This document shows, one piece after another, positions 1-57,417 of a stretch of 57,417 bases of DNA. The DNA lies in contig ONWU01000004.1 of the NCBI GenBank assembly GCA_900321655.1, positions 1 to 57,417 on the forward strand, read 5' to 3'. How positions within the stretch are numbered: position 1 is the stretch's first letter; every line of letters begins with the position of its first letter. Origin of the DNA: an uncultured Bacteroidales bacterium. Lineage in GTDB: Bacteria; Bacteroidota; Bacteroidia; Bacteroidales; UBA932. The notes beneath the pieces are model-generated. The model was not told the origin of the DNA. It did no database searches and saw only the letters and a list, made by a program, of their open reading frames with translations. Made by a program: the position numbers and the translations under genes.

Positions 1-1
1 C

Positions 2-5143
<5,142 letters not shown>

Positions 5144-5146
<3 letters not shown>

Positions 5147-5151
5147 CTTTG
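5144..5151 (+). promoter_or_regulatory. -7 promoter element for hflX
   Basis: TAACTTTG matches the Bacteroidota TAnnTTTG element. It ends 7 nt before the hflX ATG and overlaps the stop codon of the synthetase, so a transcript from it would have almost no leader. Confidence 0.6.
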
Positions 5152-5158
5152 CGGCCTT

Positions 5159-6343
5159 ATGAGTGAATTCAAGACCAATAAAGCCGTATTTGTTGGCGTC
5201 ATCCTGGAGAAAGGCGGGGAACGCAAGGTGCAGGAATACCTGGACGAGCTTGCGTTCCTGGCCGAAACCGCCGGCGCCCTTCCCGATAAAATGTTTACCC
5301 AGCGCCTGGACAGGCCGGACAAGGCCACCTATATCGGCCCCGGTAAACTGGAGGAGATCAAGGAATACTGCCAGGAGAACGAGATAGAGTATGTCATCTT
5401 TGACGACGAGCTCACCGGAATGCAGCAGCGCAATATCGAGAAGGTGATTGCGTGCAGCGACGTCATAGACAGAACCTCCCTCATTCTGGAGATTTTTGCC
5501 CAGCGGGCCAAGACCTCCTATGCCAAGATGCAGGTGGAGCTGGCGCATTACAACTATATGCTTCCGCGCCTGGCCGGTATGTGGACGCACCTGGAGCGGC
5601 AGAGGGGCGGTATGGGTACCCGAGGCGGTATGGGTGAGACCCAGATAGAGATTGACCGCCGTATCGTGAAGCAGCGAATTTCCAAGCTCAAGGAAGACCT
5701 GAAGAAAGTGGACAAGCAAATGGCCACGCAAAGGGGCAATAGAGGCTCTCTGGTGCGTTTGGCCCTCGTGGGGTATACCAATGTAGGGAAAAGCACTTTG
5801 ATGAATTTATTGGCCAAATCTGACGTGTTTGCGGAGAACAAGCTGTTCGCTACGCTGGACACCACGGTAAGAAAGGTGGTCATCGAGAATGTTCCCTTCC
5901 TCCTGAGCGACACCGTAGGATTCATCCGCAAGCTGCCCACGCAGCTGGTGGAGGCCTTCAAGAGCACCCTGGACGAGGTGAGGGAGGCCGATGTGCTGGT
6001 GCATGTGGTGGACATCTCCCATCCGGGCTTCGAAGAACAGATGGAGGTGGTGGAAAGGACCCTTCAGGAGATTGGTGCGGCCAATAAGCCCGTGTACGTG
6101 GTCTTCAACAAAGTGGATGCCTATACCTACGAGCCCTATGACGAGTTCTCTCTCACGCCCAAACAGCCCGTGAACCGCACGCTGGAAGAGCTCAAGAACA
6201 GCTGGATCGCAGAGGAGAAGACGCCCTGCATCTTCATATCGGCCCGCGAGAAAATCGGCATAGAAAAACTCCGCAACGACCTGTACAAGATTGTTGCGGA
6301 GATTCACGCGGGAAGATATCCCTTCAATAATTTCCTTTGGTAG
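5159..6343 (+). CDS. hflX: GTPase HflX
   Basis: A 394-residue HflX-family GTPase of the Obg superfamily; known members bind the large ribosomal subunit and split or rescue stalled ribosomes. The family's glycine-rich segment leading into GETQIEIDRR lies near residues 150-170. The G1 loop GYTNVGKST is near 203-211, G3 is DTVGF, and G4 is NKVD. Length is usual for the family. The ATG follows a TAnnTTTG element by 7 nt. The gene converges on the PorV-like gene with one base between stop codons. Confidence 0.96.
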   Translation: MSEFKTNKAVFVGVILEKGGERKVQEYLDELAFLAETAGALPDKMFTQRLDRPDKATYIGPGKLEEIKEYCQENEIEYVIFDDELTGMQQRNIEKVIACSDVIDRTSLILEIFAQRAKTSYAKMQVELAHYNYMLPRLAGMWTHLERQRGGMGTRGGMGETQIEIDRRIVKQRISKLKEDLKKVDKQMATQRGNRGSLVRLALVGYTNVGKSTLMNLLAKSDVFAENKLFATLDTTVRKVVIENVPFLLSDTVGFIRKLPTQLVEAFKSTLDEVREADVLVHVVDISHPGFEEQMEVVERTLQEIGAANKPVYVVFNKVDAYTYEPYDEFSLTPKQPVNRTLEELKNSWIAEEKTPCIFISAREKIGIEKLRNDLYKIVAEIHAGRYPFNNFLW

Positions 6344-6344
6344 G

Positions 6345-7235
6345 CTAGAAGGCGTAACCGACGCCCACGCAGAGGGTGTTGCCCACGACGGCGTTACCCA
6401 GCAGGTAGCTCACGTCCAGGTGCACGCCGAAGAACTTTCCGCCCAGGCCCACGGAGGCATAGGTGGGAAGCGGGGATTTGCCGGTTCCCAGGTGGAAACC
6501 GCCGCGCACGAACACGATGTCGTTCCAATCGTACTGCACGCCCAGGGCGGCACCGAGACCTCCGGTGAAGAAGACATCGGCATCGGCCGCTACAAGAAGG
6601 CCGCTGGTGCCGAATTTGGCGTTGTAACCCAGGCCCAGTTTGCCGGAGGTAGGGAGGCCGTAAGAGGTTTCTCCGGACTTGACGGGCATACCCAGCGAAG
6701 CTACGCCGGCCGTGGCGTAGAAGCCCTTCATCGTAAAGAGAACGAAGGCGTCTCCGGCCACAGTGCTATAGCTGGCGCCGGCGGCAATGGTAGACTGGGC
6801 ATATTTCACATTAACACCGATGGACAGGAAGTCCGTGATGGCAAAACCGAATCCGGCGCCCACCAGAAGGTCTGACGGGGCAAAACTGCCGGATTTCTTG
6901 CCGTTAACATCCGTGAGGGTATATTCCTGGCCGTTCTGATAGGCTCCGATGACATTGAGGCCGATGCGTTTGCCGATACGGATTCCTCCCATCAGGTTGA
7001 GGTTGGTGCTCTTGATTCCTCCCGGAGCCCAGCCCTGATAGGAAAAGGCCACATCCGAACCGCGGAAAGGAACCGCTGCGGGGTTATACAGGGGAGAGAG
7101 GGCTTCTGCACCACCCATAGCCGATGTAATGGCGCTGCGGTCTATCCGCAGGAAAGGCAGGGCTGCAGACTCCTGTGCCAGGAGCGAAACCGGCAGCAAA
7201 GCCGCCACCAAAGAGGCAAGTATAATCTTTTTCAT
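6345..7235 (-). CDS. PorV/PorQ-like outer-membrane beta-barrel protein
   Basis: A 296-residue exported protein with a signal peptide ending in LLAQ. The early segment with MGGAEALSPLYNPAA resembles the A-M-G-G and YNPA motifs of PorV/PorQ and FadL-like barrels. The rest alternates glycine- and aromatic-rich strands and ends in GVGYAF, with the terminal Phe typical of outer-membrane barrels. The start lies 6 nt after the subtilisin stop on the same strand, so the two are probably co-transcribed. Since that protease has a type IX-like tail, a PorV-type shuttle or attachment role is attractive but inferred. An ordinary porin-like barrel is the alternative. Confidence 0.75.
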   Translation of the reverse strand: MKKIILASLVAALLPVSLLAQESAALPFLRIDRSAITSAMGGAEALSPLYNPAAVPFRGSDVAFSYQGWAPGGIKSTNLNLMGGIRIGKRIGLNVIGAYQNGQEYTLTDVNGKKSGSFAPSDLLVGAGFGFAITDFLSIGVNVKYAQSTIAAGASYSTVAGDAFVLFTMKGFYATAGVASLGMPVKSGETSYGLPTSGKLGLGYNAKFGTSGLLVAADADVFFTGGLGAALGVQYDWNDIVFVRGGFHLGTGKSPLPTYASVGLGGKFFGVHLDVSYLLGNAVVGNTLCVGVGYAF

Positions 7236-7241
7236 AGTCTT

Positions 7242-9899
7242 TTACTTTTTGACGACGGTTTGTTTGTAAGAGGTTCCCTTGTACGTTACAATGACGGAGT
7301 AGAGGCCGGGAGCGGCTTTGGAAAGATCCACAACGGCAGGCTCGAAGGCGCTGGCGTTGGCGGTTGTTTCAAACACCACTCCGCCGGTAGCGGAAACCAC
7401 CTTGATTTCCATACTTACAGAATTCGCCTCATTATTGGTAATGTGTATGGTATTGTCAGAGGTATTCATACTCACCGTCACCGGGGTGTCGCCAGTACGA
7501 ACAGCCACCTTGAATTCGGCGCTGACAGCCTTTCCAAGCGGGTCTTTGGCCGTTATGGAAACCATAGCCAGACCGGCCGAGATGGCCGTTCCTGTGAGTT
7601 TTCCGTTGTTGGCCGTAACGTGGACGGAAGACTCGGAGGAGTTGCTCACCGAATAAGTGATGACATCTTCGTCCTCATCGGCAAAATAGTCGGAAAGCAC
7701 AAAGGTGAAGGACTCTCCTGCGTTGCGGAGAATCTGGTTGTCAAACGACTTCTTCAGAACAGGTGCATGGTTTTCCAGGATGGCATATTTTACCTGAGCC
7801 TGGGCCGTGGCACCATAGGCATCCTTTACCACGATAAGAGACGTATAAGATCCCGCCTGAGCCTTCTTGGCATCAATCTGGAGGGTATAGCTCCCGTCCG
7901 GATTGGCACGCCAGGATTCTGCGGCTGACCCCGGAGTATGCTCTACCTTCACGTCATGACCATCCGGATCTACGATGTTGAAGAAGATGGTACAGGTTTC
8001 GGAAGCTTTGATACGTACATTGTTGATATCTACGTCCGTAGTAATCTGAGGAGGATTATTCTTTTCCGTCTTTGCAGAAACCGCGGAAGAAGCATCGGAA
8101 TACACAAGATTGCTGTTAAAAGCGTAAACCTTTGCGTAGTAAGTGGTTTCAAAATCCAGGTCTTTCAGCTCCATAGACACGGAAGAACCAACCTTCTCCG
8201 AAGAGACCCGATAAGTTTCATAGGAAACATTCTCGCTCATCTCCGTAGGGGTTGCAGCATCCAGATCCTGCTGGGAGGTGCTGTAAAGCACGGTAAAACC
8301 TGCGGCAGGAATGCCTTCGTGACCGGTTACCTTCCAGGACGCTGTGATAGTGTTGGACTTGGCCGAAAGGGCTAGGGTGGTCACTTTATCCGGAGGTGTC
8401 ATATCTCCATAATTGATGGCGTTCCAAGCATCTACCAGCCCCCCTATCCTCTGACCGGAAAGACTGATGGTGCTGCTGGTCCCGTTGACCAATTTTTCCA
8501 CGAGAGTTTCGCGGGTGAAGCCCTGACCACCGCAAGCGGCTACCACCAAGGCAGCAACTCCGGATACGTGAGGGCAGGCCATAGAGGTTCCCTGCAAATA
8601 ACCGTAAGCATTATTGGGAATCGTGCTCAGAACCTCTCCCTTGGCGCCGAAGCTATCGGCATTTCCTCCAGGAGCGGCAATATCTACCCAATCTCCATAG
8701 TTGGAATAACCTGTAATTCTTCCGTTGGGGCCGATAGCTCCCACGGAAATGGCTCCCGGATAGCAGGCGGGGACACCATATTCCGTACCGTCATTACCGG
8801 AAGAGAACAGGCAAAGGCCACCGGCCATAGGCCCCACCTGCTTGCCGTTCTTGTCCATACCGGCATAGGTGTTAAAGTAGTCTATGGCATCCTTCATTTC
8901 ATCTTTGTACGCACCTTCGTTGGGCATTAGGTAGAACTCAAAGTCTCTTTTGGCTTCTTCATACTTGTAATTGCCATCATCGTCCGTGTACTTGTAACCC
9001 CAGCTATTGTTGGCAATCACGGCACCGTGGTCTGCCGCCCATACAAGGGCCTGCTCGTGACCACCGGCACCTTTTCCACTTGCAGCGAACACCTGACAGG
9101 AAATAAGGGTGGTTCCCTTTATTCCGGCGGCATAGTCTCCACCGGCAATGCCCGAAACACCAATACCATTGTTGTTAATGGCGGAAATAGTTCCGCCTAC
9201 GTGCGTACCGTGATCTCCCGGTTCAATATTCGGAGACCCTTTGACAAAATTGTAGCTGTCGGCAAGATTTACGTGGCTTCCCAGGTCTTCGTGAGCGAAA
9301 TCTACTCCGGTATCGACAACGGCCACCACCACGCTGGAACTACCCGTGGTAATATTGTTCCATACAGGAAGAACATTCACATCTGCCCCTTTCACAAAAC
9401 CGCTGGTCGTTCCGTCATTCAGGTAGTGCCACTGGTTGGTATAATACGGGTCGTTAAAAAAGGGCGTAGCCTTGATTTCTATCTCGCGACGAGGCCTGAC
9501 CACCTCTACACCAGGAATATCGGCCAGAGAGGAAACTGCTTTGGTAGCAGGCATTTCTGCCTGATAGCTAACCACATACCACTTATGGAGACCGGCGGCA
9601 CGGTGACGAGCCTCAAACTCTCCGGCATCGGGGAACAGGCGCTCAATGGATACCACCTGCATCTGCTCCATCACGGAATCGAATCCTTCCGCCTTGGTGG
9701 TCATTTCACCAGCCTGGAGGGAAGCATCCAACTCGTTGGCCAGAGATTCCTCCAAGTACATATTCACCTGCTGAATCTGGGACTGGACAGCCTCTGGAGC
9801 GGCAACCGGCTCCTGTGGAGCAGCAGAGTCTTCCGTCACGCGCTGACAGGAAACGGCCAGAATGGCTGTAAAAGCCAGCAATTCATAAAATCTTTTCAT
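7242..9899 (-). CDS. Secreted S8 (subtilisin-like) serine peptidase with C-terminal sorting tail
   Basis: 885 residues starting at MKRFYELL. The leader ends in a possible lipobox, LAVSC. A propeptide-like region (about 30-160) precedes the S8 catalytic domain: Asp in VVDTGVDF near 194, His in DHGTHVGG near 231, Ser in GTSMACPHVSG near 437. A fibronectin type III-like domain follows (about 505-595), then cadherin/Ig-like repeats (about 600-800). The last 75 residues, ending GLYSVIVTYKGTSYKQTVVKK with its Gly-Leu-Tyr and terminal Lys-Lys, look like a type A type IX secretion tail. A longer reading frame upstream (to 9998) lacks a signal peptide and runs into the preceding terminator, so it was not used. 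Predicted role: extracellular or surface proteolysis. Confidence 0.93.
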   Translation of the reverse strand: MKRFYELLAFTAILAVSCQRVTEDSAAPQEPVAAPEAVQSQIQQVNMYLEESLANELDASLQAGEMTTKAEGFDSVMEQMQVVSIERLFPDAGEFEARHRAAGLHKWYVVSYQAEMPATKAVSSLADIPGVEVVRPRREIEIKATPFFNDPYYTNQWHYLNDGTTSGFVKGADVNVLPVWNNITTGSSSVVVAVVDTGVDFAHEDLGSHVNLADSYNFVKGSPNIEPGDHGTHVGGTISAINNNGIGVSGIAGGDYAAGIKGTTLISCQVFAASGKGAGGHEQALVWAADHGAVIANNSWGYKYTDDDGNYKYEEAKRDFEFYLMPNEGAYKDEMKDAIDYFNTYAGMDKNGKQVGPMAGGLCLFSSGNDGTEYGVPACYPGAISVGAIGPNGRITGYSNYGDWVDIAAPGGNADSFGAKGEVLSTIPNNAYGYLQGTSMACPHVSGVAALVVAACGGQGFTRETLVEKLVNGTSSTISLSGQRIGGLVDAWNAINYGDMTPPDKVTTLALSAKSNTITASWKVTGHEGIPAAGFTVLYSTSQQDLDAATPTEMSENVSYETYRVSSEKVGSSVSMELKDLDFETTYYAKVYAFNSNLVYSDASSAVSAKTEKNNPPQITTDVDINNVRIKASETCTIFFNIVDPDGHDVKVEHTPGSAAESWRANPDGSYTLQIDAKKAQAGSYTSLIVVKDAYGATAQAQVKYAILENHAPVLKKSFDNQILRNAGESFTFVLSDYFADEDEDVITYSVSNSSESSVHVTANNGKLTGTAISAGLAMVSITAKDPLGKAVSAEFKVAVRTGDTPVTVSMNTSDNTIHITNNEANSVSMEIKVVSATGGVVFETTANASAFEPAVVDLSKAAPGLYSVIVTYKGTSYKQTVVKK

Positions 9900-9966
9900 A
9901 GCTTCTCTAACTATCTGTTTTGTGGGCCTAAAGATAGTATTTTTTTTTGATACTTGTAATAGAAAA

Positions 9967-9992
9967 GACGGCCGACCTCTAGGCCGACCGTC
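9967..9992 (-). terminator. Intrinsic terminator after the SusC/SusD operon
   Basis: A 12-bp stem (GACGGTCGGCCT on the minus strand) with a very short loop is followed by TTTTCTATT. The two imperfect pairs are G-U wobbles only when read on the minus strand, which fixes the direction. It lies 25 nt beyond the stop of the last lipoprotein gene. Confidence 0.8.
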
Positions 9993-10016
9993 TTTCAATA
10001 GAGAATTACGCTTCTT

Positions 10017-11789
10017 TTATTTGAGGCGAATGTGATTGGTGAGTTCGCCACCCACCTTGGAGTGATCTGCAGCCTGATTGTGGAAGAAGAACGTTCCGTT
10101 GAACTTCTTGCTTTCGAACGAGCTGGGATTCGGCTCCGGCTTTACGGGAATCAGGGTATCGGGCAGCGGGGTCATTCCCTTGGAATAAGAACCCGCACCG
10201 GCTTCTACTACCCAGTAATACTTGAGGCCGACGATTCCGTAAAGTGTTCCTTCAGAGTCCATCCAGGAACCAGGGGTCAGGACAGCGGTTCCGTCGGAAC
10301 CAATCACACCGTAAGCAACGGGATTCTCACCGGAATCAACAAAATACGTCTTTCCTCCCTCTACAATCAGTCCGGCCAGGACATCCGTTGCGGGACCATA
10401 AGTGGAATGAGTCCAGGTGCCCAGGGTTTGAGGATAAATGCTGATGGTACCGTCCTCGAAATAGGCAGTAGCGGATAAGCCAAGCTGCTTGGTATCAAGC
10501 CCCTCAAGGCCATCGATATAGTAGGACTGGTTCACATCTTTGGCACTGATGGTAACCACAATCGGATTTTCTTCCTCGGCCGTAGAGCCAAGTATCCAAT
10601 CTCCGATCCAGGCGGTATATGCCTCCGTGGGTTCAGGCTCCTCTTCAACGGTAAATTCAAGGAAGGAATAATAACCCGTGCAGACGCCAGTCTCATCGAC
10701 AGAGAGAATCCACAGCTTGTAATTACCAGGAGCACGCTTTATGGCAACAACGCCTACGGGATCATCATCGGCACTGCTGTAATAGCAGAGGTCTTCCAAC
10801 TTCTTTCCGGCTTTAATTCCGCTGGCCAGATAAGCATTCTCTTCGCAAATCAGGTTCGGGAAAATAAAGGAATTAAGCGCTTCTGTTTCAGCCGAAGTAA
10901 TAAAGTAGTCAAAGTAACCATTAACTCCGGAAACCAGAAAAGCTTCTCTGGTATCTCCATCTATAGCAACGTGGCCATAATATTCCATTTCCCAAGTTCT
11001 ATTCCGAATGGGAACAGTGAAGTCAAAGCCCGCGGCAGTATAGAACTTCTGACCAATTTCGAATTTTCCTTCGCTGACGTCTGCAATCTGAAGGGCGCCT
11101 ACAAAGAAGCCGCTATCGTACAGACAATCCAGGTCGATGTAAGCCTTACCGGTGGCCTCCGTTTCACCAGCCGGGATGACAACGGTCTTGTCGAAGTTGA
11201 AAGCCATCACGGGAACATTTTCGTATCCGGGGAAATCCAACTGGCTGATGGTAACCTCACAGTCTTCCTCGCTGTACATATCCAGACTCACGGTAAAAGT
11301 AGTCTCTCCTTCATCACTATAGCCACTGTCAAAGGCTATCGATACAGTAGAAACACCCTGAAGGAGGATGATATTCACATTGTCGTCTGAAGACATATTG
11401 GCGCCCTTGCAGCTGGTTACCACAAGCTGGGTTTCATACTTACCTTTCGGCAGTTCAGAATTATCCACAGAGACGGTGGTAGATCCCTCCGTTGCGCCGG
11501 CAGGAATAGTAATTGTTCCAGCTGAAACAAGATCTACATCGATAGGCTCGGTATAGGCCTGGGCTATCTGTGTAGCCGGTGCTAAAGTCACAACCACGTC
11601 GTGGTCCTGGGCCTCAGTAAGGGTTGCTGTTACGTTTGCCTTTGCTTCAGTAAAGAAGTCGTCAGCACTGAGGGTAACCATTACGGGCTTCTGGATAGCA
11701 CTGTCGTTATCCTTCTCCTTATTACAGGAGAGGAAAAGGGCAGTAGCAGCCATAGCTACAAAAGCTAATTTGAAGATATTATTTTTCAT
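10017..11789 (-). CDS. Surface lipoprotein in SusC/SusD operon (SusE/F position), unknown fold
   Basis: About 590 residues. The start MKNNIFKLAF gives a clean lipoprotein signal with lipobox FLSC; an in-frame ATG 12 nt further upstream (11801) is possible. The mature protein begins with beta-rich repeats resembling Calx-beta or Ig-like modules (about 40-260). The second half has two stretches with AWIGDW- and GTWTH-like patterns seen in lipid-anchored binding proteins of Sus-type operons. No enzyme motif was found. It is the last gene of the operon, 12 nt after the previous one, and is followed by a strong terminator. The likely role is ligand capture at the cell surface, inferred from position only. 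Confidence 0.8.
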   Translation of the reverse strand: MKNNIFKLAFVAMAATALFLSCNKEKDNDSAIQKPVMVTLSADDFFTEAKANVTATLTEAQDHDVVVTLAPATQIAQAYTEPIDVDLVSAGTITIPAGATEGSTTVSVDNSELPKGKYETQLVVTSCKGANMSSDDNVNIILLQGVSTVSIAFDSGYSDEGETTFTVSLDMYSEEDCEVTISQLDFPGYENVPVMAFNFDKTVVIPAGETEATGKAYIDLDCLYDSGFFVGALQIADVSEGKFEIGQKFYTAAGFDFTVPIRNRTWEMEYYGHVAIDGDTREAFLVSGVNGYFDYFITSAETEALNSFIFPNLICEENAYLASGIKAGKKLEDLCYYSSADDDPVGVVAIKRAPGNYKLWILSVDETGVCTGYYSFLEFTVEEEPEPTEAYTAWIGDWILGSTAEEENPIVVTISAKDVNQSYYIDGLEGLDTKQLGLSATAYFEDGTISIYPQTLGTWTHSTYGPATDVLAGLIVEGGKTYFVDSGENPVAYGVIGSDGTAVLTPGSWMDSEGTLYGIVGLKYYWVVEAGAGSYSKGMTPLPDTLIPVKPEPNPSSFESKKFNGTFFFHNQAADHSKVGGELTNHIRLK

Positions 11790-11813
11790 AATGATTCTCA
11801 TTTAAGATGGAAA

Positions 11814-12650
11814 CTATTTCTTCGTAAGCGTAGTTACTCCACCATAACCGCCACCGGAACCGGAGAAGTTGTATCCGGCATACTCACCGGTAAGGATGAT
11901 GACGTACCAGGGGCCTATGGTAATTCCGCTTCCTGTAACCGTTGCCGGGCAATCAATAAGCGAATTGCCGGAAATACCGAAAATACCGCAAGGACCGTAT
12001 TTTTCATGATCCAACACAACCTGTCCGCCCGCAAAGACGATGCTGGCAGTGTTGGCAGTCCTGTCAAAGGTTACGGTACCAGAAACGGTATAACCCGTGT
12101 CCCAGATATTCTTGAGCTTGAGAGTGGTCTCGCTTTCCTTGCTGATTAATACATCGTACTTGGCAGAACCATCATCGGTGGCACTCCATTCGCCAGCGAG
12201 GAAATCCCAGTCTACCACAACATCGTTGTCCTGGATTTCCACCGTGGTGGAAGTAATGCCGCCCAGATCCGTGATGTCTCCACTCACGCTGGTAAGCTCG
12301 ATGGAGAACTTCAAAGCTCCGGTCAGTTCACCAGGGTGTTCGATAACCGTTACCTGAATAAATTCCGTACTGCTTCCATTGAAGGAAAGTACACCACTGG
12401 CCGGTTCTACAGTAAAGTCCGTTCCCTGAACAGCGGTTCCGTCGTTAACTTTGAAATAAACGGAGCCGTTAAGATTGTCACTGTTGAATGCCGATACGGG
12501 AATACGAACCAGACCAGCATCTTCCTTCACGGTAAAGTTAGTTTGTTCCACGATGACGTAAGACGTCGTCTTGAAAACATGATTGTGTGTGCAGGAGAAC
12601 AACGCAGCTGCACAGGCCGTCGTCAAAAGAATATTAATAAATCTTTTCAT
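11814..12650 (-). CDS. Calx-beta-domain surface lipoprotein
   Basis: 278 residues with lipoprotein signal (lipobox ALFSC). Residues about 35-145 read as one Calx-beta-type domain: an NFTVKEDAG opening, a GTAVQGTDFTV strand pair, and a closing TVEIQDNDVV, the usual end of such domains. The C-terminal half, from about 150, has the WDFLAGEW-type start and repeated short strands of many small lipid-anchored proteins. It lies between susD and the larger lipoprotein in a tight operon, so it is probably surface-exposed and assists ligand binding. Function is otherwise unknown. Confidence 0.82.
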   Translation of the reverse strand: MKRFINILLTTACAAALFSCTHNHVFKTTSYVIVEQTNFTVKEDAGLVRIPVSAFNSDNLNGSVYFKVNDGTAVQGTDFTVEPASGVLSFNGSSTEFIQVTVIEHPGELTGALKFSIELTSVSGDITDLGGITSTTVEIQDNDVVVDWDFLAGEWSATDDGSAKYDVLISKESETTLKLKNIWDTGYTVSGTVTFDRTANTASIVFAGGQVVLDHEKYGPCGIFGISGNSLIDCPATVTGSGITIGPWYVIILTGEYAGYNFSGSGGGYGGVTTLTKK

Positions 12651-12688
12651 GGTCTTTCATTTTAATGATGCTAAGACTTCGCTTCCAA

Positions 12689-14248
12689 TCAATAACCAGC
12701 GTTCTGAACAAGGTTCGGGTTGGTCTGGATATCATTGGTAGGAATGGGCCAGTTGAGGTGGTAATCCGAGGAATTCACGCTCTTGTGCTGATAATTGTCA
12801 CCATCCATGATGAGGTTGGCAGCAGCCGGCTGGGCCGTGCGGGTAGAGTAACCGTTGCCAAAACGCTTGATGGTTGCCAGACGATGGCCTTCGCCAATGG
12901 TCTCTTTGAACCATTCGTTGTAAAGGACCGTCTCGGACACTGCCTGGGAAAGAGTAGCGCCGCGTTTGGCCTGAAGGGCGTTCAAAGTAGTCAGGGCGGC
13001 TTCATTGTCGCCTCCACGATAACTGGCCTCGGCAGCAATCAGGTACATTTCACCAATCATAATGGGTTTAACCTTCTGACGGGCATTCAGAACAGCACTG
13101 CTGGTGAGTTCCGGGTTACCCAGATATTTGGTGAAAATAGTTACATCATAGTGGAAACTATTGATGATATAGGTAGGATATATCTCTCCGGTAAGGTTGT
13201 TCTTACCATCTACTGTGAACCAGCAGGCGAGACGGAGATCATCCTTGTCATACAGATCCAGCAGCTTCTGAGAAGGGAAGAAATAAGGCTTGTTGAAGTA
13301 ACGGCCGTTTTCATTATCCTTCACATCGCTCTTGGAAGAACCCATGAAAGTATAAACATCGTTGGTTCCGGAACCATTCTCCGTCTTGCTGGCATAAAGC
13401 TGCATAATAGCCTCGGTACCGGCATCATTCAGGTACTCGTTCTGGAATTCCTTAACGGAGGAAGAAAGGGCATAACCGGCCTTGGAATTAATCACCTCGG
13501 TGGCCTTAGCAGCAGCGTTGTTGAAATCCCTTATATCCAGATAATAGCGGGCATACAGGGCGTTCACAGCGTCGATGGTAACCTTCTGGGAAGCCTTGGC
13601 ACCGGCAACACCGGCCAGGTTCACAGCAGCGGAATCCAGGTCTTTCTTAATCTGGTCATACACTTCCTGCACGGTAGCACGGGACGGCTTTTCGTTCTGG
13701 TCATAAACCAGCACCAGCGGAACACCGGAATTCTCTGCAGTGGCAGAATTGGAACCGTATGCGGGAGCAAAGTGACGGATCAGATCCAGATAGGCCGAAG
13801 CGCGGAAGAAATAGGCGGCACCTTTCACCTTCTGGGCCTGAGGGCCAAGACCCTTGTACTCTTCGGGGAGTTTCTCGACACCCTTGATGAACACATTGTA
13901 GTTCTTGATGGCGCTGTAACGGTTGGCCCAGAAATCGCGGATATTGTATTCACCGGGATTCATATCGGAGTCTACACGGTGTACGCCACCATAGTTGTTA
14001 CCGAAGTCTGCAGAGGCGTTGAAACCATCGGCCATCACTTCTTCGGTAATAGCATTACTTCCGTAGAAACCGCTACGGTAAGAGGTATATAGACCATTCT
14101 CAAAGTAACCCAGTTCGGTTGCATTGTGGAACAGGGCGCCTTCCTCATCATAAGAAACGCTACCGTTGGGGAACAAGTCCAGGTTGCAGGAACTTACGAG
14201 AGCAACAGCGGAGAAAGCAGCAATGATATAGTTGATTGTCTTTTTCAT
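12689..14248 (-). CDS. SusD/RagB-family nutrient-binding lipoprotein
   Basis: 519 residues with lipobox VSSC. The N-terminal part has the SusD-like start (a CNLDLFPNG segment), helix-rich TPR-like repeats through the centre (RDFWANRYSAIKNYNVFIKG, AYFFRASAYLDLIR), and a C-terminal FKETIGEGHRLATIKRFG segment typical of SusD ends. It forms the lid over the SusC partner encoded just upstream (29 nt gap). The ligand cannot be told from sequence. With no glycoside hydrolase nearby and a subtilisin next door, peptides are as plausible as glycans. Confidence 0.93.
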   Translation of the reverse strand: MKKTINYIIAAFSAVALVSSCNLDLFPNGSVSYDEEGALFHNATELGYFENGLYTSYRSGFYGSNAITEEVMADGFNASADFGNNYGGVHRVDSDMNPGEYNIRDFWANRYSAIKNYNVFIKGVEKLPEEYKGLGPQAQKVKGAAYFFRASAYLDLIRHFAPAYGSNSATAENSGVPLVLVYDQNEKPSRATVQEVYDQIKKDLDSAAVNLAGVAGAKASQKVTIDAVNALYARYYLDIRDFNNAAAKATEVINSKAGYALSSSVKEFQNEYLNDAGTEAIMQLYASKTENGSGTNDVYTFMGSSKSDVKDNENGRYFNKPYFFPSQKLLDLYDKDDLRLACWFTVDGKNNLTGEIYPTYIINSFHYDVTIFTKYLGNPELTSSAVLNARQKVKPIMIGEMYLIAAEASYRGGDNEAALTTLNALQAKRGATLSQAVSETVLYNEWFKETIGEGHRLATIKRFGNGYSTRTAQPAAANLIMDGDNYQHKSVNSSDYHLNWPIPTNDIQTNPNLVQNAGY

Positions 14249-14277
14249 AATCTCAATTATTTAATAATCAACCGTAA

Positions 14278-17200
14278 TTAGAACTGGAGCTGGATACCGC
14301 CCAGGAACTGCTTGGAGTTACCGGGAAGACCGAGCGTCAGGTTGGAGTTAACCTCAGGATCGATACCTTCGTACTTGGTGAAGGTGAGGAGGTTACGACC
14401 CGTGAAGGAAAGGGTGATACCCTTGACGACTTTCTGCCAGTTGAGGATGGAGGCAGGGAGGGTATAGGAGACAACCAGGGACTTCAGACGCAGGAAAGAA
14501 GCATCCTGAAGGAGGTGGGAGTCAAACTGCATGGTGTAACCATCGGCCCAGTTCGGATACTTGGCGTTGGTGTGGGTAGGAGTCCAGAAGTCCGTGACAT
14601 CCTTGGACTGGTTGTAACCGAAGAAGCTGTTCGGGTTGCCCACGAAGTAACCATCGTTGTTGATCAGGTACTTACCCAGCATATAGGTGAAGTCTGCACG
14701 GATGGAGAGGCCCTTCCAGCCACCGGCAATACCGAAACCACCATTGATGGGGTTGTAACGGGCGATACCGGAGTTCTGCATCAGGAGATCTTCGTTGAAG
14801 CTCTTGGTGGTGGCGTTGGGATCCTTGCGGGTGCGGGTGATGTCAATCAGGTCCGTATTGGGAGCACCGGCAGCAACGGATTCCATATATTCCTCATAAC
14901 CGTAAGGCATATACCAGGTAGGAGCACCGTCTTCGGGATCCACACCGGCCCACAGAGGATAGTAGAAGGAAACAGGCTGGCCCACCACATAGGTGATACC
15001 GGTAGAAGCCACCGTCCACTTGTCCAGACCGTTGAACAGTTCGGTAACCGTCTGCTTGTTGTAGTTGAACGTAGCGTTCACGTTGAGGAAGGCATCACGG
15101 GTCTTGATGATATCCAGGCCCAGGGTGATATCCACACCGGTATTGCTCAGGGTGCCCACGTTGGACGTCTGCTCGGAGAAGCCGGCGGTGTAAGGATAAG
15201 GCACATCCATAAGCATATTGGAAGTATTTCTCTTATAGTATTCTACTTCCAGGTTGAGACGGTCGAAGAAGCGGCCGCGGATACCCACGGTGAACAGACC
15301 CTGCTTCTCCCAGGACAGGGAGTTGTTGGAAGGCTGGGCAAGGGCCCAGGCCTGACCGGTAGCATAGTCCGTGGTCTTGCCGATGAGGCCCAGGTGACCG
15401 TAGTTACCGATGGCAGCATTACCCTGGGTACCATAGCTCACCTTGAGGTCCAGATCGTTGATCCAGGACACATTCTTCATAAATTTCTCATTACCGATCT
15501 TCCACATGGCACCCACAGACCAGAAGATGGCGTTGCGGTTGTCCTTACCAAAGCGGGAAGAAGCATCGTTACGGACGGTAACGTCGAAGAGGTACTTTTT
15601 GTCAAAGGAATAGTCGGCGTGGCCGAAGAAGGACAGGAAGCGATACTGGCTCCAACTTTCACTCATATCGTAGTTAGCCTGGAGACCATCCTGCAGACGC
15701 TGCTGCTGGTCGTTGGACTGACCGGTAGACTGGGCAGCAAAGCTGTCGTACTTGTAGTCTACACCTTCGTGACCGGCAAGCAGGGAAACCTCGTGCTTGT
15801 TGGCGATGTTGAAGGAATACTCAATGGTATTGGTAATGGTGTTGGTGTAGGAACCGGACCAGTTGCGGTAGCGGATACCGGAACCGTTACGCTGGTAGTA
15901 GCTGGGATTCACGTGATACTTGTTGATGGAGAAACCGGCATCCGTACCTACGCGGGAGGTGAACTTGAGGTTGGCCACGGGCTCGATGGTGACATAAGCG
16001 CTACCATTGAGGTTGTAAGTCTTGTAGACATCCTCGGTGTTCTTGTACTTCACAACGGCATCCTGATAGTTGGAAGCCTCATAGCGGCCGTCTTCTTTCA
16101 GTTTGTCGGGATACAGGGGGTTCAGGAGCACGGACAGACCACCGTTGAGGTAGTTGTTACCACCGGCGTTGGCGCTGTTACCGAAAGCAGAGTTACTCTG
16201 GGACTCGTCGATGGTCATATTGGAGTTGACACCGAACTTGAGCCAGCTGGTAGGGTGACCCTGGATGTTGGAACGGAGCGTATATCTGTCATAGTAGTTA
16301 CCAAAGGTGGTACCGTCCTGGTGATACTGGGAAACGGACACGAGATAGGCAACCGTCTTACCACCACCCTCGATCGTTACATCGTTCTGGGACTGGAGGT
16401 TGTTGGTGCGGATGAACTTACGCCACCACTGGGTGTTGTTGGTATAACCCTTGGAGATGTAGTTCTTGTAAAGATACTCGGCAGAAGCAATGCCGGAACG
16501 CTGCCAGAAGTCCAGCAGTTCGGGTCCGGACATCATGTTGTCATAGTACGTCTGGTCTGCGATGGTGGAAACACCCCAGGTGGAACGCAGGGTAATGTGA
16601 GCGTTCTCGCTGTAGGCACCCTGACGGGTGGACACGTACACAACACCGTTAGCAGCACGGGAACCGTAGATAGAGGTGGCGGAAGCATCCTTCAGAACGC
16701 TCACGCTCTCAATATCATTGGGGTTCATGTTCATCACGGCGCTGGAGGAAGACGGAATACCGTCAATCACAAACAGCGGGCTGGAACTGGCACCCAGAGA
16801 ACCCACACCGTGAACGGTCATGGATACGTTGTTATCACCGGAAACACCACCGGTGGTGAGAACGGACATACCGGCAACCTGACCTTGGAGAGCATCCAGA
16901 GCAGTGGCAGCAGGCGTGTTCTTCACCGTCTCGGAATTAACGGTGGCAACCGATCCTACCAGGGTACTCACCTTCTTGGCGGAACCGTAACCCAGTACGA
17001 CGGCGCTTTCCAGAAATTCATTGTCAGAGCGGAGGGTAACATTGATGATGTTCTTTCCGTTGACAGTTACTTCCTTGGTCTCATAACCAATGGAAGAGAT
17101 CACTAAGGTAGCATTGGAAGGAACGGAGATGGTGAAGTTTCCGTCCACATCGGCTGCGATACCCGTGGTTGTCCCCTTCACTTGAACGGAGGCTCCCACG

Positions 17201-17316
17201 ATGCCTACGCCCGTCTCATCAACTACGGAACCCTTCACAGTGATATTCTGTGCAAGAGCGGTAGCCGACAGAGCAAGCATAGCCATGGCTGCGAAAAAAA
17301 TGCGAATTTTTTTCAT
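14278..17316 (-). CDS. SusC/RagA-family TonB-dependent transporter
   Basis: About 1012 residues; an alternative ATG lies 6 nt further upstream. A signal peptide ending in ATALAQ is followed by a carboxypeptidase-regulatory-like domain (about 25-100, ITVKGSVVDETGVGIVGASV and a later GIAADVDGNFTI). Then come a TonB-box-like segment (SAVVLGYGSAKK), the plug domain (PAATALDALQGQVAGM, IYGSRAANGVVYVST), and a 22-strand-type barrel ending GGIQLQF with terminal Phe. Length is normal. First gene of the four-gene operon; a 388-bp AT-rich gap precedes it. It imports SusD-captured ligand with energy from TonB/ExbBD. Confidence 0.95.
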   Translation of the reverse strand: MKKIRIFFAAMAMLALSATALAQNITVKGSVVDETGVGIVGASVQVKGTTTGIAADVDGNFTISVPSNATLVISSIGYETKEVTVNGKNIINVTLRSDNEFLESAVVLGYGSAKKVSTLVGSVATVNSETVKNTPAATALDALQGQVAGMSVLTTGGVSGDNNVSMTVHGVGSLGASSSPLFVIDGIPSSSSAVMNMNPNDIESVSVLKDASATSIYGSRAANGVVYVSTRQGAYSENAHITLRSTWGVSTIADQTYYDNMMSGPELLDFWQRSGIASAEYLYKNYISKGYTNNTQWWRKFIRTNNLQSQNDVTIEGGGKTVAYLVSVSQYHQDGTTFGNYYDRYTLRSNIQGHPTSWLKFGVNSNMTIDESQSNSAFGNSANAGGNNYLNGGLSVLLNPLYPDKLKEDGRYEASNYQDAVVKYKNTEDVYKTYNLNGSAYVTIEPVANLKFTSRVGTDAGFSINKYHVNPSYYQRNGSGIRYRNWSGSYTNTITNTIEYSFNIANKHEVSLLAGHEGVDYKYDSFAAQSTGQSNDQQQRLQDGLQANYDMSESWSQYRFLSFFGHADYSFDKKYLFDVTVRNDASSRFGKDNRNAIFWSVGAMWKIGNEKFMKNVSWINDLDLKVSYGTQGNAAIGNYGHLGLIGKTTDYATGQAWALAQPSNNSLSWEKQGLFTVGIRGRFFDRLNLEVEYYKRNTSNMLMDVPYPYTAGFSEQTSNVGTLSNTGVDITLGLDIIKTRDAFLNVNATFNYNKQTVTELFNGLDKWTVASTGITYVVGQPVSFYYPLWAGVDPEDGAPTWYMPYGYEEYMESVAAGAPNTDLIDITRTRKDPNATTKSFNEDLLMQNSGIARYNPINGGFGIAGGWKGLSIRADFTYMLGKYLINNDGYFVGNPNSFFGYNQSKDVTDFWTPTHTNAKYPNWADGYTMQFDSHLLQDASFLRLKSLVVSYTLPASILNWQKVVKGITLSFTGRNLLTFTKYEGIDPEVNSNLTLGLPGNSKQFLGGIQLQF

Positions 17317-17644
17317 AAGCATTAGAACTAGTTAAACATAAATATTGATACAAAAAGTAATTTTCTGCATCGAATACACTACACGCGTACCCATATAAAA
17401 AGGAACGTGGGTGCAAATATTGAAAAACAATTTCAATTTTGCAAGTGCCCTTTTTTATGCAAAAAATGCAATATAGTAATGTCTTATGGCTTAATTTATT
17501 TTTTTTAAAAGTTTTTCGGGTATAAGGTGCTTACAATTTTTTACTAAAGTTTATAAAAATTCGATAATCTCTAATTTTTATAAAATAATACCATATTTGT
17601 TTCAATATCCGTATTATTTACATAAATATCGGATAACCACCTGT
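17317..17644 (-). promoter_or_regulatory. AT-rich upstream region of the SusC operon, no gene
   Basis: No coding frame of note. On the minus strand the best promoter-like site is AATATTTG (17413-17420 on the plus strand), one base from TAnnTTTG, with TTG-containing sequence upstream. It would give a leader of roughly 90 nt. Runs of A and T dominate. No riboswitch or clear hairpin was recognised. Control is probably by a regulator encoded outside the window. Confidence 0.35.
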
Positions 17645-17684
17645 TAATAAAATATCGGCGACCTCATTGGAAGGCCGCCGATAC
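17645..17684 (-). terminator. Intrinsic terminator after sdhB
   Basis: On the minus strand TATCGGCGGCCT pairs with AGGTCGCCGATA (one G-U wobble that exists only on this strand), followed by TTTTATT. It starts about 20 nt after the sdhB stop and lies at the upstream edge of the SusC regulatory region. Confidence 0.8.
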
Positions 17685-17704
17685 TTTTAAAAGATAAGTA
17701 AAAC

Positions 17705-18448
17705 TTACTCGCTGAAACGGGCCTTCAGATATTCTCTGTTCAGTCGGGCGATGTGATCGATGGTTACGTGTTTGGGGCATTCCATCTCACAGGCGCGGGT
17801 GTTGGTACAGTTACCAAAGCCCAACTCGTCCATCTTGGCCACCATAGCGCGGGCGCGGCGGGCAGCTTCCGGCCTGCCCTGAGGCAGAAGGGCCAGAGAG
17901 CTGACGCGGGCAGCCACAAACAGCATGGCCGATCCGTTCTTGCAAGTAGCAACACAGGCACCGCAGCCTACGCAGGCAGCAGCATCCATAGACAGCTCGG
18001 CATCATCGTGGGAGATGAGGATGTTGTTACCATCCTGGGCACTGCCGGTGCGAACGGTGATGAAACCGCCGGCCTGCATAATCTTATCGAAAGCAGTACG
18101 GTCTACCACCAGGTCTTTGATCACCGGGAAAGCGCCGCTGCGCCAGGGCTCTACCGTGATGGTGGCACCCGGCTTAAAATGACGCATGAACAGCTGGCAA
18201 GTGGTTACAGCATCGTCCGGACCATGGGCACGGCCGTCCACATACAGGGAACAGGCACCGCAGATACCCTCACGGCAATCGTGATCGAAAGCAATGGGTT
18301 CAATGCCCTTGCGGATGAGCTGGTCGTTCAGGATATCAAGCATTTCGAGGAACGATGCATCTTCCTCCACATCCGTAACGTGGTAGGTCTCGAAATGGCC
18401 TTTTGCTTTGGCGTTCTTCTGACGCCATACTTTCACATTATATTCCAT
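17705..18448 (-). CDS. sdhB: Succinate dehydrogenase/fumarate reductase iron-sulfur subunit
   Basis: 247 residues. The N-terminal ferredoxin-like part holds the 2Fe-2S ligands in [15 protein letters not shown] (near 58-72). The C-terminal part has [11 protein letters not shown] (near 158) and [15 protein letters not shown] (near 212-226) for the 4Fe-4S and 3Fe-4S centres. It carries electrons between the flavoprotein and a membrane cytochrome b subunit. The start is 8 nt after the sdhA stop, so the two are one transcription unit ending at the hairpin at 17645-17684. Confidence 0.96.
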
Positions 18449-18456
18449 AATCGGGA

Positions 18457-20406
18457 TTAGTCTTTATAGTTACGGGTTGCAATCTTGATGTTTTCGTACT
18501 TGAGTTCTTCCTTATGCAGTTCCGGCTCCTTGCCTTCGCCCTTGTATTCCCAGGCGGCTACATACATGAAGTTCTCGTCGTCACGCTTGGTTTCGCCTTC
18601 CTCGGTTTGCATTTCCTCGCGGAAATGTCCACCGCAAGATTCCCGACGGTTGAGGGCATCATAGGCCATCAGTTCACCAATATCGAAGAAGTCCACAAGA
18701 CGCAGGGCTTTCTCCAGTTCCTGGTTGAATTCCTCATTGATACCGGGCACGCGAACGGTCTTCCAGAACTCTTCGCGGAGTTTCTTGATTTCCTCGATAC
18801 CCTTCTTCAGGCCGGCCTCGTTACGGGCCATACCTACATATTCCCACATAATGTGACCCAGTTTCTTGTGCAGGGAATCCACCGTCTCCGTACCCTTGAC
18901 GGCAAAGAGTTTGGCAATTCTATCCTTGACAGCCTTTTCCGCCTCTGCAAATTCGGGGGCATTGGTGTCTGTCTTGGGCTCTGCAAATTTATGGGACAGG
19001 TAATCTCCGATGGTGTAAGGCAACACGAAGTAGCCGTCTGCCAGGCCCTGCATAAGGGCCGATGCACCCAGACGGTTTCCGCCGTGATCGGAGAAGTTGG
19101 CTTCTCCGATGGCGTACAGGCCGGGAATGGTGGTCTGAAGATCGTAGTCTACCCACAGGCCGCCCATCGTGTAGTGGATGGCGGGATAGATCATCATCGG
19201 CTCTTTCCAAGGGGAAGTGGACGTGATCTTCTCATACATATCAAAGAGGTTGCCATAGCGCTCCTGCACTCTCTGGTGACCCAGACGCTTGATAGCATCT
19301 GCAAAATCCAGGAACACGGCCAGGCCGGTCTCGTTCACACCGAAGCCGGCATCGCAACGCTCCTTGGCGGCGCGGGAAGCCACGTCACGGGGAACCAGGT
19401 TGCCGAAGGCCGGATAACGGCGCTCAAGATAGTAATCCCTGTCTTCCTCCTTAATCTGGGAAGGCTTGATTTCGTGCTTGCGCAGTTTCATCACGTCTTC
19501 CTTCTTCTTGGGAACCCAGATACGGCCGTCGTTACGCAGGGACTCGGACATCAGGGTGAGCTTGCACTGCTGGTCTCCGTGTACGGGAATACAGGTGGGA
19601 TGGATCTGGGCGAAGCAGGGATTGGCGAAGAAAGCACCCTTGCGGTATGCCTGCATAGCGGCCGATCCGTTGGAGTTCATAGCATTGGTGGAGAGGAAAT
19701 AAGTATTTCCGTAACCGCCGGTTGCCAGAACAACGGCGTGGGCACCGAAGCGCTCAATCTCACCGGTTACCAGGTTACGGGCAATGATACCCTTGGCCTC
19801 ACCGTTGATAATGACAAGGTCCAGCATCTCGTGACGGGGATAGCTCTTAACGCTACCGTTGGCAATTTCCTTGTTCAGGGAAGCATAGGCACCCAGCAGC
19901 AGCTGCTGACCGGTTTGTCCCCTGGCATAGAAAGTACGGCTCACCTGCACACCGCCAAAAGAACGGTTGGCCAGGTATCCGCCATATTCACGGGCAAAGG
20001 GAACACCCTGTGCCACGCACTGGTCTATGATGGAGGCACTCACCTCTGCCAGACGGTATACGTTGGCCTCACGGCTGCGGTAGTCACCGCCCTTGATGGT
20101 GTCATAGAACAGACGGTAGATGGAGTCGTTGTCGTTCTGGTAGTTCTTGGCAGCATTGATACCACCCTGTGCAGCGATGGAGTGTGCACGACGGGGGGAG
20201 TCGCTGATGCAGAAAATCTTGACGTTGTAGCCCATCTCACCCAGAGACGCAGCTGCAGAAGCACCGCCAAGACCGGTACCTACCACAATCACTTCCAGTT
20301 TCCGCTTGTTGTTGGGAGAAACAATCCGGATTTCGGCTTTACGCTTGGACCATTTTTCTTTGAGCGGTCCGTCCGGAATCTTGGAAATAAGTTTAGAATC
20401 CGCCAT
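18457..20406 (-). CDS. sdhA: Succinate dehydrogenase/fumarate reductase flavoprotein subunit
   Basis: 649 residues, the long form usual in Bacteroidota. FAD site [12 protein letters not shown] near residue 41; [13 protein letters not shown] near 70-82 contains the His expected to bind FAD covalently; [11 protein letters not shown] is near 270 in the substrate-site region; [18 protein letters not shown] is near 442. Catalyses succinate/fumarate interconversion on the cytoplasmic face of the membrane. A TAnnTTTG element lies 41 nt upstream, so this is the first gene of the transcript. The expected cytochrome b gene (sdhC) is not upstream or downstream. Confidence 0.96.
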
Positions 20407-20447
20407 AAATATTGTTGTTGATATTTGATCAATTGGGTTAATCCCTG

Positions 20448-20455
20448 CAAATATA
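20448..20455 (-). promoter_or_regulatory. -7 promoter element for sdhAB
   Basis: CAAATATA on the plus strand is TATATTTG on the minus strand, an exact TAnnTTTG match, 41 nt before the sdhA ATG. No good -33 TTG is seen. Confidence 0.55.
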
Positions 20456-20484
20456 AGTATTTTTCGGGACTTTTTTAGGACATT

Positions 20485-21300
20485 TTATAACTTATAAGGT
20501 AAACAGGGTACTAAATTGGGTTTTCCAAGGGCTGCCCACATCGTTTTTCCTTCAAAGACGATGGCACAGGAAGTGATATCCCGAAGGATGGGTTTTCCGG
20601 AACAGGAGATGTTTTTGATAAAGAAAGTATGGTCCCACTCTTCCATAGGTACATACGTGGAAGCCAGAATCTTATGGGCTTTGATATAGCGGTCTACCCC
20701 CTTTCTGTCCTCTACCCGGCCGGTCATCGTGAAATTGGTAACCACCCTGTATCCCAGGGGTTCCCGGTTCACATCGAACTTGGTCCAGCTGTGGTTATTC
20801 ACTTCATAGTAGGCAGCACCGCCCTTTTCGTCAATCACTCCGAAATTGGCTTCCACCCGCATCGGCCTGGAAAGGGTATCCAGAAAATGCTCAAAGTCTT
20901 CCAGGGTTTCACAGACAGAAAGGGCCCGATACATCAGGATTCCTTCTCCGTCCATCAGATTATCCGGAACGTCGTCATCCTTCAAATCGTAGGTGGCCGT
21001 ATTCATAATGGCAAAACCCGTTTCATTCATACCGCCCCAGATCTCCGGAGTTTCCAAGGCAAACCGCGCCAGGGGATTCGTCCTCCAGTCGGCATTGACG
21101 ATTCCCATCATCCTGTATTTTTCTCCCTGGAAGTATTCCACCGCCACATCCTGACAGCTGGAATCCCGGTGCTTGAACATCACCGCCTTTCCGTCTTTGG
21201 TATACTTCCCGCTCACGATACAGGAAGTGCAGGCATAGGACTCAGCCCCTGTCAAAAACAGCAGGAGGCCAATGAGGCTAAAAAAGTGAACCGCTTTCAT
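20485..21300 (-). CDS. Secreted Ntn-hydrolase-like protein (C45/acyltransferase or linear amide hydrolase type)
   Basis: 271 residues with a signal peptide ending near ESYA, directly before CTSC. The block [19 protein letters not shown] then HRDSS resembles the start of cysteine Ntn hydrolases, in which a Cys exposed by cleavage is the nucleophile and an Arg/Asp pair follows. Further family-like parts are [19 protein letters not shown] and the [16 protein letters not shown] segment. It probably acts on amide bonds in the periplasm, for example acyl-amino-acid or bile-salt-like amides; the substrate is not predictable. The start overlaps the 3' end of ruvB by 23 bp, so it is translated from the ruvB message. 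The C-terminus is short relative to many homologues. Confidence 0.72.
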
Positions 21301-22318
21301 CCGGATTGTATTTACGTTGGTTTAAATAAGCTTCCATTCCCAGATGGCTGTATGCCAGTTCCGTAGCCACCCTTCCCCGCTGGGTACGGATAATGAATCC
21401 TTCCTTGATTAGGAAAGGCTCGTATACTTCTTCCAGGGTGCCTGCATCCTCACTTACGGAAGTGGCCAGGGTACCTATTCCCACCGGGCCTCCCTTGAAT
21501 GTAAGGATAAGCGTTCGGAGAATCTTGTTGTCTATGGCATCCAGGCCCCTCTTGTCTATCTTCAGTTTGTTAAGGGCAAAACGGGTAATCTCCAAATTGA
21601 TACGTCCGTCTCCCAGCACCTGGGCAAAATCCCGGACCCGCTTTAATAGCGCATTGGCGATACGGGCGGTTCCGCGGCTCCGGAGGGCAATCTCAAAAGC
21701 GGCGTCCTCGTCAATTTCCAAAGAGAGGATACGGGCCGACCGAAGGACTATCTTCCTCAGATCCTCCGTATCGTAATACTCCAGGGCACAGTTGATGCCG
21801 AAGCGGTCCCGAAGGGGAGCCGTTAGAAGGCCGCTTCGCGTAGTAGCCCCCACCAGCGTAAAGGGATTCAGGGAGATGCGGACAGAACGGGCACCGGGTC
21901 CCTTGTCTATCATTATATCGATGACATAGTCCTCCATAGCGGAATAAAGATATTCTTCCACTTCCGGTGAAAGCCTGTGAATTTCATCGATAAAAAGGAC
22001 GTCTCCCGTTTCCAGGGAAGTGAGAAGCCCCGCCAGGTCTCCGGGCTTGTCCAGCACCGGGCCCGAGGTCACTTTCATATTGACGCCCATCTCGTTGGCG
22101 ATGATATGGGCCAGCGTTGTCTTTCCCAGGCCGGGAGGGCCGTGGAACAGCACATGGTCCAACGCCTCCCCACGGAGTTTAGCCGCCTTTATATAAATAC
22201 CCAGATTGGATACAATCTCCTTTTGACCGGTAAAGTCATCCAGCCCCTGCGGGCGGATAATTCCGTCAAATTCATTATCTTTGCGCTCTGTTGTATCGTG
22301 AGGATCGAATTCGTTCAT
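21278..22318 (-). CDS. ruvB: Holliday junction ATP-dependent DNA helicase RuvB
   Basis: 346 residues. AAA+ motor that drives branch migration with RuvA. The N-terminal signature [13 protein letters not shown] is near 20-32, Walker [14 protein letters not shown] near 59-71, Walker [12 protein letters not shown] near 109-119, sensor 1 ATTRSGLL near 159, and the winged-helix end ELAYSHLG near 325. Length is normal. Promoter-like CAAATATA (minus-strand TATATTTG) lies 24 nt upstream. Confidence 0.97.
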
Positions 22319-22342
22319 ATCGGATCAGATTCTATTCAGATA

Positions 22343-22350
22343 CAAATATA
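22343..22350 (-). promoter_or_regulatory. -7 promoter element for ruvB
   Basis: TATATTTG on the minus strand, 24 nt before the ruvB ATG; same octamer as upstream of sdhA. Confidence 0.55.
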
Positions 22351-22375
22351 GTTTTTTTATTTTTATGAAAGTTGT

Positions 22376-22409
22376 TTTTGATACAGTTGTTAAAATGTTA
22401 ATATCTTTT
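22376..22409 (+). promoter_or_regulatory. Candidate promoter for mfd
   Basis: TTTTG (22376-22380) and TATCTTTT (22402-22409) are 21 nt apart. The -7 box misses the final G of the consensus. It would give a leader of about 160 nt containing the DnaA-box-like repeats. Confidence 0.35.
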
Positions 22410-22449
22410 ACAAGTGATTAAAAACTAACTTTTTAAGAGTAAATTGAGT

Positions 22450-22559
22450 TGTTGAAAAAAGCTGCAAAACCTGTAGGAAAACTGTGAATGGCCGTGGCGT
22501 CCTTTTCTTTCCACTCTGAAAATTGAGTTATCAACAGAGTTATAAACAGCTTTTCAACA
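22450..22559. other. Cluster of DnaA-box-like 9-mers in divergent ruvB/mfd gap
   Basis: TTATCAACA (22528-22536), TTATAAACA (22540-22548) and TTTTCAACA (22551-22559) lie 12 and 11 nt apart in the same orientation, each followed by G. TGTTGAAAA, the inverse of the third, is at 22450-22458. They border an AT-rich tract (22340-22440). They may be DnaA sites of a promoter or of an origin, or a chance repeat; nothing in the sequence proves binding. Confidence 0.4.
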
Positions 22560-22573
22560 GGAAAATAAAGGGA

Positions 22574-25500
22574 ATGTTGATAAGTCAAAAATCCTCTGCC
22601 CTGCTGCAAAAAAAGCTTCAAAATGGTTCTGAAGTATTTTGCAGTGGGCTTTTCTTGTCTGCCCGCTGGGCGGTTCTCTCCCAGATAGCTACGGATAATC
22701 TTCACCTGATTGTTCTTCCCACCAGGGAATCGGCCGAATATTGCAGCGCAGATCTTTACAACCTCACGGAGGGAGACTGCATTTTTTTTCTCCCCGAATC
22801 GGGAAAGAGCGTGGAAAGGAGCAATTACAAGTCTTCGCTGGGGGTTCAGCGCACGGCAGCTATCGGAAAGATTCTCCAGAAGGCCGATGAAAGAATCTTC
22901 ATAGTCACCTATCCTGAGGCCCTGGAAGAAAAAGTACCTTCCCAGAAAAAACTGGAAGGCGCCCTTTTCACCATCAGCGTCGGTGAAAACCTTTCCTACG
23001 AAAGTCTCCGTACCCGTCTTCAGGAAGAAGGCTTCGAGAAGGCAGACTTTGTATCGGCCCCCGGACAATATGCAGTAAGAGGTGCCGTCATCGATATTTT
23101 CTCCTATTCCCTGGATAAGCCCTACCGCATTACCTTCTTTGGAAACGAGGTGGACAAGATCAACACCTTTGACTGCAATACCCAGCTTTCCATCGAAAAA
23201 CTGGAAAAGGCCGATATCTATCCGGATATCGCCGCCCGGGAAGCGGAGGGGGAAGAAGGGGAATCGCTGATCGGCCTCTTTCCCCAGGATACCACCGTCT
23301 GGCTGGATTCTTCCGATATGTATAAGGAAAAGCCTTTCTTTGACCAACTGTCTTCTTTCAAGAGGGTATATCTGGATATTCCGCTCAAAAGACAGGACGA
23401 GGAAAGCGTCACCTTCCATATTTCTCCCCAGCCGGTTTTTAACAAGAACTTCGAACTCCTTATATCGGATATCCGCTCGCGCATAGAGAATAATTATAAG
23501 GTATATATATTCGGAGAAAAGGAGAGCCAGCTGGAACGCCTCCGGTCCATTATGCTGCAGGACGAACACGCCGCCCTGCCGGAATTTGTAAAAGAAAAGA
23601 ACATCCATTCCGGATTCATAGACCACGAGGACAAGGTTTGCTGGTATACGGACCACGAGATTTTCGACCGTTTCCACCGCGTCAGGCTTCGCCGTACGGT
23701 GGAAAAATCCGAGCAGCTCACCCTGAACGACCTCAACTCCTTCAATCTGGGAGATTATGTGGTACACATAGACCATGGCGTGGGCGTGTTCGGCGGCCTG
23801 GTCAAGATGAAAGACGATTACGGCCGGGTAAAAGAGGTTGTCAAACTCATCTACAGCGGGGGAGACGTGGTTTTTGTTTCTGTCCATTCCCTGCACAAGA
23901 TATCCCGTTTCCGGTCCAAAGACGGGGAAGCTCCGCGCGTGAACAAACTGGGATCCAAAACCTGGAGCAACCTCAAGAGTGCCGCCAAGTCCCGCGTCAA
24001 GGACATAGCCAAGGAACTGATTCAGCTGTATGCCAAGCGCCGCGCTTCCACGGGCTTCGCCTTTTCGGCCGACACCTATCTTCAGGAAGAGCTGGAATCC
24101 TCCTTTATGTATGAGGATACACCGGATCAGGAACGGGCCACCAAGGCGGTGAAAGAGGATATGGAGGATACTTGCCCGATGGATCGCCTGGTGTGCGGAG
24201 ATGTGGGTTTCGGCAAGACGGAAATTGCTATCCGGGCCGCTTTCAAGGCGGTAACGGATTCCAAGCAGGTGGCCGTACTGGTACCCACCACCATCCTTTC
24301 CCTGCAACATTATGAGACCTTCAAGTCCCGCCTTTCCAATTTGCCCTGTACCGTAGAATATGTGAGCCGGCTTCGCACCGCCAAGCAGCTGACAGACATC
24401 AAAAAACGCCTCAAGGAGGGAAGCATAGATATTCTTATCGGCACGCATAAAATCCTGGGAGGAGGCTTTGAATTCAAGGATCTGGGGCTTCTTATCATCG
24501 ATGAAGAGCAGAAGTTCGGCGTATCGGCCAAGGAAAAACTGCGCCAGTTCAAAAACTCCGTAGACACCCTTACCCTTACGGCCACCCCTATTCCCCGTAC
24601 CCTTCAGTTTTCCCTTCTGGGTGCGAGGGACCTTTCCATCATCCAAACTCCTCCGCCCAACCGCATTCCCGTCCAGACGGAAATTGTCCTTTTCAACGAG
24701 GATGAAATCAAGAGCATCATCAATTACGAGCTCAACCGCGGAGGACAGGTTTTCTTCCTGCATAATAAGGTAGAAGAACTGCCGGCCATCGAAGACATCC
24801 TGCACCGCCTGGTTCCGGATATGAAAATCTGCGTGGCCCACGGGCAGATGGAGGCCCGGGAACTGGAAGACAGGATGCTGGCCTTTATGAGGGGAGACTA
24901 CGACCTTCTTCTTTGTACCACCATCATAGAAAACGGCCTGGATATTCCCAACGCCAATACCATCATTGTGAACCAGGCCCAGAACATAGGCCTTAGCGAC
25001 CTCCATCAGCTGCGGGGCCGGGTGGGAAGATCCAATAAGAAGGCCTTCTGCTACCTCATTGTACCGCCACTCATTTCCATTACGGACGATGCCAGAAGGC
25101 GCCTTCGGGCCATCGAGGAATTCTCAGACCTGGGAAGCGGCTTCAACATAGCCATGCAGGATCTGGATATCCGTGGTGCCGGAAACCTGTTGGGGGCCGA
25201 ACAGAGCGGTTTCATCTCCGATATGGGCTATGAAACCTACCAGAAAATCCTGTCCGAGGCTATGGAAGAACTGGGGATGGAAACCCAGGTGAACCAGCAT
25301 TCCGATACCCAGAAGTTTGTGGACGACTGCACCATCGAAACGGATCAGCCGGCCCTCATTCCGGACGATTACATAGACATTACGGCCGAGAAGATCCGTC
25401 TTTACAAAATGCTGGACGCCCTGACGGACGAGCGGGAAATAGACCGGCTGGGACAGCAGGTAGAGGACCGTTTCGGCCCGCTTCCGCTGGAGGTCAAAAA

Positions 25501-25768
25501 CCTTCTTTTCGTGGTGAAAATCAGAAACCTGGGAACCCAGATGGGCTTCGAGAAAATCATCATCAAGAACGGGATGCAGATCATGTTTTTCATCAGCAAT
25601 CCTATGTCGCCCTATTACAAGTCCAAGCGCTTCGAAACCATCCTTTCCCGTGTTAACGAGTATCCGGCCGAATTCAAGTTCAACCAGGACGGCGGCAAGC
25701 TGCGCACGGTTTCCCGCGGGATTACCACCCTGTCATCGGCCCTCCATATTTTGAAAAAACTGCAATAA
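22574..25768 (+). CDS. mfd: Transcription-repair coupling factor
   Basis: 1064 residues from ATG 22574; a TTG 51 nt upstream would extend the frame through the DnaA-like repeats and was not chosen. Order: UvrB-like N-terminal domains (about 1-330), RNA-polymerase interaction domain opening with LGDYVVHIDHGVGVFGG (near 393), then RecG-like translocase motor with Walker A GDVGFGKTE (near 541), Walker B IDEEQKFG (near 643), TATPIPRTL (near 672) and QLRGRVGRS (near 814), and C-terminal regulatory domain. Removes stalled RNA polymerase and recruits UvrA. First of a run of plus-strand genes. Confidence 0.96.
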   Translation: MLISQKSSALLQKKLQNGSEVFCSGLFLSARWAVLSQIATDNLHLIVLPTRESAEYCSADLYNLTEGDCIFFLPESGKSVERSNYKSSLGVQRTAAIGKILQKADERIFIVTYPEALEEKVPSQKKLEGALFTISVGENLSYESLRTRLQEEGFEKADFVSAPGQYAVRGAVIDIFSYSLDKPYRITFFGNEVDKINTFDCNTQLSIEKLEKADIYPDIAAREAEGEEGESLIGLFPQDTTVWLDSSDMYKEKPFFDQLSSFKRVYLDIPLKRQDEESVTFHISPQPVFNKNFELLISDIRSRIENNYKVYIFGEKESQLERLRSIMLQDEHAALPEFVKEKNIHSGFIDHEDKVCWYTDHEIFDRFHRVRLRRTVEKSEQLTLNDLNSFNLGDYVVHIDHGVGVFGGLVKMKDDYGRVKEVVKLIYSGGDVVFVSVHSLHKISRFRSKDGEAPRVNKLGSKTWSNLKSAAKSRVKDIAKELIQLYAKRRASTGFAFSADTYLQEELESSFMYEDTPDQERATKAVKEDMEDTCPMDRLVCGDVGFGKTEIAIRAAFKAVTDSKQVAVLVPTTILSLQHYETFKSRLSNLPCTVEYVSRLRTAKQLTDIKKRLKEGSIDILIGTHKILGGGFEFKDLGLLIIDEEQKFGVSAKEKLRQFKNSVDTLTLTATPIPRTLQFSLLGARDLSIIQTPPPNRIPVQTEIVLFNEDEIKSIINYELNRGGQVFFLHNKVEELPAIEDILHRLVPDMKICVAHGQMEARELEDRMLAFMRGDYDLLLCTTIIENGLDIPNANTIIVNQAQNIGLSDLHQLRGRVGRSNKKAFCYLIVPPLISITDDARRRLRAIEEFSDLGSGFNIAMQDLDIRGAGNLLGAEQSGFISDMGYETYQKILSEAMEELGMETQVNQHSDTQKFVDDCTIETDQPALIPDDYIDITAEKIRLYKMLDALTDEREIDRLGQQVEDRFGPLPLEVKNLLFVVKIRNLGTQMGFEKIIIKNGMQIMFFISNPMSPYYKSKRFETILSRVNEYPAEFKFNQDGGKLRTVSRGITTLSSALHILKKLQ

Positions 25769-25779
25769 TTGGTAAATTT
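25751..25779 (+). promoter_or_regulatory. Promoter for coaX
   Basis: TTG (25751-25753), 18 nt, then TAAATTTG (25772-25779), which ends 7 nt before the coaX ATG. It lies across the mfd stop. Confidence 0.55.
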
Positions 25780-25786
25780 GCAGGCT

Positions 25787-26515
25787 ATGTCCAATCTGCT
25801 CATAGAAATAGGAAACACCGCCCTCAAGGCTGCCTGGGCCGAAGGATTAACCCTTGGGAAAACCTTCCGCTATCAGGGGGATAAGTTTATGGAATTTATT
25901 CTCTCCCTTACCCAGCGGGACAAGCCCGCCGTGATGGTGGTTTCTTCCGTGTCTTCCCTGGGCGAAGGAGATATCCGGCTGCTGGAAAATGAGTGCGAAA
26001 AGTTGCTCCTGCTGGACCCGGATCACCGGGAAATGCTGCTTTCGCACGGTCTTCCGTCTTACCTTTCCTACGACCGCGCCGCTTCCCTGGTGGCCGCCCG
26101 GCACCTGTTCCGGGGTAAAGGCTGCACCATCGTGGATTTCGGCACCACCCTTTCGGTAGATTTCATTTCTCCGGAGGGTCTGTATACCGGAGGAAACGTA
26201 ACCCTGGGTTTCCGTACCCGTTTCAAAGCCCTCAGCCGCTATTCCCGTTCCCTTCCACTGGTGAATACGCCCGAAAACCCGGAGCCCGTGGGCCTTTCCG
26301 AGAAGGCTTCCATAGAAGGAGGAGTGGTTTCAGGCATTATATTTGAAATGGAGGGCTACCTGAACCTTTATCCGCAAAACGTGATTGTCTTCACCGGAGG
26401 CGACGCGAATTATTTTGCAAAACGGATGAAAAGTTCCATATTTGTAATTTGTAACCTCGTTTTGATGGGGTTGGCTTTAATAGCTGAAGAGTATGTTCGA
26501 AAGAATGAGAAATAG
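25787..26515 (+). CDS. coaX: Type III pantothenate kinase
   Basis: 242 residues from ATG 25787. Phosphorylates pantothenate, the first step of coenzyme A synthesis. LLIEIGNTALKAAW (near 3-16) is the first phosphate-binding motif of the ASKHA fold (usually D-x-G-N-T; here E-I-G-N-T). DFGTTLSVDFI (near 118-128) carries the catalytic Asp (usually DxGTA). GGNVTLGFRTRFKAL and VIVFTGGDANYFA are the remaining motifs. An in-frame TTG 18 nt upstream lies inside the promoter and was rejected. Its 3' end overlaps the next gene. Confidence 0.92.
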   Translation: MSNLLIEIGNTALKAAWAEGLTLGKTFRYQGDKFMEFILSLTQRDKPAVMVVSSVSSLGEGDIRLLENECEKLLLLDPDHREMLLSHGLPSYLSYDRAASLVAARHLFRGKGCTIVDFGTTLSVDFISPEGLYTGGNVTLGFRTRFKALSRYSRSLPLVNTPENPEPVGLSEKASIEGGVVSGIIFEMEGYLNLYPQNVIVFTGGDANYFAKRMKSSIFVICNLVLMGLALIAEEYVRKNEK

Positions 26516-27797
26516 TTTGCTGGCACTGGCTGTGCTGGTGTTTTCTGCCGGCTCCCTGGGGGCTCAGACGGACGGAACCTATGGCGGGTTCTCCCCCTAT
26601 TCCGTATTCGGTCTGGGGCAGATGCATCAGAGCGGAACATCCTGGAACAGAGGAATGGGAGGAGTAGGAATAGCAGCCCGCAACCACCGTTTCATCAACA
26701 TTCTCAACCCCGCTTCCATGACGGCCAGAGATTCCCTTTCCTTTATGGCCGATATGGGTCTTGGAGGAAGGATTTCCGTCTTCAGCGAAGGAGACAAGAG
26801 AGCGCTCAACACCACCTTCAATATTGACGATGTGGCCATTTCCTTCCCCATGTGGCGCCACACCGCCTTTATGGTGGGCGTAACGCCCGTCAGCGACGTA
26901 GGATACAATATCTCTTACCGGGATATAGACGTATACACCCAGCAGCGCCAGTTCACCTCCACGGGTAACGGCGGCACCTATCAGCTCTTTGCCGCTGCGG
27001 CCGCCACCTTCTGGAACCGCCTTTCCATAGGCGCCCAGTTCAACTACACCTTCGGCAACATCAGCAAGAAATCTACCATCGTCAACGGAGACGAATCCTA
27101 CCGTACGATGGTGTCGGGAGACTCCCTCCAGGTGAACAACCTGAGCGGAAAATTCGGCATCCAGTACGAACAGCCCATTTCCGGGCAGTCCGTCATCACC
27201 GTGGGTGCCACCTATAAACTCTCCACTCCCATCATCGGCCACAGCGTACACTACAGGGAACTGGGCAGCTATGACCGCAAGCGCACCCCTTCCGAACTCA
27301 AGGACAAAGGCCTCAGGATGGGAGACGAACTGGGCATCGGCATCAGCTTCCGCCGGGGAGATGATTTCCTGGTAGAATTTGACTACACCCGTTCAGACTG
27401 GAGCAAATCCCGAATGGATCAAGTGAGCGGTTTCTCCAATGTGGGAGACGTTGTTTTTGCCCCGTCCGTGGGCCAGTCTTTCCGCCTGGGAGGTGAGTTC
27501 ACCCCCAACCGGAACGACGTCCGCTCCGGTATCCTGCACTTTTTCCGCCGCTGCACTTTCCGTGGTGGTGTATACTATGACCAGTCTTACTATACCGTGG
27601 ACGGCGCCCACGTCAATTCCGTGGGAGCAACCCTGGGTACCACCCTGCCGGTATTCCGCTGGTACAACGGCCTCAGCGTAGGATTGGAATTCGGCAGCAG
27701 GGGCCTTTCTTCCTCGCAGGTGAGGGAAAGATATTTTGGTTTTAGCGTAGGATTCAATATCTTTGACATCTGGTTCCAGAAGCACGCGTACCAGTAG
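26493..27797 (+). CDS. Conserved Bacteroidales outer-membrane barrel protein
   Basis: 434 residues; ATG 26493 overlaps coaX by 23 bp, and an ATG at 26505 (MRNSLLALAV) is equally possible. A signal peptide ends near LGAQ. GGFSPYSVFGLGQ, GMGGVGIAARN and INILNPASMTA resemble the early segment of FadL/PorV-like barrels, and alternating aromatic strands follow to the end. A coaX-barrel-TPR-lptC-PpiD order recalls Bacteroidales envelope clusters. The role in envelope assembly is inferred from place. No enzyme motif. Confidence 0.8.
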   Translation: MFERMRNSLLALAVLVFSAGSLGAQTDGTYGGFSPYSVFGLGQMHQSGTSWNRGMGGVGIAARNHRFINILNPASMTARDSLSFMADMGLGGRISVFSEGDKRALNTTFNIDDVAISFPMWRHTAFMVGVTPVSDVGYNISYRDIDVYTQQRQFTSTGNGGTYQLFAAAAATFWNRLSIGAQFNYTFGNISKKSTIVNGDESYRTMVSGDSLQVNNLSGKFGIQYEQPISGQSVITVGATYKLSTPIIGHSVHYRELGSYDRKRTPSELKDKGLRMGDELGIGISFRRGDDFLVEFDYTRSDWSKSRMDQVSGFSNVGDVVFAPSVGQSFRLGGEFTPNRNDVRSGILHFFRRCTFRGGVYYDQSYYTVDGAHVNSVGATLGTTLPVFRWYNGLSVGLEFGSRGLSSSQVRERYFGFSVGFNIFDIWFQKHAYQ

Positions 27798-27843
27798 TCT
27801 GGCACAATGCTTGTAAAATGAAATAATTCAAAAAACTACCGAT

Positions 27844-29169
27844 ATGAAAAAACTTGCCTTAATTGTCTTCGCCGCCCTGGCCTTTATGGGCCAGAACGCC
27901 TTTGCCCAGAGCTCCCGTTTCGGCCATGGCAAAGACAGTGCGGACTGCGTACTGTATCTCTCCTATTATCAGGAGTACTACAAGCAGAAAAATTATGACT
28001 CTGCCCTGCCTAACTGGCGCAAAGCTTATTCCGTTTGCCCCGCTACGGCATCCCAGAATATGTTCATTCACGGTACCACCCTTATGACCCGTCTGTACAA
28101 CCAGACCAAGGATGCCGCTGCCCGCAACGCCATCGTGGACACCATCCTCACCCTTCAGGATCAGCGTATGGCCGCCTATCCCAAGAACCGTGTTTCCATC
28201 CTGAACAACAAGGGTCAGCACATCATCAACTACCGCAGTTCGGATGCCGCCTACACCTACAAGAACCTGGGCGCCATCGTGGACGAACTGGGTTCCCAGG
28301 CCAACGGTCCCCTGCAGGTGAACCTGCTGCAGGCCGCCATCGCCCTGTATCGTGAGAACCAGCTCACCGCCGACGATGTGATTGCCACTTATGACAAGGT
28401 GACCGAGAATGTGGAGAACGCATCGGCCAAGAACGATGCCGAGAAGGAAGACAACCTGAAGGTGAAAGCTACCATCGAGTCCATCTTCGCAGACAGCAAG
28501 GTGGCTTCCTGCGAGAACCTGATCGCCATCTTTGGTCCCCGTTTCGAGGCCGATCCCGACAACCTGGCCCTGGTTTCCAACATCGTGAAGCTGATGAACT
28601 CCGCCGAGGACTGCGCCTCCAACGACCTCTATCTCAAGGCCGTTACCGCCATGTACAAGCTGGATCCTTCCTATCGCAGCGCCTATGGCCTGTACCGTCT
28701 GAACGCCGCCCGCGATAATGTGGCCGATGCCTGCCGCTATCTGGAAGAGGCCATCGCCTCCGACGAGTCCGACGCTGCAACGGATGCCCAGTACTACTAT
28801 GAGCTGTCCGCTTTCGCCTACAAGAACGGAATGCGTTCCAAGGCCAACGAGGCCGCCAAGAAGGCCATCGAGATGGATTACGGTTATGCCGGAAAGGCTT
28901 ATATGATCCTGGGTAACCTCTGGGCATCGGCCTCCTGCTCCGGAGATGTGGACAAGTACGCCCGCTACTGGGCCGCCACGGACTTCTATCAGAAGGCCCG
29001 CAGCGTAGATGCTTCCCTTGCCGAAGATGCCAGCGCCGCCATTTCTTCCGTGAGCCGTTACTATCCGGAAGCTTCCGAGATTTTCATGTACGACCTCAGC
29101 GCAGGTCAGTCCTACACCGTTTCCTGCGGCGGTCTGTCCGCCTTCACCACGGTGCGTGTAAGCCGATAG
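27844..29169 (+). CDS. Periplasmic tetratricopeptide-repeat protein
   Basis: 441 residues with a signal peptide ending in NAFAQ. Degenerate TPR helices run along the protein: YYQEYYKQKNYDSALPNWRKAY near 41-62, and clear repeats near 275-370 (ACRYLEEAIASDES, YYYELSAFAYKNGMRSKANE). Probably a scaffold in the periplasm. The gene is 46 nt after the barrel gene, and its TAG overlaps the GTG start of lptC by one base, so translation is likely coupled. Very strong use of C-ending codons suggests high expression. Confidence 0.82.
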   Translation: MKKLALIVFAALAFMGQNAFAQSSRFGHGKDSADCVLYLSYYQEYYKQKNYDSALPNWRKAYSVCPATASQNMFIHGTTLMTRLYNQTKDAAARNAIVDTILTLQDQRMAAYPKNRVSILNNKGQHIINYRSSDAAYTYKNLGAIVDELGSQANGPLQVNLLQAAIALYRENQLTADDVIATYDKVTENVENASAKNDAEKEDNLKVKATIESIFADSKVASCENLIAIFGPRFEADPDNLALVSNIVKLMNSAEDCASNDLYLKAVTAMYKLDPSYRSAYGLYRLNAARDNVADACRYLEEAIASDESDAATDAQYYYELSAFAYKNGMRSKANEAAKKAIEMDYGYAGKAYMILGNLWASASCSGDVDKYARYWAATDFYQKARSVDASLAEDASAAISSVSRYYPEASEIFMYDLSAGQSYTVSCGGLSAFTTVRVSR

Positions 29170-29789
29170 TGAAATATCAACACATATTGACGATGACAGC
29201 AAGCGCTCTGGCGCTTGCTTTCGTCGTTTATTCCTGCAAGAGCAATCTCTCGGAGGCGGAGAAGCTGGACCTGGATAAAATCCCCATCCAGACGGTGGAG
29301 GATATGTTCTTCGTCAATTCGGAGAACGGAATCCTGAAAAACCGTGTAGAGGCTCCCAGAATGGAAGTTTTTGAGCACGATACCGTAAAATACGATCTCT
29401 TCCCCAAGGGGATCCGTGTGTTTGGATATGCAGAGGACGGGCGGCTGGAGACTACCATTGTGTCCCAGAAAGCCCGTCACGACAAAGCCCAGGGAAAGGA
29501 ACTTTGGTCCGTCTTTGGGAACGTTGTGGTGAAAAACCACTTCAAGCAGGAAACGATGGAAACCGATACCCTCTACTGGGACGGCAAGGCCAAGGAAATC
29601 TGGACAGACTGTTATGTGAAGATGTATTCCCCGTCCGGCCTTTTGCAGGGATACGGGATGCGGTCGGATGAAATGGCCCGAAACGCCATTCTTCTCCATC
29701 CTTTCGACAACGAGTTCCTGGTGGAGAACGACAGCACCCGCGTGGTGGTGGACAGTGTTAATTTTATCGGCCCGCCCCTAAAAAAATAG
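29169..29789 (+). CDS. lptC: LPS export protein LptC, lipoprotein form
   Basis: 206 residues from GTG 29169. The leader ends in lipobox VYSC, as in Bacteroidota LptC, so it is probably lipid-anchored rather than held by a bitopic helix. A beta-jellyroll LptC/OstA-like core follows, with ENGILKNRVEAPRMEVFEH, TIVSQKARHDKAQGKELWSVFGNVVVKN and ETDTLYWDGKAKEIWTD. In E. coli LptC links the LptBFG transporter to LptA. A start at ATG 29193 is possible but leaves a poor n-region. Confidence 0.85.
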   Translation: MKYQHILTMTASALALAFVVYSCKSNLSEAEKLDLDKIPIQTVEDMFFVNSENGILKNRVEAPRMEVFEHDTVKYDLFPKGIRVFGYAEDGRLETTIVSQKARHDKAQGKELWSVFGNVVVKNHFKQETMETDTLYWDGKAKEIWTDCYVKMYSPSGLLQGYGMRSDEMARNAILLHPFDNEFLVENDSTRVVVDSVNFIGPPLKK

Positions 29790-29810
29790 TGGTATTTAGA
29801 AGAAAATTAG

Positions 29811-29818
29811 TAACTTTG
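29811..29818 (+). promoter_or_regulatory. -7 promoter element for the PpiD-like gene
   Basis: TAACTTTG, 49 nt before the ATG. The intervening AT-rich leader is unusually long for this window. Confidence 0.55.
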
Positions 29819-29867
29819 CAGCCCTTAAGCACATTTTTTCGAAAAATATTAAAAAGTACATACAAAA

Positions 29868-31949
29868 ATGGCAGCTCTTGAGACCATCAGAACTAAGTTT
29901 GGCATTGGTGCATCCCTCATCATTGCCTTCGGTCTTTTACTCTTCCTTGTAAACCCGTCCGACATCATCCAGACCATCCAGTCCACTTCTTCGAAGAACG
30001 ATGTCGGCAAGATCAATGGGAAATCTATCTCCTATCTTCAGTTTGACAGCGAGGTCCGCCAGATGGACGAGGTGCGCAAGATGATTTCCGGTACCTCCGC
30101 CAACACGGACGAAGGTCAGGTTCAGCTTCGCAACATGACCTGGCAAACCCTCGTGGACCGTTACCTGGTCGTTCCCACCATTGAGAGCGCCGGTATCCGC
30201 GTAGGTCAGCAGGAGCAGGAGAACATGTTCGTGGGAGACAACCTCTCCCCGGTTGCTTCCAACTTCTACGGTTTCTATGACGAGGACGGCAACTACTCCG
30301 TAGACCGCGTCCGCGAACTGGTAGAAGCCGCCGAGACCAGCGAGTCCTATCGCATGATCCGTGACTATCTGTTTGACAACGCCCGCAGCAACCGTTTCAA
30401 CGAGAAGTACCTGGGCCTGTTCAACGCCGGTACTTACGTGAACGCCCTGGAGCGCAAGCGCGCCATCGAGGAGAACAACGCTACCGCCAATGTGGATTTC
30501 GTGCTGGCTCCCGGCACCTATTTCCCGGAGGATTCCACCGTTGTGGTGAATAAGTCCGAGGTTGAGAAGTACTACAAGGCCCACGAGGACGCTTTCCGTC
30601 AGGTGGCCAACCGTGACATCCGCTACGCCGTGTTTGAGCTGAACGCTTCCCAGGAAGATATCGCCAACTCCAACGCCAAGTTCGTCGGCCTGTACGACGA
30701 ATTCGCCTCCACGGACAATATGCGCGCCTTCCTCCAGAAGAATTCGGACCGCAAGTGGGATGATTCCTGGTACAAGGCCGGTGAACTTCGCACCGTCAAT
30801 GCCGATGTAGAGAACTTCGTATCGGCCAACAATTCCGGTGTTTCCCCTGTTTTCCAGTCCGGTACCACCTTCTATGCCGCCCGCATTATGGATAACGCCA
30901 ACCTGCCGGATTCCGTGTACGTGCGCCACATCATGCTGGTGGGCAATGACGCCAAGCACCTGGCAGACAGCCTTCTGGGTGTTGTGAACAAGAACAACTT
31001 CTCCACCCTGGCCAACCTCTATTCCGCCGACAAGGGCAATGCCCAGGACGGTGAGATGGGCAACTTGGGATGGATGACCAAGAATATTATGATCAAGGGC
31101 TTTGAGCCGGTTCTGGAAGCCAAAGTGGGCGTTCCCTTCGTGCTCAATACCCAGTATGGTTCCCACGTGGTTGAGGTGACCAAGACCACCAAGCCCGTTG
31201 CCAAGAAGAAAGTGGCTATCTTCGAGAAGGAAACCACCATCTCCAAGGAAACCGAGCGCGCCATTTCCGAGCAGGCCCGCCTGCTGGCCGTCCGTTCCCA
31301 GGGCAAGCTGGATAACTTCAAGACCGTCTGCGACACCACCGGTATCTATGCCCGCAGCCTGAACATCACCGAGGCCACGGACAGCTATGGTGCCATCTCC
31401 CACGCCAAGGAAGTCACCCGTTGGGCCTTCAACAACAAGCCGGGCAAGGTTTCCGACGTTATTCCCGTGGACAATAAGTACTTCTTCGTGGTGGCCGTTG
31501 AAAAGGCCCACAAGGAAGGCATCGCTCCCCTCAATGAGGTTTACGAGAGCATCCGCTCCCAGGTATATCGTGAAAAGTATGTTCAGAAGCACGCCCAGGA
31601 TGTGGCTGCCCAGATTGAGGGTCTTACCTCCCTGGAGGCCGTGGCCGAAAAGCTGAACACCACCGTTTCCAACCTCACGGACGTCACCTTCTCCACCTCT
31701 TCGGCCCCTACCACCGAGCCCGCTTTCATCGGCGCCGTGGCTGCTGCCAAGGAAGGTGTTCTGACGGGCCCTGTGGCCGGTATGATGGGTGCCTATGTAT
31801 TTAAGGTGAATGGTCGCGAGATGGGTTCCTACTTCACTGAGGACGACGCCAAGGCTGCCCAGGCCCGTTTCGTGAACTACTACGACCAGATGATCCTGCC
31901 CATTATGATGGACAAGACCGTCAAGGACAACCGTGCCCGTTTCTATTAA
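29868..31949 (+). CDS. ppiD: PpiD/SurA-like periplasmic chaperone (peptidyl-prolyl isomerase)
   Basis: 693 residues. One N-terminal membrane helix (about 11-31) with a short cytoplasmic start marks the PpiD arrangement. A SurA-N-like helical domain follows (about 40-200, VGKINGKSISYLQFDSEV). One parvulin (rotamase) domain lies near 345-440 (VRHIMLVGNDAKHLADSLL, GEMGNLGWMTKNIMIKGFEP), and a second degenerate one near 450-600. Assists folding of envelope proteins, probably barrels. Strong codon bias. ychF starts 15 nt later. Confidence 0.9.
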   Translation: MAALETIRTKFGIGASLIIAFGLLLFLVNPSDIIQTIQSTSSKNDVGKINGKSISYLQFDSEVRQMDEVRKMISGTSANTDEGQVQLRNMTWQTLVDRYLVVPTIESAGIRVGQQEQENMFVGDNLSPVASNFYGFYDEDGNYSVDRVRELVEAAETSESYRMIRDYLFDNARSNRFNEKYLGLFNAGTYVNALERKRAIEENNATANVDFVLAPGTYFPEDSTVVVNKSEVEKYYKAHEDAFRQVANRDIRYAVFELNASQEDIANSNAKFVGLYDEFASTDNMRAFLQKNSDRKWDDSWYKAGELRTVNADVENFVSANNSGVSPVFQSGTTFYAARIMDNANLPDSVYVRHIMLVGNDAKHLADSLLGVVNKNNFSTLANLYSADKGNAQDGEMGNLGWMTKNIMIKGFEPVLEAKVGVPFVLNTQYGSHVVEVTKTTKPVAKKKVAIFEKETTISKETERAISEQARLLAVRSQGKLDNFKTVCDTTGIYARSLNITEATDSYGAISHAKEVTRWAFNNKPGKVSDVIPVDNKYFFVVAVEKAHKEGIAPLNEVYESIRSQVYREKYVQKHAQDVAAQIEGLTSLEAVAEKLNTTVSNLTDVTFSTSSAPTTEPAFIGAVAAAKEGVLTGPVAGMMGAYVFKVNGREMGSYFTEDDAKAAQARFVNYYDQMILPIMMDKTVKDNRARFY

Positions 31950-31964
31950 TAGAAGAAAAGGACT

Positions 31965-33068
31965 ATGTCTTTAAAATGTGGAATAGTAGGCTTGCCCAAT
32001 GTGGGCAAGTCTACTTTGTTTAACTGCGTAAGCTCTGGTAAAGCCCAGAGCGCCAACTTCCCCTTCTGCACCATAGACCCCAACGTGGGTTCTACCAACG
32101 TGCCCGATAAGCGCCTGGAGGTGCTTACAGACATCTGCCAGCCCAAACGGACCATTCCGGCCACGGTGGAAATCGTGGATATTGCCGGTCTGGTGAAGGG
32201 TGCATCCAAGGGCGAGGGCCTGGGCAACCAGTTCCTGGCCAATATCCGTGAATGTGACGCCATCCTGCACGTGCTCCGCTGCTTTGACGACGGCAATATC
32301 GTGCACGTAGACGGCTCCGTAGACCCTGTCAGGGACAAGGAGGTAGTAGATACCGAGCTCCAGATCAAAGACCTGGAAACGGTGGAAAACCGCATCAAGA
32401 AGGTGGAAAAGATGGCCACCACCGGAGGAGACAAGGAAGCCAAGAAGCTTCTCTCCCTGCTGTTGCGCTATCGCGAGGCTCTGCTGAAGGGCCTCTCCTG
32501 CCGCACCGTGGTGCCGGAGAATGCCGAGGAGGAGCAGATGGCAAAAGACCTCTATCTCCTTACGAACAAGCCCGTGATGTACGTCTGCAATGTGGATGAG
32601 GCATCGGCCGCCAGCGGGAACGCCTATGTAGAGGCCGTCCGCGCTGCTGTATCGGCCGAAAATGCAGAAATCCTGGTGATTGCAGCCAAGACCGAGGCCG
32701 AGATTGCCGAAATCGAAGACTACGAAGACCGTCAGATGTTCCTGGAGGAAATGGGTCTGGAGGAATCCGGCGTGGTACGCCTCATCCAGAGCGCCTACAA
32801 GCTCCTGGGCCTGAGGACCTTCTTCACCGCCGGGGCCGACGAATGCCGCGCCTGGACCATCGTGGCCGGGGACAAAGCCCCCCGCGCCGCCGGTGTCATC
32901 CACACGGACTTCGAACGTGGTTTCATCCGGGCCGAGGTGATCAAGTACGAGGACTTCGTCCAGTACAAGACCGAGGCCGCAGTCCGCGCCGCCGGCAAGA
33001 TGGGCATCGAAGGCAAAGACTACGTGGTCCAGGACGGCGATATCATGCACTTCCTGTTTAATGTTTAA
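31965..33068 (+). CDS. ychF: Ribosome-binding ATPase YchF (OLA1 family)
   Basis: 367 residues. G1 GLPNVGKST near 7-15, G3 DIAGLVKG near 70, and NVDEASA in the G4 position (a non-NKxD motif explains the family's ATP preference). C-terminal TGS domain ends in DGDIMHFLFNV. Length is that of the family. The last 20 or so nucleotides are the left attachment site of an integrated element whose far end repeats this coding end, so the final codons were probably supplied by the element. A hairpin terminator follows at 33114. Confidence 0.97.
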   Translation: MSLKCGIVGLPNVGKSTLFNCVSSGKAQSANFPFCTIDPNVGSTNVPDKRLEVLTDICQPKRTIPATVEIVDIAGLVKGASKGEGLGNQFLANIRECDAILHVLRCFDDGNIVHVDGSVDPVRDKEVVDTELQIKDLETVENRIKKVEKMATTGGDKEAKKLLSLLLRYREALLKGLSCRTVVPENAEEEQMAKDLYLLTNKPVMYVCNVDEASAASGNAYVEAVRAAVSAENAEILVIAAKTEAEIAEIEDYEDRQMFLEEMGLEESGVVRLIQSAYKLLGLRTFFTAGADECRAWTIVAGDKAPRAAGVIHTDFERGFIRAEVIKYEDFVQYKTEAAVRAAGKMGIEGKDYVVQDGDIMHFLFNV

Positions 33069-33069
33069 G
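33048..33069 (+). repeat. Left attachment site (attL) within ychF
   Basis: Contains TTCCTGTTTAA (33051-33061), identical to the right site. The codons read His-Phe-Leu-Phe-Asn-Val-stop. AAGGGGTAAA follows at 33067-33076. Confidence 0.8.
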
Positions 33070-33113
33070 GGGTAAAATAAAGGAAAAGTAAGTAAAATAT
33101 AATCCATTGAATT

Positions 33114-33138
33114 AGCGGCTTTTAGGCCGCTTTTTCTT
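33114..33138 (+). terminator. Terminator after ychF
   Basis: AGCGGC/GCCGCT stem with a 6-nt loop, followed by a T-rich run. It lies on the element side of the left attachment site. Confidence 0.8.
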
Positions 33139-33170
33139 TTTCCTTTGTTTGACTTTCTTAAACGCACTTT

Positions 33171-33246
33171 TTGTTACTTTTCGCAAATTTTGTTACTCGT
33201 TTGTTACTCGTTTCGGATTTTTTGCCTATCTTTGTACCCGTAACAA
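33171..33246. repeat. Left arm-type integrase-binding repeats
   Basis: TTGTTAC at 33171, 33190 and 33201, and inverted as GTAACAA at 33240. The last two direct copies lie in TTGTTACTCGTTTGTTACTC, which is almost repeated near the right end. The integrase has an N-terminal arm-binding domain, so these are its likely sites. Confidence 0.65.
33227..33234 (+). promoter_or_regulatory. -7 promoter element for the integrase
   Basis: TATCTTTG, 28 nt before the ATG and lying among the arm-type repeats, so integrase binding could repress its own gene. Confidence 0.55.
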
Positions 33247-33262
33247 GTTAAGTATTTCTATT

Positions 33263-34447
33263 ATGGCAAGACCGAAAAAGCAGCAGCGGGCAAAGGAACC
33301 CGTAACAATCCGTTTTAAAGAGCTGGCGAAAGGCAGCAAATCTATTTACCTGGATATTTACCGGGACGGGGTACGCAGCTATGAATTTCTAAAGTTATAC
33401 CTAATCCCAGAGCGCCCCAACCACCCGGAGGATAAAACCGCCAACCAGGTAACCAGGGACGCGGCCAACGCGATAAAGGCCCAGCGGATTAAGGAAATAG
33501 TAAACGGGGAGGCCGGGATAAAAAACCAGGCCGGGAAAGCCTTGCTACTTTTGGACTGGATGCAGCAGCGGCAAGACCGGGCCGATAAGGCCGCCCAGGA
33601 TGCCGGGCGCAAGGCCAGCAACACAGCGGAGGGGATAAAGACCGCCCGCACCCACTTACAGCACTATTTAGACGCAGCCTACAAGGGCCGGGCCGTTACC
33701 CTGGCCCAGGTGGATAAGGATTTTTGCACGGGCTTTGCTGCCTATCTAAAGGACGCCCCGCAGCGCTGGGGAGCTGGCACCCTTTCCCCAAACACCGCCG
33801 CGCTTTATTACTCCAACTTTGAGGCGGCTATGAATGAGGCGTACAAAAAGGGCCTTATTTCCGTAAACCCTTGCGCGCTGGTGGATATTAGCGAAAAGCC
33901 GCAAGGCCAGCCCAGCGAAAGGGACTATCTAACCGCGGAGGAATTAAAGACCCTGGCGGCGGCCCCGGCACCAAACGAACAAGTAAAAGCCGCTTTCCTT
34001 TTCTCTTGCTTTTGCGGGTTGAGGCTTTCCGATATTGAGGGCCTAACCTGGGGGGATATACGCCAAAACGGGGACACCTGGCAAGTAGAAACCAGGATGC
34101 AGAAAACCCGGCAAATTTTGTATTTACCCCTTTCCGATGCCGCCCGCCGCTTTTTGCCGGAACGCGGCACCAAAGGGCCGGAGGATTTAGTATTTACCTT
34201 GCCGAAACGGGTAACAACCCAATGGGGCGTATCTACCTGGGTAAAGCGCGCCGGGATCGCTAAAAACATTTCCTTTCATTGCGCGCGCCACACTTTCGCC
34301 ACCCTGGCGCTTACCCAGGGCGCAGACCTTTACAGCATTTCCAAGCTATTAGGCCACACAAACGTAGCCACAACGCAGATTTACGCCACGATCATAGACC
34401 AGCGCAAGCAAGCAGCGGCCAACCTCTTAAACGGAATTTTGGACTAA
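33263..34447 (+). CDS. int: Tyrosine recombinase/integrase of the element
   Basis: 394 residues from ATG 33263. N-terminal Bacteroidota-type arm-binding domain (TIRFKELAKGSKSIYLDIY near 15-33), SAM-like core-binding domain (about 125-225), catalytic domain with Arg in FCGLRLSDIEGL (near 257), HCARHTFATLAL (HxxR near 338) and Tyr in TQIYATI (near 373). Integrates and excises the element at the ychF tail. A longer frame starting at 33149 would run through the promoter and was rejected. The TAA overlaps the next start by one base. Confidence 0.95.
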   Translation: MARPKKQQRAKEPVTIRFKELAKGSKSIYLDIYRDGVRSYEFLKLYLIPERPNHPEDKTANQVTRDAANAIKAQRIKEIVNGEAGIKNQAGKALLLLDWMQQRQDRADKAAQDAGRKASNTAEGIKTARTHLQHYLDAAYKGRAVTLAQVDKDFCTGFAAYLKDAPQRWGAGTLSPNTAALYYSNFEAAMNEAYKKGLISVNPCALVDISEKPQGQPSERDYLTAEELKTLAAAPAPNEQVKAAFLFSCFCGLRLSDIEGLTWGDIRQNGDTWQVETRMQKTRQILYLPLSDAARRFLPERGTKGPEDLVFTLPKRVTTQWGVSTWVKRAGIAKNISFHCARHTFATLALTQGADLYSISKLLGHTNVATTQIYATIIDQRKQAAANLLNGILD

Positions 34448-35220
34448 TGAAACGCAGTATTACAGCCCAGGCCGCCGCCTTTGTTGAGGGCGCCCGCTTT
34501 GAATACGGCACCAAAGCCGAAACCCGCGCCGCAATCCTGGCGAAACTTGCCGCGATCCTGGCGGAACGTAACGCCCTGGCCGCGGAACTGGAAACGATAA
34601 CCAGCCCGGCCCAGGATTTCGCAGGGATCGGCCCGGCGCCCAGCCCGGAGGCCCTGGCGGAACTGGAGGCAAACACCCAGCAGCGCCGCGCCTCCCTGGC
34701 CGCCCGTATTGCCGCCCTGGATGCCCTATTTTTAGCGATCTGCCAGGAAACCGCAGCAGCGGGCCTTACTTTTTCCGGGGGCGAAATTTCGGCCTTAAAA
34801 CGCCAGGGGATGCCGGGCCAGCTGGCGGCAGAGCTGGACGCGCTGAAAGCGGGCAAGATTGCAGCACTACCAGCAGCGGAACGCCTGGAGGAAAAGACCG
34901 CGCGGCGGCTTTACACAGCGCTAACCAGTGCGGGCCTAATTTCCGGCCCCTGGGACACTTTCGCGTATTACCTGGCCCAGCAGTCCACCCCGGCGGCGAA
35001 ACGCCCGGAAAAGGCCCTTTCCTGGGACGGGACGCCCGCCCAGCTGGCCCGCCTTATAGACCTATTACCCAGGAAACGCAAACAGCCTTATACGCGGGCG
35101 CTTTGCCTGGCCTTTGGCGTAGATGATCGCACCCGGCTAAACGTGGTACAATCCGCAAAAACGCACCCCCTGGAGGCCAAATTTGACACCCAAATAGACC
35201 TTATTTTTAACACCCTATAA
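34447..35220 (+). CDS. Element protein of unknown function, Ala-rich with coiled-coil region
   Basis: 257 residues, ATG overlapping the integrase TAA. Two helical, Ala/Glu/Leu-rich segments (about 25-60 and 70-110) are probably coiled coil. The C-terminal 60 residues (SWDGTPAQLARLIDLL, KTHPLEAKFDTQIDLIF) look like a small domain found on other Bacteroidota elements, but I cannot name it. Coupling to the integrase suggests a role in recombination or its control. Function unknown. Confidence 0.75.
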   Translation: MKRSITAQAAAFVEGARFEYGTKAETRAAILAKLAAILAERNALAAELETITSPAQDFAGIGPAPSPEALAELEANTQQRRASLAARIAALDALFLAICQETAAAGLTFSGGEISALKRQGMPGQLAAELDALKAGKIAALPAAERLEEKTARRLYTALTSAGLISGPWDTFAYYLAQQSTPAAKRPEKALSWDGTPAQLARLIDLLPRKRKQPYTRALCLAFGVDDRTRLNVVQSAKTHPLEAKFDTQIDLIFNTL

Positions 35221-35232
35221 ACGTAACAAGTT

Positions 35233-35391
35233 ATGCAAGACAAAGAATTTTACCAGGATGCGCAGAACGTTTGCGCAAATGCTATTGACCTACTTTTAAA
35301 GAGCTGGACGGACACCACGCCAGCGGCCACGATGCGCGAAACCCTGCAAGGGCTTAACAGCATAAAGGACTATTTCGCAGCCCAGCAGTAA
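35233..35391 (+). CDS. Small element protein, 52 residues
   Basis: MQDKEFYQDAQNVCANAIDL, then 32 more residues ending in FAAQQ. An amphipathic, probably all-helical protein with a single Cys. It starts 12 nt after the previous stop, just after a GTAACAAGTTA 11-mer that also precedes the integrase. Same strand and composition as its neighbours. No known family recognised. Confidence 0.55.
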   Translation: MQDKEFYQDAQNVCANAIDLLLKSWTDTTPAATMRETLQGLNSIKDYFAAQQ

Positions 35392-35420
35392 CCGCCAGCG
35401 GCCACCCGCTGACCCCTTAC

Positions 35421-35457
35421 GCCCCTACATTTGTGGAAAGCCCACTTTTGTAGGGGC
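35421..35457 (+). other. Long hairpin in the gap before the excisionase gene
   Basis: GCCCCTACA pairs with TGTAGGGGC, with an inner GTGG/CCAC stem. No U-run follows, so this may be an RNA structural element rather than a terminator. Confidence 0.4.
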
Positions 35458-35531
35458 TAACTATTTGATATTCTTTACTTTATTTTGGTTTTTGCCTTTA
35501 AATTTGCCCTTGCATTACTGAAAAGCTTTGC

Positions 35532-35580
35532 AGCCCGCGCCGCTTGCGCTTTTCTTCTTTTCCTGGGGTGCGGGCTTTTT
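35532..35580 (+). terminator. Probable terminator before the excisionase gene
   Basis: AGCCCGC (35532-35538) pairs with GCGGGCT (35570-35576), followed by five T. The loop is long (31 nt). It separates the integrase group from the replication group. The rest of 35392-35617 shows nothing else I can support. Confidence 0.5.
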
Positions 35581-35617
35581 ATTGAAAGTACAAATGTAAA
35601 ACCAAAATAGTAGCAGT

Positions 35618-35926
35618 ATGCAGCACGAAAACCCACACGGCGGCGAAACCTTGCGCCAGGCCGTTATTACCCAGCCGGGCCAGCTGGCGGCAAATGATCT
35701 TATAGACCTGGAGGCGGCGGCCCGTTTCCTGGGCTTTAAGAAAAGCTACCTTTACAAACTTACCAGCTCCAGGCAGATACCCTTTTACAAGTACGGCGGG
35801 CGGCTTATTATGTTTGACCGCGCAGCCCTGGAAACCTGGCGCGCCGCCAGGCTGCAAGCCGTACCCACCCAGGCGGAGGCAGCGGCCAGCGCCGCCGCGT
35901 ATTGCGCCGCTAAACCTTTGCGATAA
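35618..35926 (+). CDS. Helix-turn-helix excisionase-like protein
   Basis: 102 residues. DLIDLEAAARFLGFKKSYLY followed by KLTSSRQIPFYKYGGRLIMF is the winged HTH_17/excisionase pattern: helix-turn-helix, then a P-F-Y-K-Y-G-G wing and the D-R-x-A-L-E-x-W end. Such small proteins direct excision or regulate replication genes in Bacteroidota elements. The TAA overlaps the next ATG by one base, so it belongs with the helicase gene. Confidence 0.82.
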   Translation: MQHENPHGGETLRQAVITQPGQLAANDLIDLEAAARFLGFKKSYLYKLTSSRQIPFYKYGGRLIMFDRAALETWRAARLQAVPTQAEAAASAAAYCAAKPLR

Positions 35927-36957
35927 TGAGCCAGGAACGGAAAATAGATTTTAGCCGCTGGCCCAGGCAAGACGCAGCCCAGGAAACCGGGCGCGCCGTG
36001 CCGTATCTTGACGTTACCGGGGAGGATGCGCCGATAGACTTTTTATTTACCCTGGGCGGCGAATACGGCCTAATAGCGCGGGCCAACCTCCACACCCTGC
36101 AAGGCACCAAGAAAGCCGGAAAAAGCGCGGCGGGCCTGGCGCTGATCGTAGCAGCACTAAAGGGCCAGTTTATAGGCATAACCGCCAGCCGCCAGGATTT
36201 GGCCGTTTTGTGGATAGACACGGAACAAGATAAAAACACCTTGCGCAAAAAGGCGCGGGCCGTGCTGTCTATGGCCGGACTTGACACCCAGCCGGAGCGC
36301 CTTAAAATAGTAACCTTGCGCGGCTTTGGAGGCCCGGCGGATGCCCTGGCCGCCACCCTGCAAGCGATAGAGGAAAACGCGGCGGATTTCGTTTTTCTTG
36401 ACGGGGTAGTAGATTTGTGCCAGGCGTTTAACGATGAGGAAAAAAGCCGGGACGTGGTGCGGCAGCTGGAGGCCCACGCGGAAAAGTACGGCGCCGCGAT
36501 CCTGGGACTAATCCACGTAAACAAAAAAGACAATGAGGCCCGCGGCCACCTGGGCGCTATTATGGTGCAAAAGAGCGCCGAAATTTACCAGGTGGATAAG
36601 GTGGAGGGAACGGACACCGCCAAAGTAACGCAGCCCTTTAGCCGCTTTGCCCCCGTGCCGCCTTTCTCTTTCTCGTTTGCGGATGATTTCAAGATAGCGC
36701 CAGCGGCGGAGGCAGAGGGCCGCGCCCTGGAGGAAACGCGCAGCCGCTTTGCCCCGCTTTTCCAGGATGCAGACCGCAAGACAAAGGGCGAACTTATAGA
36801 GGCATATTGCCAGGCCCAGGGATGCGAAGAAAGCAAGGCGGAAAAGGATATAAGGGCCGCCGCCCTGGCGGGCGTACTCTTTAAATCCAAAGAGGGCCGC
36901 AAGGTTTTTTATAGTTACCTTTTCCCGCGTACGGATATGCCCGAAGATGATATATAA
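35926..36957 (+). CDS. RepA-like AAA/RecA-fold ATPase (replicative helicase type)
   Basis: 343 residues. Walker A GTKKAGKSAAG near 66-76, Walker B DFVFLDGVVDL near 151-161, sensor segment ILGLIHVNKKDNE near 188-200, and the QKSAEIYQVDK stretch usual in AAA_25/RepA ATPases. The C-terminal 70 residues (ETRSRFAPLFQDADRKTKGE onward) form a helical DNA-binding-like tail. Predicted hexameric helicase that loads at the adjacent repeat region. The gene starts within the excisionase stop and ends just before the iterons. Confidence 0.8.
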   Translation: MSQERKIDFSRWPRQDAAQETGRAVPYLDVTGEDAPIDFLFTLGGEYGLIARANLHTLQGTKKAGKSAAGLALIVAALKGQFIGITASRQDLAVLWIDTEQDKNTLRKKARAVLSMAGLDTQPERLKIVTLRGFGGPADALAATLQAIEENAADFVFLDGVVDLCQAFNDEEKSRDVVRQLEAHAEKYGAAILGLIHVNKKDNEARGHLGAIMVQKSAEIYQVDKVEGTDTAKVTQPFSRFAPVPPFSFSFADDFKIAPAAEAEGRALEETRSRFAPLFQDADRKTKGELIEAYCQAQGCEESKAEKDIRAAALAGVLFKSKEGRKVFYSYLFPRTDMPEDDI

Positions 36958-36970
36958 ATACCCGTAAAAA

Positions 36971-37069
36971 CCCGTATACCCCTAAAGGGGTATATATACG
37001 GGGATTTACGGATATTAAAAGGGCGTACGTACGGATATTTTACGGATATTTTACGGATATACGGATATT
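36971..37069. repeat. Iteron-like repeats and long palindrome, candidate replication origin
   Basis: ACGGATAT(T) occurs at 37008, 37031, 37042, 37053 and 37061, three of them 11 nt apart. TATACCCCTAAAGGGGTATA (36975-36994) is a palindrome with 9-bp arms. It extends outward to CCCGTATA and TATACGGG (36971-37003). The repeats run directly into the ATG of the primase-like gene, so a bound initiator would also control that gene. This is the layout of an iteron origin between helicase and primase genes. Confidence 0.65.
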
Positions 37070-37990
37070 ATGAAAGCAAGCCTATTTAAAGCCAAAATTT
37101 CGTTACTCCCTTGCGTGAACGCAGACGATAGCGAAATAGAAAATATAAGCCTGGGCCGGGCGCTGATTGCGGACACCTGGCGCGCCCAGGTTGAGGCCGT
37201 AAGGGCAGAGAAAGACCCGGCCAAACGCAAGGCCCTAAAAGCCGCCTTGCCGTGCTTTACTCCCAGCGGGACTTTTACGCACGTTTCCCGCGCTGGCCTT
37301 GCGCGGCATAGTGGTTTTATTTCCCTGGATATAGACTACAAGCCGGAAAAGGGGATAAATACGGCGCTGGCCGGGTATGATCTAAAGGCAGCTATTAGCG
37401 CCGTGCCAAACGTAGCCTATTGCGGCCACTCTTGCGGCGGCTCCGGGTACGTGGTTATTGTGCCGATAGCAGACCCGGCCAAACACCGCGAATATTTCCG
37501 CGCCCTGGCGTATCACTTTGAGCGCGCCGGGCTGGAGCTTGACCCGGCCTGCAAGGACGTAACCCGCAAACGTTTTGTTTCCTGGGATGCCGACCCGTAT
37601 ATTAACACAGCGGCCCAGCCCTGGGCGCTGACCTTGCCGGAACGTGAACACGCAACCCGCGAAACCCTGGGCCGCGATCTGGACGCCAGCGAAACCGCCG
37701 CAAAGGTGGAGGCCGTTATAAAATCTTGTGAGGCTAACCGCTGGGATATTACGGCGGCGGAGGGGGACTGGTGGAGGATACTTTGCAGCCTTGCAAATAC
37801 GTTTGGGGAGGCTGGCCGGGATTATGCCCACCGAATTAGCGCGCTATATCCTGGCTACACGCCGGAAGAAACGGACGCGAAATATAGCCGCGCCGTTAAA
37901 CACCCGGAATATAAAGACCAAATAGGGACTTTCTTTTACATAGCCCGCCAGGAAATAGGAAAGCACGATTTCGACAATTTGGGCCTATGA
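37070..37990 (+). CDS. BT4734/VirE N-terminal-like protein with primase-type C-terminal domain
   Basis: 306 residues. SGFISLDIDYKPEKGINTAL (near 85-104) and NVAYCGHSCGGSGYVVIVPI (near 121-140) are the core of the BT4734-like/VirE-N domain, a primase-polymerase-related fold with an Asp pair in LDIDY. DVTRKRFVSWDADPYIN (near 165-181) continues it. The C-terminal part (about 215-300, WDITAAEGDWWRILCSLANT) looks like a PriCT-type domain. Likely primes replication at the iterons just upstream. The stop overlaps the next ATG as ATGA. Confidence 0.78.
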   Translation: MKASLFKAKISLLPCVNADDSEIENISLGRALIADTWRAQVEAVRAEKDPAKRKALKAALPCFTPSGTFTHVSRAGLARHSGFISLDIDYKPEKGINTALAGYDLKAAISAVPNVAYCGHSCGGSGYVVIVPIADPAKHREYFRALAYHFERAGLELDPACKDVTRKRFVSWDADPYINTAAQPWALTLPEREHATRETLGRDLDASETAAKVEAVIKSCEANRWDITAAEGDWWRILCSLANTFGEAGRDYAHRISALYPGYTPEETDAKYSRAVKHPEYKDQIGTFFYIARQEIGKHDFDNLGL

Positions 37991-38286
37991 GAAAGGAACG
38001 CCACCGCATAAATATAACCCTGGCCGCGGAGGATTACGCCAGGGCGGAACAGCTGGCCCAGGCTGGCGGATTTAAGAACGTTTGCGCCTTTGCCCGTGCC
38101 TTGCTTACCCAAGTAGCCCAGTACGCAGCAGCGCGCCAAATGAACGCCCAGCAGCTGGCCCGCCAGCCCACCACGATAGCGGCGGAAATAGCCGAAATGT
38201 TTAACGATCTAATAGACTGGGACGCGGCCAACCCAGCACAGCAAAGGGCCGCTATAAGAGCCAACGAAAAACGTAACGAACTATGA
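37987..38286 (+). CDS. Small ribbon-helix-helix-like protein (possible MobC-type accessory)
   Basis: 99 residues. RINITLAAEDYARAEQLAQA and GFKNVCAFARALLTQVAQY have the strand-helix-helix pattern of ribbon-helix-helix DNA-binding proteins, including MobC relaxosome proteins. The C-terminal half is helical. ATGA overlaps on both sides couple it to its neighbours. With no relaxase found, regulation of replication is as likely as mobilisation. Confidence 0.6.
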   Translation: MRKERHRINITLAAEDYARAEQLAQAGGFKNVCAFARALLTQVAQYAAARQMNAQQLARQPTTIAAEIAEMFNDLIDWDAANPAQQRAAIRANEKRNEL

Positions 38287-38537
38287 CACACAAACGCAGC
38301 GAAAAGGAAACCCGCTATTTGCGGGAAATTGTAGGCGCGGACGGCACCAAAGTACACTACTTTAACCCGGCCAGCCCGGAGGATGCCCGCGCGTACCGGG
38401 AACGCCGCCGCGCTAACCAGCTGGCGGAAATGCGCCAGGCCACCGGGACAAAGCCCAGGCGGCAGCGCAGCGCCCAGGAACGGGCCGCGGCCCAGGTTAG
38501 GGAAATGCGCAAGGCGGCGGGAGGCGCTGGGAAATGA
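38283..38537 (+). CDS. Small basic element protein, 84 residues
   Basis: Rich in Arg, Lys, Glu and Ala. An N-terminal beta-like stretch (YLREIVGADGTKVHYFNPAS) is followed by a long charged helix (ERRRANQLAEMRQATG) and a basic end. It may bind nucleic acid. Overlaps both neighbours by ATGA. No family recognised. Confidence 0.55.
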   Translation: MTHKRSEKETRYLREIVGADGTKVHYFNPASPEDARAYRERRRANQLAEMRQATGTKPRRQRSAQERAAAQVREMRKAAGGAGK

Positions 38538-38671
38538 GAAAGCCAGCCTACAAAGCGGCCAACCAGTCCCGCCAGGATTACAAGTATAAAGCAGAGCGCA
38601 GACACCGGGAGGCAGAGCGAAAGCAGAAAGCCGCGGCCAAACGTGCCAGGCGCCAGGGGATAAGTAAGTAA
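38534..38671 (+). CDS. Very basic 45-residue element protein
   Basis: MRKPAYKAANQSRQDYKYKA, then 25 further residues that are mostly Arg, Lys, Glu and Ala and end in GISK. Start overlaps the previous stop as ATGA, the third such overlap in a row, which supports real translation. Probably a helical nucleic-acid-binding peptide. Function unknown. Confidence 0.5.
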   Translation: MRKPAYKAANQSRQDYKYKAERRHREAERKQKAAAKRARRQGISK

Positions 38672-38696
38672 CGATGCCGGGGGGTATTTTTTTAAA

Positions 38697-38741
38697 GGGG
38701 GTACCCCCTCGCTAAACCTCGCCCCCAGTCTTGAACGACTG
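38697..38741. other. Palindromes in a short gap, possible oriT or operator
   Basis: GGGGGTACCCCC (38697-38708) is a perfect 12-nt palindrome. CAGTC-TTGAAC-GACTG (38726-38741) is a 5-bp stem with a 6-nt loop, preceded by a C-run. The site follows the chain of small DNA-binding-like proteins. Sequence alone does not show its role. Confidence 0.35.
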
Positions 38742-38788
38742 AAAGCAAATTTTCGGATTTGCGGAACTTTGGCCTTTTTTGGCCCAAA

Positions 38789-39751
38789 ATGAACGAAAAA
38801 ACAACTAAAAAACGCGAAAATATGAAAGAAAAAGTATTTGTTTTGGAGGCAAAGCGCCAGGCCCTGGCCGCTGGCCTTTCCGATGCCGCCGCCCGTGTTA
38901 CGGCCCTGGGCAAGATCGTAAAAGCAGCCGCGCCGCAAATTACCTTTGGGGTGCCTTTCCTTTGGGCGCTTATGGATTGCAACGCGCGCCCCTGGTATTC
39001 TTTGCGCCAGCTGTTAGCGGATACGATGCTAAACGCAGCAGCCGAAAAAGCCGGGCTGGATTGCGGCCCAGGCTGGAACGAAGAAACGCGGGGGTACGTG
39101 GAAACCCAGGTTTTGGATAATAGGCACCCCCTGGCGCGCCTTTCCGATGACGTCAAGCTAAACCGCAAGTTTGTAGAACTCCAATGCCGCAAAGAGGTAA
39201 ACGCCGTTTTAACCTTTGCGATTGATAGGGACTATTTGCGCGCCGGGCTTATCGAAATAGGCAAAGACGGGGAGGCAGCGCCCGCCAGGGATGCAGCGGC
39301 CCGCCTGGAGGACTTTTGCACCCTTTACGCGGAAACCAAAGAGCAAGCCGCCTTTATTGCTAACCTGGAACGGATGCAGCGCGCCGCCCTGGAACTGCAA
39401 GCCGCCTTTAAGGCCACTTGCGCCAGCTTGCCCGCAAAGCAGCACCGCGCAGCCCTGGAGGATTGCAGCGCGGCTTATGATCCCGCGGGCTTTGGGCTGG
39501 TACCCAGCGGCTATATTTCGCTAACCGCCCAGGATGCCACCGCCCGCGCGCTGATTTCCTATTTTGACCGCACCCAGGACGCAGCGCCCAAGTTTTACAA
39601 CCTGGCCGGGCGGCGCCCTATTAGCTCCGCGGAACTCTTTGCAATTACGGGCGGCCTGGCCGGGGATCGTAACGCCCAGGGCGGCGGCAAAGTAGTAAAC
39701 GGGCGGCAAAGCGGCTTTAACGTTTACCCGGCTATCATTGTGGAGGGCTAA
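38789..39751 (+). CDS. Element protein of unknown function, about 320 residues
   Basis: Start ATG 38789 or ATG 38822 (MKEKVFVLEAKRQALAAGLS). Mostly helical with Ala-rich stretches. The segment FLWALMDCNARPWYSLRQLL near 60-80 and the C-terminal GGLAGDRNAQGGGKVVNGRQ are distinctive. No Walker, HUH, zinc or catalytic motif was recognised and no membrane segment is seen. Codon use is that of the element. It could be cargo or a late-function gene; I cannot assign a role. Confidence 0.65.
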   Translation: MNEKTTKKRENMKEKVFVLEAKRQALAAGLSDAAARVTALGKIVKAAAPQITFGVPFLWALMDCNARPWYSLRQLLADTMLNAAAEKAGLDCGPGWNEETRGYVETQVLDNRHPLARLSDDVKLNRKFVELQCRKEVNAVLTFAIDRDYLRAGLIEIGKDGEAAPARDAAARLEDFCTLYAETKEQAAFIANLERMQRAALELQAAFKATCASLPAKQHRAALEDCSAAYDPAGFGLVPSGYISLTAQDATARALISYFDRTQDAAPKFYNLAGRRPISSAELFAITGGLAGDRNAQGGGKVVNGRQSGFNVYPAIIVEG

Positions 39752-39755
39752 AGCT

Positions 39756-40241
39756 ATGACACGGGAGCAGTTTTTAGCAAATCTTAAATACGCCAGCGAC
39801 TGGTACGATATGCTCGAAAACGGCCTTGTTATTAAGGCGGGCGCTGGCGTAGTAGCCCACTTGCAGCGGCAGCAGTTTAACCACTTTTTTCCCGGCCAGT
39901 CCTTTTTCCAGGTATTTATAGAAACCCGGCAAATACGCCAGGGGGAATGGCAAGTAGGTACCCACACCTGGACGGAATGGCTGGAAATAAAAAGGTATGA
40001 CGTTACGCAGCCCTCCGTAAGCGATTACGCCCAATACGCAGCAGATAACGGCAGCCGTTACGAAGCTGGCGAAAACGGGGTAACAATTATACGGCCTGGC
40101 GCTGGGAGCGTTTATATTGAATACTCCGAAATTACCGCTATTTACTCCCTGCCGACGGACAGGCAGGACGCGCCGGGCCAGGATAACCCGCATATAGCCC
40201 ACTACTGCAGGCGCGAAACAAACGAAAAAACACCCGTATAG
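39756..40241 (+). CDS. Element protein of unknown function, 161 residues
   Basis: ATG 39756, 4 nt after the previous stop; an upstream in-frame TTG was rejected. Mixed alpha/beta protein, rich in aromatic residues near the centre (FNHFFPGQSFFQVF, TWTEWLEIKRYDV). No known motif. Co-transcribed with both neighbours by spacing. Confidence 0.6.
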   Translation: MTREQFLANLKYASDWYDMLENGLVIKAGAGVVAHLQRQQFNHFFPGQSFFQVFIETRQIRQGEWQVGTHTWTEWLEIKRYDVTQPSVSDYAQYAADNGSRYEAGENGVTIIRPGAGSVYIEYSEITAIYSLPTDRQDAPGQDNPHIAHYCRRETNEKTPV

Positions 40242-40242
40242 T

Positions 40243-40524
40243 ATGACAAGTTTTTCCTTTGGTATTACCTTTGAAACCCTGGCGGACAAACTAAAAGAGC
40301 GCCTGGCGGCCCAGCCGCAAAAAAGGGGAGTTATTGAGATTGAGGCCCGCGGCCACCGCCATATTATCATAGCCCAGGCAGACCCCGGCGGCCAGCTGGT
40401 GCCCAGCTATGAGGAAACCACCGCCGGGCTTATAGTAACGCGGGGGGATTATAGCGAACTAATACCCTACTGGGATATTTTCGGAGTGAGCAGCCACGCA
40501 TTTACACCACAAACGGGCAAATAG
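40243..40524 (+). CDS. Element protein of unknown function, 93 residues
   Basis: ATG one base after the previous stop. Small, probably beta-rich (IEIEARGHRHIIIAQADPGG and GLIVTRGDYSELIPYWDIFG). No family recognised. Last protein gene of the element. Confidence 0.55.
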   Translation: MTSFSFGITFETLADKLKERLAAQPQKRGVIEIEARGHRHIIIAQADPGGQLVPSYEETTAGLIVTRGDYSELIPYWDIFGVSSHAFTPQTGK

Positions 40525-40527
40525 CGC

Positions 40528-40557
40528 TTGCCGGATTGAAAATTTTTCCTACCTTTG
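40528..40557 (+). promoter_or_regulatory. Consensus promoter for a short hairpin RNA
   Basis: TTG (40528-40530), 19 nt, then TACCTTTG (40550-40557): both Bacteroidota elements at proper spacing. Only a hairpin and a terminator lie downstream before the right attachment site. Confidence 0.5.
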
Positions 40558-40561
40558 CAGA

Positions 40562-40633
40562 AAGCCGCCAGGAATTGGAGTTTTGGGCCTTGCCTAACTT
40601 GTTACACCCTCCAAAATTTCCAGGCGGTTTTTT
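40562..40633 (+). ncRNA. Candidate ~70-nt structured small RNA at the element's right end
   Basis: From the predicted start, CCGCC (40565-40569) pairs with GGCGG (40623-40627). An A-A mismatch and further GGAA/TTCC and GGAG/CTCC pairing enclose a loop of about 30 nt, and six T follow. The whole transcript would be one long hairpin with a U-tail. The loop contains TAACTTGTTAC, one of the arm-type motifs. The hairpin could instead be only the terminator of the gene chain. Confidence 0.4.
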
Positions 40634-40675
40634 GGTGCTTTTGTTACCCGTTTGTTACTCGTTTAATTTTGTTAC
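40599..40675. repeat. Right arm-type integrase-binding repeats
   Basis: TTGTTAC at 40599, 40641, 40652 and 40669. The pair at 40641/40652 matches the left-end pair over about 25 nt with one or two changes. Confidence 0.65.
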
Positions 40676-40718
40676 GCGCTATATGTTTGATAATCAAGGG
40701 CAAAAAGGGGTAAATATA

Positions 40719-40740
40719 CATTTCCTGTTTAACGTGTAGG
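40719..40740 (+). repeat. Right attachment site (attR), copy of the ychF tail
   Basis: Encodes His-Phe-Leu-Phe-Asn-Val-stop in the same register as ychF. All codon differences (CAT/CAC, AAC/AAT, GTG/GTT, TAG/TAA) are silent. TTCCTGTTTAA is at 40722-40732, and AAGGGGTAAA lies just inside at 40705-40714. Confidence 0.8.
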
Positions 40741-40763
40741 CCTTTTGCAAAAGTTCCAGAGAG

Positions 40764-40790
40764 AGAGGTACATACCCGGTATGTGCCTCT
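40764..40790. repeat. Outlying REP-like palindrome
   Basis: Arms AGAGGTACATACC and GGTATGTGCCTCT around a central C, one wobble pair. It lies 24 nt beyond the element's right end, outside the inverted arrays. Confidence 0.65.
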
Positions 40791-40860
40791 TTATTGTTTT
40801 GTCGGGTGATGCAGGACCGCCTGGCACACCCGTGGCGCTGGGGTACCTGTCGCATCCCGC

Positions 40861-41090
40861 TGCGCTGCTGTACATATCAGGTGTGTACCTGCCAGGCTGT
40901 GACCTTTTGCTTCGTTCTCTGGGGGTGGGGTGCACATACCGGACATGTACACGGAAAGTGCCCTGCAGTGCGGTACGCGTGTACATACCCTTCGAAAATC
41001 AGCCAAAATCGACTTTTTAGGAGAGGTATGTACATCTGCAGGCCCTTCTACGGCAGATTTCTGGTACATACCCGGTATGTACAACAAGAC
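40861..41090. repeat. REP-like palindrome array A (inverted partner of array B)
   Basis: Units: degenerate at 40870-40888, imperfect at 40930-40952, a split unit with arms GTACATACC (40981-40989) and GGTATGTAC (41025-41033) around a 35-nt loop, and a perfect GTACATACCCGGTATGTAC at 41064-41082. The 57 nt at 40934-40990 are identical to the complement of 43304-43360. Together with the outlying unit this fills the non-coding stretch between the element and the transposase. Confidence 0.8.
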
Positions 41091-41153
41091 GCCGGAACTG
41101 GCGCCGCCTCTGGTTCTCAATCTCAGGGCGTCACATCCCCGCTATGTACCACC

Positions 41154-42077
41154 CTATAGGACCAGACACCGCTTGATTTGGTCAGAGTTGTAGCAATAAT
41201 ACTTGTAGAGCGCATTGGCTATTTCCATTTTCTCCTTCTGGGAAAGCAGGTATACGGAAGGCTTACGATACTTTGGAACAAACTGATTATCAATAATGGA
41301 GCACAGTTCCAAATCCGTTATGGACGCCGTACGAACTCGGCTTTTTTCGTTCCGGAGCAGATCGGCCAAAGAGACTCCGCCTGTCTTGATAAGCGGAGCC
41401 TCAACACTTTCCAGCGTGAATGGAGACGACACGTTTTCATCGGCCTGTTCCTTGATCCAGTCTTCGGTGCTCTTTCTTCCCAGATAGTAGTTGAACGCCG
41501 CAGCTGTACCGTATGCCGCCTCCACGGCTCCGATATCCAGCACCGAGGCCGATAGGAACACGCCATTACGCCCCATTTTCCACGAGGGATCGAACTCCGC
41601 CCTTCTGGGCAAGACCGCTTTGATTTCTTCATATGTGAGCAAGGGCACCTCCAGAAGCTGCTTTTTGCCCAGTTCCCCCTGGAAGTAATCATTAGCCGAT
41701 GAATAGGGATATTCAAAGGGCGTGGAGGAGACTCCGTGATGCGGCGCGTTGGTTACGACATAGGTGACGGCCGCTATAAAATGCTTTGTACCAGAGATTT
41801 CTTGAACATATGCGTCCGGTTCACCGAAGCTTCCCTTGCGATGGTACTTATGGTTGAAATACTTAGTGTGTGACTCCCTGAACGTACGAATCAGCTCCGT
41901 TGGTACTTTGGTCCTGTAGCAGCCGTGATGATGGTCGCTCATATTTGCGTACGCATAGCAGGCGCTGTCTGTTTTGTATAAACTGGAACACAGGCTGTTA
42001 AAGGCGTGATGCATATCCTCTTCATCCCGAAAGAGGACTTCTTTGTGGGAGGTAAAGCAAAGATGATAATTAGGCAT
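41154..42077 (-). CDS. REP-associated tyrosine transposase-like protein (Y1/HUH family) with C-terminal extension
   Basis: 307 residues. The N-terminal 135 residues fit the Y1 transposase fold: metal-binding His pair in MSDHHHGCYR (H49, H51), KYHRKGSFGEPDAYVQEIS, and TYVVTNAPHHG (Y106 the likely nucleophile), the counterpart of the Y-I-x-x-N-P motif of RAYT proteins, then FEYPYSSANDYF. Residues 140-307 are an extension that I do not recognise. RAYT proteins nick and move REP palindromes in other bacteria. Here palindrome arrays flank the gene. It starts 12 nt after the EEP gene on the same strand, so probably one message. Confidence 0.85.
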   Translation of the reverse strand: MPNYHLCFTSHKEVLFRDEEDMHHAFNSLCSSLYKTDSACYAYANMSDHHHGCYRTKVPTELIRTFRESHTKYFNHKYHRKGSFGEPDAYVQEISGTKHFIAAVTYVVTNAPHHGVSSTPFEYPYSSANDYFQGELGKKQLLEVPLLTYEEIKAVLPRRAEFDPSWKMGRNGVFLSASVLDIGAVEAAYGTAAAFNYYLGRKSTEDWIKEQADENVSSPFTLESVEAPLIKTGGVSLADLLRNEKSRVRTASITDLELCSIIDNQFVPKYRKPSVYLLSQKEKMEIANALYKYYCYNSDQIKRCLVL

Positions 42078-42089
42078 ATGGAGAAGTGT

Positions 42090-43046
42090 TTAAGGCCGAT
42101 ATACAACGCCCCAGATGGGGCAGTGGTCCGAGACGCCTCCCAGATAGCGGGGACCGGAATAGGTTCTGAGGGGTTTGAAGCCGGCGTGCCCGGTGTCCCG
42201 CGTCATCAGGAAAGGGACTTGCAGGATCTTCATCTGCCCCTTTAGCTGTTCCGAAGCAAAAAACATATCTATCAGTTCCCACGCTCCGTCATACTTGATG
42301 GTGCCGAGCCCTTTTTGAAACAGGGGCCCGGCCCAGTTTTGCAGGGTGGGCTCCAATAGCTTGTAAACCGGATTGGCGGGCGTATCATTGAAATCCCCCA
42401 TCGCTACAACGGACTGTACACCAAGCGATTGCAGAGAATCGGCCAGAAAACGCAGCCTTTCTACCGCTGCCTTTCGCCGGGGTTCCGACTGCTCCAGGCC
42501 CCCGTACTTGGAGGGATGGTGGTTCACCAATAGGGCGATTTCCTGCCCGGTGGCGCTTTCGAATCGGGCCGCCAGGATGTCCCTCGTGGCCAGGACAGTG
42601 GAATCCGGCGCATACAGGTGGCAGGGTTTTGCCTGGAGAAGGCGCAGTCGGGAAGGCCGATACAACAGCGCCACATCAATCCCGCGGGGGTCCGGCGAAT
42701 CGAAGTGTACCACCTTGTAGTCCAGTTTCCGGAGGGCGGTTGTTTGCAGCAGGCGCCTGAGTACAAAGCTGTTCTCCACTTCACACACGCCGATGGCATC
42801 CGGAAGGCCGCCCTCCCGGGAGGCCGCCCAAAGGACGCCCTTGGCAATGGCATTGCACTTGGTCTGAAAGCGCTTTCTGGTCCAGTGCCTTTCACCTCGG
42901 GAGGAGAATTCGGCATCGGAGGTTCCTGTTCCGGAATCGATCCAGTCGAAACTGTTTTCCAGATTCCAAAACATGAGCCGAAGGGTGTCTGGCGGGGGTG
43001 CCAGCAGGAGCAGAAGCGTGCTCAAGAGGGTTACCAATACGTTCAT
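42090..43046 (-). CDS. Secreted endonuclease/exonuclease/phosphatase (EEP) family protein
   Basis: 318 residues from ATG 43046; the frame is open to a TTG 6 nt further upstream. A hydrophobic leader (VLVTLLSTLLLLLAPPP) suggests export. EEP motifs in order: MFWNLENSFDW (metal-site Asn), GVCEVENSF (Glu), RGIDVALLYRP, LLVNHHPSKYGG (His), VAMGDFNDTP (Asp and Asn), and GVSDHCPIW (Asp-His). The catalytic set is complete, so nuclease or phosphodiesterase activity in the envelope is likely; the substrate is unknown. First gene of an apparent EEP-transposase pair within inverted repeat arrays. Confidence 0.9.
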   Translation of the reverse strand: MNVLVTLLSTLLLLLAPPPDTLRLMFWNLENSFDWIDSGTGTSDAEFSSRGERHWTRKRFQTKCNAIAKGVLWAASREGGLPDAIGVCEVENSFVLRRLLQTTALRKLDYKVVHFDSPDPRGIDVALLYRPSRLRLLQAKPCHLYAPDSTVLATRDILAARFESATGQEIALLVNHHPSKYGGLEQSEPRRKAAVERLRFLADSLQSLGVQSVVAMGDFNDTPANPVYKLLEPTLQNWAGPLFQKGLGTIKYDGAWELIDMFFASEQLKGQMKILQVPFLMTRDTGHAGFKPLRTYSGPRYLGGVSDHCPIWGVVYRP

Positions 43047-43049
43047 ATC

Positions 43050-43057
43050 CAAAGGTA
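43050..43057 (-). promoter_or_regulatory. -7 promoter element for the EEP gene
   Basis: CAAAGGTA on the plus strand is TACCTTTG on the minus strand, only 3 nt before the ATG; the mRNA should start at or about the start codon. Confidence 0.5.
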
Positions 43058-43096
43058 AAAGAACGTTTTGGATTTGATGATCAGAAACAGAAATAC

Positions 43097-43124
43097 TTTT
43101 TCAACCGATTTTTCGGTGGAAAAA
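43097..43124. terminator. Hairpin between EEP promoter and array B
   Basis: TTTTTC-ACCGA pairs with TCGGT-GAAAAA around a short T-rich loop, one mismatch. Flanked by A/T runs on both strands, it could terminate in either direction. No gene ends into it, so it may insulate the promoter from array B. Confidence 0.4.
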
Positions 43125-43204
43125 TATATTTTTTTGGATGTTTGGGCAAACAGCGATTTTTAACGGGTTACTGACAGGACGGATCAGTAAATTCTTGTTT
43201 GACG

Positions 43205-43450
43205 TCGTGTTGCACATACCGGGTATGTACCAAGAAAAAGCCGCAGAGGGGCCTGTAGATGTACATACCTCCCACAAAAAGCCGATTTTAGCCATTTTTC
43301 GATGGGTATGTACACGCGTACCGCACTGCAGGGCACTTTCCGTGTACATGTCCGGTATGTACAAGCAGCACAGCGTACGTGTATCCCCACGCACCGAAGC
43401 AGAAGCCCCCTCCTCGGCAGGTACATACCGGGTATGTACAAGCAGCGCAG
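43205..43450. repeat. REP-like palindrome array B upstream of galK
   Basis: Units at 43212-43230 (one mismatch), arms at 43261-43269 and 43305-43313 around a 35-nt loop, 43344-43362 (two mismatches), a degenerate one near 43375-43393, and perfect GTACATACCGGGTATGTAC at 43421-43439. Reverse-complement copy of array A in unit order, with the same loop length in the split unit. Confidence 0.8.
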
Positions 43451-43493
43451 CGAAGCAAAAGGCACGGGCGCCAGCAAAAGCAAAAAAAATTGT

Positions 43494-43501
43494 TATCTTT
43501 G
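43494..43501 (+). promoter_or_regulatory. -7 promoter element for galK
   Basis: TATCTTTG, 27 nt before the galK ATG. The palindrome array B ends about 45 nt upstream. Confidence 0.55.
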
Positions 43502-43528
43502 TAAGACGCACATAAAACAACACAAGAT

Positions 43529-44674
43529 ATGAAAGCCAAAATCCAAGAGAAATTCGAAGCCCTGTTCGGGGAAGAAGGAATCCTTTACGCATCGGCCGGC
43601 CGCATCAACCTCATCGGCGAGCACACGGACTACAACGGTGGTTACGTGTTCCCGGGTGCCATCAACTTCGGCATTATGGCCGCTATCAAGCCCAACGGAA
43701 CAGACACAGTCAAGCTTTTCGCCATCAACCGGGACGAATATGTAGAGTTTGACCTGACGGAGGAAGGCCTTCCGGAGCAGCACTGGCCCCGCTACATTTT
43801 CGGCGTGTGCCGGGAAATCATCAAGCGCGGCGGCACGGTGAAAGGCTTCAACGCCGTCTTCGCCGGGGACGTTCCCATCGGCGCCGGGCTCAGCTCTTCG
43901 GCCGCCCTGGAGAGCACCTTCGCTTACGCACTCAACGACCTTTTCAACAACAACCAGATAGACAAGTTCGAACTGGCCAAGATTGGCCAGAGCACGGAAC
44001 ACAACTACTGCGGTGTGAAGTGTGGCATTATGGACCAGTTTGCCTCCATCTTCGGAAAGGAGGGCTCCCTGATCCGCCTCAACTGCAAAACCGGCGAGTA
44101 CAAGTACTTCCCCTTCCATCCCCAGGGTTACAAGCTGGTGCTCATAGACACCTGCGTGAAGCACTCCCTGGCAGACAGCGCCTACAACAAGCGCCGCGAA
44201 AGCTGCGAAAAGGCCGCTGCCGCCATCCGCAAGAACCACCCCGAGGTGGAATTCCTCTCGGATGCCAATCGCCTCTGGCTGGATGAGGTAAGGGCCGAGA
44301 TCAGCGAGGAAGACTTCCTGAGGGCCGAATACGTGATTGGAGAGGTGCAGCGCGTGCTGGATGTCTGCGACGCCCTCGAAAGAGACGACTACGAGACCGT
44401 GGGTGAAATGATGTATCAGACCCATTTCGGCCTCAGCCGCCTGTACGAGGTTTCCTGCGAGGAGCTGGATTTCCTCAACAAGCTGGCCCGCAAGATGGAC
44501 GTAACCGGCTCCCGCGTGATGGGCGGCGGCTTCGGCGGCTGCACCATCAACCTGGTGAAGGAAGAGCTGCACGACCACTTCGTGGAAACCGCCGTGGAAA
44601 AATTCACGGAGAAGTTCGGTCACGCTCCCAAGATTTACGAAGTAGTTATCAGCGATGGCGCTCGCAAGCTGTAG
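43529..44674 (+). CDS. galK: Galactokinase
   Basis: 381 residues of the GHMP kinase family; phosphorylates galactose at C1 in the Leloir pathway. Galactose-binding signature GRINLIGEHTDYNGG near 22-36, ATP-loop PIGAGLSSSAALE near 116-128, catalytic Asp in CGIMDQFASIFGK near 165-177, and motif 3 MGGGFGGCTINLV near 331-343. Length is normal. The 3' end overlaps the next gene by 20 bp. galM lies 5 kb away in another operon, so the galactose genes are split. Confidence 0.97.
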   Translation: MKAKIQEKFEALFGEEGILYASAGRINLIGEHTDYNGGYVFPGAINFGIMAAIKPNGTDTVKLFAINRDEYVEFDLTEEGLPEQHWPRYIFGVCREIIKRGGTVKGFNAVFAGDVPIGAGLSSSAALESTFAYALNDLFNNNQIDKFELAKIGQSTEHNYCGVKCGIMDQFASIFGKEGSLIRLNCKTGEYKYFPFHPQGYKLVLIDTCVKHSLADSAYNKRRESCEKAAAAIRKNHPEVEFLSDANRLWLDEVRAEISEEDFLRAEYVIGEVQRVLDVCDALERDDYETVGEMMYQTHFGLSRLYEVSCEELDFLNKLARKMDVTGSRVMGGGFGGCTINLVKEELHDHFVETAVEKFTEKFGHAPKIYEVVISDGARKL

Positions 44675-45269
44675 TCACTGTGGAAAACAGACGGAGGTAG
44701 AACTTCGTCAGAGCATCAACGTCGCCCTTGATCCGGAACTGAAAGCCCGGGTCAAGGACGGCTCTTTGTTTGTGTGGGAATGCCCCTACTGCGGGCACCG
44801 CAACCTGGCCAGATACCAGACCCTCTATCACGATCCCGATGCCAAACTGATGGTGTGGCTCCTCCCCGGGGCAGAAACGCCGCCCAAGGCCGTGGAAGAG
44901 GCCGTTAAAGACCTGGAAGGCTATACGCTCAGGCGGGTCAGGGAAGTGGGAGACCTTATAGAAAAGGTTAACATCCACGATGCGGCCCTGGAAGACACCG
45001 TCCTGGAAATGTGCAAGTGGGTAACCCGCCGTGAACTGGAAGCCAAGAACCCCGAAGCCAAGGATGCCCCGCTGCGTTTCCTTCGCCTGGAAGGGGCTGA
45101 TAATGACCTGGTGATGGCCCTTCCTCTGGGGGGTCAGATGCAGGTTCTCAATGTGGGCTTCAATGTTTATGAAGACGCCCGCGGTATCCTTTCGCGCAAC
45201 CCGGCCGTAAAGCCCGCCGAAGGATTCGCCCAGGTGGACCTGGACTGGATAGAGCAGTTTTTCCGCTAA
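44655..45269 (+). CDS. CpXC-domain zinc-ribbon protein
   Basis: 204 residues. Two Cys pairs, CSHCGK near 6-11 and ECPYCGH near 42-48, form the CpXC-type zinc site near the N-terminus. The remainder is mixed alpha/beta (LEDTVLEMCKWVTRRELEAK) and ends in WIEQFFR. The role of the family is unknown. Overlaps galK by 20 bp, suggesting coupled translation. The stop overlaps the stop of the convergent gene by 3 bp. Confidence 0.85.
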   Translation: MALASCSHCGKQTEVELRQSINVALDPELKARVKDGSLFVWECPYCGHRNLARYQTLYHDPDAKLMVWLLPGAETPPKAVEEAVKDLEGYTLRRVREVGDLIEKVNIHDAALEDTVLEMCKWVTRRELEAKNPEAKDAPLRFLRLEGADNDLVMALPLGGQMQVLNVGFNVYEDARGILSRNPAVKPAEGFAQVDLDWIEQFFR

Positions 45270-48200
45270 AGGTCGAAAGACAGGATCATCGAAACCGAGT
45301 AGGGCTTTCTCTGCTCGGTTTGACTGTATATATTGCCTCCCAGCCAGGAGAAGGATACGCCCAGCTTGATGTCTGTGGAAAGGAAGAGAATCTGGCCCAT
45401 ATCGGCCACCAGATCGGCTCCGGCGCTCCAGAGGAAATCCTTCCCCAGGCCCAGGAAGTCTGCGTGGGGGGTTAGCAGGAACTGGCGGATGTAGCCGAGG
45501 GCCGGGACGCTGATGTCTCCGAGGTAAATGGGGATGGCGTAATCCAGCGTTGTTCTCCAATGCGTGCGGTACCGGGAGGCCAGGAAATAATTATTGGACG
45601 AATCATAGCCGCGGGGCAGCACATTCACGCTCATATCTCCGAAGGTGGCGCCTCCCAGCTGATGCTGGAGGGTGGAGGTAAGCTTAACGCCCTGCGTGCG
45701 CCAGAAGCCCGGCAGATAGGCATAGGCATAACCGAAAACCACCGGCCGGAAATGGGTGAGGTTGAAGGGCCGGAAGAGGACGCCGCCTTCCAGACCCACG
45801 CCGCAGCGGGGATAGACCATCGATTTGGCCGTGGGCAGCATAGCATAGCCACGGGCCGATACAGACAGCGTCTGGGCAAAGACATCCTGCGCCTTCTCTA
45901 CGCCCGAAACGGAAAGCAGATAGGGAATACCGGCCTTTATCTGGGTTGAGGTGAAGCGGATGGGCGTTAGGCCGTAGATATTGTTGGAGAAGGAATAGCG
46001 AAGCTGCGGAATGAAACCGTAGAGGATTCCGCCTTTGCGGGACGCCAGGGGCACATAGGCCCGGATGCTGGCGTTCAGAAGGGGATCGCTGCGGAGAGTA
46101 CCCGCATAGCTTTTCGTGGTGCCCAGGGAAGAAGTCACCTCCGTCAGGTTGTATTGGCGCGCCCGCCGGTCTCCCAGGTCCAGAGTGGCCTCTATGGCCG
46201 GATACTGCCCCTTATAAGTGACCTTGGCGTGGAAGGCCGCCCGCCAGAGCTTGCTCTGGTCCGGGTCCGGATGTGCGGCCAGGCCCACCTGCCCGGAGAA
46301 GGTTCCCAGGGTATTCTGGAAGAATCCGGTAAGGCCCGGAGACAGGTTCTCATAGGTGAAGTCAAAGGAGCTGTTCATAATGGCGTCCGCGTTCACGTAA
46401 GCGGGCAGCCAGGTGTGGAACTGCAGGGGATGTGTGAGCTTATAATAGCGTTTGGGGGCCGACAGGGGAACCTCTTCGGAAAAGTCCGGCCCGGGGCCCA
46501 GGGCCCGCTCCTGCGCCTCGATGGCGTCTTCAATCACATAGGTGTGAAGGTCTGTAAAATCCACCTGACGGGGCTGGAGGGAAGAGGACGGAATGGTGAA
46601 GACCAGCTTACCGTCCCGGGTTTGGGAAATGCAGTAGAGGGAATCCTCTCCCTGGCAGAAGTCCGTGGCGCCGTAGCGCGTATTGGTAACCTGCCAAAGT
46701 GTTTTTTCGGAAAGCGAATAGCGGTACAGTTCGTTTACGCCCGTCCGGTCCGAAACCCATTCCAGGAAGCCGTCGCGGCATTCCAGGTTCAGCACTTTCT
46801 GGTGGGAAGGGGCCAGCACCTCCACCCACCGTCCGGAAGGAAGGGCCTGGTAAAGGCCATATCCGTCGGCCGATATGCCGGCGCAATAAATCTCATCTCC
46901 CTGCCAGGCGCTTTCCGTGAGTTGAACGCCCTCAGGTGCCTTTTGGCGCCGGTGCAAGGATCCATCCAGGGCCGATAAGACCACCAGGTAAGTTTCTCCG
47001 GTAGTGGCGTATTCGCTTACCGAAAGGAGTCTTCCGTTATCCGAAGGCCTGGGGTTGAAATAGCGCTTTCCTTTGGCCAGGTCCTTTACCTTGCCGCTTT
47101 TCATATCCCGGTAGCGGACGGGCGAAGTGCCGGAAAGGGTCCAGCGGAGGTTTGGGACGGCTTCGCTCCAGTAGAGGCGCTCCTGCACAGGGTCGTAGGC
47201 CAGGCGGGAAGACTGTGAAGAGAAGGTTTGCACAGGGGTAACCTTCCCGTCTTCGCCGATGGTTACCAGTTCCCGGGTGCGGAGATACCCTTCCCGCAGG
47301 GCGTACAGGGTTCCGTTAATTTCGCAGAGGGAGGAAAAAATGAGCGGAAAACCTTCGGCCGCCGTGAGGGGCTGCAGCTCCAGGAAGGGGGCGCGGGCCT
47401 TGTAATCCTGCTGCCAGACCTCGTTGAAGGCTTCCATCACGGCCTGGAAGCTTTGCTGGGAGTTTCTGCCGGAGCGCTCCTTGATGAGGATGTTAAAATC
47501 GTAGGGCGCTATCAGCCAGGGCTTTTTTACCTGGATTTCCATGCCGTCTTCGGTAAAGGAGGGCCAGTTGTACAGGTAACGGGTTCCGGCCATCAGCATA
47601 TAGCCGGATTTGTAATAGTCCGGGGCGTAGTACTTGTAAGAGCCCTTGCTCCAGCGGGTAAAGTTTCTCCAGTCTCCCTGGTCGAAGGCAACCCTCATAT
47701 AGTTCAGGAAATCGGCCGTACGGGCACGCGTGCCTTTGGCCAGGCCCGTTTCCGCCGCCACGGCGTCTCCTTCACCCCGTACGGAGGCCAGATAGATGAC
47801 CCAGGCCAGCGGGGCGGAGCCCTGTCCTATCACGTAGGAAAGGCCTTTGAACAGGCCTGCGCTTTCCAGCTTTTCCAACTGGGCCTGGTGTCGGGGCTCG
47901 TGAGCGGCCAGCTGGATGTTCCAGGACACGGGGTCTGATCCGTAGGGCTCCGGCGTGGTGAAAAGATCCATTCTCACCGGGGCATAGCCTACAGAACCGT
48001 TGGAAACCACGTGATGGGTGTGCAGCACGATGGGCATTTTCTTGCCCCATTTTCCGCCGTGCGGAACGTGGTCTACGGTGCGGCTGATGGGAACGCGGAA
48101 CTGCTCCATCAGGCGGGCGTAGCTGCGGGCCAGGGAATCGGCCCCTTCCGGGTAGATAAGTCTGTAGTACGGGCTTTCTATGGAGTACCAGCGAAGGTTC

Positions 48201-48292
48201 CCCGGATCCGTTCCTGGGGTGTAGAATTGTCCCCGTGCGCTGATGGACAAGGCCACCAGTGCCAATGCGGTTAACAGGAACTTTCTACACAT
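45266..48292 (-). CDS. Large surface protein: HExxH peptidase-like domain, beta-propeller and C-terminal barrel
   Basis: 1008 residues from ATG 48292, with a signal peptide ending in SARG or ARGQ; a longer upstream frame lacks one. The N-terminal domain (about 25-330) contains LAAHEPRHQAQ (HExxH at 131-135), and GEGDAVAAE downstream could supply the third zinc ligand (E174). A TolB/WD-like propeller follows (about 340-620, with a GYLRTRELVTIGEDG segment, NGRLLSVSEY, WVSDRTGVNELYRYSL). Residues about 640-1008 have alternating strands and an outer-membrane barrel-like end (YSVSMILSFDL). Predicted outer-membrane-anchored metallopeptidase-like protein; activity is unproven. Confidence 0.78.
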   Translation of the reverse strand: MCRKFLLTALALVALSISARGQFYTPGTDPGNLRWYSIESPYYRLIYPEGADSLARSYARLMEQFRVPISRTVDHVPHGGKWGKKMPIVLHTHHVVSNGSVGYAPVRMDLFTTPEPYGSDPVSWNIQLAAHEPRHQAQLEKLESAGLFKGLSYVIGQGSAPLAWVIYLASVRGEGDAVAAETGLAKGTRARTADFLNYMRVAFDQGDWRNFTRWSKGSYKYYAPDYYKSGYMLMAGTRYLYNWPSFTEDGMEIQVKKPWLIAPYDFNILIKERSGRNSQQSFQAVMEAFNEVWQQDYKARAPFLELQPLTAAEGFPLIFSSLCEINGTLYALREGYLRTRELVTIGEDGKVTPVQTFSSQSSRLAYDPVQERLYWSEAVPNLRWTLSGTSPVRYRDMKSGKVKDLAKGKRYFNPRPSDNGRLLSVSEYATTGETYLVVLSALDGSLHRRQKAPEGVQLTESAWQGDEIYCAGISADGYGLYQALPSGRWVEVLAPSHQKVLNLECRDGFLEWVSDRTGVNELYRYSLSEKTLWQVTNTRYGATDFCQGEDSLYCISQTRDGKLVFTIPSSSLQPRQVDFTDLHTYVIEDAIEAQERALGPGPDFSEEVPLSAPKRYYKLTHPLQFHTWLPAYVNADAIMNSSFDFTYENLSPGLTGFFQNTLGTFSGQVGLAAHPDPDQSKLWRAAFHAKVTYKGQYPAIEATLDLGDRRARQYNLTEVTSSLGTTKSYAGTLRSDPLLNASIRAYVPLASRKGGILYGFIPQLRYSFSNNIYGLTPIRFTSTQIKAGIPYLLSVSGVEKAQDVFAQTLSVSARGYAMLPTAKSMVYPRCGVGLEGGVLFRPFNLTHFRPVVFGYAYAYLPGFWRTQGVKLTSTLQHQLGGATFGDMSVNVLPRGYDSSNNYFLASRYRTHWRTTLDYAIPIYLGDISVPALGYIRQFLLTPHADFLGLGKDFLWSAGADLVADMGQILFLSTDIKLGVSFSWLGGNIYSQTEQRKPYSVSMILSFDL

Positions 48293-48298
48293 AGACTG

Positions 48299-48306
48299 CA
48301 AAAATA
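48299..48306 (-). promoter_or_regulatory. -7 element for the large surface protein
   Basis: Minus-strand TATTTTTG, 6 nt before the ATG. Faces a second promoter only 12 nt away. Confidence 0.5.
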
Positions 48307-48318
48307 ACGAAAAAACTG

Positions 48319-48326
48319 TAAATTTG
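48319..48326 (+). promoter_or_regulatory. -7 element for the thioredoxin-like lipoprotein
   Basis: TAAATTTG, 6 nt before the ATG at 48333, in a 40-bp divergent gap. Confidence 0.55.
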
Positions 48327-48332
48327 TGCGTT

Positions 48333-49289
48333 ATGAAAAGGTTATTAGGAATAGGAATGATGCTGGCCCTGGCGCTTTCTTGCGGCGGGCCCCAAAAACC
48401 GGCGGCCAAGGCGCCGGCTACGCGGGAGTTCCCGATGGTAGAAATTCCCGCTATGATTACGGAACCGCAGGAGCGGGCCCAATGGCTTTCACTCCATTTC
48501 TGGGAACCTTTCACCAAGACCGACAAGCTCTATTTCTGCGACTCCACCACGGTCAATGGCGTTCCGTCCGAAAAACTGGAACAGCAGGTGGGCCTTTTCG
48601 CCACCCTTTTGCAGCAGCTTCCCCTTCCGGTGGGCCAGGAAGCGATGAAGGCCGCTTTCGGGCGCCTGGAAGCCTTCCAGGAAGCCCGGCCGGAGGGAAA
48701 TGTGTTTCCCGAGACATCGGCCCTGATTTCCCGCTATTTCTACGATCCCAACTCTCCGGTAAGAAGCGAAGACCTTTACCTTCCCTTCGTGTCCCGCCTG
48801 GCCTCTTCCGGTCTTGTGGATGAACAGGACCGCGGCCGGTATGCCTGGGAGGCACAGGTCTGCTCCCTCAACCAGACCGGCACCCCTGCGGCGGATTTCA
48901 CCTTTGTGGATATCGCCGGGAAGCGCCGTACGCTCTACGGCATCAAGGCCGACTACACCCTCCTTATCTTCGGCAATCCGGATTGCAACGCCTGCCGGGA
49001 GATTATGGAGCAAATGGCCGCCTCGCCGGAAATATCGGCCCTCATCCGGAGCGGACGCCTCAAAGTGGCGGATATCTATATTGATGAGGAAATAGACCTC
49101 TGGAAGGAAAAGGCCGATACTTATCCCCGGGAGTGGATCAACGGTTACGACCCTGCTTTCACCATCCGTACAGACCGCATCTATGCCGTCCGTGCCGTGC
49201 CGTCCCTGTATCTGCTGGACGAAAAAAAGAACGTCCTTCTGAAGGACGCTCTTCCGGAAACTGTTTTGCAGGTTCTTCCTGCCCTTTAA
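48333..49289 (+). CDS. Thioredoxin-like lipoprotein with DUF5106-type N-terminal domain
   Basis: 318 residues with lipobox LALSC. The N-terminal domain (about 30-180, RAQWLSLHFWEPF) is the helical region found before thioredoxin folds in Bacteroidota lipoproteins. The C-terminal thioredoxin fold has NPDCNACREIM (CxxC near 215) and cis-Pro in VRAVPSLYLLD. Probably a periplasmic or surface disulfide reductase or isomerase. A longer upstream frame without a signal was rejected. Stop overlaps the galM stop by 3 bp. Confidence 0.85.
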   Translation: MKRLLGIGMMLALALSCGGPQKPAAKAPATREFPMVEIPAMITEPQERAQWLSLHFWEPFTKTDKLYFCDSTTVNGVPSEKLEQQVGLFATLLQQLPLPVGQEAMKAAFGRLEAFQEARPEGNVFPETSALISRYFYDPNSPVRSEDLYLPFVSRLASSGLVDEQDRGRYAWEAQVCSLNQTGTPAADFTFVDIAGKRRTLYGIKADYTLLIFGNPDCNACREIMEQMAASPEISALIRSGRLKVADIYIDEEIDLWKEKADTYPREWINGYDPAFTIRTDRIYAVRAVPSLYLLDEKKNVLLKDALPETVLQVLPAL

Positions 49290-50326
49290 TCAAACACCCA
49301 GATAATGGCTTCTTCCAGAACCTCACCCGGCCGAAGGACGGTGGTGGGGTATTCCGGATTGTTGGGGGCATCCGGAGCGTGCTGGCACTCGATGGCCACG
49401 GCATCGTAGTCCTCGTAGGGGCGGGTTTTGCCTTCCGGGCAGCCCTTGAGCCAGTTGCCGGTATACACCTGCACGGCGGGCTGGGTGGTGAGAACCGTCA
49501 TGTGGCGGCCGCTTTTGGCCCCCCAGAGCTGCGCCGCTTCGGAAAGCTGGCCGGGGGTGGCTCCGTCAATGAGGTAGCAGTTGTCATATCCCTTGCCATA
49601 TTTGAGGGCGGGGAAATCCGCTTCAATATCCTGGCCGATGGGCTTGGCTTCCACGAAATCCATGGGCGTTCCAGCCACATCCTGGGGTTCTCCCAGCGGG
49701 ATGAGGGTTTCGTCCGTGGGTAGCCACTGGGAAGCGTTGAGTTCCAGTTTGTGGCCCAGCACGCTGCCGGAAGCTTCTCCGTCCAGGTTGACGTACACGT
49801 GGTTGGTGAGGTTCACCACCGTGGGCTTGTCCGTTTCTGCGGTGAGGATGAGTTTGAGGGAATTGTCTTCTCCCCAGGTGTAGTGCGCCACGGCCTTCAG
49901 GTTGCCGGGATAGCCGGCCTCTCCGTCCTCGGAGAAGTACATGAACTCTACGGAGTCTCCGTCCACACGGCTCTCCCAAACCTTGTTCTGGAAGCCGTCG
50001 GGGCCGCCGTGCAGGTGGTTGGGACCGTTGTTGACAGGCAGGGTGTATTCCACTCCGTCCAGGGTGAACTTGCCTTTGGCGATGCGGTTGGCGTATCGGC
50101 CGGGCACCTTGCCGCAGCAGGGGCCGTCTCCGAAGTAATCCTCGGGTTTTTTGTAGCCGATGACCACATCGGCCAGCTTGCCTTCCTTGTCCGGCACAAC
50201 GATGGAAACAATGGCGGCTCCTACGCTGCAAAGCTGCACGTAGGCGCCGGAAGCGTTGGTCAGGGTGTAGAGGAAGATTTCCTTCCCGTCAGGAGCAGTG
50301 CCCCAGAGCTTTTTGGTTATAGCCAT
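49286..50326 (-). CDS. galM: Aldose 1-epimerase (galactose mutarotase)
   Basis: 346 residues from ATG 50326; upstream frame without family match was rejected. Converts beta- to alpha-sugar. Substrate and catalytic His in GPNHLHGGPDGF (near 94-105) and VNLTNHVYVNLDG (near 170-182); catalytic Glu region includes QVYTGNW near 300 and RPGEVLEE near the end. No signal peptide, so cytoplasmic. Lies 4 nt after folA, so it is expressed with the thymidylate genes rather than with galK. Confidence 0.94.
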   Translation of the reverse strand: MAITKKLWGTAPDGKEIFLYTLTNASGAYVQLCSVGAAIVSIVVPDKEGKLADVVIGYKKPEDYFGDGPCCGKVPGRYANRIAKGKFTLDGVEYTLPVNNGPNHLHGGPDGFQNKVWESRVDGDSVEFMYFSEDGEAGYPGNLKAVAHYTWGEDNSLKLILTAETDKPTVVNLTNHVYVNLDGEASGSVLGHKLELNASQWLPTDETLIPLGEPQDVAGTPMDFVEAKPIGQDIEADFPALKYGKGYDNCYLIDGATPGQLSEAAQLWGAKSGRHMTVLTTQPAVQVYTGNWLKGCPEGKTRPYEDYDAVAIECQHAPDAPNNPEYPTTVLRPGEVLEEAIIWVFD

Positions 50327-50330
50327 AGCG

Positions 50331-50825
50331 TTATCTTTTCTTGTATACGACAAATTCGAAGGAGAACCCGGTTTCCGGGTCTGTATGGGTTTCGGAGGTG
50401 CTTTCCCGTTCCCAGACGGAAGGGTCAATCTCCGGGAAGAAGACATCGGCATCCGGGAGCACCGTGTGCACGTGGGTGATGTACAGCTTGTCCATTTCCG
50501 GCATCGCGGCCCGGTACACGGAGGCTCCGCCCATAACGAAGCACTTGTCCTTTCCGGCCAGTTCGGCCTCTTTGTAAGCCTCCTCGAAGGAGTAGACGCA
50601 GGTGACCTCCGGGATAGGGTCTCCCCCCAGGTTGAGGACGATGTTCTTGCGGCCCGGCAGCGGGCGGAAGGGCAGCGAAAAATACGTGGTGCGGCCCATA
50701 ATCACAGGATAGCCTTTGGTTTGGGCCTTGAAATACTTGAGGTCTTCCGCGATGTGCCAGGGAAGTTGGTTTTTGATGCCGATGCCCCAGTTATCGGCCA
50801 CGGCAACTATTAAACATTTTTCCAT
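50331..50825 (-). CDS. folA: Dihydrofolate reductase
   Basis: 164 residues. IVAVADNWGIGIKNQLPWHI (near 6-25) with WGIGxxNxLPW, catalytic Asp/Glu position at AEDLKYFK, NADPH site IMGRTTYFSLPFRPLPGRKN, and FVMGGASVYRAAMP. Regenerates tetrahydrofolate used by ThyA, encoded one base upstream. Confidence 0.97.
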   Translation of the reverse strand: MEKCLIVAVADNWGIGIKNQLPWHIAEDLKYFKAQTKGYPVIMGRTTYFSLPFRPLPGRKNIVLNLGGDPIPEVTCVYSFEEAYKEAELAGKDKCFVMGGASVYRAAMPEMDKLYITHVHTVLPDADVFFPEIDPSVWERESTSETHTDPETGFSFEFVVYKKR

Positions 50826-50826
50826 A

Positions 50827-51621
50827 TTAAACAGCGACGGGTGCTTTGATGGCAGGCCAGGGATCGTAGCCTTCCAGGGTGAAATCTTCGTATTTGAAAT
50901 CGAAGAGGGATTTGACGTCGGGATTCAGGTGCATCGTGGGCAGCGGGCGGGGTTCGCGGGAGAGCTGCAGGGCCACCTGTTCAAAATGGTTGCGATAAAT
51001 GTGCGCATCCCCGAAGGTGTGGATGAATTCTCCGGGCTGCAGGCCGCAGACCTGTGCCATCATCATCGTGAGAAGGGCGTAGGAAGCGATATTGAACGGA
51101 ACCCCGAGGAACGTGTCTGCGCTGCGCTGGTACAGCTGGCATGAGAGTTTTCCGTCTGCCACATAGAACTGGAACAGGCAGTGGCAGGGAGGAAGTGCCA
51201 TCTTGTCCAACTCTCCGGGGTTCCAGGCACTGATCACCATCCGGCGGGAACTGGGGTTGGTGCGGAGGGTTTCCAGCACCTGTTTCAACTGATCTATGCT
51301 GCGGCCGTCGGGGGCGGGCCAGGAGCGCCACTGGTGGCCGTAGACCGGTCCCAGATCTCCGTTTTCATCGGCCCACTCGTCCCAGATGGTGACGCCGTGA
51401 TCCTGCAGGTATCTGATGTTGGTATCTCCCGCAATAAACCACAGGAGCTCGTAAATGATGGATTTCAGGTGCATCTTCTTGGTGGTGAGAAGGGGAAAGC
51501 CATCGGAGAGATTGAAACGCATCTGGTAGCCGAAAATGCTTTGCGTGCCGGTACCGGTGCGGTCTTCCTTCTTTGCACCGTTGGCGCGGATATGTCTGAG
51601 GAGGTCTAAATACTGTTGCAT
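50827..51621 (-). CDS. thyA: Thymidylate synthase
   Basis: 264 residues, the usual length. [11 protein letters not shown] near 21, catalytic Cys in [12 protein letters not shown] near 146, the [20 protein letters not shown] dUMP site near 167-186, and final APVAV. Makes dTMP from dUMP and leaves dihydrofolate for FolA. Start codon lies 5 nt after a TATTTTTG element with a well-spaced -33 TTG. First gene of thyA-folA-galM. Confidence 0.98.
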
Positions 51622-51626
51622 GTATG

Positions 51627-51657
51627 CAAAAATACATAGAAATCATTATCTTTGCAA
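51627..51657 (-). promoter_or_regulatory. Promoter for thyA-folA-galM
   Basis: Minus strand TTG (51655-51657), 20 nt, TATTTTTG (51627-51634), then 5 nt to the ATG. The -33 site abuts the -7 site of the opposite promoter. Confidence 0.65.
51647..51654 (+). promoter_or_regulatory. -7 element for the NSS transporter
   Basis: TATCTTTG, 43 nt before the ATG. It lies inside the thyA promoter, so the two may compete. Confidence 0.55.
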
Positions 51658-51697
51658 GAGGTGGTAGTGTATCAAACCGTCCCATCAAAAGAACGAG

Positions 51698-53059
51698 ATG
51701 AAGATAAAAAGAGAGAAATTCGGCGGCCGGATGGCCGTTATAGCCGCTTTTGCCGGAAGCGCCATCGGGCTTGGCAATATCTGGCGTTTCCCCTATCTGG
51801 TAGGAGAGAACGGAGGCGCCGCTTTTATCCTGCTCTATATAGGTTTCACCCTGTTTTTGTCCCTTCCCATCTTTCTGGCCGAATCGGCCATAGGAAGAAG
51901 CCAGCAGGTCAACTGCCGCGCGGCGGTGAGTTTCCTGGTGCCGGGACGCGCGGGAAAATGGTTCGGTTTTCTTCTGGTGCTCACCCCGCTCTGGGTGGTT
52001 TCCTACTATTCCGTGGTGGGAGGCTGGTCCCTGGATTATCTGATCCGGGCCGTGAGCCTGGACTTTGTCCGCTCCACGCCTGAGCAGCTCTCCGGAAGTT
52101 TTGAGCGCTTCATCTCGCATCCCTGGGTTCCGGTGCTGTTTCACCTGGGTTTCCTGGGGGCAACGGCTGCCGTGGTGGCCTTCGGTGTCAAGAGCGGAAT
52201 TGAGAAATTCTGCAAATGGAGCATTCCCACGCTGTTTATCCTCATTGTTCTCATCGCGGTCTATTCCCTCACCCTGCCGGGTGCCGGAAAGGGCGTGGAA
52301 TACCTCCTCAAACCCGATTTTTCCAAGGTTACGGCCCATACCTTCATAGATGCCCTGGGGCAGTCTTTCTTCTCCCTCTCGCTGGGATCGGGCATTGTCA
52401 TCACCTATTCCTCCTACGTCAAAAAGAGTGAAAACCTGATGGTTGCCGGAGTGGGAACCGCCCTCAGCGACCTCTCCTTTGCCCTTCTGGCCGGTTTCTC
52501 CATCATTCCCGCCGTCTTCTCGGCCGGAATTGAACCCGGAGCGGGTCCTACGCTCATTTTCGACACGCTGCCCTTTATCTTTTCCAACCTGGCGCAGCAC
52601 GCGCCCATTCTCAGCGCCCTGGCATCCATCCTGTTCTTTGTGGCCATTTTCATCGCGGCCCTCACCTCCTCCATCTCCCTTCTCGAGGTGGGCATTGCCT
52701 ATCTGACGGAAGACAAGGGGTTCCGAAGAGGCTGGGCCTGTGTGCTGTTGTTTGTGCTGTGCGGGGCCTTCGGAACCCTCTGCAGCCTTTCCTTCGGCCC
52801 GCTCTCGCAGGCCCGGCTGATGGGACTGAGCCTCTTCGACTTTGCCGACAGCGCCGCTTCCAATGTGTTTATGGTGCTGGGCAGCCTTATTTCGGTGATT
52901 CTGGCCGGATGGGTTATCCCTCGCAGCGAATTGTTCCGGGAACTCACCAATGGCGGCACCCAGCACGCCAATGCCCGGCTGTTTCCGGCCGTCCGTTTCC
53001 TGATCCGGTACGTGGCGCCCCTGGGCATCCTGGCCCTGATTCTGTCTTCGCTGATTTAG
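51698..53059 (+). CDS. Neurotransmitter:sodium symporter-family transporter (SNF/NSS)
   Basis: 453 residues, about 11-12 membrane helices. Helix 1 AFAGSAIGLGNIWRFPYLVGENGG (residues about 17-40, written in part) carries the unwound sodium and substrate site; SYYSVVGGWSLDYL is helix 3; TYSSYVKK and SFFSLSLGSGIVI form helix 6. Bacterial members take up amino acids with sodium. Substrate unknown. Slightly shorter than 12-helix relatives. Confidence 0.94.
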   Translation: MKIKREKFGGRMAVIAAFAGSAIGLGNIWRFPYLVGENGGAAFILLYIGFTLFLSLPIFLAESAIGRSQQVNCRAAVSFLVPGRAGKWFGFLLVLTPLWVVSYYSVVGGWSLDYLIRAVSLDFVRSTPEQLSGSFERFISHPWVPVLFHLGFLGATAAVVAFGVKSGIEKFCKWSIPTLFILIVLIAVYSLTLPGAGKGVEYLLKPDFSKVTAHTFIDALGQSFFSLSLGSGIVITYSSYVKKSENLMVAGVGTALSDLSFALLAGFSIIPAVFSAGIEPGAGPTLIFDTLPFIFSNLAQHAPILSALASILFFVAIFIAALTSSISLLEVGIAYLTEDKGFRRGWACVLLFVLCGAFGTLCSLSFGPLSQARLMGLSLFDFADSAASNVFMVLGSLISVILAGWVIPRSELFRELTNGGTQHANARLFPAVRFLIRYVAPLGILALILSSLI

Positions 53060-53082
53060 ATTCCCAGCTCTTAAAAATTTAG

Positions 53083-53090
53083 TATCTTTG
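53083..53090 (+). promoter_or_regulatory. -7 promoter element for mutS
   Basis: TATCTTTG, ending 7 nt before the mutS ATG. Confidence 0.6.
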
Positions 53091-53097
53091 TATTCCT

Positions 53098-55722
53098 ATG
53101 GCAAAAGTTGCAGAAGATACTCCTATGCTCAAGCATTACTTCGAGGTGAAAGCCCAACACCCTGAAGCTTTGCTGTTATACAGAGTGGGAGACTTCTATG
53201 AGTGCTATTCCGATGATGCCATTACGGCCGTAAGGGTGCTGGGCCTGGTGCAGACCAAGAAATCCAACGGAGACAAGGGTCCTGTGGCGATGGCCGGATT
53301 CCCACACCACGCCCTGGAAAATTACCTTACCAAGCTGGTAAGGGCCGGCTTCAAGGTAGCTGTCTGCGACCAGCTGGAAGACCCTAAGTTTGCCAAAAAG
53401 CTGGTCAAGCGAGGCGTGACGGAGATCGTTACTCCCGGCATCTCCTTCGGGGAGAATATGCTGGAAACCAAGGAGAACAATTTCCTCTGCGGCCTTACGG
53501 TAGAAAAGAATCTCTGCGGGGCCGCCTTCCTGGATGTGTCCACCGGACAGTTCCAGGTGGCCCAGGGTTCGCTGGACTATATCACCACCCTGGTGGGCTC
53601 TCTCAAGCCCCGGGAACTGGTGGTGCAGCGGGGCTATGAAAAAGGCCTCCGGGAGCGTCTCGGAGACATTTACACCACGTCCATTGACGAATGGGCCTTT
53701 GTGTTCGATGCCGCCGTGGAGCGCCTGAAGCGCCAGCTGGGGGTAGACAGCCTCAAGGGCTTCGCCATAGACCCCTTCCCGCTGGGTATCTGCAGCGCCG
53801 GCGCCCTGCTGGTATATCTGGAACAGACCCAGCACACCGGGCTGAAGAACATATGCACCATCGGCCGCATAGACGAGGCCAAGTTTGTGTGGATGGACAA
53901 GTTCACCCTCCGCAACCTGGAGGTGTTCCAGAGCGCATCGGGGGCCGACGGCGTTTCCCTGGTACAAACCCTGGACAAATGTTCCAGCCCTATGGGTGCC
54001 CGTTTGCTGCGCCAGTGGCTGGCTATGCCCATCCTGGACCTGAAGGAGCTGAACGCCCGGTATGATATAGTGGAGTATTTCACCCGGAACCCGGAAATCC
54101 TGCAGGAAACCCAGATGGACCTGGGCAAACTGGGAGACATAGAACGCATCCTGGGCCGGATGGCCACCGGCAAGGCCAACCCCCGCGAAGTGATGCAGCT
54201 GGGCCGCGGGCTTGCCCTCACGGGGCCGATAAAAACCCGCCTCACCGGCTGCGAAGCCCTGGAAAAACTGATGAGGGGCCTTCGCAACTGCGAAAAACTG
54301 CTGAAGGAAATCCAGCGCGTGATGGACCCGGAACCCGCCATCCAGATTGGTAAGGGCCCGGTCATCGGCACCGGCGTGGACGCCCAGCTGGACGAACTCC
54401 GCGCCCTCTCGTCCGGCGGCAAGGATTACCTTTTGCAAATGCAGCAGCGGGAGGCCGAAAGAACCGGCATTTCCTCGCTCAAGATAGCCTACAACAACGT
54501 TTTCGGTTACTATATTGAAGTTCGCAACACCTTCCGGGACAAGGTGCCGCCGGAGTGGATCCGCAAACAGACGCTGGTGAACGCAGAGCGTTACATCACC
54601 GAAGAGCTCAAGGAGTACGAAGAGAAGATCCTCACGGCCGAAGACCGCATCTACGCCATCGAGTCCCGCCTGTACGGGGAGCTCATCGGCCGCATCCAGC
54701 AGCAGATTCCGGACATCCAGACCAACAGCCGCATCCTGGCGAAACTGGACGTCCTCTCCGGTTTTGCCGAGCAGGCCCTCGAACGCCACTATTGCCGCCC
54801 GGAGATGAACGAGGGGAAGGCCCTGGACATCAAGGACGGCCGCCATCCCGTGATAGAAACCCTGATGCCGGCGGGAGAGGAATACGTTCCCAACGACATC
54901 TACCTGGATACCGAAAAACAACAGATCATCATTCTCACCGGTCCCAATATGGCCGGTAAGAGCGCCCTTCTGCGCCAGACGGCCCTCATCGTCCTGATGG
55001 CCCAGGCCGGCTCCTTCGTGCCTGCCCGCGAGGCGCATATCGGCTGGTTTGACAAGCTCTTCACCCGCGTGGGCGCCACGGACAATATCTCCCGCGGAGA
55101 ATCCACCTTTATGGTGGAGATGCTGGAGACAGCGATGATTCTCAATAACTTATCGGCCCGCTCCCTGGTGCTGCTGGACGAAATCGGCCGCGGCACGTCC
55201 ACCTACGACGGAATGTCCATCGCCCGCGGCATCGTGGAATTCATCCACGAGTACGGGAAGGGGGCCAAGACGCTCTTTGCCACCCATTACCACGAGCTCA
55301 ACGACTTGGAGGGCCTGTTCCCGCGTGTGAAAAACTACCACGTAACCGTGAAGGAGGTGGGCAAGGAGGTGCTGTTCCTCAGAAAGATCAAGGAAGGCGG
55401 CACGGCCCACAGTTTTGGTATCCACGTGGCCCGGATGGCCGGGATGCCCATGCCCGTGCTGGAGAGTGCCGAAAGGACGCTCCGGGCCCTGGAAAACAGC
55501 GAAAAACTGGAAGCTATCGGCGCTCTCACGCCTGTCAAGCCCCATCAGACCAAAGAGGGAAAAGTTGAAAAGGACGGTTCCCTGCAACTGTCTATGTTCC
55601 AGCTGGACGACCCTCTTCTGGAGAGCCTCCGGGATCGTCTCAAAGGGGCGGATCTCAACAATATGACGCCCCTGCAGGCCTTCGACCTGTTGCGGGCAAT
55701 GAAGGAAGAACTGGGAATCTGA
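53098..55722 (+). CDS. mutS: DNA mismatch repair protein MutS
   Basis: 874 residues. Mismatch-binding domain with Phe-x-Glu in GDFYECYSDDA (near 31-41), connector, lever and clamp domains, then ATPase with Walker A TGPNMAGKSALLRQ near 615-628, FMVEMLETA, Walker B LVLLDEIGRGTSTYDG near 691-706, and FATHYHEL. Length is usual for MutS1. Convergent with def, 8 bp between stops. Confidence 0.98.
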   Translation: MAKVAEDTPMLKHYFEVKAQHPEALLLYRVGDFYECYSDDAITAVRVLGLVQTKKSNGDKGPVAMAGFPHHALENYLTKLVRAGFKVAVCDQLEDPKFAKKLVKRGVTEIVTPGISFGENMLETKENNFLCGLTVEKNLCGAAFLDVSTGQFQVAQGSLDYITTLVGSLKPRELVVQRGYEKGLRERLGDIYTTSIDEWAFVFDAAVERLKRQLGVDSLKGFAIDPFPLGICSAGALLVYLEQTQHTGLKNICTIGRIDEAKFVWMDKFTLRNLEVFQSASGADGVSLVQTLDKCSSPMGARLLRQWLAMPILDLKELNARYDIVEYFTRNPEILQETQMDLGKLGDIERILGRMATGKANPREVMQLGRGLALTGPIKTRLTGCEALEKLMRGLRNCEKLLKEIQRVMDPEPAIQIGKGPVIGTGVDAQLDELRALSSGGKDYLLQMQQREAERTGISSLKIAYNNVFGYYIEVRNTFRDKVPPEWIRKQTLVNAERYITEELKEYEEKILTAEDRIYAIESRLYGELIGRIQQQIPDIQTNSRILAKLDVLSGFAEQALERHYCRPEMNEGKALDIKDGRHPVIETLMPAGEEYVPNDIYLDTEKQQIIILTGPNMAGKSALLRQTALIVLMAQAGSFVPAREAHIGWFDKLFTRVGATDNISRGESTFMVEMLETAMILNNLSARSLVLLDEIGRGTSTYDGMSIARGIVEFIHEYGKGAKTLFATHYHELNDLEGLFPRVKNYHVTVKEVGKEVLFLRKIKEGGTAHSFGIHVARMAGMPMPVLESAERTLRALENSEKLEAIGALTPVKPHQTKEGKVEKDGSLQLSMFQLDDPLLESLRDRLKGADLNNMTPLQAFDLLRAMKEELGI

Positions 55723-55730
55723 ACAGAGGC

Positions 55731-56369
55731 CTAGCGCCACCAGTCCGGCTTTTCGTAGGAGAAGCCCTTCCGCTCCTCCGCCCAATTTTCATTTACCATC
55801 ACCGTGTCGGCCCTGTCTGTATACAGGATGCCGTCCAGGTGGTCACATTCGTGCTGGAAGATGATGGCCGAATAGCCCTCCACCTTTTCGGTGACGGGGG
55901 TGCCGTCGGGCTTTACATAACTGATCTGCACACGCGGATAGCGGCGTACGATGCCGCGGTAGGGAGGCAGGGAAAGGCAGCCCTCGGGGCCGGGCACCTT
56001 TTCTCCCAACAAACTGTCTATCTGGATGTTGAGGTAAGGTTCAATGGGCTCTCCCGGCTTGTCGTAGCGCATCACCAGAATCAGCCGGCGGTTGATGCCG
56101 ATCTGCGGAGCCGCAATTCCCACGCCGTCCTGGGAAGGGTCCGTGAGGGTGCGGTACATTTTGTCCAACAGGGTTTTCAGCGGGGCCGATTGCAATAGCT
56201 CCGGTTCCAGATTCTGGCTGGGGGCGCGGAGAATGGCGCTGTCCTGGGGCATCACGCATACGTACATCACGGAGTCTGAGCGCTCGATGATGGTTTTTTC
56301 CCACGCCGTCCAGCCGCGGGGGGCAGTGCAGCCAACGGCCAGAAGCAGAAATAAGACGATTTTCTTCAT
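55731..56369 (-). CDS. Peptide deformylase with lipoprotein signal peptide
   Basis: 212 residues. Deformylase motifs are complete: GVGIAAPQ (82-89), EGCLS (129-133, metal Cys) and HECDH (173-177, metal His pair). The unusual part is the start, MKKIVLFLLLAVGCTAP, a lipoprotein signal with Cys14, followed by a 30-residue linker. Ordinary deformylases are cytoplasmic and start close to the catalytic fold. Either an exported deformylase-like enzyme or a mis-sorted reading; the ATG is supported by a TAnnTTTG element 5 nt upstream. Export of active enzyme is inference. Confidence 0.9.
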   Translation of the reverse strand: MKKIVLFLLLAVGCTAPRGWTAWEKTIIERSDSVMYVCVMPQDSAILRAPSQNLEPELLQSAPLKTLLDKMYRTLTDPSQDGVGIAAPQIGINRRLILVMRYDKPGEPIEPYLNIQIDSLLGEKVPGPEGCLSLPPYRGIVRRYPRVQISYVKPDGTPVTEKVEGYSAIIFQHECDHLDGILYTDRADTVMVNENWAEERKGFSYEKPDWWR

Positions 56370-56374
56370 AGGGT

Positions 56375-56382
56375 CAAAGATA
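56375..56382 (-). promoter_or_regulatory. -7 element for the deformylase gene
   Basis: Minus-strand TATCTTTG, 5 nt before the ATG; supports the start codon that includes the signal peptide. Confidence 0.6.
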
Positions 56383-56393
56383 GTAATTTTTCG

Positions 56394-56401
56394 TATCTTT
56401 G
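56394..56401 (+). promoter_or_regulatory. -7 element for the glycosyltransferase gene
   Basis: TATCTTTG, ending 6 nt before the ATG, in a 38-bp divergent gap. Confidence 0.6.
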
Positions 56402-56407
56402 TAGGTT

Positions 56408-57417
56408 ATGAAGAGAGTTTTAGTCATTGCATATTATTGGCCTCCGTCCGGAGGCTCCGGAGTACAGCGCTGGGTTAAATTTGTCAAATACCTGCCTTCC
56501 GAGGGCTGGGAACCAGTAGTCTTTGCCCCGAGAGGAGCGGATTACCCCATCCGTGATACCTCCCTGAATGCGGAAGTCCCTGCTTCTGTGGAGGTGCTGA
56601 GGGGCCGTATTTGGGAGCCCTATGCGGCATACCGCCAGCTCCTGGGTGGCAAGGATGCCAGTACCCAGGTGACGGAGATTTCTTCCGGAAAAAAGACGGC
56701 CAAGCAGAAACTGGCCCTGTGGATCCGGGCCAATCTCTTTGTGCCGGATCCCCGCGTGAGCTGGGTGAAGCCTTCCGTAAAAACGCTGCAGAAATACCTG
56801 AAGGAACATCCCGTTGACGCCATCGTCACCACCGGTCCTCCGCATTCGGTGCACCTGATCGGCCTTCGCCTGCACCAGCTCACGGGAACGCCCTGGATTT
56901 CGGATTTCCGGGATCCGTGGACCCGGATGTATTACCTGAAATACCTGCCGATGCTGTCTTCCACCCGCCGGTCCCTTCAAAAGATGGAACAGGAAGTGCT
57001 GGACCAAAGCACCGCCGTATTAACCTGCACCCCTATGGTACAGGAAGACTTCCGAACCCGGACAAAAACGCCGGTTGAGTGCATTACCAACGGCTTCGAC
57101 GAAAAGGATTTTGCCGGAGAAGCCCCCAAGGGAGACGGTCTTTTCAACATCACCCACACGGGCCTGTTGGCGGCCGACGGCAACCCGCAGGAGCTGTGGA
57201 AAGTGCTGGGAAGGCTGGCGGTTTCCGTGCCCGGCTTCCGGGAAGAGTTGCGCATCCGCCTGGTGGGAAAAGTAGATCAGGAGGTGCTGGATTCCCTGGC
57301 GGCAGCCGGTCTTTCGGAGAACGTGGTTGTGCTGGGGCCCCAGAAGCACGCCCAGGCCGTTTGCGAGCAGCGCAGCGCATCCCTTCTGCTGCTGCCTCTC
57401 CGCAATGACGAGCAGTA
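56408..57417 (+). CDS. Glycosyltransferase of GT4 type, 3' truncated by window end
   Basis: 336 residues visible from ATG 56408, open to the last base. The N-terminal Rossmann part MKRVLVIAYYWPPSGGSGVQ (the PPSGGSG loop is typical of GT4 enzymes) is followed by VDAIVTTGPPHSVHLIGLRL, WISDFRDPWT near 180, ITNGFDEKDF near 222-231 and the start of the nucleotide-sugar domain (NITHTGLL, RIRLVGKVD). Probably adds sugar to a surface polysaccharide or lipid; the acceptor is unknown. Confidence 0.9.
   Translation, partial: MKRVLVIAYYWPPSGGSGVQRWVKFVKYLPSEGWEPVVFAPRGADYPIRDTSLNAEVPASVEVLRGRIWEPYAAYRQLLGGKDASTQVTEISSGKKTAKQKLALWIRANLFVPDPRVSWVKPSVKTLQKYLKEHPVDAIVTTGPPHSVHLIGLRLHQLTGTPWISDFRDPWTRMYYLKYLPMLSSTRRSLQKMEQEVLDQSTAVLTCTPMVQEDFRTRTKTPVECITNGFDEKDFAGEAPKGDGLFNITHTGLLAADGNPQELWKVLGRLAVSVPGFREELRIRLVGKVDQEVLDSLAAAGLSENVVVLGPQKHAQAVCEQRSASLLLLPLRNDEQ

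Follow-up and report, generated by a model that had tools for sequence, protein, structure and literature searches.

A RAYT-like gene flanked by three-hairpin REPIN-like modules in a Bacteroidales lineage

The 57,417-nt stretch of uncultured Bacteroidales DNA analyzed here (the window) carries a gene for a RAYT-like protein between inverted copies of a hairpin module. The locus is likely to be a REPtron, in which a gene for a RAYT-type transposase of single-stranded DNA is bordered on either side by REP-like elements of its own, and the module probably moves in trans. The initial annotation had proposed a REP/RAYT (REPIN) system, and that reading was borne out by the RAYT-like fold of the protein, the excess of the window palindrome in its own genome (G000) and the presence, at orthologous loci, of palindromes of another sequence that recur across the respective genomes. 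While the RAYT/REPIN kind is already known, the C-terminally extended clade and its three-hairpin module are a new variant. On our best reading, the clade comprises C-terminally extended RAYTs with three-hairpin REPINs lacking GTAG, so far in one genus.

Results

The protein (307 amino acids; 41154-42077, minus strand) has an HxH motif (H49, H51) and Y106, and is extended at its C terminus by about 170 residues. H49, H51 and Y106 are invariant among 15 aligned homologues, identifying a Y1 HUH protein, and in 8 of the 15 the middle residue of HxH is polar (H or T) instead of the usual hydrophobic residue. The tyrosine motif is Y---N--HH with N110 invariant (15/15); a proline follows the asparagine in 2 of 15, compared with the class 2 motif Y---NP given in the part of PMC6006769 available to us. 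An AlphaFold model (mean pLDDT 89.6) is closest among PDB structures to the E. coli RAYT with a REP hairpin (4er8_A; E 1e-4, TM 0.66 by target length and 0.37 by query), followed by IS608 and ISDra2, which agrees with the REP-associated HUH/Y1 identity first assigned from sequence. The extension had also been called unlike the classical RAYT layout, and indeed it adds about 170 residues relative to E. coli TnpA_REP. A profile search of PDB sequences returned nothing relevant.

The curated RAYT model (NCBIfam REP_Tyr_transpos, NF047646) scores the window protein at E 2.3e-5 and 24.3 bits, under its cut-off of 80. The same model matches 5 of 15 clade members at E <=0.01, and Pfam Y1_Tnp matches 1 of 15. 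As RAYT homologues fall below current family-model thresholds, RAYT/REP-like systems may be under-counted in Bacteroidota. The catalytic fold is shared with IS200/IS605 elements (IS608, ISDra2), which have one subterminal hairpin per end. However, those elements are marked by Y---Q and by near-identical copies per genome, whereas here N stands at +4, arrays lie at the flanks and no near-identical second gene copy was found in G000, where the other homologues are 38% and 27% identical.

Allowing up to three mismatches, GTACATACCNGGTATGTAC occurs at seven window sites (40768, 40870, 40932, 41064, 43212, 43344 and 43421) and at none in each of 100 shuffles of the window. The main inverted repeat has arms of 161 nt at 40931-41091 and 43203-43363 (88% complementary), with a weaker outer pair at 40869-40924 and 43385-43440 (73%). 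The identity of 57 nt reported between 40934-40990 and the complement of 43304-43360 is exact, and both split units keep a 35-nt loop of altered sequence (26 of 35 loop bases alike). The core of the arrays is a single 151-nt module in two copies, each made of a short hairpin, a split hairpin (35-nt loop) and a reversed short hairpin, with the short-hairpin starts 132 nt apart in both. In the left copy (40932-41082, plus strand) the short hairpins are at 40932-40950 and 41064-41082 and the split arms at 40980-40989 and 41025-41034; in the inverted right copy (43212-43362, minus strand) they are at 43212-43230 and 43344-43362, and at 43260-43269 and 43305-43314. The scan also gave three extra single hairpins, at 40768-40786 (one mismatch), 40870-40888 (two mismatches) and 43421-43439 (exact), and a degenerate hairpin lies near 41129-41147. 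Thus the inverted palindrome arrays described initially stand, given the seven sites against none in shuffles and the 161-nt repeat, but simple tetrads give way to three-hairpin modules plus single hairpins. The left module folded as DNA forms a single long structure (z -6.2). A module model scores the left copy at 88.0 bits and the right at 89.1 bits, both sequences being in its training set.

The Y1 gene does lie between the arrays, yet it is not the sole gene there, as an endonuclease/exonuclease/phosphatase gene (Exo_endo_phos, EEP; 42090-43052, minus strand; PF19580, E 1.3e-65) is also enclosed. Counting the window together with the 12 named loci, 13 genomes have the same gene at the same position, as does G028. 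EEP adjoins RAYT at 12 of 12 orthologous loci, with galK also found at 11; this adjacency indicates that the genes were inherited in place. Relative to the window, EEP is at 47-62% and RAYT at 49-53%. Comparison with these loci shows the array-bounded block (40764-43450, minus strand) to be inverted relative to its neighbours: it is flipped with respect to galK against all 11 loci where galK was found, and with respect to ychF against 7 of 9 loci with a located ychF. Phase variation by block flipping was considered and is weakened because G028, the nearest relative, has the same flipped order as the window.

Linkage of palindromes to the gene extends beyond the window. A repeat common to both 600-nt flanks is present at 54 of 77 related RAYT loci, compared to 0 of 370 control windows at the same loci, and the remaining 23 have no common flank repeat; the 77 are the best 80 of at least 277 relatives minus 3 with less than 300 nt on a side. 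Like a RAYT gene, then, the gene is flanked by REP-like palindromes in the window and at those 54 of the best related loci. In 45 of the 54, the best flank repeat has a direct rather than an inverted orientation.

The palindromes also recur away from the gene in a genome-specific manner. In G000 the window palindrome has 13 sites per strand at up to three mismatches, 6 of them outside the window, versus none for a reversed-pattern control, while 21 other genomes have 0-3 sites each, the range that the reversed control also spans there. The genome-wide excess that the initial annotation had called for is therefore present (13 sites against 0-3). At up to two mismatches the palindrome is found in 3 of 100 relatives, at one site each. 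Outside the locus, none of the six G000 copies is part of a module, each being without a partner at module spacing; in G000 modules were found only beside the gene, also in a module search with stricter filters that scored up to 50 candidates per genome and so gives lower bounds, and modules distant from the gene were seen in relatives only. GTACAAGTCTCGCTTGTAC recurs in 9 of 12 ortholog genomes at 2-18 sites per strand (reversed control 0-1), compared with none in G000, none in 8 of 9 other genomes and one site in the ninth. In G000 and these nine genomes, dispersal of cognate palindromes is thus as in RAYT systems. The stricter search gave module matches in G015 and in the 95% complete G017, where the only RAYT homologues are distant (21-24% identity). 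A scan for near-perfect palindromes with loops of up to 6 nt found little in most relatives, as the loops of their hairpins exceed that length.

The architecture of the module is fixed. Among 146 GTACAAGTCTCGCTTGTAC-type sites in 10 genomes, 116 form 58 head-to-head pairs spaced 131-134 nt apart, pairs beside RAYT included, and the spacing is 132 or 133 in 54 of the 58. Together with the 132-nt spacing seen twice in the window, this is the inverted REP pair at fixed distance that defines a REPIN. The nine ortholog genomes have at least 1-12 modules each, and the GTACAAGTCTCGCTTGTAC-type sites are spread over 1-7 contigs per genome. A distinct 138-nt module has copies with no RAYT match within about 1.5 kb on either side, two in G101 (one near a contig end) and four in G108. 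Module ends are sharp (T-GTAC ... GTAC-A), with T before 32 and A after 30 of the 35 modules, from 40 fetched, that were used in the flank count, and little is conserved beyond. A canonical GT[AG]G 5' foot is not conserved, and GTAG or CTAC occurs anywhere in 9 of 62 collected modules. Fetched modules, two of which (L212, L246) lie beside RAYT, overlap coding-like ORFs in 16 of 40 cases versus 132 of 156 controls with a codon-position filter, and in 22 of 40 versus 132 of 157 without it, spurious ORFs included.

Of the 62 collected modules, 52 entered alignment A2; the other 10 were judged on inspection to be near-duplicates or orthologous copies and excluded, and one duplicate was retained (L246, the reverse complement of L087:10959-11111). 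At least five half-sites occur in related hairpin modules: GTACATACC, GTACATACAG, GTACAAGTCTC, GTACAAATCTC and GTAC[AG]CTGCTC. The half-sites change in concert, with 89.1% of cells paired and 74 cells changed on both sides, against a shuffled value of 36.0 (none of 500 shuffles as high). The spacers have diverged, but half-sites and spacing are retained. As the six half-sites share one sequence, the local three-hairpin fold and a long-range outer pairing pair similarly; RNAalifold favours the outer pairing. Extra stems within the spacers (AAA...TTT) are marginal, 101 to 165 of 2000 shuffles being as high at the best offsets and values elsewhere falling below the shuffled mean.

Module content differs between related sites. 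At one intergenic site between converging genes, G115 and G103 carry the module, G117 has 20 nt, and G118 and G113 have other hairpin repeats. This single occupied and empty site is consistent with RAYT-driven movement, though it is not proof of it. Upstream of EEP, a module is present in 5 of 12 orthologs (L082, L083, L084, L091 and L147) and absent in at least three (L085, L087 and L088), with the alleles differing by more than the module itself. Neither a target duplication nor a clean insertion junction was found among these alleles or at the convergent site. L083 and L084 differ in having one versus three tandem modules, in compared DNA about 91% identical.

Discussion

Based on sequence comparisons, we infer that the RAYT binds, nicks and moves the modules. 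Under this scenario, the element is a REPIN-like module some 151 nt long, with a head-to-head pair of short palindromes at constant spacing and, midway between them, a split palindrome made of the same half-site. In single-stranded DNA, either on the lagging-strand template or as a cruciform, the module would fold, and the RAYT would bind a hairpin, nick it with Y106 and transfer or copy the module in trans to sites elsewhere, most of them intergenic. Half-site recognition would likely be specific to each transposase lineage, and the six half-sites of a module would therefore change together.

Other explanations fit parts of these data. Given the long inverted repeats at both ends and the inversion relative to its neighbours, the 2.7-kb block could be a mobile transposon carrying RAYT and Exo_endo_phos, with the arrays as its terminal inverted repeats. 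However, a composite transposon is highly improbable, as the two genes are adjacent in 12 other genomes (with galK in 11) and so were inherited in place; in addition, 45 of 54 loci among the best 80 of at least 277 relatives have a direct repeat as their best flank repeat, and modules recur without the genes. Marginally less probable still, the palindromes could be operators or transcription terminators of neighbouring genes, unrelated to the Y1 protein. Their palindromic form, their location outside coding-like ORFs more often than control windows and the one case between converging genes would suit such a role. Against it, the modules are fixed-length units with sharp ends whose sequence varies by genome while architecture and gene linkage stay constant, and 97 of 100 relatives lack the window palindrome (up to two mismatches); plain operators or terminators are rejected because of the half-site co-change and the linkage to RAYT.

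It is less remote, if still unlikely, that the system is the same but the RAYT no longer mobilizes anything, the modules being old copies that have been kept because they serve the host, whether as cruciforms, terminators or topoisomerase sites. Such a view overlaps the REPtron explanation and differs only on present activity. Vertical inheritance of the gene, the persistence of half-sites and spacing beside diverged spacers, and the lack of modules away from the gene in G000 are in line with an inactive RAYT, but the occupied, empty and replaced states at one site, the patchy presence upstream of EEP (5 of 12 orthologs, absent in at least three) and the tandem modules of L083 and L084 (one versus three) argue for turnover.

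The L087 and L088 RAYTs are 93% identical, yet their flanking stems differ, and a strict inner-stem reading is therefore not proved. Possibly, although we hold it only tentatively, what the RAYT recognizes is less the letters of the inner stem than the geometry of the folded module, with its T-GTAC frame, 132-nt spacing and central split hairpin. If so, the inner half-site could be exchanged simultaneously in all six arms, as the L087-L088 pair would illustrate, and the divergence of spacers under a persistent layout would be explained; such a REP system would evolve through stem switching and have a C-terminal domain absent from classical RAYTs. How RAYTs and their REPs evolve together is an open question that has been addressed mainly in gammaproteobacteria. 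A synteny-anchored series with the same gene in the same place and several half-sites offers natural material on co-change of enzyme and target, and direct swap experiments are possible.

Among known systems, the E. coli REPtron with TnpA_REP (RAYT group 2, subclass 2.2; PDB 4er8) likewise has a Y1 HUH core and cognate palindromes that flank the gene and recur elsewhere in the genome. The system described here differs in its roughly 170 additional C-terminal residues, near-perfect short palindromes, lack of a conserved GTAG foot and low copy number. Like the REPINs of Pseudomonas fluorescens SBW25, as described in the portion of PMC3116915 at hand, the modules are dispersed, RAYT-linked inverted doublets with fixed spacing and a variable spacer. 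However, the SBW25 doublets have a spacing of 71 or 110 and hundreds of copies, whereas here the spacing is 132-133, the center is occupied by an additional split palindrome with the same half-site, and copies number 1-12 (lower bounds).

The initial annotation had suggested an undescribed Bacteroidales REP family. This can hold for the clade and the module but not for the kind, as the sections of PMC6006769 available to us already report atypical REP-like structures beside Bacteroidetes RAYTs of subclass 2.6. Subclass 2.6 (group 5) resembles the present system in phylum, atypical flanking structures and copies elsewhere in the genome; its median length of 179 aa and motif YIH[QN]NP, as given in those sections, contrast with about 300-310 aa and Y---N--HH here, where 2 of 15 have P after N. 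According to the same sections, TnpA_Y1 of subclass 1.2 has Y---Q--HH, a median of 148 aa and generally no terminal structures. It is similar in having HH 7 and 8 residues after the tyrosine, a conserved C-terminal domain, low copy number and occurrence in Bacteroidetes, whereas the present clade has N at +4 in 15 of 15 and modules at the flanks. In the TIRYT/TIRtron arrangement, as outlined in the part of PMC3733652 consulted, a RAYT gene lies between long terminal inverted repeats. The window has inverted repeats too, but in 45 of 54 related loci (from the best 80 of at least 277 relatives) the best repeat is direct, and it is a repeat of the fixed three-hairpin layout.

The RAYT protein and its arrays

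The best reading of the locus is a RAYT/REPIN system in which a C-terminally extended clade of REP-associated Y1 HUH transposase (RAYT), found so far in one genus, accompanies a three-hairpin module of fixed geometry whose half-site (one palindrome arm, six per module) varies between genomes. The 307-residue Y1 protein (41154-42077, minus strand) and an Exo_endo_phos gene (EEP; 42090-43052, minus strand) lie between two palindrome arrays, the whole forming a block at 40764-43450. The protein had no match in Pfam at E 0.001 and a match far under the cut-off to the NCBIfam family REP_Tyr_transpos. H49, H51, Y106, N110, H113 and H114 are invariant among 15 aligned homologues. AlphaFold gives a good model (mean pLDDT of 89.6) in which the C-terminal 170 residues are largely helical. 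Among solved structures the best match is to 4er8_A (E. coli REP transposase with its REP hairpin), and the IS608 and ISDra2 transposases come next; all these matches span only the Y1 part of the model and not the C-terminal extension. Two further RAYT-like genes are present in the window's genome, at C29:32712-33611 (38% identical) and C47:3370-3954 (27%).

The GTACATACCNGGTATGTAC palindrome occurs seven times in the window at up to three mismatches, versus none in 100 shuffles, and 40931-41091 is complementary to 43203-43363 over 161 nt (88%). The initial annotation had claimed a 57-nt identity between the arrays, which was exact on recheck, and split units that share a 35-nt loop length while differing in loop letters, which was confirmed (26 of 35 bases alike). 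Each array carries one 151-nt module, made of a short palindrome, a split palindrome with the 35-nt loop and a reversed short palindrome. The short palindromes start at 40932 and 41064 in the left module and at 43212 and 43344 in the right, a spacing of 132 nt in both; single hairpins lie outside the modules at 40768, 40870 and 43421.

Linkage of repeats to the gene

The best 80 of 277 loci from a scan of named genomes are all from named Bacteroidales or Bacteroidia, and most come from metagenome assemblies of the rumen or gut. Among the whole-genome matches listed, every full-length homologue (about 35-66% identity) is from the window's own genus. When 295 genomes from 183 genera of the order were searched with a profile, only the window's genome matched at E <=1e-20; just one other genome of that genus was in this draw, and it had no match. 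Repeats are linked to the gene: a repeat common to both RAYT flanks was found in 54 of 77 loci (those of the best 80 of 277 with at least 300 nt on each side) versus 0 of 370 control windows taken from the same loci. The best flank repeat in these 54 is direct in 45 and inverted in nine. Stem sequences differ among 11 loci with folded flanks, several of which form a nested fold-back of similar size. Hairpins of ATTCCCGGCTTGACCGGGAAT type, which we take to be similar to CGTC-tagged repeats, lie less than 3 kb from RAYT in L050, L057, L060, L064 and L069. Among the 80 loci L081-L160, the contig stops less than 1000 nt from the RAYT match on one side in 18, as expected if flanking repeats break assemblies; such RAYT/repeat systems may be lost from many metagenome genomes.

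The orthologous locus and inversion of the block

At 12 loci (L081-L091 and L147) EEP is followed by RAYT on the same strand, with galK found on that strand in 11. Many of their palindromes keep a GTAC...GTAC frame with changed inner letters: GTACAAGTCTCGCTTGTAC in L082, L085, L088, L089, L091 and L147, a GTACAAATCTCGTTTGTAC-like form in L083 and L084, and GTACGCTGCTCCTGTGTAC in L087. No module of the 151-nt form was found in L081, L086 or L090; L081 and L086 have only looser pairs with long loops. On the other side of the locus is ychF, located with a query from L088 in eight further loci; it is on the EEP strand in six and has the opposite orientation in L081 and L086. The window has ychF (31965-33065) and galK on one strand and EEP and RAYT on the other; the array-bounded block is therefore inverted there, plausibly because its inverted arrays recombined. 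In G028, the nearest relative, the gene order is flipped in the same way, the half-sites are of GTACATACAG type, and the RAYT is split between two contig ends (one piece 66% over residues 1-207, the other 61% over 166-307).

The L147 copy of RAYT (10001-10929) carries a frameshift or an assembly error: its match is interrupted at 10519, after which the sequence still looks coding. In the window, some 7.5 kb of the interval from ychF to the left array is enclosed by a 26-nt direct repeat (96%; 33188-33213 and 40639-40664). This segment looks like an integrated element; two of its proteins are without a match in the best 80 of 277 related loci. Positions 40716-40738 (23 nt) are similar to the 3' end of ychF (83%).

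Fold and concerted change

Under a model of three local hairpins 89.1% of cells pair, versus 24-52% when the partner is shifted by 1-3 columns. The half-sites change together: 74 cells are changed on both sides versus 36.0 in shuffles (0 of 500 as high), a figure that is not an independent probability since the module sequences are related, one being a duplicate. Pairs with change on both sides number 10, not above the shuffles (mean 10.1). As all six half-sites co-vary, local and long-range pairings are indistinguishable. The split hairpin is frequently mismatched within its GTAC part (columns 54/103, 32 of 52 unpaired), recalling the bulge of classical REPs.

A covariance model from these modules matched in at least 7 of 61 genomes. 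G000 (the window's genome) and G003 belong to the training set; G028, G034 and G019 lie outside it and all have a full-length RAYT from this clade; G015 and G017 have only distant RAYT homologues. The G017 match is strong (E 1.5e-20), and the modules of G015 and G017 are either orphans or mark a missed gene. Its matches in the window's genome are the two modules and a weak one on C16.

Recurrence of the module

The module recurs elsewhere in relatives' genomes. At up to three mismatches, nine of the 12 ortholog genomes have 2-18 GTACAAGTCTCGCTTGTAC sites per strand, and there are none in those of L081, L086 and L090 or in the window's genome; nine other genomes gave a single site in one, and a control with the pattern reversed gave 0-1 per strand. 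Ten genomes have 146 sites between them, and 116 of these are arranged head to head as 58 pairs, 131-134 nt apart (132 or 133 in 54 pairs); the pairs, those beside RAYT counted, are spread over 1-7 contigs per genome. Most of the 40 modules retrieved, of which 38 do not lie next to RAYT, also contain the central split palindrome; spacers have diverged. Module ends are sharp, with a preceding T in 32 of 35 and a following A in 30 of 35, and little is conserved past these. A second stem, GTAC[AG]CTGCTCCTG[CT]GTAC, occurs in 132-134-nt pairs in G117 (three, one beside RAYT) and G102 (four); its pattern is noisier, matching in 17 of 22 genomes with up to three in the reversed control. The 138-nt module of a more distant RAYT (L155) is found in 3 of 12 genomes. 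Beyond flanking copies there are two in G101 and four in G108, whose fetched flanks have no RAYT match, and the window's genome has one weak match.

In the window's genome (2.1 Mb, 82% complete), GTACATACCNGGTATGTAC occurs at 13 sites with up to three mismatches, versus none for the reversed control: seven in the window, two on C31 and one each on C12, C16, C57 and C25. The six outside the window have no second copy at module spacing (up to four mismatches); a diverged palindrome precedes C31:41207 by about 30 nt. Three of 100 relatives have one site each at up to two mismatches, and 21 other genomes have 0-3 each at up to three, the range of the reversed control there.

Comparison with described RAYTs

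REPINs are described as inverted doublets with fixed spacing and compensatory change (PMC3116915), RAYT genes between long terminal inverted repeats are on record (PMC3733652), and the GTAG requirement and loop reading vary between groups (PMC8266576). In the parts of PMC6006769 consulted, Bacteroidetes subclass 2.6 has atypical structures with copies elsewhere in the genome, subclass 1.2 combines a C-terminal domain with the motif Y---Q--HH, and subclasses 2.1 and 2.3, both long and C-terminally extended, are stated to have no association with REPs. A long C-terminal extension with three-hairpin, REPIN-like modules lacking GTAG matches no subclass as described in those parts. Among the papers listed for RAYT or REPIN in Bacteroidetes or Bacteroidales, supplements and most subscription papers aside, none dealt with this clade by its title or the start of its abstract. 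The anatomy of the modules, their linkage to the gene, their recurrence and their concerted change are observed, and we infer binding, nicking and movement of the modules by the RAYT.

Signs of module turnover

One convergent intergenic site is occupied by a module in both G115 and G103; G117 has just 20 nt there, G114 has 146 nt and G118 a different hairpin. The flanks of the site are more than 2 kb apart in G102 and G119, and a search for them in G121 gave no match. In G113 (L277, C25) copies of an unrelated palindrome, TCTGTGTCCC...GGGACACAGA, stand in tandem at this site and apparently belong to another REP-like family. No clean junction or target duplication was found at this site, upstream of EEP or at the L083/L084 tandem. 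Upstream of EEP, L082, L083, L084, L091 and L147 have a module that L085, L087 and L088 lack, and L084 has three modules in tandem where L083 has one.
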